Below are positions 1-45,466 of a stretch of 45,466 nt of DNA, piece after piece. Every line of letters starts with the position of its first letter. The first letter of the stretch is position 1. A program made the position numbers and the translations under genes. The notes below the pieces were generated by a model that ran no database searches, had not been told where the DNA came from, and was given only the letters and a program-made list of their open reading frames with translations. Source of the stretch: Ignavibacteriales bacterium. GTDB lineage: Bacteria > Bacteroidota > Ignavibacteria > UBA10030 > UBA8401. The stretch covers positions 7,748 through 53,213 of the forward strand of contig JACPGG010000041.1 in the NCBI GenBank assembly GCA_016182545.1, read 5' to 3'.

Positions 1-2286
1 GTGGTCTTTTCAGGAGTGGCAGCATACACATTTATCGGTCCCTTCATTTACGAAGCGACGGCGATCGTTCAGGTAAACTCCAAACCGACCACCGGAGAGA
101 TGAGTTTCTATGCGATAGATTTCTCCGGAATGTCCGTGCAACGGAATCTTATGAAAGAGATCGGCGTACTCACATCCCGATCACTCGCAGAAGATGTGAT
201 ACAGAGACTCAAAGCAAATCCGGTGATCACCCCGGGAGGGACCGATACACTTGTAATTCTCCAGCGATCGGACGAAGACCCGCCTCATTTAAAATTTGCC
301 AGCGATGAAACGATCATTGAATATCTGCAAGGCGACGTTACCTATGAACCGAATGTCAGTGCCGATATCATCAATATTTATGCCCGCAGCACCGACCCGA
401 AAGAATCCGCGATACTTGCAAATACCGTTGCAGAAGCGTACTACGAGAACAACCTGAATGCGAGCCGTAAACAACTCCGCACCGCGCGTGAATTTCTGGA
501 ACGGACCTACGAAGGAAAAAAAAAGGAACTGGATGAGGCGGAAGATTCCCTCCGTTCATACGTGGAACAATTCGGTATCATAGACGAAAAAGGGGAATCG
601 TACCTGGCGACAATTGCCGGTTTGGATGCAAAAGTCCGTGAGACAGAGATCGAGATGCAGACGACCAAAAGTCTTATCGCAAACTACCAGCGGCGCATCA
701 ACGAAATAAAAGCTACCCTGCCGAAGAATGTGGAACAAACGATCAGTATGGACTCCCGGCGATTGTTCGACCTTGTGACCAGTTTGGAAGTACAGAAGAT
801 CCTTGATCAGGTGGCGAAATTGGAAGTCGAACGGGATAATATCCTTGCGTCGAATCCGAATGCCCTGAATACACCCACCGTGAAGAAAAAATTGGCGGAG
901 ATCAATACGGAGATCGCCGAACAGCGGAAGAAGATGCAGCAGAAAATAGGGACATCGGAATCTTCTTCGCAGTCGAAGATCATGGACAAACTCGACTTGG
1001 CGAAAGAATTGAACAACAAGTTGATCGACCAGCAAATAAAATTGCAGTCCCTTGAAGCCGCCCATCGTGCGTTGTTGGAAAGTCTGCAGATGAAAGAGAC
1101 GGAGTACAAAGAGATCCCGAAGCGCAATACGGAGTATGCGCGCCTGCAGCGGTCAAAGATCACGCTGGAGAAACTCTTTGTTGCAGTCGAAGAAAAATAT
1201 CAATCGGCACTTGTTGCGGAGCAATCGCAGTTCGGATATGTCGATGTATTGCAAAGTGCCATCCCGCCGATGGAATTCATCGAGCCGAACATCCCGAAAA
1301 ATCTCGGCTTCGGTCTGATCGTCGGGATCATTCTCGGTATCAGTCTTGCATTCCTTATCAACAACTTCGACGACCGCATTCATAAACCGGAAGAGATCAA
1401 GCGTGCCGGAATTTCGGTACTGACTGTCGTTCCTGTGATGGATGAGCAAGCGCATAATTTAAGAGGACGCATCTATACACCGACGAGCGCCGTCAACGGT
1501 GAACGGGGCACGTTGAAACGGGAACTGCTTATCGATGAAGGGCAGGAGGTGGTCAAAGATGCGATGATCAATCCTCATTTAGTTTCAGCCATCAACCCGT
1601 ATTCGCGTATCGCCGATGCATATCGCAGGTTGCGGACGAGCGTGCAGTATTGGAGGCAGGATCTGCAGATCCGGACGATACTCGTCACCAGCGGTGCACC
1701 GCAGGAAGGGAAATCCATTACCAGTTCGAATTTGGCGACCGTCTTTGCGCAGGCACAGAAAAAAGTACTCCTCGTCGATGTCGATCTTCGACGCCCTTCC
1801 ATCCATGAGATCTTCAGTCTTGATCTTGAGCCGGGATTGACGGAGGTATTGTTCGGTGAGATCGATTTTCAATCGGCGATACGGAAGACATTCGTCGAGA
1901 ATCTCGATATCATGACATGCGGCTCCATTCCGCTGAATCCGACGGAACTGATCAGCTCTCCCGCGATGCGGAGATTTAAGGAAGAGATGTTGCAGCAGTA
2001 CGATGTGGTGATCTTCGACTCGCCCCCTATCTTATTATTCACCGATGCGGAACTGCTGGTCTCGATGGTCGATTCGGTCGTCTTTGTCGTCAAATCCGAA
2101 TCGACGCAAATGGGGAATCTTGAACACGCTGTCGACCTCATCGAAGGGATCAAAATGAATTTTACCGGCGTTGTTGTCAACCATTACGTGCTGAACAGGC
2201 TGCATCGCGGATATTACCATTTGCACGGCGACTATTACTACCAACAGAAATACAAAGAATACAAAGCACCGCAGAGTACGACATGA
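1..2286 (+). CDS. Wzz/GumC-type polysaccharide co-polymerase fused to BY-kinase (5' partial)
   Basis: Controls chain length and export of a surface polysaccharide, and carries its own bacterial tyrosine kinase. The frame is open at base 1 and begins inside what looks like the first membrane helix (residues 1-13), so the true start lies upstream. A long coiled-coil periplasmic region (about 160-420) is followed by a second membrane helix (about 434-453). The cytoplasmic CpsD/CapB-like kinase domain shows Walker A GAPQEGKS (565-572), Walker A' VLLVDVDLRRP (589-599) and Walker B VVIFDSPP (669-676). The C-terminus has a tyrosine cluster (GYYHLHGDYYYQQKYKEY), the usual autophosphorylation tail. 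It overlaps the next gene by 4 nt and heads the polysaccharide operon. The family is clear; the polymer is unknown. Confidence 0.92.
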   Translation: MVFSGVAAYTFIGPFIYEATAIVQVNSKPTTGEMSFYAIDFSGMSVQRNLMKEIGVLTSRSLAEDVIQRLKANPVITPGGTDTLVILQRSDEDPPHLKFASDETIIEYLQGDVTYEPNVSADIINIYARSTDPKESAILANTVAEAYYENNLNASRKQLRTAREFLERTYEGKKKELDEAEDSLRSYVEQFGIIDEKGESYLATIAGLDAKVRETEIEMQTTKSLIANYQRRINEIKATLPKNVEQTISMDSRRLFDLVTSLEVQKILDQVAKLEVERDNILASNPNALNTPTVKKKLAEINTEIAEQRKKMQQKIGTSESSSQSKIMDKLDLAKELNNKLIDQQIKLQSLEAAHRALLESLQMKETEYKEIPKRNTEYARLQRSKITLEKLFVAVEEKYQSALVAEQSQFGYVDVLQSAIPPMEFIEPNIPKNLGFGLIVGIILGISLAFLINNFDDRIHKPEEIKRAGISVLTVVPVMDEQAHNLRGRIYTPTSAVNGERGTLKRELLIDEGQEVVKDAMINPHLVSAINPYSRIADAYRRLRTSVQYWRQDLQIRTILVTSGAPQEGKSITSSNLATVFAQAQKKVLLVDVDLRRPSIHEIFSLDLEPGLTEVLFGEIDFQSAIRKTFVENLDIMTCGSIPLNPTELISSPAMRRFKEEMLQQYDVVIFDSPPILLFTDAELLVSMVDSVVFVVKSESTQMGNLEHAVDLIEGIKMNFTGVVVNHYVLNRLHRGYYHLHGDYYYQQKYKEYKAPQSTT

Positions 2287-2789
2287 AATCATTGATCACA
2301 GTCTTGTGGCTGGCATTTTCCATCGTTGCTGTTGCGCAAGTATCGACCGATACCGAGGTCAACACAAGCTCGAAACTCGGAGAGATCCGTCCCGGCTATT
2401 ACGTCATTGCAAAACCGTTCGAAGTTACAATGACCGTCAACGTCTGGGGGGAGGTCCCGCTCCAGGGACTCTACGTCGTTCCGGTGCAGACCGATATCGT
2501 GCAGATCATCTCATACTCCGGCGGCCCGAAGGAGAAATCCGACCTCGAAGATATCCTCATCTATCGTGCGACCGACAGTAAAAAAAGCAATGCGCAGCGG
2601 ACGATGATGCGGGTGAACGTCGTTGATATCGTCGAAGGAGAAAAACGGCCGTTGGTGCTGCAGCCCGGCGACATGATCGTTGTGAAGAAGATCCCCGACG
2701 CGCTGACATGGCTTGACATTTTTGCGATCACGACGACGATCACCTCTCTGTTAACACTGATCATCAGCGTGATTGCGTTATCAAAGTAG
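2283..2789 (+). CDS. small SLBB-domain polysaccharide export-associated protein
   Basis: 168 aa. A signal peptide (residues 1-18, cut near AVAQ) is followed by one SLBB/soluble-ligand-binding-like beta-grasp domain (about 35-135: GYYVIAKPFEVTMTVNVWGEV... LQPGDMIVVKKIP) and a C-terminal hydrophobic helix (about 145-165). It overlaps the upstream BY-kinase gene by 4 nt (ATGA), so the two are translationally coupled. In Wza-type export proteins SLBB domains follow a polysaccharide-export domain, which is missing here. The protein may therefore be an accessory ring or anchor component rather than an outer-membrane channel. That role is inferred from domain content and position. Confidence 0.7.
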   Translation: MKSLITVLWLAFSIVAVAQVSTDTEVNTSSKLGEIRPGYYVIAKPFEVTMTVNVWGEVPLQGLYVVPVQTDIVQIISYSGGPKEKSDLEDILIYRATDSKKSNAQRTMMRVNVVDIVEGEKRPLVLQPGDMIVVKKIPDALTWLDIFAITTTITSLLTLIISVIALSK

Positions 2790-2820
2790 CGGACAATGTT
2801 CAATAGTTGCGAACCTGTGC

Positions 2821-3414
2821 ATGATCAAACTACACATTGGATGTTTCGATACACCGAACGACGGTTGGTATAACACCGATGTAACGCCGCATATTGTTAT
2901 TTCCCGCATCCCCCTGCTGCCGACGCTCCTTCATGCATTCGGCATCATCGATGATCTTCGATATCGACAACATCAATCCGGAATTTTTCGCCGCGTGCAC
3001 TATTTGAATGCGCTGAAAAGTTTTCCGTTCGACGCTGACAGTGTCGGCGCCGTTTACTCCTCCCATATGTTGTACAATTTCACTCAGGCGCAGGCATTGT
3101 GGTGTCTGCAGGAGGTCCATCGTGTGCTCGCACCGGGCGGTATTGTCCGGCTTGCATTGATCGATCTGGATGAACTTGTCCGCACATACGATCCTGACAA
3201 ACCGGAAGAGTTTCTTGAACCGATGTACCAGCCGTCGGTTCGTGGAAGCAAAAACAGAATGAAGTGGTCGTACAATGCAACGTCGTTATCTGCATTGCTG
3301 GAACAAGCGGGATTCCGGCATATAGTGCGGAGGACTTTCAAAACAGGGGATTGCCCGGATGTTGAGCGGATCGACCATCGTCCCGATTCTTTGTTCATGG
3401 AAGGGACAAAATAG
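2821..3414 (+). CDS. class I SAM-dependent methyltransferase
   Basis: About 197 aa from the ATG at 2821. The frame is open further upstream, but only a TTG precedes this ATG, and MIKLHIGCFDTPNDGWYNTD is a typical N-terminus for small predicted SAM methyltransferases (glycine-motif variant LHIGC). The Methyltransf_11-type core continues with PFDADSVGAVYSSHMLYNF and EVHRVLAPGGIVRLALIDLDEL. No clear Shine-Dalgarno precedes the start. It sits 31 nt behind the SLBB gene inside the polysaccharide operon, so it probably methylates a sugar or lipid-linked intermediate; the substrate cannot be read from sequence. Confidence 0.75.
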   Translation: MIKLHIGCFDTPNDGWYNTDVTPHIVISRIPLLPTLLHAFGIIDDLRYRQHQSGIFRRVHYLNALKSFPFDADSVGAVYSSHMLYNFTQAQALWCLQEVHRVLAPGGIVRLALIDLDELVRTYDPDKPEEFLEPMYQPSVRGSKNRMKWSYNATSLSALLEQAGFRHIVRRTFKTGDCPDVERIDHRPDSLFMEGTK

Positions 3415-3430
3415 TGCTGCGGAGGCTGAT

Positions 3431-4471
3431 ATGAATGCGGCGGTACGGCATATCAAAAACTGGCTTTTGTCGAACCAGCCGCAACGGGTGATCGCGAAAT
3501 CGGTGCGGAATATTTTTTTTCCGAAACGATTGAACGATTTTGTTGTGAAGACGATTTCGATCGAGGTCTCGAGCATCTGCGACGCGAACTGCATCTTTTG
3601 CAACTACAAGTTCGGATACAGGGCGAAAAAGACCCTCACGCTCGAGGAATTCAGAAAGATCGCCGAATCGTGTGTAGCTCTTGGATATGAAAATCTGGAT
3701 TTTACATCGCTTGCCGGAGAGTTGTTCACGAACAAGAACGCCGTTGAGATCATCCGGTGCGCAAAAGAGGCAGGTTTCAAGCATATCGGAACATATACGA
3801 ACGGGATCCTTATCCACCGGCAGGATGTTGAGGCGCTGTTACGTTCGGGGATCAACGTGCTGATGATCTCGACACCCGGGTTTACGGAAGAGTTGTATGA
3901 AGAATTGTTCGACGTTAAAAAATTCGGGGACTTCCAAAAATCGATCGGTGCATTGCTCCAAACGCACAAACGGATCGGTTCCAAAGTACAGATCGTCTTT
4001 GAACCGCGTACATATTTGACGCTGGAAGAAATGAAGGAGAACATCTTCTACAAGGAACACATCGCGCAGTATGTGAACGACTATATCTGGATGAACGAGC
4101 CGCTCCGTGTGTTCGACACGTGGGGAGGCGATATCTCAAAGAAGGACCTCGTCAGGAACATGAAGATCGACAGGAATCCCATGAAGTCGATCTATCCTGT
4201 AAAAAAAGTGTACCCCTGCGAGCGGCTCTACACCGTCGGCGTTCATGCAAACGGCGATGTTCGCCTTTGCAACTGCCGTTTCGATTCGTCGATCGAAACG
4301 GAAAAAGATTCGCTGTATATCGCTTCAATGACCAAGTATAAAAATTTGCAGGAATTGATGAGAGAGAACGCGGCAAAAATTGAAATGATACGTGACGATT
4401 TCACCAGGGGAAAAATGCCGGAGCTTTGCCGCAAATGTCCTTTCTATGCACCGGTCAAAACGGAAGGGTAG
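3431..4471 (+). CDS. radical SAM protein with SPASM-like C-terminus
   Basis: 346 aa. The start at 3431 is chosen because GGAGG lies 5 nt upstream; an earlier in-frame ATG at 3359 is inside the previous gene. The radical SAM [4Fe-4S] motif is C50-x3-C54-x2-C57 (CDANCIFC). The C-terminal part has further cysteines (C263, C280, C282, C333, C336) in a SPASM/twitch-like arrangement around VGVHANGDVRLCNC, which normally binds one or two auxiliary clusters. Such enzymes in polysaccharide loci modify sugars or peptides by radical chemistry. The substrate here is unknown. Anaerobic or microaerobic operation is implied by the clusters. Confidence 0.85.
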   Translation: MNAAVRHIKNWLLSNQPQRVIAKSVRNIFFPKRLNDFVVKTISIEVSSICDANCIFCNYKFGYRAKKTLTLEEFRKIAESCVALGYENLDFTSLAGELFTNKNAVEIIRCAKEAGFKHIGTYTNGILIHRQDVEALLRSGINVLMISTPGFTEELYEELFDVKKFGDFQKSIGALLQTHKRIGSKVQIVFEPRTYLTLEEMKENIFYKEHIAQYVNDYIWMNEPLRVFDTWGGDISKKDLVRNMKIDRNPMKSIYPVKKVYPCERLYTVGVHANGDVRLCNCRFDSSIETEKDSLYIASMTKYKNLQELMRENAAKIEMIRDDFTRGKMPELCRKCPFYAPVKTEG

Positions 4472-4475
4472 ATCA

Positions 4476-5315
4476 ATGCCCGACTCAAAGATACAAACAG
4501 AGGAAATGGTCATACGCTCTTCAAAAGGGATCTCCGCATTGCATCTGCGCGAGTTGTGGGAATTCCGCGAGCTCTTTTTCTTTCTGGTCTGGCGCGATAT
4601 CAAGATCCGGTACAAGCAAACGGTGCTGGGTGTGGCATGGGCTGTCATTCGTCCCGTCTTTGCCATGGCTGCGTTCACATTCGTGTTCAATAAACTTGCC
4701 GGCTTTACGGTGAATGAGGTCCCGTACCTTGTCTTCGTCCTGTGCGGAGTGACGATCTGGAATTTTTTCAGCGAATCGATCTCCTTTGCAACGAACAGTC
4801 TGATCAAGGAATCGAACCTCATCACGAAAGTTTATTTTCCCCGCATCATCATACCGTCGGCAACGGTGCTCGCATCGTTCGCGGATTTTATCGTCGCATT
4901 CATCCTCTTCCTGATCGTGATGCTGATATTCGGCATTGCACCGACTGCGGGATTTCTTTTTTTCCCGGCTTTCGTTCTTATCGCCATCCTCGCTGCGCTT
5001 GGCATCGGATTCTGGTTTTCGGCACTCTCCGCGCGGTACCGCGATATTGCCTATGCTCTGCCGTTCGCCATTCAAGTTTTGTTTTGGGTAACGCCCGTAG
5101 GCTATTCGCTTGCGCATGTTCCCGAGAAATGGCGGGTGTATTTCTGGCTGAATCCGATGACGGGTGTGCTGGAAGGGATGCGATGGAGTTTGCTCGGATA
5201 CGGTGAACTGAATGGTACGGCGGTACTCGGCTCATTTTTTATTGCGCTCGTGCTTTTCATTACCGGGATGGGAAATTTTACACGCATGGAAAGAAAAATG
5301 GCGGACTTTATCTGA
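4476..5315 (+). CDS. wzm: ABC-2 type polysaccharide transporter permease (Wzm-like)
   Basis: 279 aa from the ATG at 4476, preceded by GGAAGGG; the frame is open upstream into the radical SAM gene. The N-terminal cytoplasmic stretch LWEFRELFFFLVWRDIKIRYKQTVLGVAWAVIRP is the hallmark of O-antigen/teichoic-acid ABC-2 permeases, and about six membrane helices follow. It pairs with the ATPase gene immediately downstream (1-nt TGATG overlap) to export an undecaprenyl-linked glycan across the inner membrane. The family assignment is firm; the exported polymer is inferred from context. Confidence 0.92.
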   Translation: MPDSKIQTEEMVIRSSKGISALHLRELWEFRELFFFLVWRDIKIRYKQTVLGVAWAVIRPVFAMAAFTFVFNKLAGFTVNEVPYLVFVLCGVTIWNFFSESISFATNSLIKESNLITKVYFPRIIIPSATVLASFADFIVAFILFLIVMLIFGIAPTAGFLFFPAFVLIAILAALGIGFWFSALSARYRDIAYALPFAIQVLFWVTPVGYSLAHVPEKWRVYFWLNPMTGVLEGMRWSLLGYGELNGTAVLGSFFIALVLFITGMGNFTRMERKMADFI

Positions 5316-6583
5316 TGCCGGCAGTCATAACAGCACATAACGTCGGCAAGCAGTACATCATTACGAGGCGGCATCTCCACAATTCGTTGCGCGATGTGAT
5401 CGCCGAAAAATTTTCTCGCCTGACCGGACGTTCGTCGTCAGCGAATGACGACGTCTTGATCTGGGCTTTGGACGACGTGTCGTTCGACGTGCAGCAGGGT
5501 GAAGTGCTCGGGGTGATCGGCAGGAATGGCGCCGGGAAAAGCACACTCCTGAAAATAATTTCCCGCATCACGGAACCGACGAGCGGAGAGATCCGTTTCC
5601 GCGGGCGTGTTGCGTCGCTGCTGGAAGTCGGAACAGGATTCAGCGGCGAGTTGACCGGACGGGAGAATGTCTATCTCAACGGCGCGATCCTTGGAATGAA
5701 GAAGAACGAGATCGACAGGAAGTTTGACGAGATCGTCGCGTTCGCTGAGGTAGAGCAGTTCGTCGATACACCCGTGAAACGGTATTCGTCCGGAATGTAC
5801 ATGCGGCTGGCATTTGCGGTCGCCGCTCACCTTGAAACCGAGATTCTGATCGTCGACGAGGTCCTTGCCGTCGGCGATTCGCAATTCCAGGAGAAGTGCC
5901 TGCGACGGATGGAAAATATCAGCAAACAGGAGGGGAGAACCGTGCTGTTCGTCAGTCATAACATGGGGACGATCACAAAACTGTGCACGCACGCGCTGTA
6001 TTTGCAGCAAGGGAAAGTGAGAGCATTGGGAGAGACGAACAGTGTTGTGTCGCAGTATCTCCACTCCGAAGTACAGGAAGGTGCCGAAAAAATATTGACA
6101 CACCAGCATCCGAACATCCTGCACTTCAAAGAAATTTTTTTCAACAAAATTGCTGTTAAAGATCATCAAGGTCTTTACTCGACCGAGATCGACGTGCGCT
6201 ATCCTTCATCGATCGTTATCGATTATACGGTCTCAAAACCGGTACGGAATATCGAGATCTCCGTGCGATTCTTTTCGTACGACGGCAGACCTGTCTTCAC
6301 CTGCCATCAATCCGATCTGCAGCCCGATCTGTACCTGCAGCGCCAGCAAGGAACATTCCGGGCGGTGCTGACGCTGCCGCCGAATATTTTAATTCCGGGT
6401 GAATACTATATCAGTCTCGAAGCGCATGAACCTGCCGAGCGCGTTCTGGATAAGCACGAGCATGTCATTAAATTCCGCGTGAACGAGACCGGTTCAAAAC
6501 TTTCGCGCTACCAACCGCACCAGTATATGCATGGCGTGATCATGGCGGAATTTCCATGGACCAACGAACGGACCTCATCATGA
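5315..6583 (+). CDS. wzt: polysaccharide ABC transporter ATPase with Wzt-type C-terminal domain
   Basis: 422 aa. The nucleotide-binding domain has Walker A GRNGAGKST (69-77), signature YSSGM (157-161) and Walker B ILIVDEVLAVGD (177-188). Residues after about 265 form the beta-rich Wzt C-terminal domain that in O-antigen exporters recognises the modified non-reducing end of the glycan (YPSSIVIDYTVSKPVRNIEISVRF... LTLPPNILIPGEYYISLEA). That domain suggests chain ends are capped, plausibly by one of the methyltransferases in this operon. The start overlaps the permease stop by 1 nt and the end overlaps the next methyltransferase by 4 nt. Confidence 0.93.
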   Translation: MPAVITAHNVGKQYIITRRHLHNSLRDVIAEKFSRLTGRSSSANDDVLIWALDDVSFDVQQGEVLGVIGRNGAGKSTLLKIISRITEPTSGEIRFRGRVASLLEVGTGFSGELTGRENVYLNGAILGMKKNEIDRKFDEIVAFAEVEQFVDTPVKRYSSGMYMRLAFAVAAHLETEILIVDEVLAVGDSQFQEKCLRRMENISKQEGRTVLFVSHNMGTITKLCTHALYLQQGKVRALGETNSVVSQYLHSEVQEGAEKILTHQHPNILHFKEIFFNKIAVKDHQGLYSTEIDVRYPSSIVIDYTVSKPVRNIEISVRFFSYDGRPVFTCHQSDLQPDLYLQRQQGTFRAVLTLPPNILIPGEYYISLEAHEPAERVLDKHEHVIKFRVNETGSKLSRYQPHQYMHGVIMAEFPWTNERTSS

Positions 6584-7236
6584 AACAATTGATACGCACG
6601 CTGCTGAAACCTCTCGCTCCGTACATCCGCCGTCTCATCGGCGATCATCCCGTTCCGTTGGAACAGATGCCGGACAGTCCGATGCTCTTCCGCATGTATC
6701 GCGATTATCTATTGACCGGGCACTCTCGCGTTCCCGGCGGCTGGATGTACGGCAAAGAGTATTATCCGGATTACATTACGGTCGGAGGGAATTCGCTTGC
6801 AATACAGCGCGTTGCGCTGGAGTATTGCAAAGGAAAAGGGATCGATGTCGGTGCTTCATTTTGGCCCCTGAAAGGGGCGACGCCGGTCGATATCGCATCG
6901 GGCGCCGGTGTTGCAAACCGTATCGAAGATATTCCCGCAGAATCGCAGAACTTCGTTTTCAGTTCCCATTGCCTCGAGCATATCGCTGAATGGGAAACAG
7001 CGATCGATGAATGGATCGGAAAATTAAAAAAAGGGGGAACGCTTTTTTTATACCTTCCTCATCCGGAGTGTAAACTCTGGCATCGCAGCAATCCGTTAAT
7101 GGCTGACCTGCATGCGTGGACACCGACGCCGGCGATCATTGCAAAAGCATTGACCAAACGGAACATGAAGATCGTTGCACGGGACGACGGTCCGGATCAC
7201 TTTTTCAGTTTCTATGTCTGTGCACGGAAACGGTGA
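6580..7236 (+). CDS. class I SAM-dependent methyltransferase
   Basis: 218 aa. The ATG at 6580 overlaps the ATPase stop (ATGA), which is why it is preferred over the in-frame ATG at 6556. The SAM-binding region KGIDVGASFWPLKGATPVDI and the post-I motif FVFSSHCLEHIAEWETAIDEW / LKKGGTLFLYLPHPE place it in the Methyltransf_11-like superfamily. Because it directly follows Wzt, it is a candidate glycan chain-terminating methyltransferase, as in ABC-dependent O-antigen systems; this is an inference. It overlaps the next gene by 1 nt. Confidence 0.8.
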   Translation: MKQLIRTLLKPLAPYIRRLIGDHPVPLEQMPDSPMLFRMYRDYLLTGHSRVPGGWMYGKEYYPDYITVGGNSLAIQRVALEYCKGKGIDVGASFWPLKGATPVDIASGAGVANRIEDIPAESQNFVFSSHCLEHIAEWETAIDEWIGKLKKGGTLFLYLPHPECKLWHRSNPLMADLHAWTPTPAIIAKALTKRNMKIVARDDGPDHFFSFYVCARKR

Positions 7237-8228
7237 TGCCCCCTTTGCCAAAAAAAATTCTCCATGCTGCAAGGATCGAACTTGCCGCGCTCCGCGAAAT
7301 TGCGCGGCACGGGTTCCCTGATTCCATGCTGCAATTTTTAGGAGGTATCGGGGACGAACTGTTATTGACGGCGGTTGCGCATGAACTTCGGGCTCGTCAT
7401 TCTCACGTGAAGATCTGGCAGGTCTCCCATTCTGCGACGCTGCTGCAGCACAATCCGGATTATCACGCCGTCTTTTCATACGATGCATCGGTCCAGAGCT
7501 ATGACAGCAGGATGCTTCGGTACGCAAAGATACTCGATTCGCGCCGCGTACCTCTTTCGTATTCCATTGAAGTGATCAAAGGGGAATTGGAAATTCCTCC
7601 GGGAGAACACATCGTCGCCCGGTTGTGCAGAAAAGCGGGAATCAGCGGACCGATCCGTCTCCGTCCGTACTGTTACTTGACGGACGATGAAAAAGCGAAA
7701 GGAAAAATCGCCGGTGACTTCATCGTTCTCCAGAATGTCGGCGATTCGACGCATCAAACATTCATGAAGAACAAGAAGTGGTATTCCGATCGGTTTCAGA
7801 ATGTTATCGATTCGTTAAAGAATAAATATCGGTCGATCGAAGTAGTTCAAATCGGAACAGAGGGAGATGTGTTATTGGATGGCGTGATCGATCTGCGCGG
7901 AAAGACGACATTGCGCGAATCTGCCGCGATACTGTCAAATGCGAAATGTTTTATCGGCACGTCGGGATTGCTCAAGCATCTCGCACGCGCAGTGGATACC
8001 AGATCAGTTATTATTTATGGAGGGAGGGAACATTCGCACCAGACAGGGTACATCTGCAATGAGAATCTCAATAGTTACGTCGATTGCGCCCCCTGCTGGC
8101 ATTGGAATCTGTGTGATTACGATAAGAAGTGCATGCAAATGATCTCTTCGGACATGGTCGTCACCGCGGCGGAAAAAGTACTCGATACGCAGCATCAGCC
8201 GCTTCTTGAAGAAACCGTCATAGTATAG
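7236..8228 (+). CDS. glycosyltransferase family 9-like (heptosyltransferase superfamily)
   Basis: 330 aa from the ATG at 7236 (TGATG overlap with the preceding stop). The GT9 fold shows an N-terminal GGIGDELLLTAVAHELRARH segment and a C-terminal donor domain: WYSDRFQNVIDSL, VVQIGTEGD, DLRGKTTLRESAAILSNAKCFIGTSGLLKHLARAV, then CAPCWHWNLCDYDKKCM. The last motif is the Cys-rich CxxC...C element common in GT9 homologues. It probably transfers a heptose or related sugar from a nucleotide donor during glycan assembly at the cytoplasmic membrane; donor and acceptor are unknown. Confidence 0.8.
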   Translation: MPPLPKKILHAARIELAALREIARHGFPDSMLQFLGGIGDELLLTAVAHELRARHSHVKIWQVSHSATLLQHNPDYHAVFSYDASVQSYDSRMLRYAKILDSRRVPLSYSIEVIKGELEIPPGEHIVARLCRKAGISGPIRLRPYCYLTDDEKAKGKIAGDFIVLQNVGDSTHQTFMKNKKWYSDRFQNVIDSLKNKYRSIEVVQIGTEGDVLLDGVIDLRGKTTLRESAAILSNAKCFIGTSGLLKHLARAVDTRSVIIYGGREHSHQTGYICNENLNSYVDCAPCWHWNLCDYDKKCMQMISSDMVVTAAEKVLDTQHQPLLEETVIV

Positions 8229-8231
8229 GAT

Positions 8232-9905
8232 ATGGAATCAAAAATAAAAATCGGACGATACGATGAACTCGATATCATTCAACTATGCATCATAGCGGTC
8301 ATTCTGATCATCGTCTGGAGCCGGTATGTGAACCATGAGTCGCTCCCGTTTGAAGACGCCGCAATGATCTTCCGGTATGCAGAACATATCGCGCAGGGGC
8401 ACGGGTTCGTTTGGAATATCGGTGACGCGCCGGTGGACGGTGCTACGGATGTCCTCTTCACATTGATTATAGCGCTCTTCGTTAAAGTGTCCATCCCGGC
8501 GGATATTGCCGTACAAATCGTGATCATCCTTTCGCATATCGGTATAGTCGGTATCGTGTACCACACACTACGTCATGGAATCCGTGCCCCGCATCTGATC
8601 GCAGGGACTACGGCATGTTTTATCGCCGTCGGTTCTTACATTCGGTATTACGAAGCATATTTTGCGACCTCTTTTTTTGCACTCTGCGCAACTGTGATGT
8701 GGTATGTTGCGATCCGTATCATAGAGAACAATGATCGCTCGTTGTCAACAATATGGAAGTTTTCGTTGAGCGGACTGCTGCTTGGCGTTGCAAGACCTGA
8801 GGGGGTATTTCTGGCGTTCTTCATATTGCTCGCCGTCGTTTATCGGCTCGGTTTCGGAGAGACAAAAAAACTAGTGATGAATTTTGTCGTTGTCTATCTG
8901 GTGCTGGGAGGAATATATTTTGCATTCCACTGGATCTATTTCGGGTATCCGCTACCGAATCCATTCTATAAAAAAGGGGGAGGGTTTCTTTATACCGAAA
9001 GCTTTAGGATCTCTTCGCAGAATATTTTCCGAATGCTGCTGCCGCTCAGCATATATTACGGGAGTCTTCTTCTTATTCATGGAGTGCAAACCGTTTTGCA
9101 ATCTTTTGAAAAATTCAGGGAGAAGAAGTTCCTGATCATTACAAAGGAAAGTTTGTATCCTCTTGTTCCGATCATTCTTTTTACCGCATTGTGGATACTG
9201 ATGTCGAACGAAATGAATTATGTGGGGAGGTACCAGTACGCAGCCGTTCCGATAGCGATCATGTCGTGGTATCCGTCGATAAGGATATTGTTCCGGCATA
9301 ATTCTTTACGCTTCACGGTACCGGAATATTTGAACACGGTTCGAAGCAAAGTGATCATCGCATCCATTGTCATGCTCAGTATCGCCGCCATGCGATTGGA
9401 ACTCTTGCGCGGTACGTCGTCCGACAACGATGGCAGGTACGATGTTGCCGTGCAACTTCATGCATTCAAATCCAAACAGTATACAATGGCGGTCTCGGAG
9501 GCGGGACTGTTGCCGTATTATTCCGGATGGAAGGCGATGGATACGTGGGGGTTGAATGATATTCGCATTGCTCAGCAGGGGGGTATCACCGCCGATTATA
9601 TCCGCCGGTTTTCCCCGGACATTATCATGTTTTACGCTCCGTACATTGAGAAACAAATACTCACGCCGGAAACACCATATTTGAAAATGGTCAATACGTT
9701 GTTTACGTACGCCCGATCGGAACAGTACATTCTTGCAGCCGCATACGGTACTACGCCGTACGGTGTGCATTATTACTTTGTGAAAAAAGAGAACCCTGAT
9801 GCCGCCGTGCTCATCGGGATCATTAAAAACACACGGTACACGTGGTGGCTGGATGGGAGGGAGTGCTTTAATTTTGCTGCGGAGAAATTTCAAACTATCG
9901 AATGA
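8232..9905 (+). CDS. polytopic GT-C glycosyltransferase (GT39-like)
   Basis: 557 aa integral membrane protein. A first helix (about 15-33) is followed by a periplasmic loop with the acidic pair E41-D42 in LPFEDAAMIFRYAEHIAQGH and FVWNIGDAPVDGATDVLF, typical of GT-C enzymes that use polyprenyl-phosphate sugars (dolichyl-P-mannose or decaprenyl-P-arabinose transferase relatives). About ten further helices and a soluble C-terminal domain (about 390-557) follow. Such enzymes add sugars on the periplasmic face. Preceded by AGGAT and 3 nt after the GT9 stop; it ends with a 4-nt ATGA overlap onto the next gene. Donor and acceptor unknown. Confidence 0.75.
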   Translation: MESKIKIGRYDELDIIQLCIIAVILIIVWSRYVNHESLPFEDAAMIFRYAEHIAQGHGFVWNIGDAPVDGATDVLFTLIIALFVKVSIPADIAVQIVIILSHIGIVGIVYHTLRHGIRAPHLIAGTTACFIAVGSYIRYYEAYFATSFFALCATVMWYVAIRIIENNDRSLSTIWKFSLSGLLLGVARPEGVFLAFFILLAVVYRLGFGETKKLVMNFVVVYLVLGGIYFAFHWIYFGYPLPNPFYKKGGGFLYTESFRISSQNIFRMLLPLSIYYGSLLLIHGVQTVLQSFEKFREKKFLIITKESLYPLVPIILFTALWILMSNEMNYVGRYQYAAVPIAIMSWYPSIRILFRHNSLRFTVPEYLNTVRSKVIIASIVMLSIAAMRLELLRGTSSDNDGRYDVAVQLHAFKSKQYTMAVSEAGLLPYYSGWKAMDTWGLNDIRIAQQGGITADYIRRFSPDIIMFYAPYIEKQILTPETPYLKMVNTLFTYARSEQYILAAAYGTTPYGVHYYFVKKENPDAAVLIGIIKNTRYTWWLDGRECFNFAAEKFQTIE

Positions 9906-11217
9906 ATAAAAAGATCGTACTTACTGCTTCCAGATTTTATCCGTACGCGTTCGGCGGCGGCGAAGTCTATATCGCATCGGTGGCTGCCGAACTACGGCGC
10001 AGAAAGTGGAACGTTCAGATCGTTACGCTTGGCAATACTCAAGAGTCGATCGCCCCGTATTCGATCGAACGGTACAGTCATAACGGCATTCCGGTCTCGG
10101 CGCTCTGTTTCCATCGGGATACACTGACTGAGCTGGAAAAATATTCCGGTATCAGCCGGCATCATCTTGCATTTCTCCGATCGGAGATCGAAAACTTTGC
10201 ACCGGATATTATCCATATCAACGGCATTTCACTTCCCGCGTTGACCGTGGCGAAAGAAAAAAATATTCCTGCCGTCACGACGGTCCATCATTCGGGTGTC
10301 GTCTGTCCGGCGGGGGATCTTGTCAGACCGGATAATTCTCTCTGCACTTTTGCAGAGAGTCCGCATGTGTGCATTCCGTGTACCAGTCTTATTCGAGAGC
10401 CACAGTGGTACACGGGGGGTATTTTCGGACGGATTCCACGAGTGGTATATTCTACTGTCGGAAAAAGGACCGAGAACACGCGCGATCTGCCGTTCGCTCT
10501 GCGCGTCGTGCGGTATCCCTGGCTTGTCGATCAAGAAATCGTACACAACAAAAAGATGTGGGAGATGGCGGGAACAGTGATCTTCTTCGCAATGCTGTGA
10601 GTGAACGGAAGATCATCGTTCTGCCGCATGGCGTTGCAGTCGACCGGCTCAAAAAAAGAACTGCGAAAAGATTCAAAAAGCCGATGAAGATAGGTTTTAT
10701 CGGACAGATCGCCCATCACAAAGGGGTCCATCTTATTTTTGAAGCATTGCAATCGATCGAACGCACGAAGGAATACGAGTTCCATCTGTTCGGCGATGCC
10801 CGGACGACCGATGAACAGCGATATTTCAAAAAGATCAAAGAACGATTTCACTCTGTTCCGTTCGATCATCATGGGTTTGTCCCGCATGAAAAAATCCGCA
10901 CGGCGTACGAACAGGTTGACGTTGTCATTGTTCCGTCGCTGGCGTACGAAGCATTTTGCCTTGTCGTTCATGAAGCATTTGCATGTTCAAAGCCTGTTAT
11001 TGTGGCGCGCTCCGGCGCAATGCCGGAACTGGTCGACCATGGAAAGAACGGATTGATCGTCGAACGGAATGATTCCCGATCACTTGCAAATGCTATCCGC
11101 CTCCTGCTCGATGCGCCATCGCGATTGAACGAAATGAGATCGAATATCCCCGCCGTAAAAACTTTTGTCGAGTACACAGTCGAATTGGAACGCATCTTCA
11201 AAGGAGAGATGAAATGA
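9902..11217 (+). pseudogene. glycosyltransferase family 4, broken by frameshift/deletion
   Basis: Two reading frames make up one GT4. Frame A (9902-10600) holds the N-terminal acceptor domain (TASRFYPYAFGGGEVYIASV, HINGISLPALTVAKEK, a Cys-containing linker) and stops just after KKMWEMAGTVIFFAML. Frame B continues from about 10570 to 11217 with SERKIIVLPHGVAVDRL, IGFIGQIAHHKGVHLIFEAL and the EX7E-like region PSLAYEAFCLVVHEAFACSKPVIVARSG. The join lacks the usual linker between the helix before the catalytic cleft and DLLRNAVSERK, so a deletion of a few tens of bases, not one missing base, best explains it. Neighbours overlap normally at both ends. Probably inactive unless the break is a sequence error. 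Confidence 0.75.
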
Positions 11218-12077
11218 TGCTGTGGGCTGCGAAACTGTATTCAATGATATATCGCTTGGTACAAGACAGATTGCATTTCAATATCCGGGGGATCGGGTAC
11301 ATTGTCTCCAGGATAAAGAAGGATACCGTTCTCTCCGTCCACAAGGATAAATTTTATTTCAATCACACGCTGTCGTCATGTTATTTGCGGATGCTTTCCG
11401 GCGACTATAATGAACCCGAGACACATTACTTTGTGAATTTCCTCATCAACAGGTCGAAAGAAAAGATAATCGTGCTCGATGTCGGCGCAAACATCGGCGA
11501 AATGGTGATCGATTTTTCAGGGCGCGACAATGTCGCCCGCGTCATCGCATTTGAACCGAACCCTGAATGCGCTGCGACGATCGAAAAGAGCATTGCTTTG
11601 AACGGAAGAAACAATGTGATGCTTGTGAGAAAAGCCGCGAGTGATGAGATCGGCACGGCGACGTTTCATCTCAATCCCGATGCCGCAGTGACATCGTCAC
11701 TTATGAATTCACATGCAGGCGAATCGCTGACCGTGGCGACAACGACGGTCGATCATGAGTGCTCCGATATCGATTCACCATCGATCATGATCATTGATGT
11801 CGAGGGGGCGGAGCTGCTTGTGATGAAAGGTGCACGACAGTTTATCCGTCGAAATCAGCCCGTGATCATATTCGAACATCACGACGAAAGTAAGAAGCAT
11901 TATTCTTTGGAAGAGGTCACGCGAGAATTGGGCGAACGGTACGAGATATTCCGGTTGCGTCAGGATGGTTTCCTGGATTCCAATCTGGAGAGAACGTGGA
12001 ATTGTGTTGCCATCTCGAAAGATTCCTGGGCATATTCTCACAGTATGACGAGGAAACGGTACCATGCACGCTCATAA
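11214..12077 (+). CDS. FkbM family methyltransferase
   Basis: 287 aa. The SAM-binding motif VLDVGANIGE (88-97) and the acidic loop VIAFEPNPEC are typical of FkbM enzymes, followed by the conserved IMIIDVEGAELLVMKGARQFI and PVIIFEHHD segments. The start overlaps the broken GT4 stop (ATGATG); a second ATG lies at 11217. FkbM proteins O-methylate hydroxyls on sugars and polyketides, so a sugar O-methylation in the exported glycan is the likely role. It overlaps the downstream GT9 gene by 14 nt, keeping the operon tight. Confidence 0.88.
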   Translation: MMLWAAKLYSMIYRLVQDRLHFNIRGIGYIVSRIKKDTVLSVHKDKFYFNHTLSSCYLRMLSGDYNEPETHYFVNFLINRSKEKIIVLDVGANIGEMVIDFSGRDNVARVIAFEPNPECAATIEKSIALNGRNNVMLVRKAASDEIGTATFHLNPDAAVTSSLMNSHAGESLTVATTTVDHECSDIDSPSIMIIDVEGAELLVMKGARQFIRRNQPVIIFEHHDESKKHYSLEEVTRELGERYEIFRLRQDGFLDSNLERTWNCVAISKDSWAYSHSMTRKRYHARS

Positions 12078-13320
12078 TATCCGACGTGAATCTTTTGGAA
12101 AAGTGTTCATTGCTTCATCACTGGATGATGCGCAGAGGATTGAACGGTCGGTACATGGTTTTTCATTGAAGAATATATCCCTTCGTCTCTCCATTTGGAT
12201 TCGCGTCGTACTTTTCAATCTTCTTTTGAAATTCCTTCATCTCCTGTGGTTTTCTCAGCGCGCTCCGAAAGAGGAAGAAGTAAGGACGATCGTTGTGTAC
12301 GTGCAGGGAATGCTGGGGGACACGGCAGTGCATCTTCCCTCGATCTGCTCGCTCAAGAAAAAATTCCCTGCTGCGTCACTGACAGTTGTCAGTTATAACG
12401 AGCAATTCCCCCTTGAATCGCTGCTTCGCCCGTTGCCGTACATCGACCGATTGTTGTTCATCAATGCCCAACCGGTGCGGCGCGACAGATTTTCATTTCA
12501 TTATTCGTCAGACGATCTGACAACGCTCAGCTGCGATCTCTTCGTTAATTTCTCGCCGTATTGCAACAGAGGAGTTCCCGGATTTCTGTTGAGGGAAATG
12601 ATATTTGCGCGAAAGACGGTGGCAAAGTTTGCGATGGGATTCAGGTTGAATTCCATAGGATCGAGGGGAACATTGAACTGCGTGCAGCATTACTTTGTGA
12701 AGAATGAACCGCGAAGAGGATCGGAGATCACTGCTTCGTTGCATCTGCCCAAAGTCCTTTCGGATGAATATTTACCGGTGCAACATGATGCTGTGACGAG
12801 TGCAAAAAAGAAGATCGGATTTGAAAGCATTAAGGGAAGGAAGATCGTTATTGTAAATCCGGGATCGAAATATCTCGTGAGGTGCTGGAATCCAGAACGG
12901 TTCGGTCGAATTGCATTGTGGCTGAAGGAGACATATGATGCTATCGTATTGGTGAATACGTTGAAATCCGAATCAGACATAGCCGGCAGAGTGGTGCGTG
13001 CATCGAACGGCGCCGCGATCGATCTGTGCGGTACGTTGTCACAGGGAGAGTTGATAGAAGTGTTGCGGTTGTCGTCTCTCTGCGTGACGAACAATACCGG
13101 AACGATGCATCTTGCCGCTCTGGTCGATATCCCGATCGTTGCGCTGTTCAATACGCGCTTCAGTGTTACGCACTGGTTTCCCAAATGCTCGACAATACGT
13201 GCATTGCATGCATTCGATGAACAGACATATTCGTATGACGACAGCGGTTCGGACGATTCGCAATTACGCGCAATCTCAGAAGATGATGTGAAACGATCCA
13301 TCGACGATATTTTAAAATGA
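12064..13320 (+). CDS. glycosyltransferase family 9 (heptosyltransferase-like)
   Basis: 418 aa. After about 60 residues with a hydrophobic segment (ISLRLSIWIRVVLFNLLLKFLH) the GT9 fold begins: TIVVYVQGMLGDTAVHLPSICSL, LTVVSYNEQFPLESLL, then VIVNPGSKYLVRCWNPERFG and SLCVTNNTGTMHLAALVDIPIVALF in the donor-binding half. This second GT9 of the operon is longer than usual because of its N-terminal extension, which may anchor it to the membrane. It presumably adds heptose or a similar sugar. It starts inside the FkbM gene (14-nt overlap) and ends in a 4-nt overlap with the next gene. Confidence 0.83.
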   Translation: MHAHNIRRESFGKVFIASSLDDAQRIERSVHGFSLKNISLRLSIWIRVVLFNLLLKFLHLLWFSQRAPKEEEVRTIVVYVQGMLGDTAVHLPSICSLKKKFPAASLTVVSYNEQFPLESLLRPLPYIDRLLFINAQPVRRDRFSFHYSSDDLTTLSCDLFVNFSPYCNRGVPGFLLREMIFARKTVAKFAMGFRLNSIGSRGTLNCVQHYFVKNEPRRGSEITASLHLPKVLSDEYLPVQHDAVTSAKKKIGFESIKGRKIVIVNPGSKYLVRCWNPERFGRIALWLKETYDAIVLVNTLKSESDIAGRVVRASNGAAIDLCGTLSQGELIEVLRLSSLCVTNNTGTMHLAALVDIPIVALFNTRFSVTHWFPKCSTIRALHAFDEQTYSYDDSGSDDSQLRAISEDDVKRSIDDILK

Positions 13321-14834
13321 TGAAGGAACTTCACTCGGAAACTCTCATTCAATGTGCAGTTGGCATCGTCGCCGTCTCACTGATGGTGCTCCTTGTTGTT
13401 CCCGAGAAATACATCTATGTACGTCCCTTTACGGAAGATGGTTTCTACAGCCTGACAGTTGCACGGAATATTGCCGAAGGGAAAGGGATCACCATCGACG
13501 GAACTGCAATGACAAACGGTTTTCAGCCGTTGTTCACATTGGTCTGCGTGATCCCTTTTGCAGTTGCCGGCGGAGACCTGTCCACAGTGTTGCAGATACT
13601 CTACGTGATCCAGGTGGTAATGTTTTTTGCAACATCGTTGATCGTTGCGCTATGTGTCCGCGACAGCATCTCTGAACAACGCGGGACCAAAATAGTGTGG
13701 CTTTCGATCCTTCTCTATTCATCATCATTGTATATTTTTTTGATGCACGTGAATGCGCTGGAGACCGGGTTCTTGATCCTGATGTACGCTTTGATCTGGA
13801 GATTCATTCAGACAAGATTCAGCGGTACGGTAAGGTCCTTTGTTCACCTCGGCATTTTATTCGGATCGTTGGTGCTCGTACGGATCGATGCAGGATTTTT
13901 TTGTGCACTCTTTGCGGTCGTCTATGTGTGGAGCCAGCGACGCGGGTATTTGGTCCGTTCGATCAAAGGTATTTCCATTTCTGCGGTCATTGCACTGACG
14001 ATTTCATCGCCATGGTGGATGTATAATGTATGGTATTTTGGTTCGCCTGTCCCTACAAGCGGTCTCGCACAACAGAAGATCATGGTATCGACCGAACGGA
14101 TTGTGGAAGCGTTCCGCGCAGTGCTGCAAAATATCGTACCGTTCATTTACGCAGCTCGATATGACAATTGGTATGTTGATGTTGTTAAATTGTGCGCAGT
14201 GATAATTATCGTAACGATATTGTATAAAAAAAAGGAACTCGCACTCGATCGTGATCGGTTGTTTCACATCGTCATAATCTCTACTGTCACGCTCCTTGCC
14301 GTATGGTATTCTTTCACATCGTACGCGACTTTCTTTTACGAACGGTATCTTGTACCGAGCGTGCTGCTGTCGATTCTGTACACTGTGAAATTTTTATTGA
14401 ATGTGAAGCAAAAGGGAGTAAGTACTGCGATACTCATAGCAGTTGTTCTGCCTCTCGTCGGTTGGCAGATGAGAGCGTACACGGGACCATCGTATGGATC
14501 TCTTGAGGAATTTTATATGGATACAAATCCAAAATACAGGTTGATAAAGACGGCAGTTCCTGAGCAGGATAAGATCGGTTCCGGTCAATCCGGATTCTTA
14601 GGGTTCATGCGCGATCACACCATCAATCTTGACGGAAAAGTGAACGCAGAAGTGTTGCCGTTTCAGGATTCAATGTGGGCGTATCTGGATGCGAACGGCA
14701 TCCGATGGGTTTGCGATACAAAGGAATATGTGGAACAGTATCTTTCGGATGATCCGTCGAGCCATGGTTGGTTGCCCGTAGGCGAAAGCGATGGAGTAAT
14801 GTTATATAAGAGAATGCAATGTCCTCATCGTTGA
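13317..14834 (+). CDS. polytopic GT-C glycosyltransferase (GT39-like)
   Basis: 505 aa, the second GT-C enzyme of the cluster. A first helix (about 10-28) precedes the loop RPFTEDGFYSLTVARNIAEG with the acidic pair E40-D41 and ITIDGTAMTNGFQPLF. These match the pattern in the protein at 8232 (ED...RYAEHIAQG...DG.T..LF), so the two are probably distant paralogues. Some ten more membrane segments and a C-terminal soluble part follow. It likely transfers a sugar from a polyprenyl-phosphate carrier on the periplasmic side. ATGA overlap with the upstream GT9; the downstream GT4 starts 16 nt before its stop. Confidence 0.72.
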   Translation: MMKELHSETLIQCAVGIVAVSLMVLLVVPEKYIYVRPFTEDGFYSLTVARNIAEGKGITIDGTAMTNGFQPLFTLVCVIPFAVAGGDLSTVLQILYVIQVVMFFATSLIVALCVRDSISEQRGTKIVWLSILLYSSSLYIFLMHVNALETGFLILMYALIWRFIQTRFSGTVRSFVHLGILFGSLVLVRIDAGFFCALFAVVYVWSQRRGYLVRSIKGISISAVIALTISSPWWMYNVWYFGSPVPTSGLAQQKIMVSTERIVEAFRAVLQNIVPFIYAARYDNWYVDVVKLCAVIIIVTILYKKKELALDRDRLFHIVIISTVTLLAVWYSFTSYATFFYERYLVPSVLLSILYTVKFLLNVKQKGVSTAILIAVVLPLVGWQMRAYTGPSYGSLEEFYMDTNPKYRLIKTAVPEQDKIGSGQSGFLGFMRDHTINLDGKVNAEVLPFQDSMWAYLDANGIRWVCDTKEYVEQYLSDDPSSHGWLPVGESDGVMLYKRMQCPHR

Positions 14835-15982
14835 AAAGTAAAAATTTTTTGATTGCTCTTCCCGTATTGAATATGGGGGGAACCGAGATGCATACGCTGC
14901 TTCTTGCTCGCGCGATACTGTCTGCCGGTGGAAATGTTTCCGTATGCTGCTATCATGAGTATAACGATGAAGTCGTGAAATGGTTTTCTGAGATTGGTGT
15001 TGAGGTCTGCTTATTCAAGATCCCGCGTTCCACAACCGGTATGTCGTTCTCCGAACTTCGCAATGTGTATTCCGCACTCACGCGTCAAATAAAAAAAATA
15101 CAGCCCGATTTTATCCATGTTCAATATGTCGCCCCAGGACTTGTACCGATCGTTGCCGCTGCACTATATTCGTCTGCTGTGATCACATCGGCTGTGCATA
15201 CATCGGGTGCATTTCTGTACGGGTGTAAGACGCGTCTCATGATGAACATTGCGGTACATTTTTGTGACGCATTTGTCTCCGTTTCGGAGAATGTGCGAAC
15301 GTTTTGGTTCGGTACAAGTACAAGCGACAAGATCAAAACGATCTACAACGGCGTGGATGTTTCAGAGGTAGAACGAATTGTGAATGGTACGGATCAGAGA
15401 GCGACCAGAAAACAATTTTCACTCACCGGTGATCCGCTCTTTGCAATTGTCGGCAGGGCAGGCAGGCACAAAGGGCACGATGTTTTGTTCAATGCATTTT
15501 CTCTGTTGAGGGAGCGCTATCCGAAGGGACAAATTGTAGTCATCGGTGAACCGGTGGGAAAAGAATATCTTGAGAATCTGGCTGCCGAATTACATATTGA
15601 GTCATCAATTGTGTGGCTAGGTCCTCGTTCCCGTCAGCAAGTGATTCAGGCAGTCGCATCTGCCGACTGCCTTGTCATTCCTTCACGGTATGAAGGATTC
15701 GGGTTGACTGCGATCGAAGCGATGTCGGCAGGCGTTCCTGTGATCGCAAGTAATGTGGGAGGATTGCCTGAAGTTGTTCACCATGAGACGACAGGCTTGC
15801 TGTTTCAATCGGAAGATCATACCGGATTATCCGCGGAGATGATACGAATGACGGAGGAGAAAGATCTTCGTACACGATGCATCAAAGGGGGGAAGGAAAT
15901 TGTGAAAGAGAAATTTTCGTTCGAACGATTTGCCACACAATGGATCGATCTGTTTGAAACTGTCGCGGGAAGAAGAATATGA
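14819..15982 (+). CDS. glycosyltransferase family 4
   Basis: 387 aa, intact. The N-terminal Rossmann domain opens with FLIALPVLNMGGTEMHTLLLARAI, an acceptor-binding pattern typical of GT4. The donor domain has FAIVGRAGRHKGHDVLFNAF, IVVIGEPVGKE and the EX7E motif in PSRYEGFGLTAIEAMSAGVPVI (E-G-F-G-L-T-A-I-E), followed by GGLPEVVHHETTGLLF. It is a retaining, nucleotide-sugar-dependent transferase acting at the cytoplasmic membrane. It starts within the upstream GT-C gene and ends in a 4-nt overlap with the GT2 gene. The sugar is unknown. Confidence 0.93.
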   Translation: MSSSLKSKNFLIALPVLNMGGTEMHTLLLARAILSAGGNVSVCCYHEYNDEVVKWFSEIGVEVCLFKIPRSTTGMSFSELRNVYSALTRQIKKIQPDFIHVQYVAPGLVPIVAAALYSSAVITSAVHTSGAFLYGCKTRLMMNIAVHFCDAFVSVSENVRTFWFGTSTSDKIKTIYNGVDVSEVERIVNGTDQRATRKQFSLTGDPLFAIVGRAGRHKGHDVLFNAFSLLRERYPKGQIVVIGEPVGKEYLENLAAELHIESSIVWLGPRSRQQVIQAVASADCLVIPSRYEGFGLTAIEAMSAGVPVIASNVGGLPEVVHHETTGLLFQSEDHTGLSAEMIRMTEEKDLRTRCIKGGKEIVKEKFSFERFATQWIDLFETVAGRRI

Positions 15983-16935
15983 TATCCGTCGTAATGCCTC
16001 TTTATAATAATGAAAAAGAAGTGCAGCGGGCGATCGCTTCCGTCCTCTTCCAATCAATCCAACAGTTCGAATTGATCATCGTCAACGATGGGTCGACCGA
16101 TAATAGTCTGTATGTGGTTCAATCGCTGAGAGATGAACGGATCACGGTGATCCATCAGAAGAATCAAGGGGTCTCCGCCGCGCGCAATATAGGCATTCGT
16201 GCCGCCAAGTACGGGCTTATTGCACTTCTTGATGCCGATGACGAGTGGAAACCCGATTTTTTGAAAACGATCGTCGCGCTCTCGGAGGAATTTTCGGAGT
16301 GCTCTATCTTTGCCACGGGATATTATTATATGGATCAGAATGGTTCGCAACGAAATTCAATCCTGAGAGGAATCTCTCCGTTGCCATTCAAAGGCGTTCT
16401 CAGTGATTATTTCTCGATCGCTGCTCAATCCGATCCGCCTCTGTGGTCATCGGCAATCGCCGTACGAAAACCTGCGTTTGAATCAGTCGGGTTGTTCCCC
16501 GTCGGTATCACGATCGGTGAAGATCTTCTCACATGGGCACGGTTGGCAGTGAAGTATTCCATCGCATACACGTCGGAACGACACGCCATCTTTCATTTGA
16601 AGGCACCACTAGCAGGAACTCCATCCCGTATTCCGCAAGAACCGGACAGGGTAGGAACTGAATTGGTTGAGATGTTGCACTCATTGCCTGTTGATAAAAA
16701 AGAGTCGTTTGAGCGGTATATTGCCCTCTGGCATCGGATGCGGGCTGCAATGTATCTTGGACTGCACGACAGGTCAAAGACATTCCGGGAAGTACGGCAC
16801 AGCGTGCGGTACGACCCTGTCAATATCAAAACATATGCATATGCCGCAATTGCGTCACTGCCCAACGGTATAAGGACAAAATTGTACGATGTTTTTTCGT
16901 ATCTTAAGATCCAACAACGGAAAACGATCGCATGA
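15979..16935 (+). CDS. glycosyltransferase family 2
   Basis: 318 aa. A GT-A fold begins at once with ISVVMPLYNNEKEVQRAIAS, followed by FELIIVNDGSTDNSL, NQGVSAARNIGIRAAKYGLIALLDADDEW (the DxD metal/nucleotide site is DADD) and the ED-containing region FPVGITIGEDLLTWARLAV. The C-terminal 90 residues are helical without membrane segments. An inverting nucleotide-sugar transferase for glycan assembly. It overlaps both neighbours by 4 nt. Specificity cannot be inferred. Confidence 0.92.
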   Translation: MISVVMPLYNNEKEVQRAIASVLFQSIQQFELIIVNDGSTDNSLYVVQSLRDERITVIHQKNQGVSAARNIGIRAAKYGLIALLDADDEWKPDFLKTIVALSEEFSECSIFATGYYYMDQNGSQRNSILRGISPLPFKGVLSDYFSIAAQSDPPLWSSAIAVRKPAFESVGLFPVGITIGEDLLTWARLAVKYSIAYTSERHAIFHLKAPLAGTPSRIPQEPDRVGTELVEMLHSLPVDKKESFERYIALWHRMRAAMYLGLHDRSKTFREVRHSVRYDPVNIKTYAYAAIASLPNGIRTKLYDVFSYLKIQQRKTIA

Positions 16936-18260
16936 AAAAACTTCCGGAAGAGCGGCTTGTAGAAAAACCTGCACAACCAAGTCTTGGCCACAGGCTCCGT
17001 TCGTCGCGTCTTCCCGTCCTTTTTTGGATTACACTTTTCACGACATTCCTTGCATGTACGTACGCCGGTTCGACATTCTTTTTCTATACAGTCAGCGGAT
17101 TCGCATGGATCGTCACGCTGTCATTCGCGGGAATGTTCTTGATGGCAAATCTGACACGTATTACATTTCCGACCAGAATATGGCTTCCATGGATATTGAC
17201 AGTTTTCTTCTATTCATATCTTTCGGAGTATATAAACGTCCAGCGCAGTATCATGATCCTTTGTCCCGTCGTTGTGGGGATTGCTGCATCGACAGCGCGC
17301 GTTACGGATAAGCAACTGGAAGCGGTATTTCTCGGTTTGAAAATATTCGCGATCGCTCTCATCGTGATGATCGCAATAATAACCGGTATGTTGCTGACCG
17401 GGGTGCTTCCGAAACGGACATCGCTTGCACCCCAAGCGATTACGGCGCTTTTTTTATGTGCTGTGTTTGTATCCGGATATTCGTTCGGATTTGTGAAAGA
17501 TATCTTCTGGTATGCACTCGCATCATTCATCCCGATCATTGCATTGACACGCGGGGCGATCGTTGTTGCCGGCTTGTCCCTTCCGTTGTCGTTCTCTCCT
17601 CAAAAGATCCAGGTACGATTCATTATGCTGGTCCTTGTCTCACTCGGCGGTCTGGCACTCTTTTACACCGACCGTGTGCAGGATAAGATGTTCGTGGAGG
17701 GGAAAGGTTCGGTGGATGATCTGACAAAGTATGAGAACGTTGCAACGCACGGACGACGACACATGGCAGAAATGATGACGCTTGAGATCGCCAAAGAACC
17801 GTGGATGGGACATGGCGCCAACGCATCGGAGGCATTTGTTGTCAATTTAACGGCGGGACAATTGACCCATCCGCACAATGATTGGCTCCGGCTGTTGTTT
17901 GACTACGGTATTTTTGGCACGGCGGTTTTTACATTCACCATCATGGCTCAGGTGTTGAATTTGATCAGGATGGGACGGCGTTCGAAGGGCAATCGAAGGG
18001 TATTTTTTTATGCTTCGGCATCGTCATTCCTTTCCCAATTACTTATCATGTTCACGGATAATGTGTTGTTGTATGCTGCTTTTTTCGGAAACATCCAGTT
18101 TGTCATACTCGCTTATGCCGCAGACAAACGAGAACGCTTGGAAGCGGAGGTAACGGAAGAGGATGACGAGGGAGAGCAGGGGAGGCACCGCAGGTCACGA
18201 TCGACACGAAGCCGGTATCATGAACACCGGGCTGAAGATCGCGAACCTCATTCATACTGA
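16932..18260 (+). CDS. O-antigen polymerase/ligase family protein (Wzy/WaaL-like)
   Basis: 442 aa, roughly 11-12 membrane helices. A large periplasmic loop with GRRHMAEMMTLEIAKEPWMGHGANAS... LTHPHNDWLRLLFDYGIFGT has the PHN-x-W-L-x-L pattern of the Wzy_C/O-antigen ligase family. It either polymerises repeat units or ligates the glycan to a lipid acceptor. With Wzm/Wzt in the same operon, a ligase role is plausible. The last ~40 residues are an unusual charged tail rich in E, D, R and S (EVTEEDDEGEQGRHRRSRST...), encoded where the next frame is already open. ATGA overlap with the GT2 gene. Confidence 0.82.
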   Translation: MKKLPEERLVEKPAQPSLGHRLRSSRLPVLFWITLFTTFLACTYAGSTFFFYTVSGFAWIVTLSFAGMFLMANLTRITFPTRIWLPWILTVFFYSYLSEYINVQRSIMILCPVVVGIAASTARVTDKQLEAVFLGLKIFAIALIVMIAIITGMLLTGVLPKRTSLAPQAITALFLCAVFVSGYSFGFVKDIFWYALASFIPIIALTRGAIVVAGLSLPLSFSPQKIQVRFIMLVLVSLGGLALFYTDRVQDKMFVEGKGSVDDLTKYENVATHGRRHMAEMMTLEIAKEPWMGHGANASEAFVVNLTAGQLTHPHNDWLRLLFDYGIFGTAVFTFTIMAQVLNLIRMGRRSKGNRRVFFYASASSFLSQLLIMFTDNVLLYAAFFGNIQFVILAYAADKRERLEAEVTEEDDEGEQGRHRRSRSTRSRYHEHRAEDREPHSY

Positions 18261-18264
18261 TGCA

Positions 18265-19482
18265 ATGAAGAACGGACCATTACACGTCGCCATTATATGG
18301 ACAAAATTTCTGCCGTATCACGTTGCCCGGATCAACCATTTGCGAAAACGTCTGAGCGCTGAAGGACATCGGTTGACGGCGATCGAAGTTGCGTCGAAGG
18401 ACGCTCTCTATCCGTTTCCGGAACAACAGGTTGCTACGGATGACTATGTCTGCATTTTTTCAGGGAGATCGTACCGGGCGCTTTCTCCTATGGCGATCCA
18501 TACAAGGATCTATTCGACCATTGAACGCTTGGCGCCCGATGTCGTCATTTCGCCTTCCACGCCGTTTCCTTCAGGGATGGCGGCGATCAAGTACTGCCTA
18601 AGAAACAACAAGTTCTCAGCGATCATGGACGATGCGTGGCAGTTGACCGATACACGGGGATGGTTGATCGCATCGGTAAAGAAGATCATTCACAAGATCG
18701 TCGATGCGGCATTCATTCCGTCCGCATTCCACGCATCGTATTATGAACGGATGGGATTCCCGTCCGATCGTATCGTGGTCGGCGTCGATGTTGTCGACAA
18801 CGACTTTTATTCCCGGCATTCACACTCTGCCAGGGAACGAGACAACGAACTTCGCCGCGAACTGCAACTCCCGAAAAAATACTTTATCTTTGTCGGGAGA
18901 TTTATCAAGCGGAAAGGGATCGAAACACTCCTGAAGGCGTTCCGGCATTATCGTAGCAGCACAGGTTCCGCCGCCTGGGATCTCGTACTGGTCGGTGACG
19001 GCATCGAGATCGGGGAGTACAAGATGACGGCACAACAGATCGACGGGGTACATTTTTCCGGGGCACACTACGGCGAGAAACTCTGTGCGTACTACGGGCT
19101 TGCAAAGGTAATGATCATTCCGAGCGATGTGGAAACATGGGGACTTGTTGTGAATGAAGCGATGGCAAGCCGGCTTCCCGTGATCGCCACGAGCGGATGC
19201 GGCGCCGCACGAGCATTGATCGAAGAGGGAAAGAACGGGTGGATGTTCCAGCCGCGCGATCATCGGCGCTTGTCGCAGTTGATGACAACGGTATCATCGC
19301 TTCCCGACGATGAATTGAAAGAAAAAGGGGAACACGCGTTCCACACGATCCAATCGTACAGCCTGGAAACATTTTCGACAAGCGCGCTCTCCCTGTTCTC
19401 CATGACACAAAGAAATAAAAATCTACTGATGCCGAACATTGTGACGCGGCTCTGGCCCGGGCGCATCAGCTTTTATCCGTAA
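18265..19482 (+). CDS. glycosyltransferase family 4
   Basis: 405 aa if started at the ATG at 18265, 4 nt after the polymerase stop, which places LHVAIIWTKFLPYHVARINHL near the N-terminus as in other GT4 proteins. In-frame starts at 18163 and 18220 would overlap the polymerase by up to 98 nt, and none has a strong Shine-Dalgarno. The donor domain has FIFVGRFIKRKGIETLLKAF, LVLVGDG and the EX7E-like motif SDVETWGLVVNEAMASRLPVIATSGCGAA. It is the last glycosyltransferase of the operon, with 15 nt to the sensor-like gene. Donor and acceptor unknown. Confidence 0.88.
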   Translation: MKNGPLHVAIIWTKFLPYHVARINHLRKRLSAEGHRLTAIEVASKDALYPFPEQQVATDDYVCIFSGRSYRALSPMAIHTRIYSTIERLAPDVVISPSTPFPSGMAAIKYCLRNNKFSAIMDDAWQLTDTRGWLIASVKKIIHKIVDAAFIPSAFHASYYERMGFPSDRIVVGVDVVDNDFYSRHSHSARERDNELRRELQLPKKYFIFVGRFIKRKGIETLLKAFRHYRSSTGSAAWDLVLVGDGIEIGEYKMTAQQIDGVHFSGAHYGEKLCAYYGLAKVMIIPSDVETWGLVVNEAMASRLPVIATSGCGAARALIEEGKNGWMFQPRDHRRLSQLMTTVSSLPDDELKEKGEHAFHTIQSYSLETFSTSALSLFSMTQRNKNLLMPNIVTRLWPGRISFYP

Positions 19483-19497
19483 CAACAGAGGTACAGT

Positions 19498-21852
19498 ATG
19501 AGTTCTGAAGCAACAGCCGATCGGAAGGGAATATCATTCCAATACCTGCCGATCTTTCTTTTCATGCTCTTCATCGGTGTGTGGGGATGGACCCTGTACG
19601 ATTTGTTCGGCACGAGAACATCGAATGAACAGCATCGGCTGTCGCTGACTGCTGAAAACCTGGGGAGGTCGCTCGAGAAAGATCTTTTGAACCACGAGCA
19701 GGAGGCGATCACGCTGGCGGAAGCAGCGGTCACAATTCCTGATGCGGAATTTTCCGACCTCTGTTCCACCTATGTCCGTTCTCATGAAGAGGTCGTTGCT
19801 GTGTACGTGAAGAATGCTTCCCTGAAACCGGTAAAGCGGATACGCCAGAGCGGCGTGCAAAATGTCGAACTTGAATTTCCTTCGATCCGGGATTCAAACT
19901 ACTACGTCTCGATCATGCAGCCGGTGTACTATACGGCCGTGTGGCGTGAGAACAAAGAAAAATATGTCGCCGTCGAACGCCCCATCATCAACAACGGAAC
20001 ATTCTACGGCGTCGCCGGAATCGTCATATCGTTCAATAAACTGCTTAGTACTTCCATCCGCTCGATCGCGATGACGGAGTACGATGCCGCACTGCTGAGT
20101 CCTGAAACTTCCGATGTCCTTGCATCAACAAGCGCCATTTCATTTCGCAGCCCGATCCGTTCAGGATATGCACTGAATGAGGTCGGGATCGATCTGCAGC
20201 TGGAAATGGTCGATGCGGCATTCTCGTATTGGGATGTGCCGACGGTCCTTTCGATCATCGCCGGCATCATCATCGCATGCATTCTTTTTGTATGGATGTA
20301 TCTTTCCGTGAACAATATCAAACTGTTGAGGAGCGCCGAACGGACGCTGCGCGAAAGCGAAGAACGATTTCGCATCCTGTGGGATCATTCCGCCGACGGG
20401 ATGAGGCTGACCGATCGGTACGGACGGATTGTGATGGTGAATCAGGCGTACTGCGATCTGGTCAGGGTCTCCCCTCAGAAATTGACCGAAGAGTACCGCT
20501 CGGGCAACGTGGACGATGTCCGCTACACGGCAGATTCGACCTACCGGCATATGTTCGATGCGGGGATCGTGAAACTGCCGATCTCCCAGACCATCCGCCG
20601 TCCGAACGGAGATGAGATTCCGGTCGAGATCATCAATTCGTTCATCCATCCCGCCGAGGGCGAAAAGATGATGCTCAGTATTTTCCGGGACATATCGGCA
20701 CGGAAAAAACTCGAAGAGAACCTCCAGCAGGTGCAAAGGATGGATGCGCTCGGCAGGTTTGCCGTTGAGATCGGAAATAATTTCAACAATATCCTCGGCA
20801 TCATTTTAAATGCCGCCGAATCGCTGAAAACGAAATTGATGCATCGCACCGATGTGGTGGATTATATTTCGATGATCATCTCGCACGCACGCCGCGGTGG
20901 AGATGCCGCCGGCAATCTGTTGGTCTTTGCGCGGACGGAACAGAATGAAGTGCGCGAAGTCTCCGTACCCAAAAGTCTTGAGCATGCCAATAAAATATTG
21001 CAGCATTCACTCCCTCCGACCGTATCGCTCTCTCTTTCGCTGGGAGACAATAATGCGGTTGTGCTGGGAGATATCCATGAATTGCATCAGGCTGTGGTCA
21101 ATCTCGGATTGGCGGCAAATGAACGGATGCCCTCCGGCGGTAAAATTACGATCGACAGTCATGTGATCGGGTCGGAGGATGTCCGTTTGATGTATCCGAA
21201 TGCACGCGATGGACAGTACGTTGCCGTGACCGTGAATGACAACGGCACGGCGCTCAACGAAGTGCAGAAGCGGACGATCTTTGAACCGTATTTCAACACA
21301 CAAGTGCAACAAAGCGGCACAGGGTTGCGGCTTGCGGTTACGTACAGCATCGTGAAACGCCATAATGGTTTTGCGCGCGTGGAGAGCGATCCTGAGCATG
21401 GTACGACATTCTATCTCTATTTTCCCGTTGTGCGGCACGAAGATATCCCGTTTGAACTGGCGGAACCGGAACCTCCGAAGCAGGGAAAAGGGCTCGTACT
21501 GCTGGTGGATGATGAAGAGGCATACCGCATTCTGTACGAACAGGAATTCCTCTCGCACGGGTACTCCGTACTGACGGCACAGGATGGTGAAGAGGCGCTC
21601 AGGACGTACGAACATTACAGGAATGAAATCTCGCTCGTTGTCACCGATATCTCGATGCCGAACATGAACGGTGAAGAGTTGTTCCAACACCTGGTGGAAA
21701 TGAATCCTTCAGTGAAGGTGATCTTCGCGACCGGCAACATCGACGCAAAATCCCGTGCGGAAATATTGAACCTGGGCGTGAAAGGGATCGTCGAGAAACC
21801 GTTCACATTCGCACAATTGATGTCGCTGGTGCAGCAAGTGCTGAGCGCATAA
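19498..21852 (+). CDS. hybrid histidine-kinase-like protein with degenerate kinase core and intact receiver
   Basis: 784 aa; AGAGGT precedes the ATG. Order: membrane helix (about 15-37), periplasmic Cache-like sensor (about 40-245), second helix (about 248-272), PAS (about 285-400), a HisKA-like dimerisation helix, HATPase-like domain, receiver. The H-box reads GRFAVEIGNNFNNIL, with N427 where the phosphoacceptor His of the AGGIAHDFNN type belongs. The N-box reads NLGLAANERM, with A539 in place of the Mg-binding Asn. G1 is DNGTA (581-585) and G2 GTGLRL (607-612). The receiver keeps D671/D672, D717, T745 and K767. Autophosphorylation at the canonical site is therefore impossible, and the protein probably works as an allosteric scaffold or phosphate sink. 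It lies in the polysaccharide operon. Confidence 0.85.
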   Translation: MSSEATADRKGISFQYLPIFLFMLFIGVWGWTLYDLFGTRTSNEQHRLSLTAENLGRSLEKDLLNHEQEAITLAEAAVTIPDAEFSDLCSTYVRSHEEVVAVYVKNASLKPVKRIRQSGVQNVELEFPSIRDSNYYVSIMQPVYYTAVWRENKEKYVAVERPIINNGTFYGVAGIVISFNKLLSTSIRSIAMTEYDAALLSPETSDVLASTSAISFRSPIRSGYALNEVGIDLQLEMVDAAFSYWDVPTVLSIIAGIIIACILFVWMYLSVNNIKLLRSAERTLRESEERFRILWDHSADGMRLTDRYGRIVMVNQAYCDLVRVSPQKLTEEYRSGNVDDVRYTADSTYRHMFDAGIVKLPISQTIRRPNGDEIPVEIINSFIHPAEGEKMMLSIFRDISARKKLEENLQQVQRMDALGRFAVEIGNNFNNILGIILNAAESLKTKLMHRTDVVDYISMIISHARRGGDAAGNLLVFARTEQNEVREVSVPKSLEHANKILQHSLPPTVSLSLSLGDNNAVVLGDIHELHQAVVNLGLAANERMPSGGKITIDSHVIGSEDVRLMYPNARDGQYVAVTVNDNGTALNEVQKRTIFEPYFNTQVQQSGTGLRLAVTYSIVKRHNGFARVESDPEHGTTFYLYFPVVRHEDIPFELAEPEPPKQGKGLVLLVDDEEAYRILYEQEFLSHGYSVLTAQDGEEALRTYEHYRNEISLVVTDISMPNMNGEELFQHLVEMNPSVKVIFATGNIDAKSRAEILNLGVKGIVEKPFTFAQLMSLVQQVLSA

Positions 21853-21856
21853 TTGT

Positions 21857-22345
21857 ATGGAAGCATGTATTCTCGCAGTAAAACAATTCCTTAACCGCGC
21901 GCTGGTCGTTCCGCTTGTCGGATTTTTAAAGCAGGGACTCTCTCCCGAAAAACTCGCATTGAGCGTCGCGCTCGGCGTGACACTCGGTATTTTTCCTCTC
22001 CTTGGTTCCACCACAATCCTCTGCGGCGCGATAGCGCTCCTGTTCGGATTGAATCTTCCTGCCATCCAATTGATCAACTATTTTGCATCGCCCCTGCAGT
22101 TGCTGTTCCTCATCCCGTTCATCCGTCTCGGCGAACTGCTCTTCAACGAAGCGCCGCTGCCGCTCGACGTCCTGCAGATCATTACGCTGCTGCAATCGGA
22201 CACGCTTGGCGCGATCGATATACTCTGGTGGACAACGATCCATGCCATTGTTGCCTGGCTGATGATTGGACCGCTGCTTGCGGCGGCTCTCTATTACATC
22301 CTCGTTCGGGTCTTTGCCCGTCTCACGCTGCAGAATGCGGAATAG
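21857..22345 (+). CDS. DUF2062 domain membrane protein
   Basis: 162 aa. A short cytoplasmic N-terminus (VKQFLNRALVVPLVGFLKQG) is followed by the DUF2062 pattern LALSVALGVTLGIFPLLGSTTILCGAIA and NLPAIQLINYFASPLQLLFLIPFIRLGE, then a further membrane helix near 120-150, for about three to four helices in total. The biochemical role of DUF2062 is not established; it often accompanies glycosyltransferase or lipid genes. It starts 4 nt after the sensor-like gene, so it is the probable last gene of the polysaccharide transcript. The 65 nt to the next gene hold no convincing terminator. Confidence 0.8.
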   Translation: MEACILAVKQFLNRALVVPLVGFLKQGLSPEKLALSVALGVTLGIFPLLGSTTILCGAIALLFGLNLPAIQLINYFASPLQLLFLIPFIRLGELLFNEAPLPLDVLQIITLLQSDTLGAIDILWWTTIHAIVAWLMIGPLLAAALYYILVRVFARLTLQNAE

Positions 22346-22410
22346 TGTGACTCATCACCCCTTTTAACCCCTTTTTTAGTACCTTCCTGTAGAATTATTA
22401 CTGAGGAATC

Positions 22411-24972
22411 ATGAAAAAATTATTTGCCGCTGCGTTCATTCTCGTACTATCAGGCGCGACATTCTATTACCTTACAAATAGAGAAGAACCGTACGAAGAA
22501 AAGGGGCACGCCGATGATGCATTCGAGTGGTGGTACGCGCAGCGGGCGCTCCCCGGTACATTAATTCCTCCCGAAGGATTGACGCGCGCCGTGCAATACA
22601 CCGAACGGACGATGATGCGCTCTCTTCGAAAATCTTCCGCCGAAGAGCCGTGGGAATCGATCGGTCCCGATAATATCGGCGGCAGAGTCCTTTCGATCGC
22701 CATCGACCCCGACAGCACGCACATTCTCTGGGCAGGAAGCGCCAGCGGCGGATTGTGGAGATCGACCACAGGCGGTGTCGGTGCAAAAGCGTGGGAATTG
22801 GTCAACACCGGATTTTATCTTCTTTCCGTCAGCACGATCGTGATCAACGAATCGAATCCGAATGAAATGTATGTCGGCACGGGAGAGATCAGCGGGTACA
22901 ATCTCGGTCAGGTCGGCACTCCCGGCGCGCGCACAACGTACGGATTGGGAATGTTGAAAAGTGCCGACCGCGGCGCAACGTGGCAATCCGTAGGACTTGT
23001 CTGGCTCTTCAGTCAGAATCGTTCGATACAAAAGATCGTCATCAATCCGAAGAATCCGCAAACGATCTATATCGCAACGTCGGAAGGAACATACAGATCG
23101 TACAACGGCGGCATCTCCGTAACAAAAATTCTCGACACACTGATGGCGATGGATGTTGCGCTCAATCCGGTCGATACGTCGATCGTTTATGTTGCGTGCG
23201 GACAGAGGAACACATCGCCGAATTCCGGCATGTATCAATCGACCAACGGCGGAAACTCGTTCGTTAAACTTTCCGGCGGACTGCCCGCGACGAATTTCGG
23301 CAGGACATCGCTCGCCATTTCGCAGTCGAATCCAAACGTCGTCTATGCAAGTATCGCCAATGCAGCGACGCATAACCTTGCGGGATTGTACAGAACAACC
23401 AACGGCGGCACGACGTGGGAATTGAAATCGACAACGAATTATCTGAGCGGACAGGGATGGTACAATAATATCTGCGCCGTTCATCCGGCGAATTCCGATC
23501 TTGTGTACGGTGCAGGACTTGATGCGTACAAATCGACAACAGGCGGGAGCGGACTGACGCAGAAATCTTTCTGGTATAAAGATTTCGGCGGTGTCGTCCC
23601 TGCCGGCGGACCTGAAGGTCCCGACGATTACGCACACGCCGATCATCACGCAATAATTTTCGATCCGAAGAATCCGAACAGGATGTTCTTCGGGAATGAC
23701 GGCGGTATATTCGAATCGACCGATGGAGGCGAAACGTTTGCCGGGCGCAACGGCGGATTTGTTACAACACAATTCTATAATGGCTTCGATAACGCTGCAA
23801 CAGATTCGCTGATCGCACTCGGAGGATTGCAGGATAATGGAACGGTGAAATGGGAAGGTGCGCCGTCATGGAACAAAGTATATGGCGGCGACGGCGGCTG
23901 GTGTGCCATCGATCCATTGAACAAACAGATCATGTACGAAGAATATGTCTACCTGGAGATCTCCAAAACCACGGATGGGGGGACCAGCTGGAACAATATT
24001 TTTAACGGAAGTTCCGATTCGGCAAATTTTATAGCGCCGTTCGTTATCTCCCCGTCGAATCCGAATGTGCTGTACGCGGGAATGAAGAAGGTGATCAAAA
24101 CGACCGATGGCGGAGCGACGTGGACACGCACGAACAATAACCAGGGATTGAACGGATCGAATGTTTCATCTCTCGCCGTCAGTTACACAAGTCCGGACAC
24201 CGCACTCGGTGCGACGGGACAGCGGACAAATCCGATCTTTGAAATTTTCTACACGACCAATGGCGGAACGAACTGGACGAAATCAGTATCCGCTCTTCCG
24301 AATCGTTATCCAACAGATCTGGCGTTCGATCCGAACGACAGCAAGATCGCGTACGCGGTCTTTTCCGGATACGGGACTCCGCACGTCTACAGATCAACGG
24401 ATGCGGGAACGACATGGAATAATATTTCGTCGAACCTTCCCGATATTCCCTCGCAGGCGGTCTGCGTCGATCCGTTGAATCCAAGCGATATCTATGTCGG
24501 TACGGACCTCGGCGTGTATCGTACGCAAAATAACGGAACGAGCTGGGAACCATGGTTTGACGGAATGCCGTACGCAATGGTGCTCGATGTCGTTTATTCG
24601 CCGGTGGACAGGCGCATCCGCGCCGCGACATTCGGCAACGGCGTCTATCAGCGCAAACTCGGTCCGAAGCGTGCGATGAGAGTGGAATTGGTGGACGCAA
24701 AAGTTCCGTCAGGATTTTCGCTCAGCCAGAATTATCCCAATCCATTTAATCCAAGCACATCAATACGTTTCGCGCTTCAGGTTTCAGGATTCACAACATT
24801 GAAAGTCTTCGATGAGATCGGAAGAGAGGTAGTGACATTGGTGCAGGAACATAAAGAACCCGGAACATACCGTGTTGTGTGGGATGCGAGTGGTTATGCA
24901 AGCGGGACATATTATGCAGTCTTAAAATCTGAAGGGCAAACGATTACAAAGAAGATGTTGCTGATGAAGTAA
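22411..24972 (+). CDS. secreted BNR/sortilin-like propeller protein with T9SS sorting domain
   Basis: 853 aa; GAGGA precedes the ATG. An N-terminal hydrophobic segment (residues 4-21) acts as signal or anchor. Residues about 70-740 contain many BNR/VPS10-like repeats of the type GGLWRSTTGG, GGTTWELKST, STDGGETF and KTTDGGATWTRT, forming a beta-propeller like those annotated as exo-alpha-sialidase-like or sortilin. No catalytic sialidase set (Arg triad/FRIP) is evident, so a binding role is as likely as an enzymatic one. The C-terminus (from about 768: GFSLSQNYPNPFNPST, ending in KKMLLMK) is a type A T9SS sorting domain, pointing to outer-membrane passage and surface attachment or release. Confidence 0.85.
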   Translation: MKKLFAAAFILVLSGATFYYLTNREEPYEEKGHADDAFEWWYAQRALPGTLIPPEGLTRAVQYTERTMMRSLRKSSAEEPWESIGPDNIGGRVLSIAIDPDSTHILWAGSASGGLWRSTTGGVGAKAWELVNTGFYLLSVSTIVINESNPNEMYVGTGEISGYNLGQVGTPGARTTYGLGMLKSADRGATWQSVGLVWLFSQNRSIQKIVINPKNPQTIYIATSEGTYRSYNGGISVTKILDTLMAMDVALNPVDTSIVYVACGQRNTSPNSGMYQSTNGGNSFVKLSGGLPATNFGRTSLAISQSNPNVVYASIANAATHNLAGLYRTTNGGTTWELKSTTNYLSGQGWYNNICAVHPANSDLVYGAGLDAYKSTTGGSGLTQKSFWYKDFGGVVPAGGPEGPDDYAHADHHAIIFDPKNPNRMFFGNDGGIFESTDGGETFAGRNGGFVTTQFYNGFDNAATDSLIALGGLQDNGTVKWEGAPSWNKVYGGDGGWCAIDPLNKQIMYEEYVYLEISKTTDGGTSWNNIFNGSSDSANFIAPFVISPSNPNVLYAGMKKVIKTTDGGATWTRTNNNQGLNGSNVSSLAVSYTSPDTALGATGQRTNPIFEIFYTTNGGTNWTKSVSALPNRYPTDLAFDPNDSKIAYAVFSGYGTPHVYRSTDAGTTWNNISSNLPDIPSQAVCVDPLNPSDIYVGTDLGVYRTQNNGTSWEPWFDGMPYAMVLDVVYSPVDRRIRAATFGNGVYQRKLGPKRAMRVELVDAKVPSGFSLSQNYPNPFNPSTSIRFALQVSGFTTLKVFDEIGREVVTLVQEHKEPGTYRVVWDASGYASGTYYAVLKSEGQTITKKMLLMK

Positions 24973-25024
24973 ATCTTTTTCACATTATGGCAAGGTTCAC
25001 ACCGCATTTCTTGTTAAGGTTGTC

Positions 25025-27190
25025 ATGAGACGCTGCTGTAGTACTATTATCATTTTCATTGTCTGCTCTACTCTGAATGCTCAGTTAATCAACGAGCATG
25101 TCTTTCCGAAATTACCGCTGAAAAGTACAACCGCTGAGATCATTTCAGCGCAAAATAGTTTTGTTCTCAAAGGGATGAATTGGACTCAATGGTACGCGCC
25201 TCCGCCATTAGACTGGGGAGGGGGCTCATATTATCCATTTTATCTTCGTTGGAATGGAACAGCATTGTCGAAGCCGTTTTTTTTACCGGATTCGGGATAC
25301 GAAGAAATCTATTCTTTTGATCATAAAGCAGACAGATTCAAAATAGCTTCGGTTCAAACTGCGTCAGGCGATATCGGAGTGATGTGGAGTGTGGTGAGAA
25401 CGTTTTGGAGCGATGTCCCTCCGATGTATCTCTACAAACCAAGGCGTGGATATGCCTACACTTCTCCTTCGTTGTTTAAAAAAATATTGATCGACTCTGC
25501 GGGGCTTAATCCGTCTATTGCCTTGACTGATGACAATGGCATTCATTATGTGTGGGAAAGCGTCATGCCGATGAATGTCGATCCACACAGAAATTACTTC
25601 GAAGAGTTTTCTTCCACAATTCATTATCAGGTAATGAATCTTGACGGAACAGGTTTCCCTGCTTTTATCACTGTTGGCAAGGGATTTTATCCTGAGGTAA
25701 AAGTACGAAAGAATGTTCCGTATGTTTTGTGGTACAGTGCCGATTCTTCTTCAAGCCCGCAACTTGTTATGACGGTGAAAAAAATCTTTGAGGACTCCGC
25801 CGTCATCTACACATACCCGATCAGACAAGAGGGCTCAATATGGGGGCGGGGGGATATTATTGCACAGGAACCGATTGTTCAATCATTGTCATGGGATATT
25901 GATACATCCGGAGGCGCGCATTCGGCTTGGTTGAGCAATGGCGTCGATCGCAGGATAACGGTTCTTCACAAGGAACCGGGAAAAGACCTTTTTGTTGATA
26001 CCTCGAAAAGCATCATTACAGGAATGTTGAAAACACGATACATGCCCGGCGGTGAGATGCGGATCATGTGCAGCGATGGAAACGGCGTATTACATTATTT
26101 TATTTCTGCTGCCGGGCAATTGATACAGGAAAAACAAACGATCGATCTAAAATCTGAGAATGCCGTGTTGCGCGACTATCTTGTTGATATTCACGGAAAT
26201 GAACATGCCGTTGTACAAAACATGTACGGCGTCAAAGGTCTGTATCTTGTAAAATTTATAGGGACAGATTCCACAAAATCATTTTTGTTATCAAACGAAT
26301 ATACCACCGGAACAACATCTCACATCGATTCAACCAACACGGTTTGGATGACGGGGCAGCGCGATTCAACACCGGTACTTCTTTCGTTCAGGCTGGATGA
26401 TGTGGGGCGATATGAGGATTTTGTTTTTCCTCTTAGAATAGGGAATGAGTGGCATTACGGAGTGTATAGCGATCCTCCTCCGCCGTGGCCGGACTATACC
26501 GACATACAAAAAATAAATTCGGATACACTGATGTCCAACGGGATGCGCTATTTTGTTATGACGGCACAAATGATCCCTACTCGTTTTTTACGCAAAGATG
26601 GATTAAAAATATTTCAATACAACCCGGCAGATTCTAATGAACATCTCCGATATGATTTCTCACGGTCTGAAGGAGATACCATTTCCTCGAAAATTATCCT
26701 TAAGAAAATCGAAACGTTAAACATTTTCGGTGTTCCACGACGTTCATTTCGGTTCGACGGTTCAATTGTTCCTAATAGTTATGACTGGAGAATACAGATT
26801 GTTGACAGCATCGGCATTTACTCCAATGAAGTACTCGGTCCGTCATGGAAGTTATTAGGTGCAAAAATTAATGGAAAAGTTTATGGTACTATTTTATCAG
26901 TAGAGGAAGGCGAACATCGGTTGCCATCATTCTTTTCCCTCTCCCAAAACTATCCCAATCCCTTCAATCCATCCACAACGATTGAATACCAACTTCCGCG
27001 TCACTCTTTTGTTTCGCTCAAAATTTACGACCTGCTCGGCAGAGAAGTGGCGTCGCTCGTGAATGAAGAGATGAATGCCGGCGTGCACAAGGCGACATGG
27101 AATGGTGCAAACTTTTCTTCTGGAATGTATTTTGCAAGAATGACTGCCGGTCAGTTTGCATCAACAAAAAAACTTCTCTTGTTGAAATAA
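25025..27190 (+). CDS. secreted protein of unknown function with T9SS sorting domain
   Basis: 721 aa. A signal peptide (about 1-19, STLNAQL) is followed by roughly 600 residues of unrecognised beta-rich sequence containing several aromatic-rich segments (WTQWYAPPPLDWGGGSYYPFYLRW). The last ~87 residues (from about 635: FSLSQNYPNPFNPST ... FASTKKLLLLK) are a T9SS type A sorting domain. A middle stretch, FPLRIGNEWHYGVYSDPPPPWPDYTDI, resembles a motif seen in other FCB secreted proteins but gives no function. It lies 52 nt behind the propeller gene in the same orientation and is visibly more AT-rich than its upstream neighbours. No function assigned. Confidence 0.75.
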   Translation: MRRCCSTIIIFIVCSTLNAQLINEHVFPKLPLKSTTAEIISAQNSFVLKGMNWTQWYAPPPLDWGGGSYYPFYLRWNGTALSKPFFLPDSGYEEIYSFDHKADRFKIASVQTASGDIGVMWSVVRTFWSDVPPMYLYKPRRGYAYTSPSLFKKILIDSAGLNPSIALTDDNGIHYVWESVMPMNVDPHRNYFEEFSSTIHYQVMNLDGTGFPAFITVGKGFYPEVKVRKNVPYVLWYSADSSSSPQLVMTVKKIFEDSAVIYTYPIRQEGSIWGRGDIIAQEPIVQSLSWDIDTSGGAHSAWLSNGVDRRITVLHKEPGKDLFVDTSKSIITGMLKTRYMPGGEMRIMCSDGNGVLHYFISAAGQLIQEKQTIDLKSENAVLRDYLVDIHGNEHAVVQNMYGVKGLYLVKFIGTDSTKSFLLSNEYTTGTTSHIDSTNTVWMTGQRDSTPVLLSFRLDDVGRYEDFVFPLRIGNEWHYGVYSDPPPPWPDYTDIQKINSDTLMSNGMRYFVMTAQMIPTRFLRKDGLKIFQYNPADSNEHLRYDFSRSEGDTISSKIILKKIETLNIFGVPRRSFRFDGSIVPNSYDWRIQIVDSIGIYSNEVLGPSWKLLGAKINGKVYGTILSVEEGEHRLPSFFSLSQNYPNPFNPSTTIEYQLPRHSFVSLKIYDLLGREVASLVNEEMNAGVHKATWNGANFSSGMYFARMTAGQFASTKKLLLLK

Positions 27191-27444
27191 GACATTCCCC
27201 TCTTGAATTAAATCGGACTCCGGCTGTCTCTGTTCAGATTTTCATCACTGAACGTCCGGATCTCTGATTTTTCGCTGTCGGATTTCCACACATTTTGACA
27301 GAATAAGAATCGAAAAATTTCCACTTCCCACATTTGCAAATTTATTTGCACCGGCATCTCCCTTTTCCTTCTGTTTATCATCTTTTTGCCTCTGGTATGG
27401 TAATTGAAGTATCCTGATCAATACAATCATCATTGGAGGCAACC
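27191..27444. other. intergenic region upstream of the oxidoreductase operon
   Basis: 254 nt without a gene. It must contain the promoter of the oxidoreductase operon. A TTGACA at about 27297 has no good -10 at the right distance. A TTGCCT...TATCCT pair near 27385-27415 (18-nt spacer) is a weak alternative. No clear terminator hairpin for the upstream secreted-protein gene is visible. Confidence 0.3.
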
Positions 27445-27705
27445 ATGATCACCGGAACGGTAATCATTGCCACGGAAATTTGTAAAGGATGCGAACTCTG
27501 CATCGCATCATGTCCTCAAAATAGTCTCGCTCTCTCCTCGTCGATCAATCGCAAAGGGTACCGCTACGCCGAACTTGTGCTGGATAATTGCACCGGCTGC
27601 ATCAACTGTGCGCTGGTCTGTCCCGACTCTGCCATCACCGTGTACCGCCAGGCGAAACCGGCAAAGCGCGCCTCATCACCGTCACTCAGCGCGCAAACTG
27701 CGTAA
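27445..27705 (+). CDS. 4Fe-4S ferredoxin-like delta subunit of 2-oxoacid:ferredoxin oxidoreductase
   Basis: 86 aa. The ATG at 27445 is preceded by GGAGG at 5 nt; a TTG 12 nt upstream overlaps that ribosome-binding site and is rejected. Two complete cluster motifs are visible: C13-x2-C16-x2-C19-x3-C23-P and C49-x2-C52-x2-C55-x3-C59-P, so it binds two [4Fe-4S] clusters. It transfers electrons from the ThDP subunit to ferredoxin in the four-subunit complex encoded by the following three genes. The start of the alpha subunit gene lies 18 nt downstream. Confidence 0.9.
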   Translation: MITGTVIIATEICKGCELCIASCPQNSLALSSSINRKGYRYAELVLDNCTGCINCALVCPDSAITVYRQAKPAKRASSPSLSAQTA

Positions 27706-27723
27706 GCACGAAAGGAGATTGTC

Positions 27724-28815
27724 ATGTCGATTCAACACGATGAATCACCAAAATTGATGAAAGGGAATGAAGCCCTTGCTGAAGCGGCGATCCGCGCGAA
27801 CATGCAGGCGTACTTCGGCTACCCGATCACACCGCAATCTGAAATTCTCGAATACCTCACCGAGCAAGTGCCGAAGCGATCGAAAGCGGTCGTGCTGCAG
27901 GCGGAAAGCGAAGTTGCCTCGATCAACATGATCTACGGCGCCGGCGGCGCCGGTGCGCGGGTGATGACGTCATCGTCAAGCCCCGGATTCAGTTTGATGC
28001 AGGAAGGAATTTCGTACATCGCAGCGGCAGAGATTCCGTGTCTGCTTGTGAATGTGCAGCGGGGCGGACCGGGTCTCGGCACAATTCAGCCAGCGCAAGG
28101 AGATTATTTTCAGGCAACCAAAGGGGGAGGTCACGGAGATTATCATATCATCGTCCTCGCTCCGAATTCAGTACAGGAGATGGCGGATTTTGTCTTCGAA
28201 GGATTTCGTTTAGCGGAAGAATACCGCATGCCGGCGTTGATCCTTGCCGACGGCGCGATCGGGCAAATGATGGAGAAAGTGTACCTGCCGAAGGAAGGTT
28301 CGCTGCCGTTCACCCAGCACGATTGGGCTACGACCGGTAAACCGAAATCGCGCGAACGGAATTTCATTACGTCACTGCACATGGAACCGGACAAAATGGA
28401 ATCGGTGAATCTCCATTTGCAGGATAAATACAGAAAGTTACGGAAAGAAGAACGGTACGAGTTGTTCAAAGTGAAAGATGCCGACATCATTCTCGTTGCA
28501 TTCGGATTGACTGCGCGGGTTTGCACGAAAGTGATGGATCTTGCCAATGAAAAAGGATTGCGCGTCGGTGTTGTCCGTCCGATTACGCTCTATCCTTTCC
28601 CGTCCGATATTATTGCATCGCTGGCAACGCCGAACAGAGTTTTCCTCACAGTCGAAATGAATTCCGGACAGATGGTGGAAGATGTACGGCTTGCAGTGAA
28701 CGGAAAATCTCCCGTCTATTTTAGAGGAAGGATGGGAGGAATGATACCGACACCGGAGGATATCCTTCTTGAAGTGGAAGCACTGGCGGAAAAGCATAAT
28801 CTTATTCAAGTGTAA
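27724..28815 (+). CDS. vorB: 2-oxoacid:ferredoxin oxidoreductase alpha subunit (VorB-like)
   Basis: 363 aa with AAGGAGA ahead of the ATG. The POR_N fold shows LMKGNEALAEAAIRANMQAYFGYPITPQSEILEYL, VVLQAESEVASINMIYGAGGAGARVMTSSSSPGFSLMQEGISY and NVQRGGPGLGTIQPAQGDYFQATKGGGHGDYH. That pattern matches the VorB branch (3-methyl-2-oxobutanoate/branched-chain 2-oxoacid oxidoreductases) rather than pyruvate or 2-oxoglutarate enzymes. The complex oxidatively decarboxylates 2-oxoacids to acyl-CoA and reduces ferredoxin, and can work in the reductive direction. Substrate preference is inferred from motif similarity. Cytoplasmic and oxygen-sensitive. Confidence 0.9.
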   Translation: MSIQHDESPKLMKGNEALAEAAIRANMQAYFGYPITPQSEILEYLTEQVPKRSKAVVLQAESEVASINMIYGAGGAGARVMTSSSSPGFSLMQEGISYIAAAEIPCLLVNVQRGGPGLGTIQPAQGDYFQATKGGGHGDYHIIVLAPNSVQEMADFVFEGFRLAEEYRMPALILADGAIGQMMEKVYLPKEGSLPFTQHDWATTGKPKSRERNFITSLHMEPDKMESVNLHLQDKYRKLRKEERYELFKVKDADIILVAFGLTARVCTKVMDLANEKGLRVGVVRPITLYPFPSDIIASLATPNRVFLTVEMNSGQMVEDVRLAVNGKSPVYFRGRMGGMIPTPEDILLEVEALAEKHNLIQV

Positions 28816-28845
28816 TCTCGACATTTACGGTCGGGGAGGAAAATT

Positions 28846-29613
28846 ATGGAAACGAAGATCGATTCAATGGAACTCGTCTATGCAAAACCGGAAACGCTGA
28901 CCGACACCCCGATGCATTACTGTCCCGGCTGCGGACACGGTGTTGCACATAAGATTCTGATGGAAGTGATCGACGAAATGGGTATCACCGAAAACACGAT
29001 CGGCGTTGCTCCCGTCGGCTGTTCCGTCTTTGCGTACATGTATATGAATGTCGATATGCAGGAAGCGGCGCACGGACGTGCAAGTGCTGCTGCAACCGGT
29101 ATCAAACGGGTTCTTCCCGATAAATTTGTTTTTTCATATCAGGGGGACGGCGATCTTGCCGCAATTGGAACCGCAGAAACGATCCACACCGTTAATCGCG
29201 GCGAAAATATTCTGATGGTCTTCATCAATAATGGAATCTACGGTATGACAGGCGGACAGATGGCGCCGACATCACTTGCAGGAATGAAAACATCCACATC
29301 GCCGTACGGAAGAGATTGCGCAACAATGGGGACGCCGATAAAGATGACCGAACTGATCGCGAATCTTCCCGGCGCGTATTACGTCACGCGGCAATCGGTG
29401 CATACGCCCGCTGCAGTGAGGAAATTGAAGAAAGCGATCAAAGCTTCGTTTGAAGCTCAGAAGCAAAAGAAGGGGACATGCTTCATCGAGATCGTTTCCA
29501 ATTGTCCTTCAGGATGGAAGATGACGCCGCTCGAATCGAATGACTGGATGGAAAAGAACATGTTTCCGTACTATACGCCGGGCGACATTAAAGTCCCGCA
29601 GGAAATGAAATAA
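28846..29613 (+). CDS. 2-oxoacid:ferredoxin oxidoreductase beta subunit (ThDP-binding)
   Basis: 255 aa; GGGGAGG lies upstream of the ATG. The ThDP motif is GDGD (100-103) ... NN (128-129): SYQGDGDLAAIGTAETIHT and VFINNGIYGMTGGQ. N-terminal HYCPGCGHGVAHK carries C26-x2-C29, part of the cluster-binding set of this subunit family. It carries the thiamine diphosphate centre where the 2-oxoacid is decarboxylated, and forms the catalytic core with the alpha subunit 30 nt upstream. The 89 nt to the gamma gene is long for this operon and contains two perfect palindromes, described separately. Confidence 0.92.
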   Translation: METKIDSMELVYAKPETLTDTPMHYCPGCGHGVAHKILMEVIDEMGITENTIGVAPVGCSVFAYMYMNVDMQEAAHGRASAAATGIKRVLPDKFVFSYQGDGDLAAIGTAETIHTVNRGENILMVFINNGIYGMTGGQMAPTSLAGMKTSTSPYGRDCATMGTPIKMTELIANLPGAYYVTRQSVHTPAAVRKLKKAIKASFEAQKQKKGTCFIEIVSNCPSGWKMTPLESNDWMEKNMFPYYTPGDIKVPQEMK

Positions 29614-29625
29614 AAAATTATGGTA

Positions 29626-29647
29626 GGACAGACATTCCTGTCTGTCC
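29626..29647. repeat. perfect 9-bp hairpin in the beta-gamma intergenic gap
   Basis: GGACAGACA (29626-29634), a 4-nt TTCC loop, then TGTCTGTCC (29639-29647). There is no T-run behind it, so it does not look like an intrinsic terminator. It lies 13 nt after the beta-subunit stop, inside an operon. The form suggests a short interspersed palindromic (REP-like) element, possibly affecting mRNA processing between subunits. Confidence 0.85.
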
Positions 29648-29653
29648 CCTGAT

Positions 29654-29684
29654 GATTTTCCAAATCTTCAAGATTTGGAAAATC
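29654..29684. repeat. perfect 15-bp palindrome in the beta-gamma intergenic gap
   Basis: GATTTTCCAAATCTT (29654-29668), one C, and its exact reverse complement (29670-29684). Lies 6 nt after the previous hairpin and 18 nt before the gamma-subunit ATG. Symmetric in both strands with no poly-T tail. Two unrelated perfect palindromes side by side point to insertion of mobile palindromic repeats rather than one designed regulatory hairpin. Confidence 0.88.
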
Positions 29685-29702
29685 TAAAATACAGAGGTCA
29701 CT

Positions 29703-30263
29703 ATGGAACATGCACACGAAATCATCATTGCAGGATTCGGCGGACAGGGGGTGCTGTCGATGGGGCAGATCATCGCATACTCCGCAATGAAGGAAGGGAA
29801 AGAAGTCAGTTGGATGCCGGCGTACGGTCCTGAAATGCGCGGCGGTACGGCAAATTGCATCGTCATCGTCTCGCCGAAAAAAGTCAGTTCGCCGATCGTC
29901 ACCACATTCGACAGCGGCATTGTGTTGAATCAGCCGTCGCTCGATAAATTCGCTGCAAAAGTGAAACCGGGTGGACTATTACTTTGCGAACAATCGACGA
30001 TCATCACGCCGTGCGACCGCACAGACATCGAGATGTTGATCGTACCGGCGACCGAGACTGCGACGAAGATGGGAAAACGGCAGATTGCCAATATGATCCT
30101 GCTCGGCGCATTTTTGGAGCGGCGTCCTGTTGTTGCAATCGGCAATGTACTGCAGGCGCTGCGCGATGTGTTGCCCGAGCGCCATCATCATCTCATTCCG
30201 TTAAATGAAGAAGCGTTGAATATCGGCAGGCAGTTTGCAGCAGAACAATTTCAGCAAGCGTAG
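29703..30263 (+). CDS. 2-oxoacid:ferredoxin oxidoreductase gamma subunit
   Basis: 186 aa; GAGGT precedes the ATG. The POR gamma fold shows EIIIAGFGGQGVLSMGQIIAYSAMKEGKEVSWMPAYGPEMRGGTANC, where the GFGGQG glycine loop and the PAYGPEMRGGTA segment are diagnostic. It completes the delta-alpha-beta-gamma enzyme and contributes to CoA binding. Gene order delta, alpha, beta, gamma matches VorDBAC-like clusters. A small unknown gene follows after 14 nt. Confidence 0.92.
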   Translation: MEHAHEIIIAGFGGQGVLSMGQIIAYSAMKEGKEVSWMPAYGPEMRGGTANCIVIVSPKKVSSPIVTTFDSGIVLNQPSLDKFAAKVKPGGLLLCEQSTIITPCDRTDIEMLIVPATETATKMGKRQIANMILLGAFLERRPVVAIGNVLQALRDVLPERHHHLIPLNEEALNIGRQFAAEQFQQA

Positions 30264-30277
30264 GAAAGGGGAACGTT

Positions 30278-30562
30278 ATGACCAATTATACATTTTCTTG
30301 TGAACACACGTGCCGCAATGCCTGTTCGGCACTCACACGCGCTCTGCAATATGAAACGGCGCTCGTCCGCCTTTCCGAAGAGGTGATACAGCAATGCGAT
30401 GATGCGGACATTCAGGAGTTCATGCGTGACGTCGCCCGCCACAGCAGCGAAAGCGTTATCCGGATTATGCAGAAGATGAACGAAGTGCAGGCACGCTCGC
30501 AGATTCTCGACAACATTTCCTCAAGTTTTGACCCACATGGAAAGGGAGCCAAGCCGCATTAA
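30278..30562 (+). CDS. small Cys-containing helical protein of unknown function
   Basis: 94 aa; AAAGGGG lies about 8 nt upstream of the ATG. I do not recognise a family. The N-terminus has regularly spaced cysteines C8-x3-C12-x3-C16 in FSCEHTCRNACSALTRALQYE. On a helix these fall on one face, and a further Cys lies at about 40 (QQCDD). The rest is predicted helical and amphipathic with an acidic/His segment, without signal peptide or membrane segment. It is the last gene of the oxidoreductase operon, just before the terminator, so a metal, cluster or assembly role for that enzyme is a reasonable guess only. Confidence 0.65.
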   Translation: MTNYTFSCEHTCRNACSALTRALQYETALVRLSEEVIQQCDDADIQEFMRDVARHSSESVIRIMQKMNEVQARSQILDNISSSFDPHGKGAKPH

Positions 30563-30587
30563 GCAAATACATAGAACAAGTTGAAAT

Positions 30588-30621
30588 AAAAAAGACCGAT
30601 TCGATACCGGTCTTTTTTTTT
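30588..30621. terminator. bidirectional intrinsic terminator between convergent genes
   Basis: Stem AAAAAAGACCG (30588-30598), 9-nt loop, CGGTCTTTTTT (30608-30618), with the T-run extending to 30621. The A-run on the other side makes it work in both directions. It separates the + strand oxidoreductase operon from the minus-strand histidine kinase that ends at 30642. Confidence 0.9.
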
Positions 30622-30641
30622 GTATATCTCTTTCTGCCTGG

Positions 30642-31823
30642 TTAGGATGCAGATACGCGGACCGGTTCTTTCAGATGTTCTTTCTCTTCATCGTTGCCAA
30701 ATATCGTTGTCGGAACCGTTATGGTAAACCGCGTGCCGTCATCCTGATTGGAAACGAAAGAGACACGCCCTTGAAGAAAACGCTCCGTAAATAATTTGAC
30801 GCTGTACGTTCCCAAACCCCGTCCGGTCCCTTTGGTTGAAAACGACCGTTGGAACATTTGCAGTTGCACCTCGTACGGGATCACGGACGGATTGTGCACC
30901 CAAAATTGCACTTCATCCTCCCGCCGTCTGCACCCGATTGTGACTGTCGATTGTTCGGGCACCGCTTCGAGTGCATTCTTGATCAAGTTCCCCACGATTC
31001 GCTTCAACAATCGCTCATCCGTTGCACAGATGAAATCTTCGGACTCTGCACCGATGACGATTGTCTTATTCTGTGCAACCATGTGTCGCTTGTATGTTGC
31101 CAGAAGAGTTGTGAGCAACGACATGGAATGCACCCCTTCGATGCGGACGGTATATTCGTTGTGCTCAATTTGAGAAAGTTCGCGCTGCGCTTCAATTTGA
31201 TCGGTCAATTCAAGGCTCAACTGATGAATGACCGAACCGAATTCCTTCGCCTCTTCCTGGTTTGCATCTTGCAACAGTTCGGAATATCCGACAAGCCCGC
31301 CGATAAGATTCAGAACATCATGAAAGAAAATGCTCTCGAGTGCCTTGCGGCGTTTTTCATGGCTGATATCGGTCACGGCAAAGATCGTGAAGGGCTCATC
31401 GTGCACGCTCAATGGTGTTGCACGAACCTGCAGATCGAGTGCGCTCGAATCAGAGTCTCGAATGATCCGGCATTCCTGTACGTTTGCATTCCCTTTCTGG
31501 CTTTGCATGATTGCACGGAACGCTCCGCACATTTTGCAAAACTCGGTCGTGCCGCATCCGCCATTGGATTCTCCGGCATGTGCGCATCGGAATGCTTCTC
31601 CGGGACGTTTGCCGATAATATCATTGGCATTGTGCACATCGAGAAAAGAGACCAGCGCCTGGTTGCAAAATACGATCTGCCGATTCTTGTTCAAGACGGT
31701 GACAATTTCCGACACAGAATCGGAAAAATATTGCAGAGGCCATTGTCCGGTAAAGTAAAGCGATTGTTTGTAAAGGTCTTCAATGGATGAGCGGTGGCGA
31801 AGAGAAGTGTCGATTGTGGTCAT
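30642..31823 (-). CDS. PAS-domain sensor histidine kinase with cysteine cluster
   Basis: 393 aa from the ATG at 31823, chosen because AGGGGGA lies just upstream; the frame opens 14 codons earlier. No membrane helix, so cytoplasmic. The PAS domain (about 30-155) contains C80, C90, C96 and C99 within RCAHAGESNGGCGTTEFCKMC, a pattern suited to a metal or Fe-S site. The dimerisation helix carries H168 in FFHDVLNLIGGLVGYSELL. The ATPase domain has N-box NLIKNALEAVPE, an atypical G1 (WVHNPSVIP, no DxGxG) and G2 GTGRGLGTYSVKLF. No response regulator adjoins it. It converges on the oxygen-sensitive oxidoreductase operon; a redox-sensing role is inferred. Confidence 0.85.
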   Translation of the reverse strand: MTTIDTSLRHRSSIEDLYKQSLYFTGQWPLQYFSDSVSEIVTVLNKNRQIVFCNQALVSFLDVHNANDIIGKRPGEAFRCAHAGESNGGCGTTEFCKMCGAFRAIMQSQKGNANVQECRIIRDSDSSALDLQVRATPLSVHDEPFTIFAVTDISHEKRRKALESIFFHDVLNLIGGLVGYSELLQDANQEEAKEFGSVIHQLSLELTDQIEAQRELSQIEHNEYTVRIEGVHSMSLLTTLLATYKRHMVAQNKTIVIGAESEDFICATDERLLKRIVGNLIKNALEAVPEQSTVTIGCRRREDEVQFWVHNPSVIPYEVQLQMFQRSFSTKGTGRGLGTYSVKLFTERFLQGRVSFVSNQDDGTRFTITVPTTIFGNDEEKEHLKEPVRVSAS

Positions 31824-32057
31824 GATGTGTTCCCCCTGTATAGTTAGAGGGGTAGTATGCAACATTCATACCGCTACAATTAGGTCACTCTATTATGATT
31901 TTCCTGAATGACGTGCGTACAAGATTTACTTTTCTACAAACTCAACGTTATTCTCACGGAGTTAATTGTCTTAAATTTCATGGGCAAGATATGTCCGTAA
32001 AAACTTTTATGATGGTATATTTGATGGGGAGGGAGGATGGGTTCCAGTAGTCTTGCG

Positions 32058-33389
32058 TCATTTGTCTTTTGTGAACAGAAAGCTGGTTCCCCGTTGAGTA
32101 ATTGTAAATTCATTTTTGTCGGCAGTGAATTCTACTTTCACCCCATCTTCGTCGAATGTGAACTTGTCTTGTTCTGTCGGCGTAAGAGGAAAAGCGCCTT
32201 GTCCGGTTGCCTGTGCAAACAGCGTTGTATTCTCTTTTGTGATTGTAATTTTTAACGGCATTTGCTTACTTGAATAGTCGCCCAGATATTTGTCCAACTC
32301 GTCTGTGCTTAGAGTGATGGACTTAAATGTCGGAATTGAATACTCCCGGTTAAAATAAATGCTCAAAGCACCGATCAGGATCTCGCTGACAGGATAATAT
32401 TCTCCGTTTGAACAAAATGAGATCGCTACGCTGTTCTCTGGGAAATACGCCAAATTTGTTCTAAAGCCATCGATACGTCCGTTGTGCCCATACCCTTTTT
32501 TTGTAAAGAACGGCGCGGGACGCATTCCCATTCCATAACGGTCTGTGATGGTTTGCATGTGAGTTAAACTATTTTTTGAAACGAGTTTTAAGGAAAATAA
32601 TGCTTCGATAAACTTCGTTAGGTCGGTTGGGGTTGACACAATACAGCCCGCTCCACCGGGGATGCTCAAATCTGTCTCCTTTTCTCGTTCCCAGGTGTCC
32701 GAAAACCGGTATGAAAAACTTTCATTGTTGTTCGTATTGATTGCGCTCCCCGCGTACGTGTTTGAAAGACCGATCTTAGACGTTATTCTTTCGGATAAAT
32801 TTTTTGCGTACGAACGTTCAGTAACGTTTTCTAAGATATATCCTAGAATAGCGAAGTTTGAATTACTGTAAGCCGATTTTTCACCGGGTTGAAAATCAAC
32901 CGGATGTTTAGAGATGAGTTCGAGTATCTCTTCTTGTGTTTTCGGCTTTTCCATCCAGGTTGCATAACTCGTGTCGTCGGTAAATTCATGAATTCCGCTC
33001 CTGTGATTGAGCAAATGACCGATTGTAATGTTGTTTGCGTTCGGGAGTTTCGGAAAGTATCTGTCCAATGTCGTCGAGAGGCTTAATGTTCCTTCCTCAA
33101 TCAGTTGGAAGATCATTGTGGCGGTGAACATTTTACCGACAGAACCGATGCGATACTTTGTTTTTTCTGTTGCCGGGATCTTCTCCTTATCTGAAATGAC
33201 GCTGTATCCAACAGATCTTTTATATAGCACATTGCCATTTTTTGAGATTGTCAAACTACCCATTATTTTATTCTTTTCACCAAGAATGTCGAACAGGCTG
33301 TCGAGTTTCTGTTTGTTGAACCCTTGAGAAAAAACTGTCCCGAAGGAGAGTACTGTGAGCAGGAAGGTTTTGAAGAATTTTGTTTTCAT
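32058..33389 (-). CDS. secreted serine hydrolase, beta-lactamase class C family
   Basis: 443 aa. A signal peptide (1-22, ...GTVFSQG) directs it to the periplasm or outside. The penicillin-recognising fold has S83-V-G-K86 (SxxK nucleophile), Y174-S-N176 (YxN) and H302-N-G304 replacing the KTG triad, as in many esterase/peptidase-like members. The C-terminal ~90 residues form an extra beta domain (DKYLGDYSSKQMPLKITITKENTTLFAQATGQ) common in these proteins. Likely a D-aminopeptidase, esterase or peptidoglycan-related hydrolase; antibiotic resistance cannot be inferred. More AT-rich than the polysaccharide genes. A 234-nt gap separates it from the downstream kinase gene. Confidence 0.88.
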   Translation of the reverse strand: MKTKFFKTFLLTVLSFGTVFSQGFNKQKLDSLFDILGEKNKIMGSLTISKNGNVLYKRSVGYSVISDKEKIPATEKTKYRIGSVGKMFTATMIFQLIEEGTLSLSTTLDRYFPKLPNANNITIGHLLNHRSGIHEFTDDTSYATWMEKPKTQEEILELISKHPVDFQPGEKSAYSNSNFAILGYILENVTERSYAKNLSERITSKIGLSNTYAGSAINTNNNESFSYRFSDTWEREKETDLSIPGGAGCIVSTPTDLTKFIEALFSLKLVSKNSLTHMQTITDRYGMGMRPAPFFTKKGYGHNGRIDGFRTNLAYFPENSVAISFCSNGEYYPVSEILIGALSIYFNREYSIPTFKSITLSTDELDKYLGDYSSKQMPLKITITKENTTLFAQATGQGAFPLTPTEQDKFTFDEDGVKVEFTADKNEFTITQRGTSFLFTKDK

Positions 33390-33540
33390 TGTTTACACTT
33401 GCTGTTTAAGTGGGATATCGATTTAATAGTCTGATGCTTGAGAAGGGCTAAACGCTACAACGATGCATTTCTTGGGGTGATAAATTTCAACGAAAGTCGT
33501 TGATGGGAATTATTACAAACCGGTACCATTCCACATAAAT

Positions 33541-33573
33541 AAAAAAAGTCCTTGGTGCACAAGGACTTTTTTA
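33541..33573. terminator. intrinsic terminator downstream of tRNA-Arg
   Basis: Stem AAAAAAGTCCTTG (33542-33554), loop GTGCA, CAAGGACTTTTTT (33560-33572). Read on the minus strand it lies about 31 nt behind the 3' end of the tRNA and ends in a T-run; it can also act on the plus strand. Separates the tRNA locus from the serine hydrolase gene. Confidence 0.9.
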
Positions 33574-33604
33574 TTGTTTTCAAACCGTGTTGCAGTATTT
33601 TTTG

Positions 33605-33678
33605 TGATCCCGGGGCGATTCGAACGCCCGACCCACAGCTTAGAAGGCTGTTGCTCTATCCAGCTGAGCTACGGGACC
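33605..33678 (-). tRNA. tRNA-Arg (anticodon TCT)
   Basis: Complete 74-nt cloverleaf on the minus strand: acceptor GGTCCCG paired with CGGGATC (one G-U pair), D stem GCTC/GAGC, anticodon stem ACAGC/GCTGT around loop CTTCTAA, T arm GGGCG-TTCGAAT-CGCCC, and discriminator A. CCA is not encoded. The anticodon TCT reads AGA/AGG arginine codons. The first 23 nt of the gene are also the 3' end of a GIY-YIG nuclease ORF, whose stop codon TAG is tRNA nucleotides 21-23. Two degenerate copies of its 5' half lie upstream. Confidence 0.97.
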
Positions 33679-33910
33679 AAAACTGTTTTATATATTCCTT
33701 ACCTACGCCGGATTTCAATTCCTTTTCTCTCATTCTTGCTTCAGATCGTGATTGAAATTCTTCCGTGAATAACAATATCCACGGACGGTAGCCTTTTGTT
33801 GATTTTGTTCGTCCGCCATTGTGTTCTTTAATTCTCTTTGCGACATTTTTTGAGAATCCAACATAGAATCTAAAATGACGAACACTTTTCAGAACATAAA
33901 CAATAAACAT
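33656..33910 (-). CDS. small GIY-YIG nuclease ORF nested between tRNA-Arg and its 5'-half copy
   Basis: 84 aa. The GIY-YIG fold of the small UPF0213/YhbQ type shows VYV (4-6) and YVG (16-18), with R26, H30-N31 and E62 as likely active-site residues, plus KGYRPWILLFTEEFQSRSEA. The A of its ATG (33910) is the last shared nucleotide of the upstream tRNA half-copy (anticodon-loop position 37). Its last codons, read as WSRSSAG-stop, are the tRNA-Arg 5' end. The frame stays open upstream through the tRNA remnants to 34111, giving peptides such as GPVAQLD. No Shine-Dalgarno is obvious. It appears to be a mobile, homing-like endonuclease gene targeting the tRNA anticodon loop; inference from geometry. 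Confidence 0.78.
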   Translation of the reverse strand: MFIVYVLKSVRHFRFYVGFSKNVAKRIKEHNGGRTKSTKGYRPWILLFTEEFQSRSEARMREKELKSGVGKEYIKQFWSRSSAG

Positions 33911-33968
33911 AGAAGGCTGTTGCTCCCTGCCTGCCGGTAGGCAGGTATCCAGCTGAGCTACGGGACCA
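33910..33968 (-). repeat. degenerate tRNA-Arg 5'-half copy (nt -1 to 37) with 20-nt palindromic insert
   Basis: Duplicates 33641-33679 of the intact tRNA-Arg gene without mismatch except for one 20-nt insertion. The copy ends at anticodon-loop position 37 (the base 3' of the anticodon TCT), exactly where the GIY-YIG ORF begins. It has no 3' half and cannot make a tRNA. It is best read as the displaced original 5' half of the target tRNA after an insertion that supplied a new one. Confidence 0.9.
33926..33945. repeat. 20-nt palindromic insertion in the tRNA half-copy
   Basis: CCTGCCT, 6-nt centre GCCGGT, AGGCAGG: a 7-bp perfect stem. It is absent from the intact tRNA-Arg and splits the copy at the 3' edge of the D loop. 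Its sharp boundaries show it was inserted after the duplication. It resembles short GC-rich palindromic repeats dispersed in other bacterial genomes. Confidence 0.88.
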
Positions 33969-33983
33969 TTGAATAAAGACATA

Positions 33984-34055
33984 CAATCCAGTTGAGTTCC
34001 GCGTGCTTTAAACGCGGAACGAAATCCGCCTTTGGCGGACTGAGCTACGGGACCA
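33984..34055 (-). repeat. second, older tRNA-Arg 5' fragment split by a double-hairpin insert
   Basis: On the minus strand the tRNA 5' end GGTCCCGTAGCTCAG (34054-34040) is followed by about 43 nt of inserted hairpins and then CTCAACTGGATTG (33996-33984), which resumes the tRNA with two mismatches. The hairpins are TCCGCC-TTT-GGCGGA (34025-34039) and GTTCCGCGT...ACGCGGAAC (33996-34020, 7-nt loop). CTCA occurs on both sides of the insert, like a short target duplication. This remnant is more diverged than the copy at 33910-33968 and so probably older. Confidence 0.75.
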
Positions 34056-34191
34056 ACGCAATTCGTATTCAATATACGAAAACAGGAAAATCTTTCAAAA
34101 GACTTTTGCACCTATTACTGCATTCGTTTACTTTTTTTTGTATCCACCGTAGAACTTCCCTCGATGATTAGCGATGGCGATGTTAAATTCT
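34056..34191. other. short intergenic region, nothing recognised
   Basis: 136 nt between the outermost tRNA remnant and the methyltransferase stop codon. No hairpin with a T-run, no ORF with ribosome-binding site and no further tRNA-like segment is visible. It is also the boundary where the sequence becomes strongly AT-rich. Confidence 0.4.
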
Positions 34192-35031
34192 TTATATACC
34201 CATTTTTATTGGTGTGATATCGTAATTTGCAATCAACAGTTCTTTTCCAATTTCCGCGGAATCTTTCTTATAATTATTCATACCATATTGCAATTCCCAG
34301 GGATACTGATAAGCAAAGTTAAAAAGTTTTTTAATTTCTGGAGAATCATCGTAGGTGATTAGCCATCTATGGCTACAGTCTTTCATTACTTCGGCAAACC
34401 TTTCATGATCAAATGAAATGTGTAGGTCACCATTTTTGCCGTATAGTTTTGATTTTGTTGCGCTAAAATATGGTGGGTCCAAAAATAAAAAAACATTTTC
34501 GCCATTTTCTTTGACAACACCTTCGTAATCACAATGCGTTATTTTAACCTTGTTGAGAAGTGAAGGAAGCAATCTCAATCTATCAATTGAAGACTGTGTG
34601 AATCGCGTTTCAAACGCTTTTTGTGAATACCCACCCGAATCTACAGTACCGGAAAAAGTAATTCGATTTAGGATAAAAAATCTAACTGCTCGTTCAAAAT
34701 CTGCGTACCCTACATTTACCTGAGTATAATTATTAAAAAGATTTCTGCCATCCAAACAATTGTTTTTGATTGTCTGGATAGCTTCGATTAGTTTCTGCCC
34801 ATCAACTTTCGCGTACTTCCAAAAGCAATATAAGTCATAGTTTAAGTCGTTAATCCAAAAATTTTCAAATGAAGTTTTCTTCTGGAGAAGTGAAATCAAC
34901 ACCGAGCCCCCACCAACGAATGGTTCGCGATATTCTTTGTACTTTCCAGGGAAAAACGGCATTAGAAACTCAATTGCTCGTACTTTCCCTCCAGGATACC
35001 GAAGAACAGATTTTAAGCGTTTTGTATTCAT
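34192..35031 (-). CDS. D12-class DNA N6-adenine methyltransferase (Dam-like)
   Basis: 279 aa. The SAM-binding motif I appears as RYPGGKVRAIEFLMPFF with YREPFVGGGSVLISLL, and catalytic motif IV is DPPY in VFLFLDPPYFSATKSKLYG, the D12 (alpha-class) arrangement as in Dam and DpnM. Length is normal. Its ATG follows directly on the TAA stop of the upstream restriction-endonuclease-like gene (35032), so the two form one minus-strand transcript with endonuclease first. It protects host DNA from the cognate nuclease by methylating adenine in an unknown site; it looks intact. Clearly AT-rich relative to the window, consistent with horizontal acquisition beside a tRNA. Confidence 0.92.
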   Translation of the reverse strand: MNTKRLKSVLRYPGGKVRAIEFLMPFFPGKYKEYREPFVGGGSVLISLLQKKTSFENFWINDLNYDLYCFWKYAKVDGQKLIEAIQTIKNNCLDGRNLFNNYTQVNVGYADFERAVRFFILNRITFSGTVDSGGYSQKAFETRFTQSSIDRLRLLPSLLNKVKITHCDYEGVVKENGENVFLFLDPPYFSATKSKLYGKNGDLHISFDHERFAEVMKDCSHRWLITYDDSPEIKKLFNFAYQYPWELQYGMNNYKKDSAEIGKELLIANYDITPIKMGI

Positions 35032-36113
35032 TTAATTACTACAGACAAGAATATCAATCTTGTTAGATATTGCTTCATTATTTAGAATTTTAATTAAATC
35101 AATTTTTTTCTGATTAAATGTCGTCCTATTCGATTTTATAAATCTATCAATTTGACCCTTAGAAGCCGGAAGACTGATTTCACCTTTAATTTTACCGGTT
35201 AACTTTAATCTTGTTTTAAATTTAACGGACTTTCCATTTAGTATTAAACTATCCAGATTCGAAAAAAGAATTAGTTTGAAAAGTCCATCTTTTATATCAG
35301 ATTCAGATGGTAAGTTGCTTGTGGTAGAATTTTTTGATTCTTGTATGATATAAATTTCATTTTTCTTGTCCTTAAAAACTTCGTCAGCAGTGAGGTGGTA
35401 TACTCCACCAAGGAAATTTTTAATATAGAAAATCGCTTTGTCCCCATCGGTGAGACTCTCTTTTTCATGTTCAGTTTTACTTTCTCTTTTTGATGCTTCG
35501 TCTGATCTTGATAACGTATGCTCAGCAAATTTATCTATTGAAAATTTATTTTTAACCATAAAGGTTCTCAAAACAGATTTATGCTTTTGTGACGGGTGCA
35601 TTCTAACTCGTGTTGATCTTGCGATCTTCTCATAAGCAGAGACCGCTTTGTCGTAAATTATTTTGAATTCATTTTCAAAATGATATGTATTCCAGTGCAT
35701 TGCTGACAGCTTATAGTTAGAAATCTCTTTTAATTTTTTAAGATATAAGCATTGTTCAGTTTTTGATCTGTAATAAAATCTCCATTTTTTTCTCCAGATC
35801 TATTTTTGTTTCTAACGGCTGTATCGTGCCACGCAAGAATAATATAAACATTCAATAGATTCATCCAAGAATAAGTTATAAAATTTATTCTATCATTGTT
35901 TGACGTATCATTACCTGGATATGAGCGTGTCCTTTTTGGTGTGACCCATTTTGAATATGCTAATGTGTCTGTTTTTGATAATCTCACAATACCATAAGAG
36001 CTGGATAGATTGATATCGAAAGATTTAAAATCATACTCAGAAATGTTTATAGGAATAAACTTTGGGCGGTACGTTATATTTTTTATGAATCCAGTGAATG
36101 ATAATATAGTCAT
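35032..36113 (-). pseudogene. restriction-endonuclease-like gene frameshifted at an A6 tract
   Basis: Two ORFs make one protein of about 359 aa. The first (36113-35730, 127 aa; AAGGAA before the ATG) ends ...DQKLNNAYILKN-stop. The second frame runs to 35032 and is already open upstream as KKLKEISNYKLSA before MHWNTYHFENEF. Adding one A to the A6 run (T6 at 35734-35739 on the plus strand) restores a continuous frame. The C-terminal part has TADEV ... IYIIQESKNS, a PD-(D/E)xK-like D...E-x-K pattern, and DGLFKLILFSNLDSL. I recall relatives with about 25 more residues between RTRSYP and NDRINF, so an in-frame deletion is possible too. Partner of the D12 methyltransferase; likely inactive or phase-variable. 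Confidence 0.7.
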
Positions 36114-36305
36114 TTCTTTTCCTTAGGGTGTTTTTTTTTGAAAAAAGATACGAGTTTCGGTAGTAAAAAGACATCTTTGTGTGAATAAAGAATGATGTTA
36201 TTTGTTTTCTACACAGATTGCATTGAGATTTGATGATGGAAACAATAGATTTAATATCACCACTCCAAACTCTTGCATTCATTCCCTTTTTTTATATATT
36301 TGCGC
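36114..36305. promoter_or_regulatory. divergent intergenic region with possible Bacteroidota-type promoter
   Basis: 192 nt between the minus-strand restriction locus and the plus-strand GNAT gene. TTG (36273-36275), 19 nt, then TATATTTG (36295-36302) fits the TTTG...TAnnTTTG pattern of the Bacteroidota housekeeping sigma factor. The ATG at 36306 would then be at or next to the transcription start, implying a nearly leaderless mRNA. The AT-rich background makes a chance match likely enough to keep this tentative. Confidence 0.25.
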
Positions 36306-36893
36306 ATGGAAATTCGACCGGTTGTACTGCAGGGAAAACAAGTACGGCTCGAACCGTTGACACTGGATCATGTTAATGCGCTCTGCTCCGTTGCTTTCGA
36401 TGAAGATCTGTGGCGGATCGGGTTGACCACCCTTCGAACAAAAGAGGATGTGGTACGATATGTTGAGAATGCTCTTGATTTACAGCAGAAAGGTACTGCT
36501 CTTCCATTTGCAACGCTTCCCCTATCGACGAATAAAGCAGTTGGCAGCACCCGATTCGGGAATATCGATATCGCCAACCGGCGTGTTGAAATCGGATGGA
36601 CATGGCTGGGAAAACAATGGCAACGTACGGGATTGAATACTGAGGCAAAATTCCTTATGCTACGGCATGCTTTTGAGGTTTGGAAGTGCATCAGGGTAGA
36701 ATTTAAGACAGACGTGCTGAATGAACAATCGAGACGTGCAATTGTGCGGTTGGGTGCAAAAGAAGAAGGGATACTTCGGAAGCACGCCATTTCATCGGGG
36801 GGAAGAATACGCGACAGTGTCTACTATAGTATACTTGATGATGAATGGACCGATATCAAACAACATTTTACCACACATTTGCTACGGACATAA
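36306..36893 (+). CDS. GNAT family N-acetyltransferase (RimJ/RimL-like)
   Basis: 195 aa from the ATG at 36306, giving the usual start MEIRPVVLQGKQVRLEPLTLDHV; the frame is open 11 codons upstream. The Acetyltransf_3 pattern includes VGSTRFGNIDIANRRVEIGWTWLGKQWQRTGLNTEAKFLMLRHAF (acetyl-CoA binding region) and VEFKTDVLNEQSRRAIVRLGAKEEGILRKH. Transfers an acetyl group from acetyl-CoA to an amine on a protein or small molecule; the substrate is unknown. 3 nt separate it from the response-regulator gene, so they are probably co-transcribed. Confidence 0.9.
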   Translation: MEIRPVVLQGKQVRLEPLTLDHVNALCSVAFDEDLWRIGLTTLRTKEDVVRYVENALDLQQKGTALPFATLPLSTNKAVGSTRFGNIDIANRRVEIGWTWLGKQWQRTGLNTEAKFLMLRHAFEVWKCIRVEFKTDVLNEQSRRAIVRLGAKEEGILRKHAISSGGRIRDSVYYSILDDEWTDIKQHFTTHLLRT

Positions 36894-36896
36894 ACT

Positions 36897-37592
36897 GTGA
36901 AAAAACCTGACGATCAACCAAAACATATTCTTGTCGTCGAAGATCATAAAGATATTGCATTGCTGGTTGAGAAACGGCTGTCAAAAACATTCACCGTTGA
37001 AATTGCGTTCAATGGCGAAGAAGCATCGGACAAACTTCTGGCAAACGAATATGATCTTGTTATCCTCGATCTCTCTCTCCCGAAAAAATCCGGTTTTGAT
37101 GTATTGAAAGAGCTGCGGAAAAGATCCGCCTTCCCGCCGGTGCTGATCCTTTCCGGATTGAATGCCGTCGATGACAAGGTGAAGGGATTGAAACTCGGCG
37201 CCGACGATTATCTAGCCAAGCCGTTCGACATGAAAGAACTCCTTGCGCGCATCGATGCATTGTTCCGCCGCGTCTCCAATGCGGGCGAAGTAGTGAAACT
37301 CGACATTGCCGATCTTGAGATGGATCTTGTCGCCAGGAAAGTACAACGTGCAGGAAAAGATATCGAACTGAGTCCGAAAGAATTCTCGCTGTTGGAGTAC
37401 CTGCTCCGCAACAAAGGAAAAGTCGTTTCCCGAATGCAAATTGCGGAAGAGGTGTGGGGACATCATTTCGATGCCGGAACGAACTTTGTCGATGTCTATA
37501 TCAATTACCTTCGCAATTCAATCGACAAGGCGTACGATAAGAAACTCATTCACACAGTGTACGGTCAGGGATTTGTGTTGAAAGACGAATGA
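36897..37592 (+). CDS. OmpR/PhoB family response regulator
   Basis: 231 aa with a GTG start at 36897, 3 nt after the GNAT stop. The receiver domain has acidic E15-D16, phosphoacceptor D58 (LVILDLSLP), S86 and K108 (YLAKPF). The C-terminal winged helix (about 135-228) has IELSPKEFSLLEYLLRNKGKVVSRMQIAEEVWG and TNFVDVYINYLRNSIDKAYDKKLIHTVYGQGFVL, typical of DNA-binding Trans_reg_C domains. All phosphorylation residues are present. No histidine kinase is adjacent, so it is an orphan in this window; target genes are unknown. Confidence 0.95.
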   Translation: MKKPDDQPKHILVVEDHKDIALLVEKRLSKTFTVEIAFNGEEASDKLLANEYDLVILDLSLPKKSGFDVLKELRKRSAFPPVLILSGLNAVDDKVKGLKLGADDYLAKPFDMKELLARIDALFRRVSNAGEVVKLDIADLEMDLVARKVQRAGKDIELSPKEFSLLEYLLRNKGKVVSRMQIAEEVWGHHFDAGTNFVDVYINYLRNSIDKAYDKKLIHTVYGQGFVLKDE

Positions 37593-37608
37593 GGCGGCGT
37601 TCCGCTTA

Positions 37609-38511
37609 ATGGCAGAAAAAAAATCTTCGTTCCATACCTTTCATAAAAAATTGCTGCAGTGGTATGCACGCCACAGTCGTTCGCTTCCGTGGCGAACCAC
37701 GCACGATCCGTACAGAATACTTGTTTCCGAATTCATGCTGCAACAGACGCAAGTGAACCGCGTTGTTGAGCATTACAAACGCTGGCTGAAAAAATTTCCC
37801 TCTTTTCAATCTCTTGCCAGTGCTTCCCGAGCCGATGTTCTTCGTTCCTGGTCTGGTTTAGGCTATAACAATCGCGCCATCCGACTGCAAGAACTGTCGC
37901 GCATAGTAGTCACTCATCGTCCGCGTCGTATACCAAATACAATTGAAGAATTACGGATGCTTCCGGGGATCGGAAAATATACCGCCCATGCCGTTGCCTG
38001 TTTTGCATTCGGGCAGAATGTTCCGGTCGTCGATGTAAATGTGAGGAGAATCGTGACACGATGGACAAGAAAAGTACGATCGTCGTCAGAGATCGTGCCG
38101 GACAAGGAAGCATGGGAGATCGCTGAAAGGTTACTTCCTCCGAAAAAGGCGTATGACTGGAATCAAGCGCTCATGGATCTTGGCTCCGCGTATTGCACGA
38201 TGCAACAGCCGAAATGTCCGGAATGTCCGGTCAGTGCACATTGCGCATCGGCGTTTTCCAAACTGTTTTTGCAGAGAGAAAACAAAGTAAGGAAAAATGA
38301 ACCGTCACGGAAAGGGATTCCGCGCAGATTATATAGAGGACGGATATTGAAACTTCTGCACAATACCGCTCTTTCAGCAGGAGAAGCAGCCTTTCACTTA
38401 TGGAAGGATCCCACAGGTCGCGACATCGATTGGATCGACAATGTGCTTCGTCAAATGGAGCATGACGGTTTGGTGGAGAGGCGTAAGAACAGATATTCGA
38501 TTGCCGGATGA
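37609..38511 (+). CDS. mutY: A/G-specific adenine glycosylase MutY, short form without NUDIX domain
   Basis: 300 aa. The HhH-GPD glycosylase domain has E41 in ILVSEFMLQQTQV (catalytic acid of MutY), the helix-hairpin-helix LPGIGKYTA (118-126) and catalytic D142 in VPVVDVNVRR. The [4Fe-4S] ligands are C196-x6-C203-x2-C206-x5-C212, exactly the MutY/Nth spacing. It removes adenine mispaired with 8-oxoguanine. The usual C-terminal NUDIX-like 8-oxoG-reading domain is absent; residues about 235-300 instead resemble a winged helix (RGRILKLLHNTALSAGEAAF ... VLRQMEHDGLVERRKNRYSI). It overlaps the Ogg2 gene by 4 nt, so both halves of 8-oxoG repair are co-expressed. Confidence 0.88.
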   Translation: MAEKKSSFHTFHKKLLQWYARHSRSLPWRTTHDPYRILVSEFMLQQTQVNRVVEHYKRWLKKFPSFQSLASASRADVLRSWSGLGYNNRAIRLQELSRIVVTHRPRRIPNTIEELRMLPGIGKYTAHAVACFAFGQNVPVVDVNVRRIVTRWTRKVRSSSEIVPDKEAWEIAERLLPPKKAYDWNQALMDLGSAYCTMQQPKCPECPVSAHCASAFSKLFLQRENKVRKNEPSRKGIPRRLYRGRILKLLHNTALSAGEAAFHLWKDPTGRDIDWIDNVLRQMEHDGLVERRKNRYSIAG

Positions 38512-39140
38512 AACGATACAAGCATATTGAAGAACTGAAGGAAGCATACGAATCTAAAAAGCCTGCAATCCGTCGGCGGCTTCGTGAATTCAAACAGGTA
38601 CCGAAGGAAAAATATTTTTACGAGTTGCTCTATTGCCTGATGACGCCACAATCAAGCGCGGTGAATGCGGGGAAGGCGCAGGCAATGTTCGAATCGCTCG
38701 GTTTCATCAACGCTGATATCGATCCCGAACAGATACTATCGGAGAGAAAACATTATATCCGGTTCCACAAGACAAAGGCGAAGTGGATAATGAGAATGAA
38801 GGAACAGTTTGATGAGATTGAAGATATCATAGCAGGCAACAGCACCGCTTTCGAAAAAAGAATCTGGCTTGCCGAACATGTCATGGGATTCAGTCTTAAA
38901 GAGGCGACTCATTTTCTGCGCAATATCGGGAAAAACGACGGACTGGCAATTCTCGACCGCCATATCATAAAAAATCTGCGGTATCACGGCGTCATCCGTT
39001 CTGTTCCGAAAACGATCACCAAAAAAGTATATCTGAATATTGAAAAGAAATTTCTCCAATTCTCGGATGCCATCGGAATTTCAGTCGACGAACTCGACCT
39101 GGTGTTCTGGAGCAAGGAAGCGGGAGAAATTCTAAAATAG
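38508..39140 (+). CDS. ogg: Ogg2-type 8-oxoguanine DNA glycosylase/AP lyase
   Basis: 210 aa, normal length for the archaeal-type Ogg2 family. Catalytic Lys K131 in MGFSLKEATHFLRNIG and Asp D150 in LAILDRHIIKNL are in the family's helix-hairpin-helix context; LLYCLMTPQSSAVNAGKA is the N-terminal signature. It excises 8-oxoguanine and nicks the abasic site by beta-elimination. ATG overlaps the MutY stop (ATGA). The bacterial occurrence of this archaeal-type enzyme instead of Fpg (none in this window) suggests ancient transfer, though it is also seen in other anaerobic bacteria. Confidence 0.9.
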   Translation: MKRYKHIEELKEAYESKKPAIRRRLREFKQVPKEKYFYELLYCLMTPQSSAVNAGKAQAMFESLGFINADIDPEQILSERKHYIRFHKTKAKWIMRMKEQFDEIEDIIAGNSTAFEKRIWLAEHVMGFSLKEATHFLRNIGKNDGLAILDRHIIKNLRYHGVIRSVPKTITKKVYLNIEKKFLQFSDAIGISVDELDLVFWSKEAGEILK

Positions 39141-39181
39141 ATTGAAGAAGCGGTTAAATCGTTGTACATTCATTCAACATT

Positions 39182-39679
39182 ATGGCACAGCAAAGTTCAT
39201 TCGATATCGTCTCCGAAGTCAACATGCAGGAGGTGGACAACGCCCTGAATCAGGCGCGCAAAGAGGTCCTCACACGCTACGACTTCAAAGACACAAAGAC
39301 GACCATTGAGTTCGTCGAAAAAGATAAGATCGTTACCGTCACGTCGGACGATGAATTCCGTTTGAAAGCAGTGATCGATATACTGCAGAATAAATTTGTG
39401 AAACGGGGAATCCATTTGAAGACGCTGAAATATTCTGAGGTCGAAGCAGCGCTGGGGGGCATGGCGCGCCAGAAGATCACGCTGCAGGTCGGCATTGACA
39501 AAGAGAATGCAAAAAAGTTGGTGCAGATAATCAAAGATTTTAAGATCAAAGTGCAGGCGCAGATCATGGATGATCAGGTGCGGGTGACGGGAAAAGATAA
39601 GGACGATCTGCAATCGGTGATCGCAAAGTTACGATCGATCGAATTTCCACTTCCACTTCAATTCACCAATTATCGTTGA
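39182..39679 (+). CDS. yajQ: YajQ family nucleotide-binding protein
   Basis: 165 aa, standard YajQ length. Shows the family start SSFDIVSEVNMQEVDNALNQARKEVLTRYDFK, the middle VEAALGGMARQKITLQVGIDKE and the C-terminal RVTGKDKDDLQSVIAKLRSIEFPLPLQFTNYR. Homologues bind cyclic di-GMP or other nucleotides and RNA, and modulate gene expression or phage and virulence traits; a regulatory role in this organism is inferred. Cytoplasmic. It starts 41 nt after the Ogg2 gene and its stop overlaps the amidase start by 1 nt (TGATG). Confidence 0.95.
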   Translation: MAQQSSFDIVSEVNMQEVDNALNQARKEVLTRYDFKDTKTTIEFVEKDKIVTVTSDDEFRLKAVIDILQNKFVKRGIHLKTLKYSEVEAALGGMARQKITLQVGIDKENAKKLVQIIKDFKIKVQAQIMDDQVRVTGKDKDDLQSVIAKLRSIEFPLPLQFTNYR

Positions 39680-41280
39680 TGAATATCCGGTCATTTCTAC
39701 ACCATGGATGTTTGGTTGTTGCTCTCGGATGTGCTGCGCATGCCACGGTACAGGGGCAACATGTTCGTCACAACACAACGTTGAAGGTTGTCTCAAGCAA
39801 ACAAACGGCATCGATCCGATCGTTGATCGACCATGAACGGAAATTCATTTCGATAAAGGATATTGCCGTCGTTCTTTCCCTCCGATATTTTGAAAATACC
39901 ATATTGAAAAAAGCGGAGATCCATCTCGACAGCGCCGTCTTGAAATTCTCCGCAGACAATGCATTTGTGGTGCAGACGAATCCCAGCACGAAACGGTATC
40001 AAGTCCATCAATTATCTCATCCTGTTGCCGTCGAGGAAAATCTCTACTTCGCTCCCGCAAATGAGACTATCGAATTATTGAAGACACTCAACAGTCCGCT
40101 GCTGAGTATTGATGAGGACACATCATTTGTGACCACGACGGGACCAATGATCCCGCAGGTGACCGGTTTTGAAATAGAAGAAAAAAAGAATGGTTCATTG
40201 CTCAGAATTCATTTGTCCTCCCGCGTGGCGGATGCAAGCCGCACGTTGCAATTGGGCGAGTGGATGTATATGACGCTGCCGGCAGCCGTCGGCGATACGC
40301 TGCAACTTGATACAACGTTTGCGTCCGGGATCATCCGACGCATCCAACCGATCCAGACCGAGACAGCGTTGCAATTGAGTTTGCAGATTCGGGGCAAAGT
40401 GGTCAATTCGGAGATCGTACAGGACCAGACCAGTAATGATATCCTGTTGACGCTGATTCCCAAACAACTGGAAATGAATAAGGAGGTCAATGCAGATTCC
40501 GTCAGGCGTGTGCAGGAAGCGGAACGCCGGAGGAAAGAAAATGCATCGACGATTGAACGTCAAAAGAACAAATGGAAACTCGACGTCATCGTTCTCGACG
40601 CCGGACATGGGGGAAAAGATCCCGGAACCATCGGCGTCATCGGTACGCGTGAAAAGGATATTGCGCTCGGCATTTCATTGAAAGTCGGTTCATTGATCGA
40701 AAAATATATGCCCGATGTGAAGGTGGTGTATACGCGCAAGACCGACAGGTTTGTGGAGTTGTACCGCCGCGGGCAGATTGCAAATGAATCGGAAGGAAAA
40801 CTGTTCGTCAGTATCCATTGCAACTCTACGGAACGGAAACCGTCGTCCTCGAACGGCTTCGAGATCTACCTGTTGCGTCCCGGAAGGACGGAAGATGCTA
40901 TCCGTATTGCGGAAAAAGAAAATGCCGTCGTACAACTGGAAAAAGATTTTGAGGACCGTTACCAGAATCTGACCGAAGAGAATTTCATCATCCTGACGAT
41001 GGCGCAGAGCGCGTACGTAAAACAGAGCGAACGGTTTGCCGAACTGCTGGAAGAAACGATGAGTGCCGATATGGAAGCGCAGCGTGCGCCGGTGAGACAG
41101 GCTGGTTTCTATGTTTTGGTCGGCGCATCGATGCCGAATGTGCTGATTGAAACAGGATATCTATCGAATCCGAAGGAGGAGAAATTTCTCCGCAGTCCGG
41201 CAGGGCAGGCGAAAATTGCCGAGGCAATATTGAAGGCACTGCAGCGGTACAAGGTTGAATACGAACAGAATATAGAGTGA
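39679..41280 (+). CDS. N-acetylmuramoyl-L-alanine amidase (Amidase_3)
   Basis: 533 aa from the ATG at 39679 (a TTG lies one codon earlier). A signal peptide (about 1-28, CAAHATVQGQ) precedes an N-terminal region with copper-amine-oxidase-like/AMIN-type beta segments (30-290), a short charged helix (VRRVQEAERRRKENAST), and the catalytic zinc domain. Zinc and catalytic residues are H310 (DAGHGG), E325 (TREKD), H380 (SIHCN) and E491 (LIETGYLSN). It cleaves the amide between N-acetylmuramic acid and the stem peptide in the periplasm, for daughter-cell separation or wall remodelling. It abuts the PLP-enzyme gene (1-nt gap). Confidence 0.93.
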   Translation: MNIRSFLHHGCLVVALGCAAHATVQGQHVRHNTTLKVVSSKQTASIRSLIDHERKFISIKDIAVVLSLRYFENTILKKAEIHLDSAVLKFSADNAFVVQTNPSTKRYQVHQLSHPVAVEENLYFAPANETIELLKTLNSPLLSIDEDTSFVTTTGPMIPQVTGFEIEEKKNGSLLRIHLSSRVADASRTLQLGEWMYMTLPAAVGDTLQLDTTFASGIIRRIQPIQTETALQLSLQIRGKVVNSEIVQDQTSNDILLTLIPKQLEMNKEVNADSVRRVQEAERRRKENASTIERQKNKWKLDVIVLDAGHGGKDPGTIGVIGTREKDIALGISLKVGSLIEKYMPDVKVVYTRKTDRFVELYRRGQIANESEGKLFVSIHCNSTERKPSSSNGFEIYLLRPGRTEDAIRIAEKENAVVQLEKDFEDRYQNLTEENFIILTMAQSAYVKQSERFAELLEETMSADMEAQRAPVRQAGFYVLVGASMPNVLIETGYLSNPKEEKFLRSPAGQAKIAEAILKALQRYKVEYEQNIE

Positions 41281-41281
41281 T

Positions 41282-42475
41282 ATGAAGAAGAAACCATCGA
41301 TCGCGACACGTGCCATCCACGGAAAAAAACTTCACGCGTACAAAGGTCCCCTCTCGACACCCATCTACCAGACTTCGACGTACCGGTTTGAGAGTTCTGA
41401 CGATGCGATCCGGTACTCCAAGGGGGATACAAGCGTGTATGTGTATTCACGCTATCATAATCCATCGGTAGAAGATGTCGAAGAGAAATTATCGGTGATG
41501 AACGATGCGGATGCCGCCGCACTTTTTTCTTCCGGCATGGCGGCGATCTCGACAGCGATCCTTTCGATCGTGAAATCGGGGGATGAGATCATCAGCACGC
41601 CGTCATTGTACGGCGGTACGTACCGGTTTTTCCGCGATGTACTTCCGTTGTACAACATTAAAGTGAAGTACGTTGCTGCGGATGCACTCTCCGACATTTC
41701 GAAACTCGCAACACGCAACACGAAACTCTTTTATTGCGAATCGCCGACGAATCCGACTGTCGGCATCGTCGATCTTCACAAAGCAATCGTAGAAGTTCAG
41801 AAAGCCGGGAAGAAATCCGGCACAAAGATATTTACGATGATCGATAATACATTCGCGACTTGCTTGTACCAATCGCCCTTTACAATCGGCTTTGATGCGA
41901 TCGTTGAAAGCGCCACCAAATACATCGGCGGACACAGCGATATCCTTGCAGGAGTTGTCGTCGGCAAGAAAGAATACATCAAGAATGTCCGCCATCTTGC
42001 AAAATATCTCGGCGGCTGCGCAGATCCGTTTGCTGCATTTCTGTTGTCGAGAAGTCTGAAGACATTCCAATTGCGTGTTGACAAACAGAGCGAGAACGCC
42101 CTGATGCTGGCAAAACATTTTGAGAAACATTCTAAAGTTTCCAGAATCTTTTATCCCGGATTACAATCCCATCCGCAGCATGCAATAGCCAAGAAACAGA
42201 TGAGTGGTTATGGCGCGATGGTCTGTCTTGAAGTGAAGGGGGGAGTGAAATCGGCAGTAAAAGTGTGCGACTCGTTAAAAGTTGCAGTGAATGCCATGTC
42301 ACTCGGCGGAGCAGAAACACTGGTCAGTATTCCTGTCTATTCATCGCATGTGAACATGAGCGGTGAGGAACTTGCGAAACACGGCGTTACGCCGGGAATG
42401 ATCCGCATTTCAATCGGGGCGGAAGGGATTGACGATTTGATCGAGGATTTTGAGCAGGCGTTAAAGGGGATTTAA
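41282..42475 (+). CDS. trans-sulfuration PLP enzyme (cystathionine gamma-synthase / methionine gamma-lyase family)
   Basis: 397 aa, typical length. The fold-type I Cys/Met metabolism domain shows TPIYQTSTYRFES, YSRYHNPSVEDVEEKLS, the cofactor loop LFSSGMAAISTAIL, DNTFATCLYQSPFTIGFD and the PLP Lys K213 in ESATKYIGGHSDILAG. The C-terminal LGGAETLVSIPVYSSHVNMS is also canonical. Members catalyse gamma-replacement (cystathionine or O-acetylhomoserine) or gamma-elimination (methionine); sequence motifs alone do not decide which. Cytoplasmic homotetramer. No sulfur-metabolism neighbours help choose the reaction. Confidence 0.93.
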   Translation: MKKKPSIATRAIHGKKLHAYKGPLSTPIYQTSTYRFESSDDAIRYSKGDTSVYVYSRYHNPSVEDVEEKLSVMNDADAAALFSSGMAAISTAILSIVKSGDEIISTPSLYGGTYRFFRDVLPLYNIKVKYVAADALSDISKLATRNTKLFYCESPTNPTVGIVDLHKAIVEVQKAGKKSGTKIFTMIDNTFATCLYQSPFTIGFDAIVESATKYIGGHSDILAGVVVGKKEYIKNVRHLAKYLGGCADPFAAFLLSRSLKTFQLRVDKQSENALMLAKHFEKHSKVSRIFYPGLQSHPQHAIAKKQMSGYGAMVCLEVKGGVKSAVKVCDSLKVAVNAMSLGGAETLVSIPVYSSHVNMSGEELAKHGVTPGMIRISIGAEGIDDLIEDFEQALKGI

Positions 42476-42521
42476 AGGCGCCTCACGCAATCAAAAGTAG
42501 AGCCATTCAAATTTTTCCGAC

Positions 42522-42550
42522 TTGCAAATCAATACATGATTTGTTACTAT
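42522..42550 (+). promoter_or_regulatory. possible sigma70-type promoter for the sensor gene
   Basis: TTGCAA (42522-42527), 17-nt spacer, TACTAT (42545-42550), 57 nt upstream of the ATG at 42607. Each hexamer matches the consensus at 4 of 6 positions, so this is only a candidate. It lies in the 131-nt gap after the PLP-enzyme gene, where a separate promoter is expected. Confidence 0.3.
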
Positions 42551-42606
42551 TGCCGCAATAGTGCTTCTCGTTTTCTAATCTTTCCTCATAAAACTCTCGG
42601 CGAACA

Positions 42607-45348
42607 ATGAAATCGGGGAATTTGGTTTCCAAATTTCTTACGGTTCTTATTATTTGGAATCTATCACCTCAATATTCTTTTTCACAGCACCAACCAATTA
42701 CTCCACTGCAAAATCTTATTCGCTTCAACCGCATCATGGTCGAAGATGGGCTTTCTAATAACATCGTTAATTGCATTTTGCAAGATAAGTTTGGTTTTAT
42801 GTGGTTTGGTACGAAGAGCGGATTGAATCGATATGACGGGAAATCAATAAAAGTCTATCGAACAGTATGGCAGGATACCACAACGTTATATATTAATAAC
42901 ATTACATCATTAGCGGAAGACAACGACGGGAATTTATGGGTAGCGGCAGGAGGTCTTCAACGCTACGATCGGGAGAATGATAATTTTATTCGAATTCCAT
43001 TCGATTCGACCGGTATTCATGGTACACTGTCCGGGGCGCTATTCCTTGAATACGATTCATCCGGAATTTTATGGATTGCTTCATGGGATGGATTACAAAA
43101 GTTCGATGTCAAGAATAAGATTTTTACACCAATAAATTTAGGGCGTGATGGAATTCCTCCCTGGGGAATGAGATTAGATAAGCAGGGTAACATATGGATA
43201 TCAAGCATTTACAACGGTCAGTATGTTCGTGTTGATAAAACAGATTTAAGCCATCGAACCTATACATTTAAAAGCCATTTCAAAGGAAAATCGAACGAAT
43301 GGATGACCAACGTCGATCAGCCTTCGGGGATATTCATTGATGAAAGAAATACTGTATGGGCGTATGCGTACAGCGGCGTTTCCGGTTTTGGATGTATTTT
43401 TAAGTTTGATTGGCAAAATAATTCTTTCAAAAATGTACTGGATACCTCCGTGGGCTTTGCTGTCAATACAATGGTAAAGGATAGCGCTGGAAGAATGTGG
43501 GCGGGAACCTACACGAAAGGGTTGTTATTGGTTCAAGAAAACTCCAAGCGTATTGATTCAGTGGTCAATTCTGCAAATCCAAACAGTTTGAGCGGAATGA
43601 CAATACTATGCTCTTATGTAGATCGTATCGGAAACGTGTGGTTCGGAACAGAACGGGGTGTTTCCATGATGCCGCGATGGGCGAAACCGTTTGTGTACTA
43701 TTCACCCAGTAATGAAAATTCTAAATATTTTACCATCGGCGAAGTCAACGCTATTCGTGAGGACTCAGTAGAAAATCTATGGTTCACCCGCCACATACCC
43801 AATATTATCGATAGACTCGATCGGGCTACTGGAACTTTCAAGCACTATACGGTTCCAGCAACAGCGAGACAGTTGTTTGTGGACATAGACGGAGTTTTGT
43901 TGGTCTCATCGTTTCCATCACCGTTCAAATACGACCCACAAAATGATCGTTTCTACAAACTTCAGTTTCATCCCAATACATGGAAAGGTCACTACTGGGA
44001 TTCTTTTCCGCCTGACGACTTTTTACGTGAAAGTGACGGGACAAAATGGTTTGGATATCAGAACAAGTTTGCAAGGGTTAACAAAAGTGGTAACAATGTA
44101 CGTTGGTACAGTACCGAAGACGGATTAGCAAATTTACATATCCAATGGATTTTCAAAGATAGAAAGGGGACAATCTGGATAAATCCTTCAGATGAAGGAC
44201 TGGCATACTATGACCGGTCGCGCGATCGTTTTGTCTCGACAAAGGAACCCCGTTTTCATGCTCACATGGTCTTTGAAGATTCCGATGGAAACTTTTGGAT
44301 CGGTTCAGAATCTCGGTTAAAACTTTATGACCGCAAAGCGGATTCAATCATACGGCTCTTTAGTCGGACGGATGGACTTGGACCGACAGACCAAGGTATG
44401 ACGTCGGTAGAGGTATTAGGCATACTCGAAGACAACCACAAAAATATTTGGCTGCAAACTGATGCAGGAATAGCAAAGTTAAACATTCGTACATTTGCAG
44501 CCCGCTATTACGGCTCAAGCGATGGAATTCCTGCGCCTTCCAGAAACAGATATCATGTCGTCGGTACCGGTGCACACATAAAAACAAAACGGAATGAAAT
44601 GGTCTTCGGCTTAGGTGCAAGCGGTTTCGTTATGTTTTATCCGGATGACATTAAAGACAATCCGAATATGCCCAGAATAGTACTGACTGATTTCAAGTTA
44701 TTTAACGAGCCGGTAAAGATCGGCAAAGATTCCCCGCTCAAAAAAAATGTTTTACTTTCTGATTCGATTGAACTTGCTTACGATCAAAACGAGTTTACTT
44801 TTGAATTTGCCGCACTCGATTATACCGCCCCGAGCGAAAATCATTACTCGTATAAACTGGAAGGGTACGACAAAGAGTGGGTGAAGTCAGGCAACAGAAA
44901 CGTCGCTTATTATACTAACATTACACCCGGGGAGTATCTCTTTCAAGTTAAAGGTTCCAACAACGACGGTCTTTGGAATGAGCAAGGAGCGTCGGTTCTG
45001 GTGATCATCTCCCACCCCTGGTGGAAAACAACATGGGCGTATTTTGGATATTTCTTTATCGTCGCAACGATCTTATTCTCCGCCCGCCGATACGAAATGA
45101 ACCGCCAACAGTTGAAGCATCAGGCAGAATTAAAAAGTGTCGAAGCGGAAAAACTGAAAGAGGTGGATCACGTTAAGACAAAATTCTTTGCCAACATCTC
45201 GCACGAGTTCCGCACACCGCTCACGCTTATTGAAGGACCAGCGCTCCAGATCTATTCCGGCGATACAAATATGGATCCCAAAGAGAATGCCGGCATCATT
45301 ATGAGGAATGCCCAGCGATTGTTGCGACTCGTATGTTGCCTCACATAA
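42607..45348 (+). CDS. propeller-type two-component sensor kinase, truncated in the HisKA domain
   Basis: 913 aa. Signal peptide (about 1-27), then two seven-bladed Reg_prop propellers (about 40-700) with blades such as LQDKFGFMWFGTKSGLNRYDG and LAEDNDGNLWVAAGGLQRYD, a Y_Y_Y domain (about 720-800: YSYKLEGYDKEWVKSGNRNVAYYTNITPGEY), a membrane helix (about 806-826), a coiled coil and a HisKA domain with phosphoacceptor H866 (FFANISHEFRTPLTLI). Homologous kinases continue from ...NAQRLLRLVNQLLDL into HATPase, receiver and AraC domains; here the sequence turns to LRLVCCLT-stop at 45348. No ATPase domain follows in the remaining 118 nt in any frame. Without an ATPase it cannot signal alone; probably interrupted by an insertion. 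Confidence 0.88.
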   Translation: MKSGNLVSKFLTVLIIWNLSPQYSFSQHQPITPLQNLIRFNRIMVEDGLSNNIVNCILQDKFGFMWFGTKSGLNRYDGKSIKVYRTVWQDTTTLYINNITSLAEDNDGNLWVAAGGLQRYDRENDNFIRIPFDSTGIHGTLSGALFLEYDSSGILWIASWDGLQKFDVKNKIFTPINLGRDGIPPWGMRLDKQGNIWISSIYNGQYVRVDKTDLSHRTYTFKSHFKGKSNEWMTNVDQPSGIFIDERNTVWAYAYSGVSGFGCIFKFDWQNNSFKNVLDTSVGFAVNTMVKDSAGRMWAGTYTKGLLLVQENSKRIDSVVNSANPNSLSGMTILCSYVDRIGNVWFGTERGVSMMPRWAKPFVYYSPSNENSKYFTIGEVNAIREDSVENLWFTRHIPNIIDRLDRATGTFKHYTVPATARQLFVDIDGVLLVSSFPSPFKYDPQNDRFYKLQFHPNTWKGHYWDSFPPDDFLRESDGTKWFGYQNKFARVNKSGNNVRWYSTEDGLANLHIQWIFKDRKGTIWINPSDEGLAYYDRSRDRFVSTKEPRFHAHMVFEDSDGNFWIGSESRLKLYDRKADSIIRLFSRTDGLGPTDQGMTSVEVLGILEDNHKNIWLQTDAGIAKLNIRTFAARYYGSSDGIPAPSRNRYHVVGTGAHIKTKRNEMVFGLGASGFVMFYPDDIKDNPNMPRIVLTDFKLFNEPVKIGKDSPLKKNVLLSDSIELAYDQNEFTFEFAALDYTAPSENHYSYKLEGYDKEWVKSGNRNVAYYTNITPGEYLFQVKGSNNDGLWNEQGASVLVIISHPWWKTTWAYFGYFFIVATILFSARRYEMNRQQLKHQAELKSVEAEKLKEVDHVKTKFFANISHEFRTPLTLIEGPALQIYSGDTNMDPKENAGIIMRNAQRLLRLVCCLT

Positions 45349-45466
45349 TAAAACCCCGTACTGTAGGTTCATTGGCAAAGTCATAGGAGAGGCAAGAGCG
45401 ACTAGATATCTTCACGAGTCAGGAGAAGAATATCGTTAACAAGAACCATCCTCCCTATGACTTTGT
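45349..45466. other. non-coding tail with inverted repeat after the truncated sensor gene
   Basis: 118 nt to the window end with no ORF that continues the kinase. CAAAGTCATAGG (45376-45387) is the exact reverse complement of CCTATGACTTTG (45454-45465), 66 nt apart. The sequence may be one end of an inserted element; the part beyond the window would decide. Confidence 0.5.

Follow-up and report, generated by a model that had tools for sequence, protein, structure and literature searches.

SegB is described in a primary report and a review as a free-standing GIY-YIG homing endonuclease of T-even phages (PMC13096335; review PMC2988022). The primary report states that SegB cuts within tRNA genes, gives RAWTSGAAC as the motif, and describes tandem amplification via short homology between the 5' end of a tRNA and the 3' end of the nuclease gene (PMC13096335). 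The mORFs of fungal mitochondria, first found in Allomyces atp6, occur in atp6, atp9, cox2 and nad3 (PMC3630166). Each is an endonuclease ORF that comes with a copy of a host-gene end; this carried end completes a functional hybrid gene, and the native one stays on the downstream side (PMC3630166). Group I introns with homing endonucleases occur in the anticodon loops of bacterial tRNAs (PMC3984707).

The DNA analyzed here, called the window, is a 45,466-nt stretch from an Ignavibacteriales bacterium (GCA_016182545.1, contig JACPGG010000041.1, positions 7,748 to 53,213). It contains a GIY-YIG ORF between an intact tRNA gene and a displaced copy of the tRNA 5' half. We place the probability that the ORF and the adjoining tRNA half constitute a minimal, intron-less, tRNA-targeted selfish element of the homing-endonuclease kind at roughly 0.7. 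Comparison of related loci shows units that lie inside tRNA genes on the tRNA strand, with the intact tRNA on one side and the displaced half on the other. We infer that the GIY-YIG protein cuts tRNA genes and that the units spread by homing. The nuclease would break a tRNA gene of its own kind that is still unoccupied, and an occupied copy would serve as the repair template, writing in the ORF plus the tRNA part that keeps one gene intact. The old half would stay behind, the 5' half in the window and the 3' half in the mirror form. Hairpins interrupt the displaced half at positions that perhaps mark or block the cleavage site, and the survivors would be only those insertions that leave the tRNA intact. 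The association with tRNAs, the rebuilt halves, target tracking, patchiness, tandem arrays, catalytic conservation and the SegB precedent all argue for this reading. The intact tRNA beside the ORF should still be a target of the nuclease, which is a point against it.

Layout of the tRNA-Arg(TCT) locus

The minus-strand order in the window is a probable promoter, a 5' piece (A), a displaced 5' half (B), the GIY-YIG ORF and the intact tRNA-Arg(TCT). An earlier annotation made without database searches (the sequence-only reading) had placed an intact tRNA beside a GIY-YIG ORF, and ARAGORN, Rfam and Pfam confirmed both. The tRNA (33604..33678, minus) is called by ARAGORN, is evident in the sequence and scores 66.8 bits against the Rfam tRNA model; the 84-aa endonuclease ORF (33656..33910, minus) matches PF01541 with E 6e-15. 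Half B corresponds to tRNA nt -1 to 38 (33910..33968, minus), and nt 1-38 of the intact tRNA are its duplicate. The sequence-only reading had described a 39-nt tRNA stretch that occurs twice. All 39 bases (-1 to 38) do recur, but the copy is not continuous: half B is split after nt 22 by a 20-nt palindrome, CCTGCCTACCGGCAGGCAGG, in its D-loop (33926..33945, minus), whereas the neighboring tRNA-Arg is intact. The count of two was wrong, since a further 5'-end copy lies upstream at 34054-33986.

This third copy of the tRNA 5' end is piece A (33986..34054, minus). It consists of tRNA nt 1-15, the hairpin TCCGCCAAAGGCGGA, TTTCG, the hairpin TTCCGCG..CGCGGAA and then CTCAACTGGAT, so the tRNA sequence is interrupted after nt 15 by two hairpins. 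These two hairpins make up its predicted fold (z -3.7). Upstream of it, TTTTGAAA .. CGTATATTGAA (34066..34100, minus) is probably the original tRNA promoter, which would now stand ahead of the displaced pieces. TATATT motifs like the one in this promoter also occur 5' of other tRNAs in the genome.

Both ends of the ORF are where the sequence-only reading had put them. The ATG begins on the last matched base of half B, which is linear tRNA nt 38 (Sprinzl position 37), and nt 21-23 of the intact tRNA serve as the stop codon. No intron or intein encloses the ORF, which is alone between tRNA pieces; no inverted repeats were seen flanking it in the window sequence. A search of the ORF for a group I intron or other structured RNA with Rfam at a lenient threshold found none. 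This result bears on an RNA-level device, in which an intron-like anticodon-loop insert would be spliced or processed from the tRNA precursor. The window junction is at the canonical tRNA intron position, as such a device would have it. The idea has almost nothing to commend it overall, because Rfam detected no group I or other intron family even at that threshold, a complete tRNA is present, junctions elsewhere vary widely and a hairpin interrupts the displaced half. Insertion in the anticodon loop, as originally proposed, fits the window junction but is not the rule; other junctions fall anywhere between about nt 13 and nt 82.

A D12-class adenine-specific DNA methyltransferase gene (PF02086; 34192-35031, minus) adjoins the element. 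Behind it is an unassigned 222-aa ORF (35032-35700), and the two are perhaps a restriction-modification pair.

Occurrence of the unit at tRNA genes

The arrangement recurs in the same genome. Two more of its GIY-YIG ORFs are at tRNAs: the one at tRNA-Leu(CAA) is preceded by a displaced 5' half, and at tRNA-Ser(TGA) the intact tRNA is followed by the ORF and then a displaced 3' half. Hairpin-bearing half-copies without an ORF accompany Arg-ACG (twice, in tandem), Arg-TCG, Met, Val-TAC, Asp-GTC, Ala-CGC (both sides) and Ala-GGC, the Asp and Ala pieces being identified by eye. Many tRNA genes of this genome are clean, for example Phe, Lys, Thr and His. The tRNA-Ala(CGC) locus (G000:C160:3778-3920; L129, L268) has half-copies on both sides with hairpins, short linkers and no ORF, and reads as a minimal double-sided unit.

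Homologs were surveyed with the window protein as the query, and tRNA adjacency was not used for selection. Matches were obtained in 45 of 60 relatives at E <= 1e-10 and, at E <= 1e-13, in 69 genomes of a 297-genome sample of the phylum. A same-strand tRNA was located within 150 nt of 137 of the 200 distinct family ORFs, 62 preceding the tRNA and 75 following it. The tRNA was 151-700 nt away for 27 ORFs, and none was found within 700 nt for 36; array members, contig ends and other subclades are among those of the 36 that were inspected. In the first set, whenever a tRNA was within 150 nt, the nearest one shared the strand of the ORF (88 cases, against 0 on the opposite strand). Copies of the tRNA 5' end were detected upstream of 52 of the 62 preceding ORFs and copies of the 3' end downstream of 62 of the 75 following ORFs, with some of the missed copies being contig ends or decayed pieces visible by eye. 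There are two mirror forms: displaced 5' half–ORF–intact tRNA, and intact tRNA–ORF–displaced 3' half. The units occur at 13 tRNA amino-acid classes. Each measures about 300-450 bp and encodes a single protein, the GIY-YIG nuclease. The arrangement is far above chance at other tRNAs of the genome, in the sister genome G001 and across the phylum. Outside the phylum, tRNA pieces flank the ORF at four loci (L013-L016; Patescibacteria, Zixibacteria, Omnitrophota). A pattern scan of viral contigs gave no relative, tblastn with the window protein gave only three weak matches in phage, and there was no plasmid match.

The expectation of the sequence-only reading that other GIY-YIG ORFs would be tied to tRNA ends was overwhelmingly borne out by this survey. 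Restoration of the 5' half describes the window form; about half of the family restores the 3' half instead. The suggestion that the coding sequence supplies the tRNA 5' end is narrower still, because the two overlap in only about half of the 5'-restoring cases, and there the tRNA, mostly its D-arm, merely provides the ORF stop codon. The central proposal, an intron-less GIY-YIG mobile gene with a replacement tRNA half that abandons the old half, is strongly supported by the tRNA-end association, the phylogeny and the patchiness.

Two other origins are addressed by these data. The intact tRNA–ORF–3' fragment form resembles attL/attR, as expected of an integrase-borne island at a tRNA att site that has shrunk to one ORF. 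Such a remnant is highly improbable: the ORF is the only gene of the unit with no integrase, 316-450 bp units repeat head to tail, tRNA islands do not usually have the 5'-restoring form of the window, hairpins are present in the half-copies and the ORF lineages track the tRNA. Chance or an assembly artefact has a negligible likelihood. The window assembly is fragmented into 205 contigs, but the same structure in single-contig genomes and at about 138 distinct tRNA loci already contradicts this explanation.

Occupancy is patchy among close relatives. In the relatives searched, tRNA-Arg(TCT) is clean in most, has the ORF in G000, G001 and G017, and has ORF-less half-copies in G012, G021 and G036. 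Within genus g3, tRNA-Ala(GGC) is occupied in G003, G016 and G018, has only a half-copy in G017 and is clean in G011. G021 has one 46-nt unit more than G019, in which a linker joins a hairpin to tRNA nt 1-15; for an ORF-less unit, the two genomes are a direct empty/occupied pair. The 46-nt unit rebuilt the tRNA 5' end in G021, which means that the ORF is not needed in cis. ORF-less half-copies are common in the window genome and its relatives, a counterpoint to the homing reading. The sequence-only reading had counted half-copies in relatives without the ORF as evidence against mobility, and that finding was made in part, in the window genome as well as in relatives. Such half-copies can be relics or non-autonomous units, so the mobile-element reading is weakened and not overturned.

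Single-contig genomes contain tandem arrays of 97-100% identical units. One array has five exact 450-bp units, each comprising the ORF and a hairpin-bearing 3' half of tRNA-Leu, and the units repeated head to tail range over 316-450 bp. A separate stretch, L191 (G110:C34:5700-10400), has at least 8 tandem GIY-YIG ORFs with no intact tRNA nearby in the fetched sequence.

The extent of homology differs between loci. At most loci the homology breaks off a few nt or less from the mature tRNA end (median 2). It continues for 27-150 bp at 20 of the 62 3'-restoring loci, some of which are tandem arrays, and at some 3'-restoring loci the shared sequence reaches into the flank and terminator. A simple target-site duplication was rejected as the whole story because homology mostly stops at the mature tRNA end. 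Homology that ends near the tRNA suggests a donor with other flanks, and homology that runs into the flank suggests local duplication; both may occur. The rebuilt and displaced halves are mostly identical, and a foreign origin of the rebuilt half therefore cannot be shown.

Target tracking was measured on the nuclease tree as the number of changes in tRNA amino acid. The tree of 182 domains has 25 changes compared to 92 after shuffling. Reduction to one ORF per genome and anticodon (134 rows) gives 28 changes versus 85.1 +/- 2.5 shuffled, and shuffling within host family gives 26 versus 79.7. Host family on the 134-row tree requires 80 changes versus 95 shuffled. Nuclease lineages follow tRNA identity across host families and classes, and do so far more than they follow host family. 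The tree is built on just 76 columns, and few of its branches are well supported; the contrast is nonetheless large. Long vertical persistence at one locus would likewise cluster ORFs by tRNA. A non-mobile alternative is a tandem tRNA duplication that trapped a resident nuclease gene, which was then inherited vertically, perhaps with a housekeeping role. Some duplicated stretches run 27-114 bp past the tRNA end as local duplication would, and G000 and G001 have the element at the same tRNA. Patchiness within a genus, the weak host and strong tRNA signals on the tree, the fact that every first-set ORF near a tRNA was on its strand, the two mirror forms and the 13 amino-acid classes nonetheless make this history very unlikely.

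Hairpins and the nuclease fold

Inserts in the displaced halves are located mainly in the D-loop, anticodon loop or T-loop, or replace the whole anticodon arm. A perfect stem of at least 5 bp is present in 101 of 120 internal gaps of half-copies. At least 91 of the 221 detected half-copy chains have one or more internal hairpins (stem >=5 bp); the figure is a minimum, as the search misses short outer pieces. The displaced halves of Ser(TGA) and Pro(CGG) have the anticodon arm exchanged for a different hairpin. A near-identical palindrome at tRNA-Arg nt 22/23 is shared by the window, G001 and the Arg elements of other families. In several families, tRNA-Asp elements have a TCCCGA..TCGGGA hairpin at this position. 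These shared palindromes indicate that where a hairpin sits, and of which type it is, tends to go with the lineage of the element. Identical 70-bp stretches persist at L035, L072 and L086, so breaking recombination cannot be the only reason for the hairpins.

The 15-mer hairpin TCCGCCnnnGGCGGA occurs 20 times in the window genome and 0 times in a reversed control. At L261:1501, L262:1501 and L269:1501 it is nested in the loop of a longer terminator-like hairpin. Distant GIY-YIG ORFs of the window genome (L009, L010, L011, L012) lie between the arms of extragenic palindromes such as TGTCATTGCGAGG.., TGTCATGCCTGCGAAAGCAGG.. and similar sequences.

The 84-aa protein has the catalytic pattern Y5, Y16-x-G18, R26, H30, E62, and these positions are nearly invariant in 152 homologous ORFs. 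Comparison of the G000 and G001 ORFs yields pN 0.21, pS 0.72 and a dN/dS of about 0.1, with pS near saturation, and points to purifying selection on the ORF. The AlphaFold2 model (pLDDT 90) has a UPF0213/SLX1-like fold. The nearest solved structures are 1ywl (4e-6), 1zg2 (1.5e-5) and SLX1 (2e-4) by sequence, and 1zg2 followed by SLX1 by fold. The protein is closer to UPF0213 and SLX1 than to I-TevI, another counterpoint to the homing reading. SLX1 is a structure-specific repair nuclease that has SLX4 as its partner. We know of no mobile role assigned to UPF0213 proteins and, unlike the window protein, of no tie between UPF0213 or SLX1 and tRNA genes.

The hairpins, the ORF-less half-copies and the SLX1/UPF0213-like nuclease leave room for a possible structure-targeted mechanism. 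An SLX1-like GIY-YIG nuclease would act on hairpin or cruciform DNA. Both the small palindromes, as non-autonomous elements, and the ORF units, as autonomous ones, would insert at the loops of stem-loops, whether of tRNAs, terminators or extragenic palindromes, and tRNA rebuilding would be a by-product of a mechanism that duplicates its target. It is favored by the closest solved structures, by the existence of ORF-less rebuilding units and by the hairpins of displaced halves, which mainly occupy tRNA loops or substitute for an arm. Hairpins outside tRNAs are inside the loops of 14-16 bp stems at 3 of 15 sites, where the null frequency (stems >=8 bp) is 0.0045. The more copies of TCCGCCnnnGGCGGA a genome has, the higher its GIY-YIG count tends to be (Spearman 0.53, p 1e-5, medians 2 vs 20), but the correlation is uncorrected for relatedness, and genomes such as G003, G004 and G050 have ORFs with 0-1 copies of this hairpin, the only type counted. 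The clustering by tRNA identity, even by anticodon, requires recognition beyond generic structure. We consider the structure-targeted mechanism unlikely as a replacement for homing; it is compatible in part with the homing reading and may be the same system seen from another side.

One GIY-YIG subclade also bears on this mechanism. It is not at tRNAs, and its ORF lies between 15-nt inverted repeats such as ACCCCGTGAGATAAT / ATTATCTCACGGGGT. Its members, with ORF coordinates given in the direction of the ORF, are L092:907-1170, L093:1436-1699, L095:1491-1769, L104:1491-1727, L109:1018-1275 and L177:1243-1506, and inverted repeats at the ends were seen in these loci only. At least 3 are inside tyrosine recombinase genes. 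A non-tRNA RNA gene was rejected as their target, Rfam having found none and the repeats being in recombinase genes instead. By its organization the subclade looks like a very small unit of the insertion-sequence type whose one protein is GIY-YIG. A broader and rather unlikely proposal is that the GIY-YIG units and small palindromes are an autonomous/non-autonomous transposable pair that recognizes stem-loop DNA, inserts into loops and duplicates part of the target so that tRNA genes stay functional, the insertion-sequence-like subclade using GIY-YIG as its sole transposase.

Comparison with known mobile elements

Because tRNA genes are essential, and frequently present as one copy, an element residing inside one must spare its host without splicing. 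The units seem to manage this by bringing along whichever part of the tRNA is missing, using about 300 bp and a single 84-aa protein. Many tRNA families throughout one bacterial phylum have been invaded by them. If the homing reading is correct, these would be among the smallest selfish genes known, target choice by a homing nuclease could be read directly from nuclease lineage against tRNA identity, and families of half-tRNA relics missed by annotation programs would be accounted for. No description of tRNA-rebuilding GIY-YIG elements was found in the open-access literature, a search that leaves most subscription journals outside.

The element shares with free-standing GIY-YIG homing endonucleases its intact catalytic residues, its intron-less state, a target-following phylogeny and patchy presence. 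Its nearest precedents are SegB and the mORFs. SegB is likewise an intron-less GIY-YIG nuclease encoded beside tRNA genes. The other strand of its motif, GTTCSAWTY, is the T-loop core where many of the family hairpins sit. SegB belongs to phages whereas the window element is chromosomal, and the accessible part of the SegB report mentions no displaced tRNA half, hairpins or tRNA-specialized lineages. The group I introns of tRNA genes resemble the element in their homing nucleases and site of insertion. The window unit has no intron RNA, and its tRNA is kept by duplication rather than by splicing.

Small palindromes spread through genomes are also known as REP/RAYT and Rickettsia palindromic elements, some of which are within RNA or protein genes and are possibly mobilized in trans. 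The HUH transposase of the REP/RAYT system is absent here; the nuclease is of another family and the hairpins are in tRNA loops.

The mORFs have the same gene-end-carrying logic as the tRNA elements, an ORF with a duplicated end and the old end displaced. They differ in being mitochondrial, in targeting protein genes, in encoding mostly LAGLIDADG enzymes and in carrying C-terminal ends only, with no hairpins mentioned. The carried end of an mORF is visibly foreign, whereas the halves of the tRNA elements are mostly identical. The tRNA elements are bacterial, reside in tRNA genes and carry either end. The kind of element is known, namely a free-standing, gene-end-carrying homing element; what appears to be new is the tRNA gene as target, the existence of two mirror forms, half-copies laden with hairpins and the specialization by tRNA.
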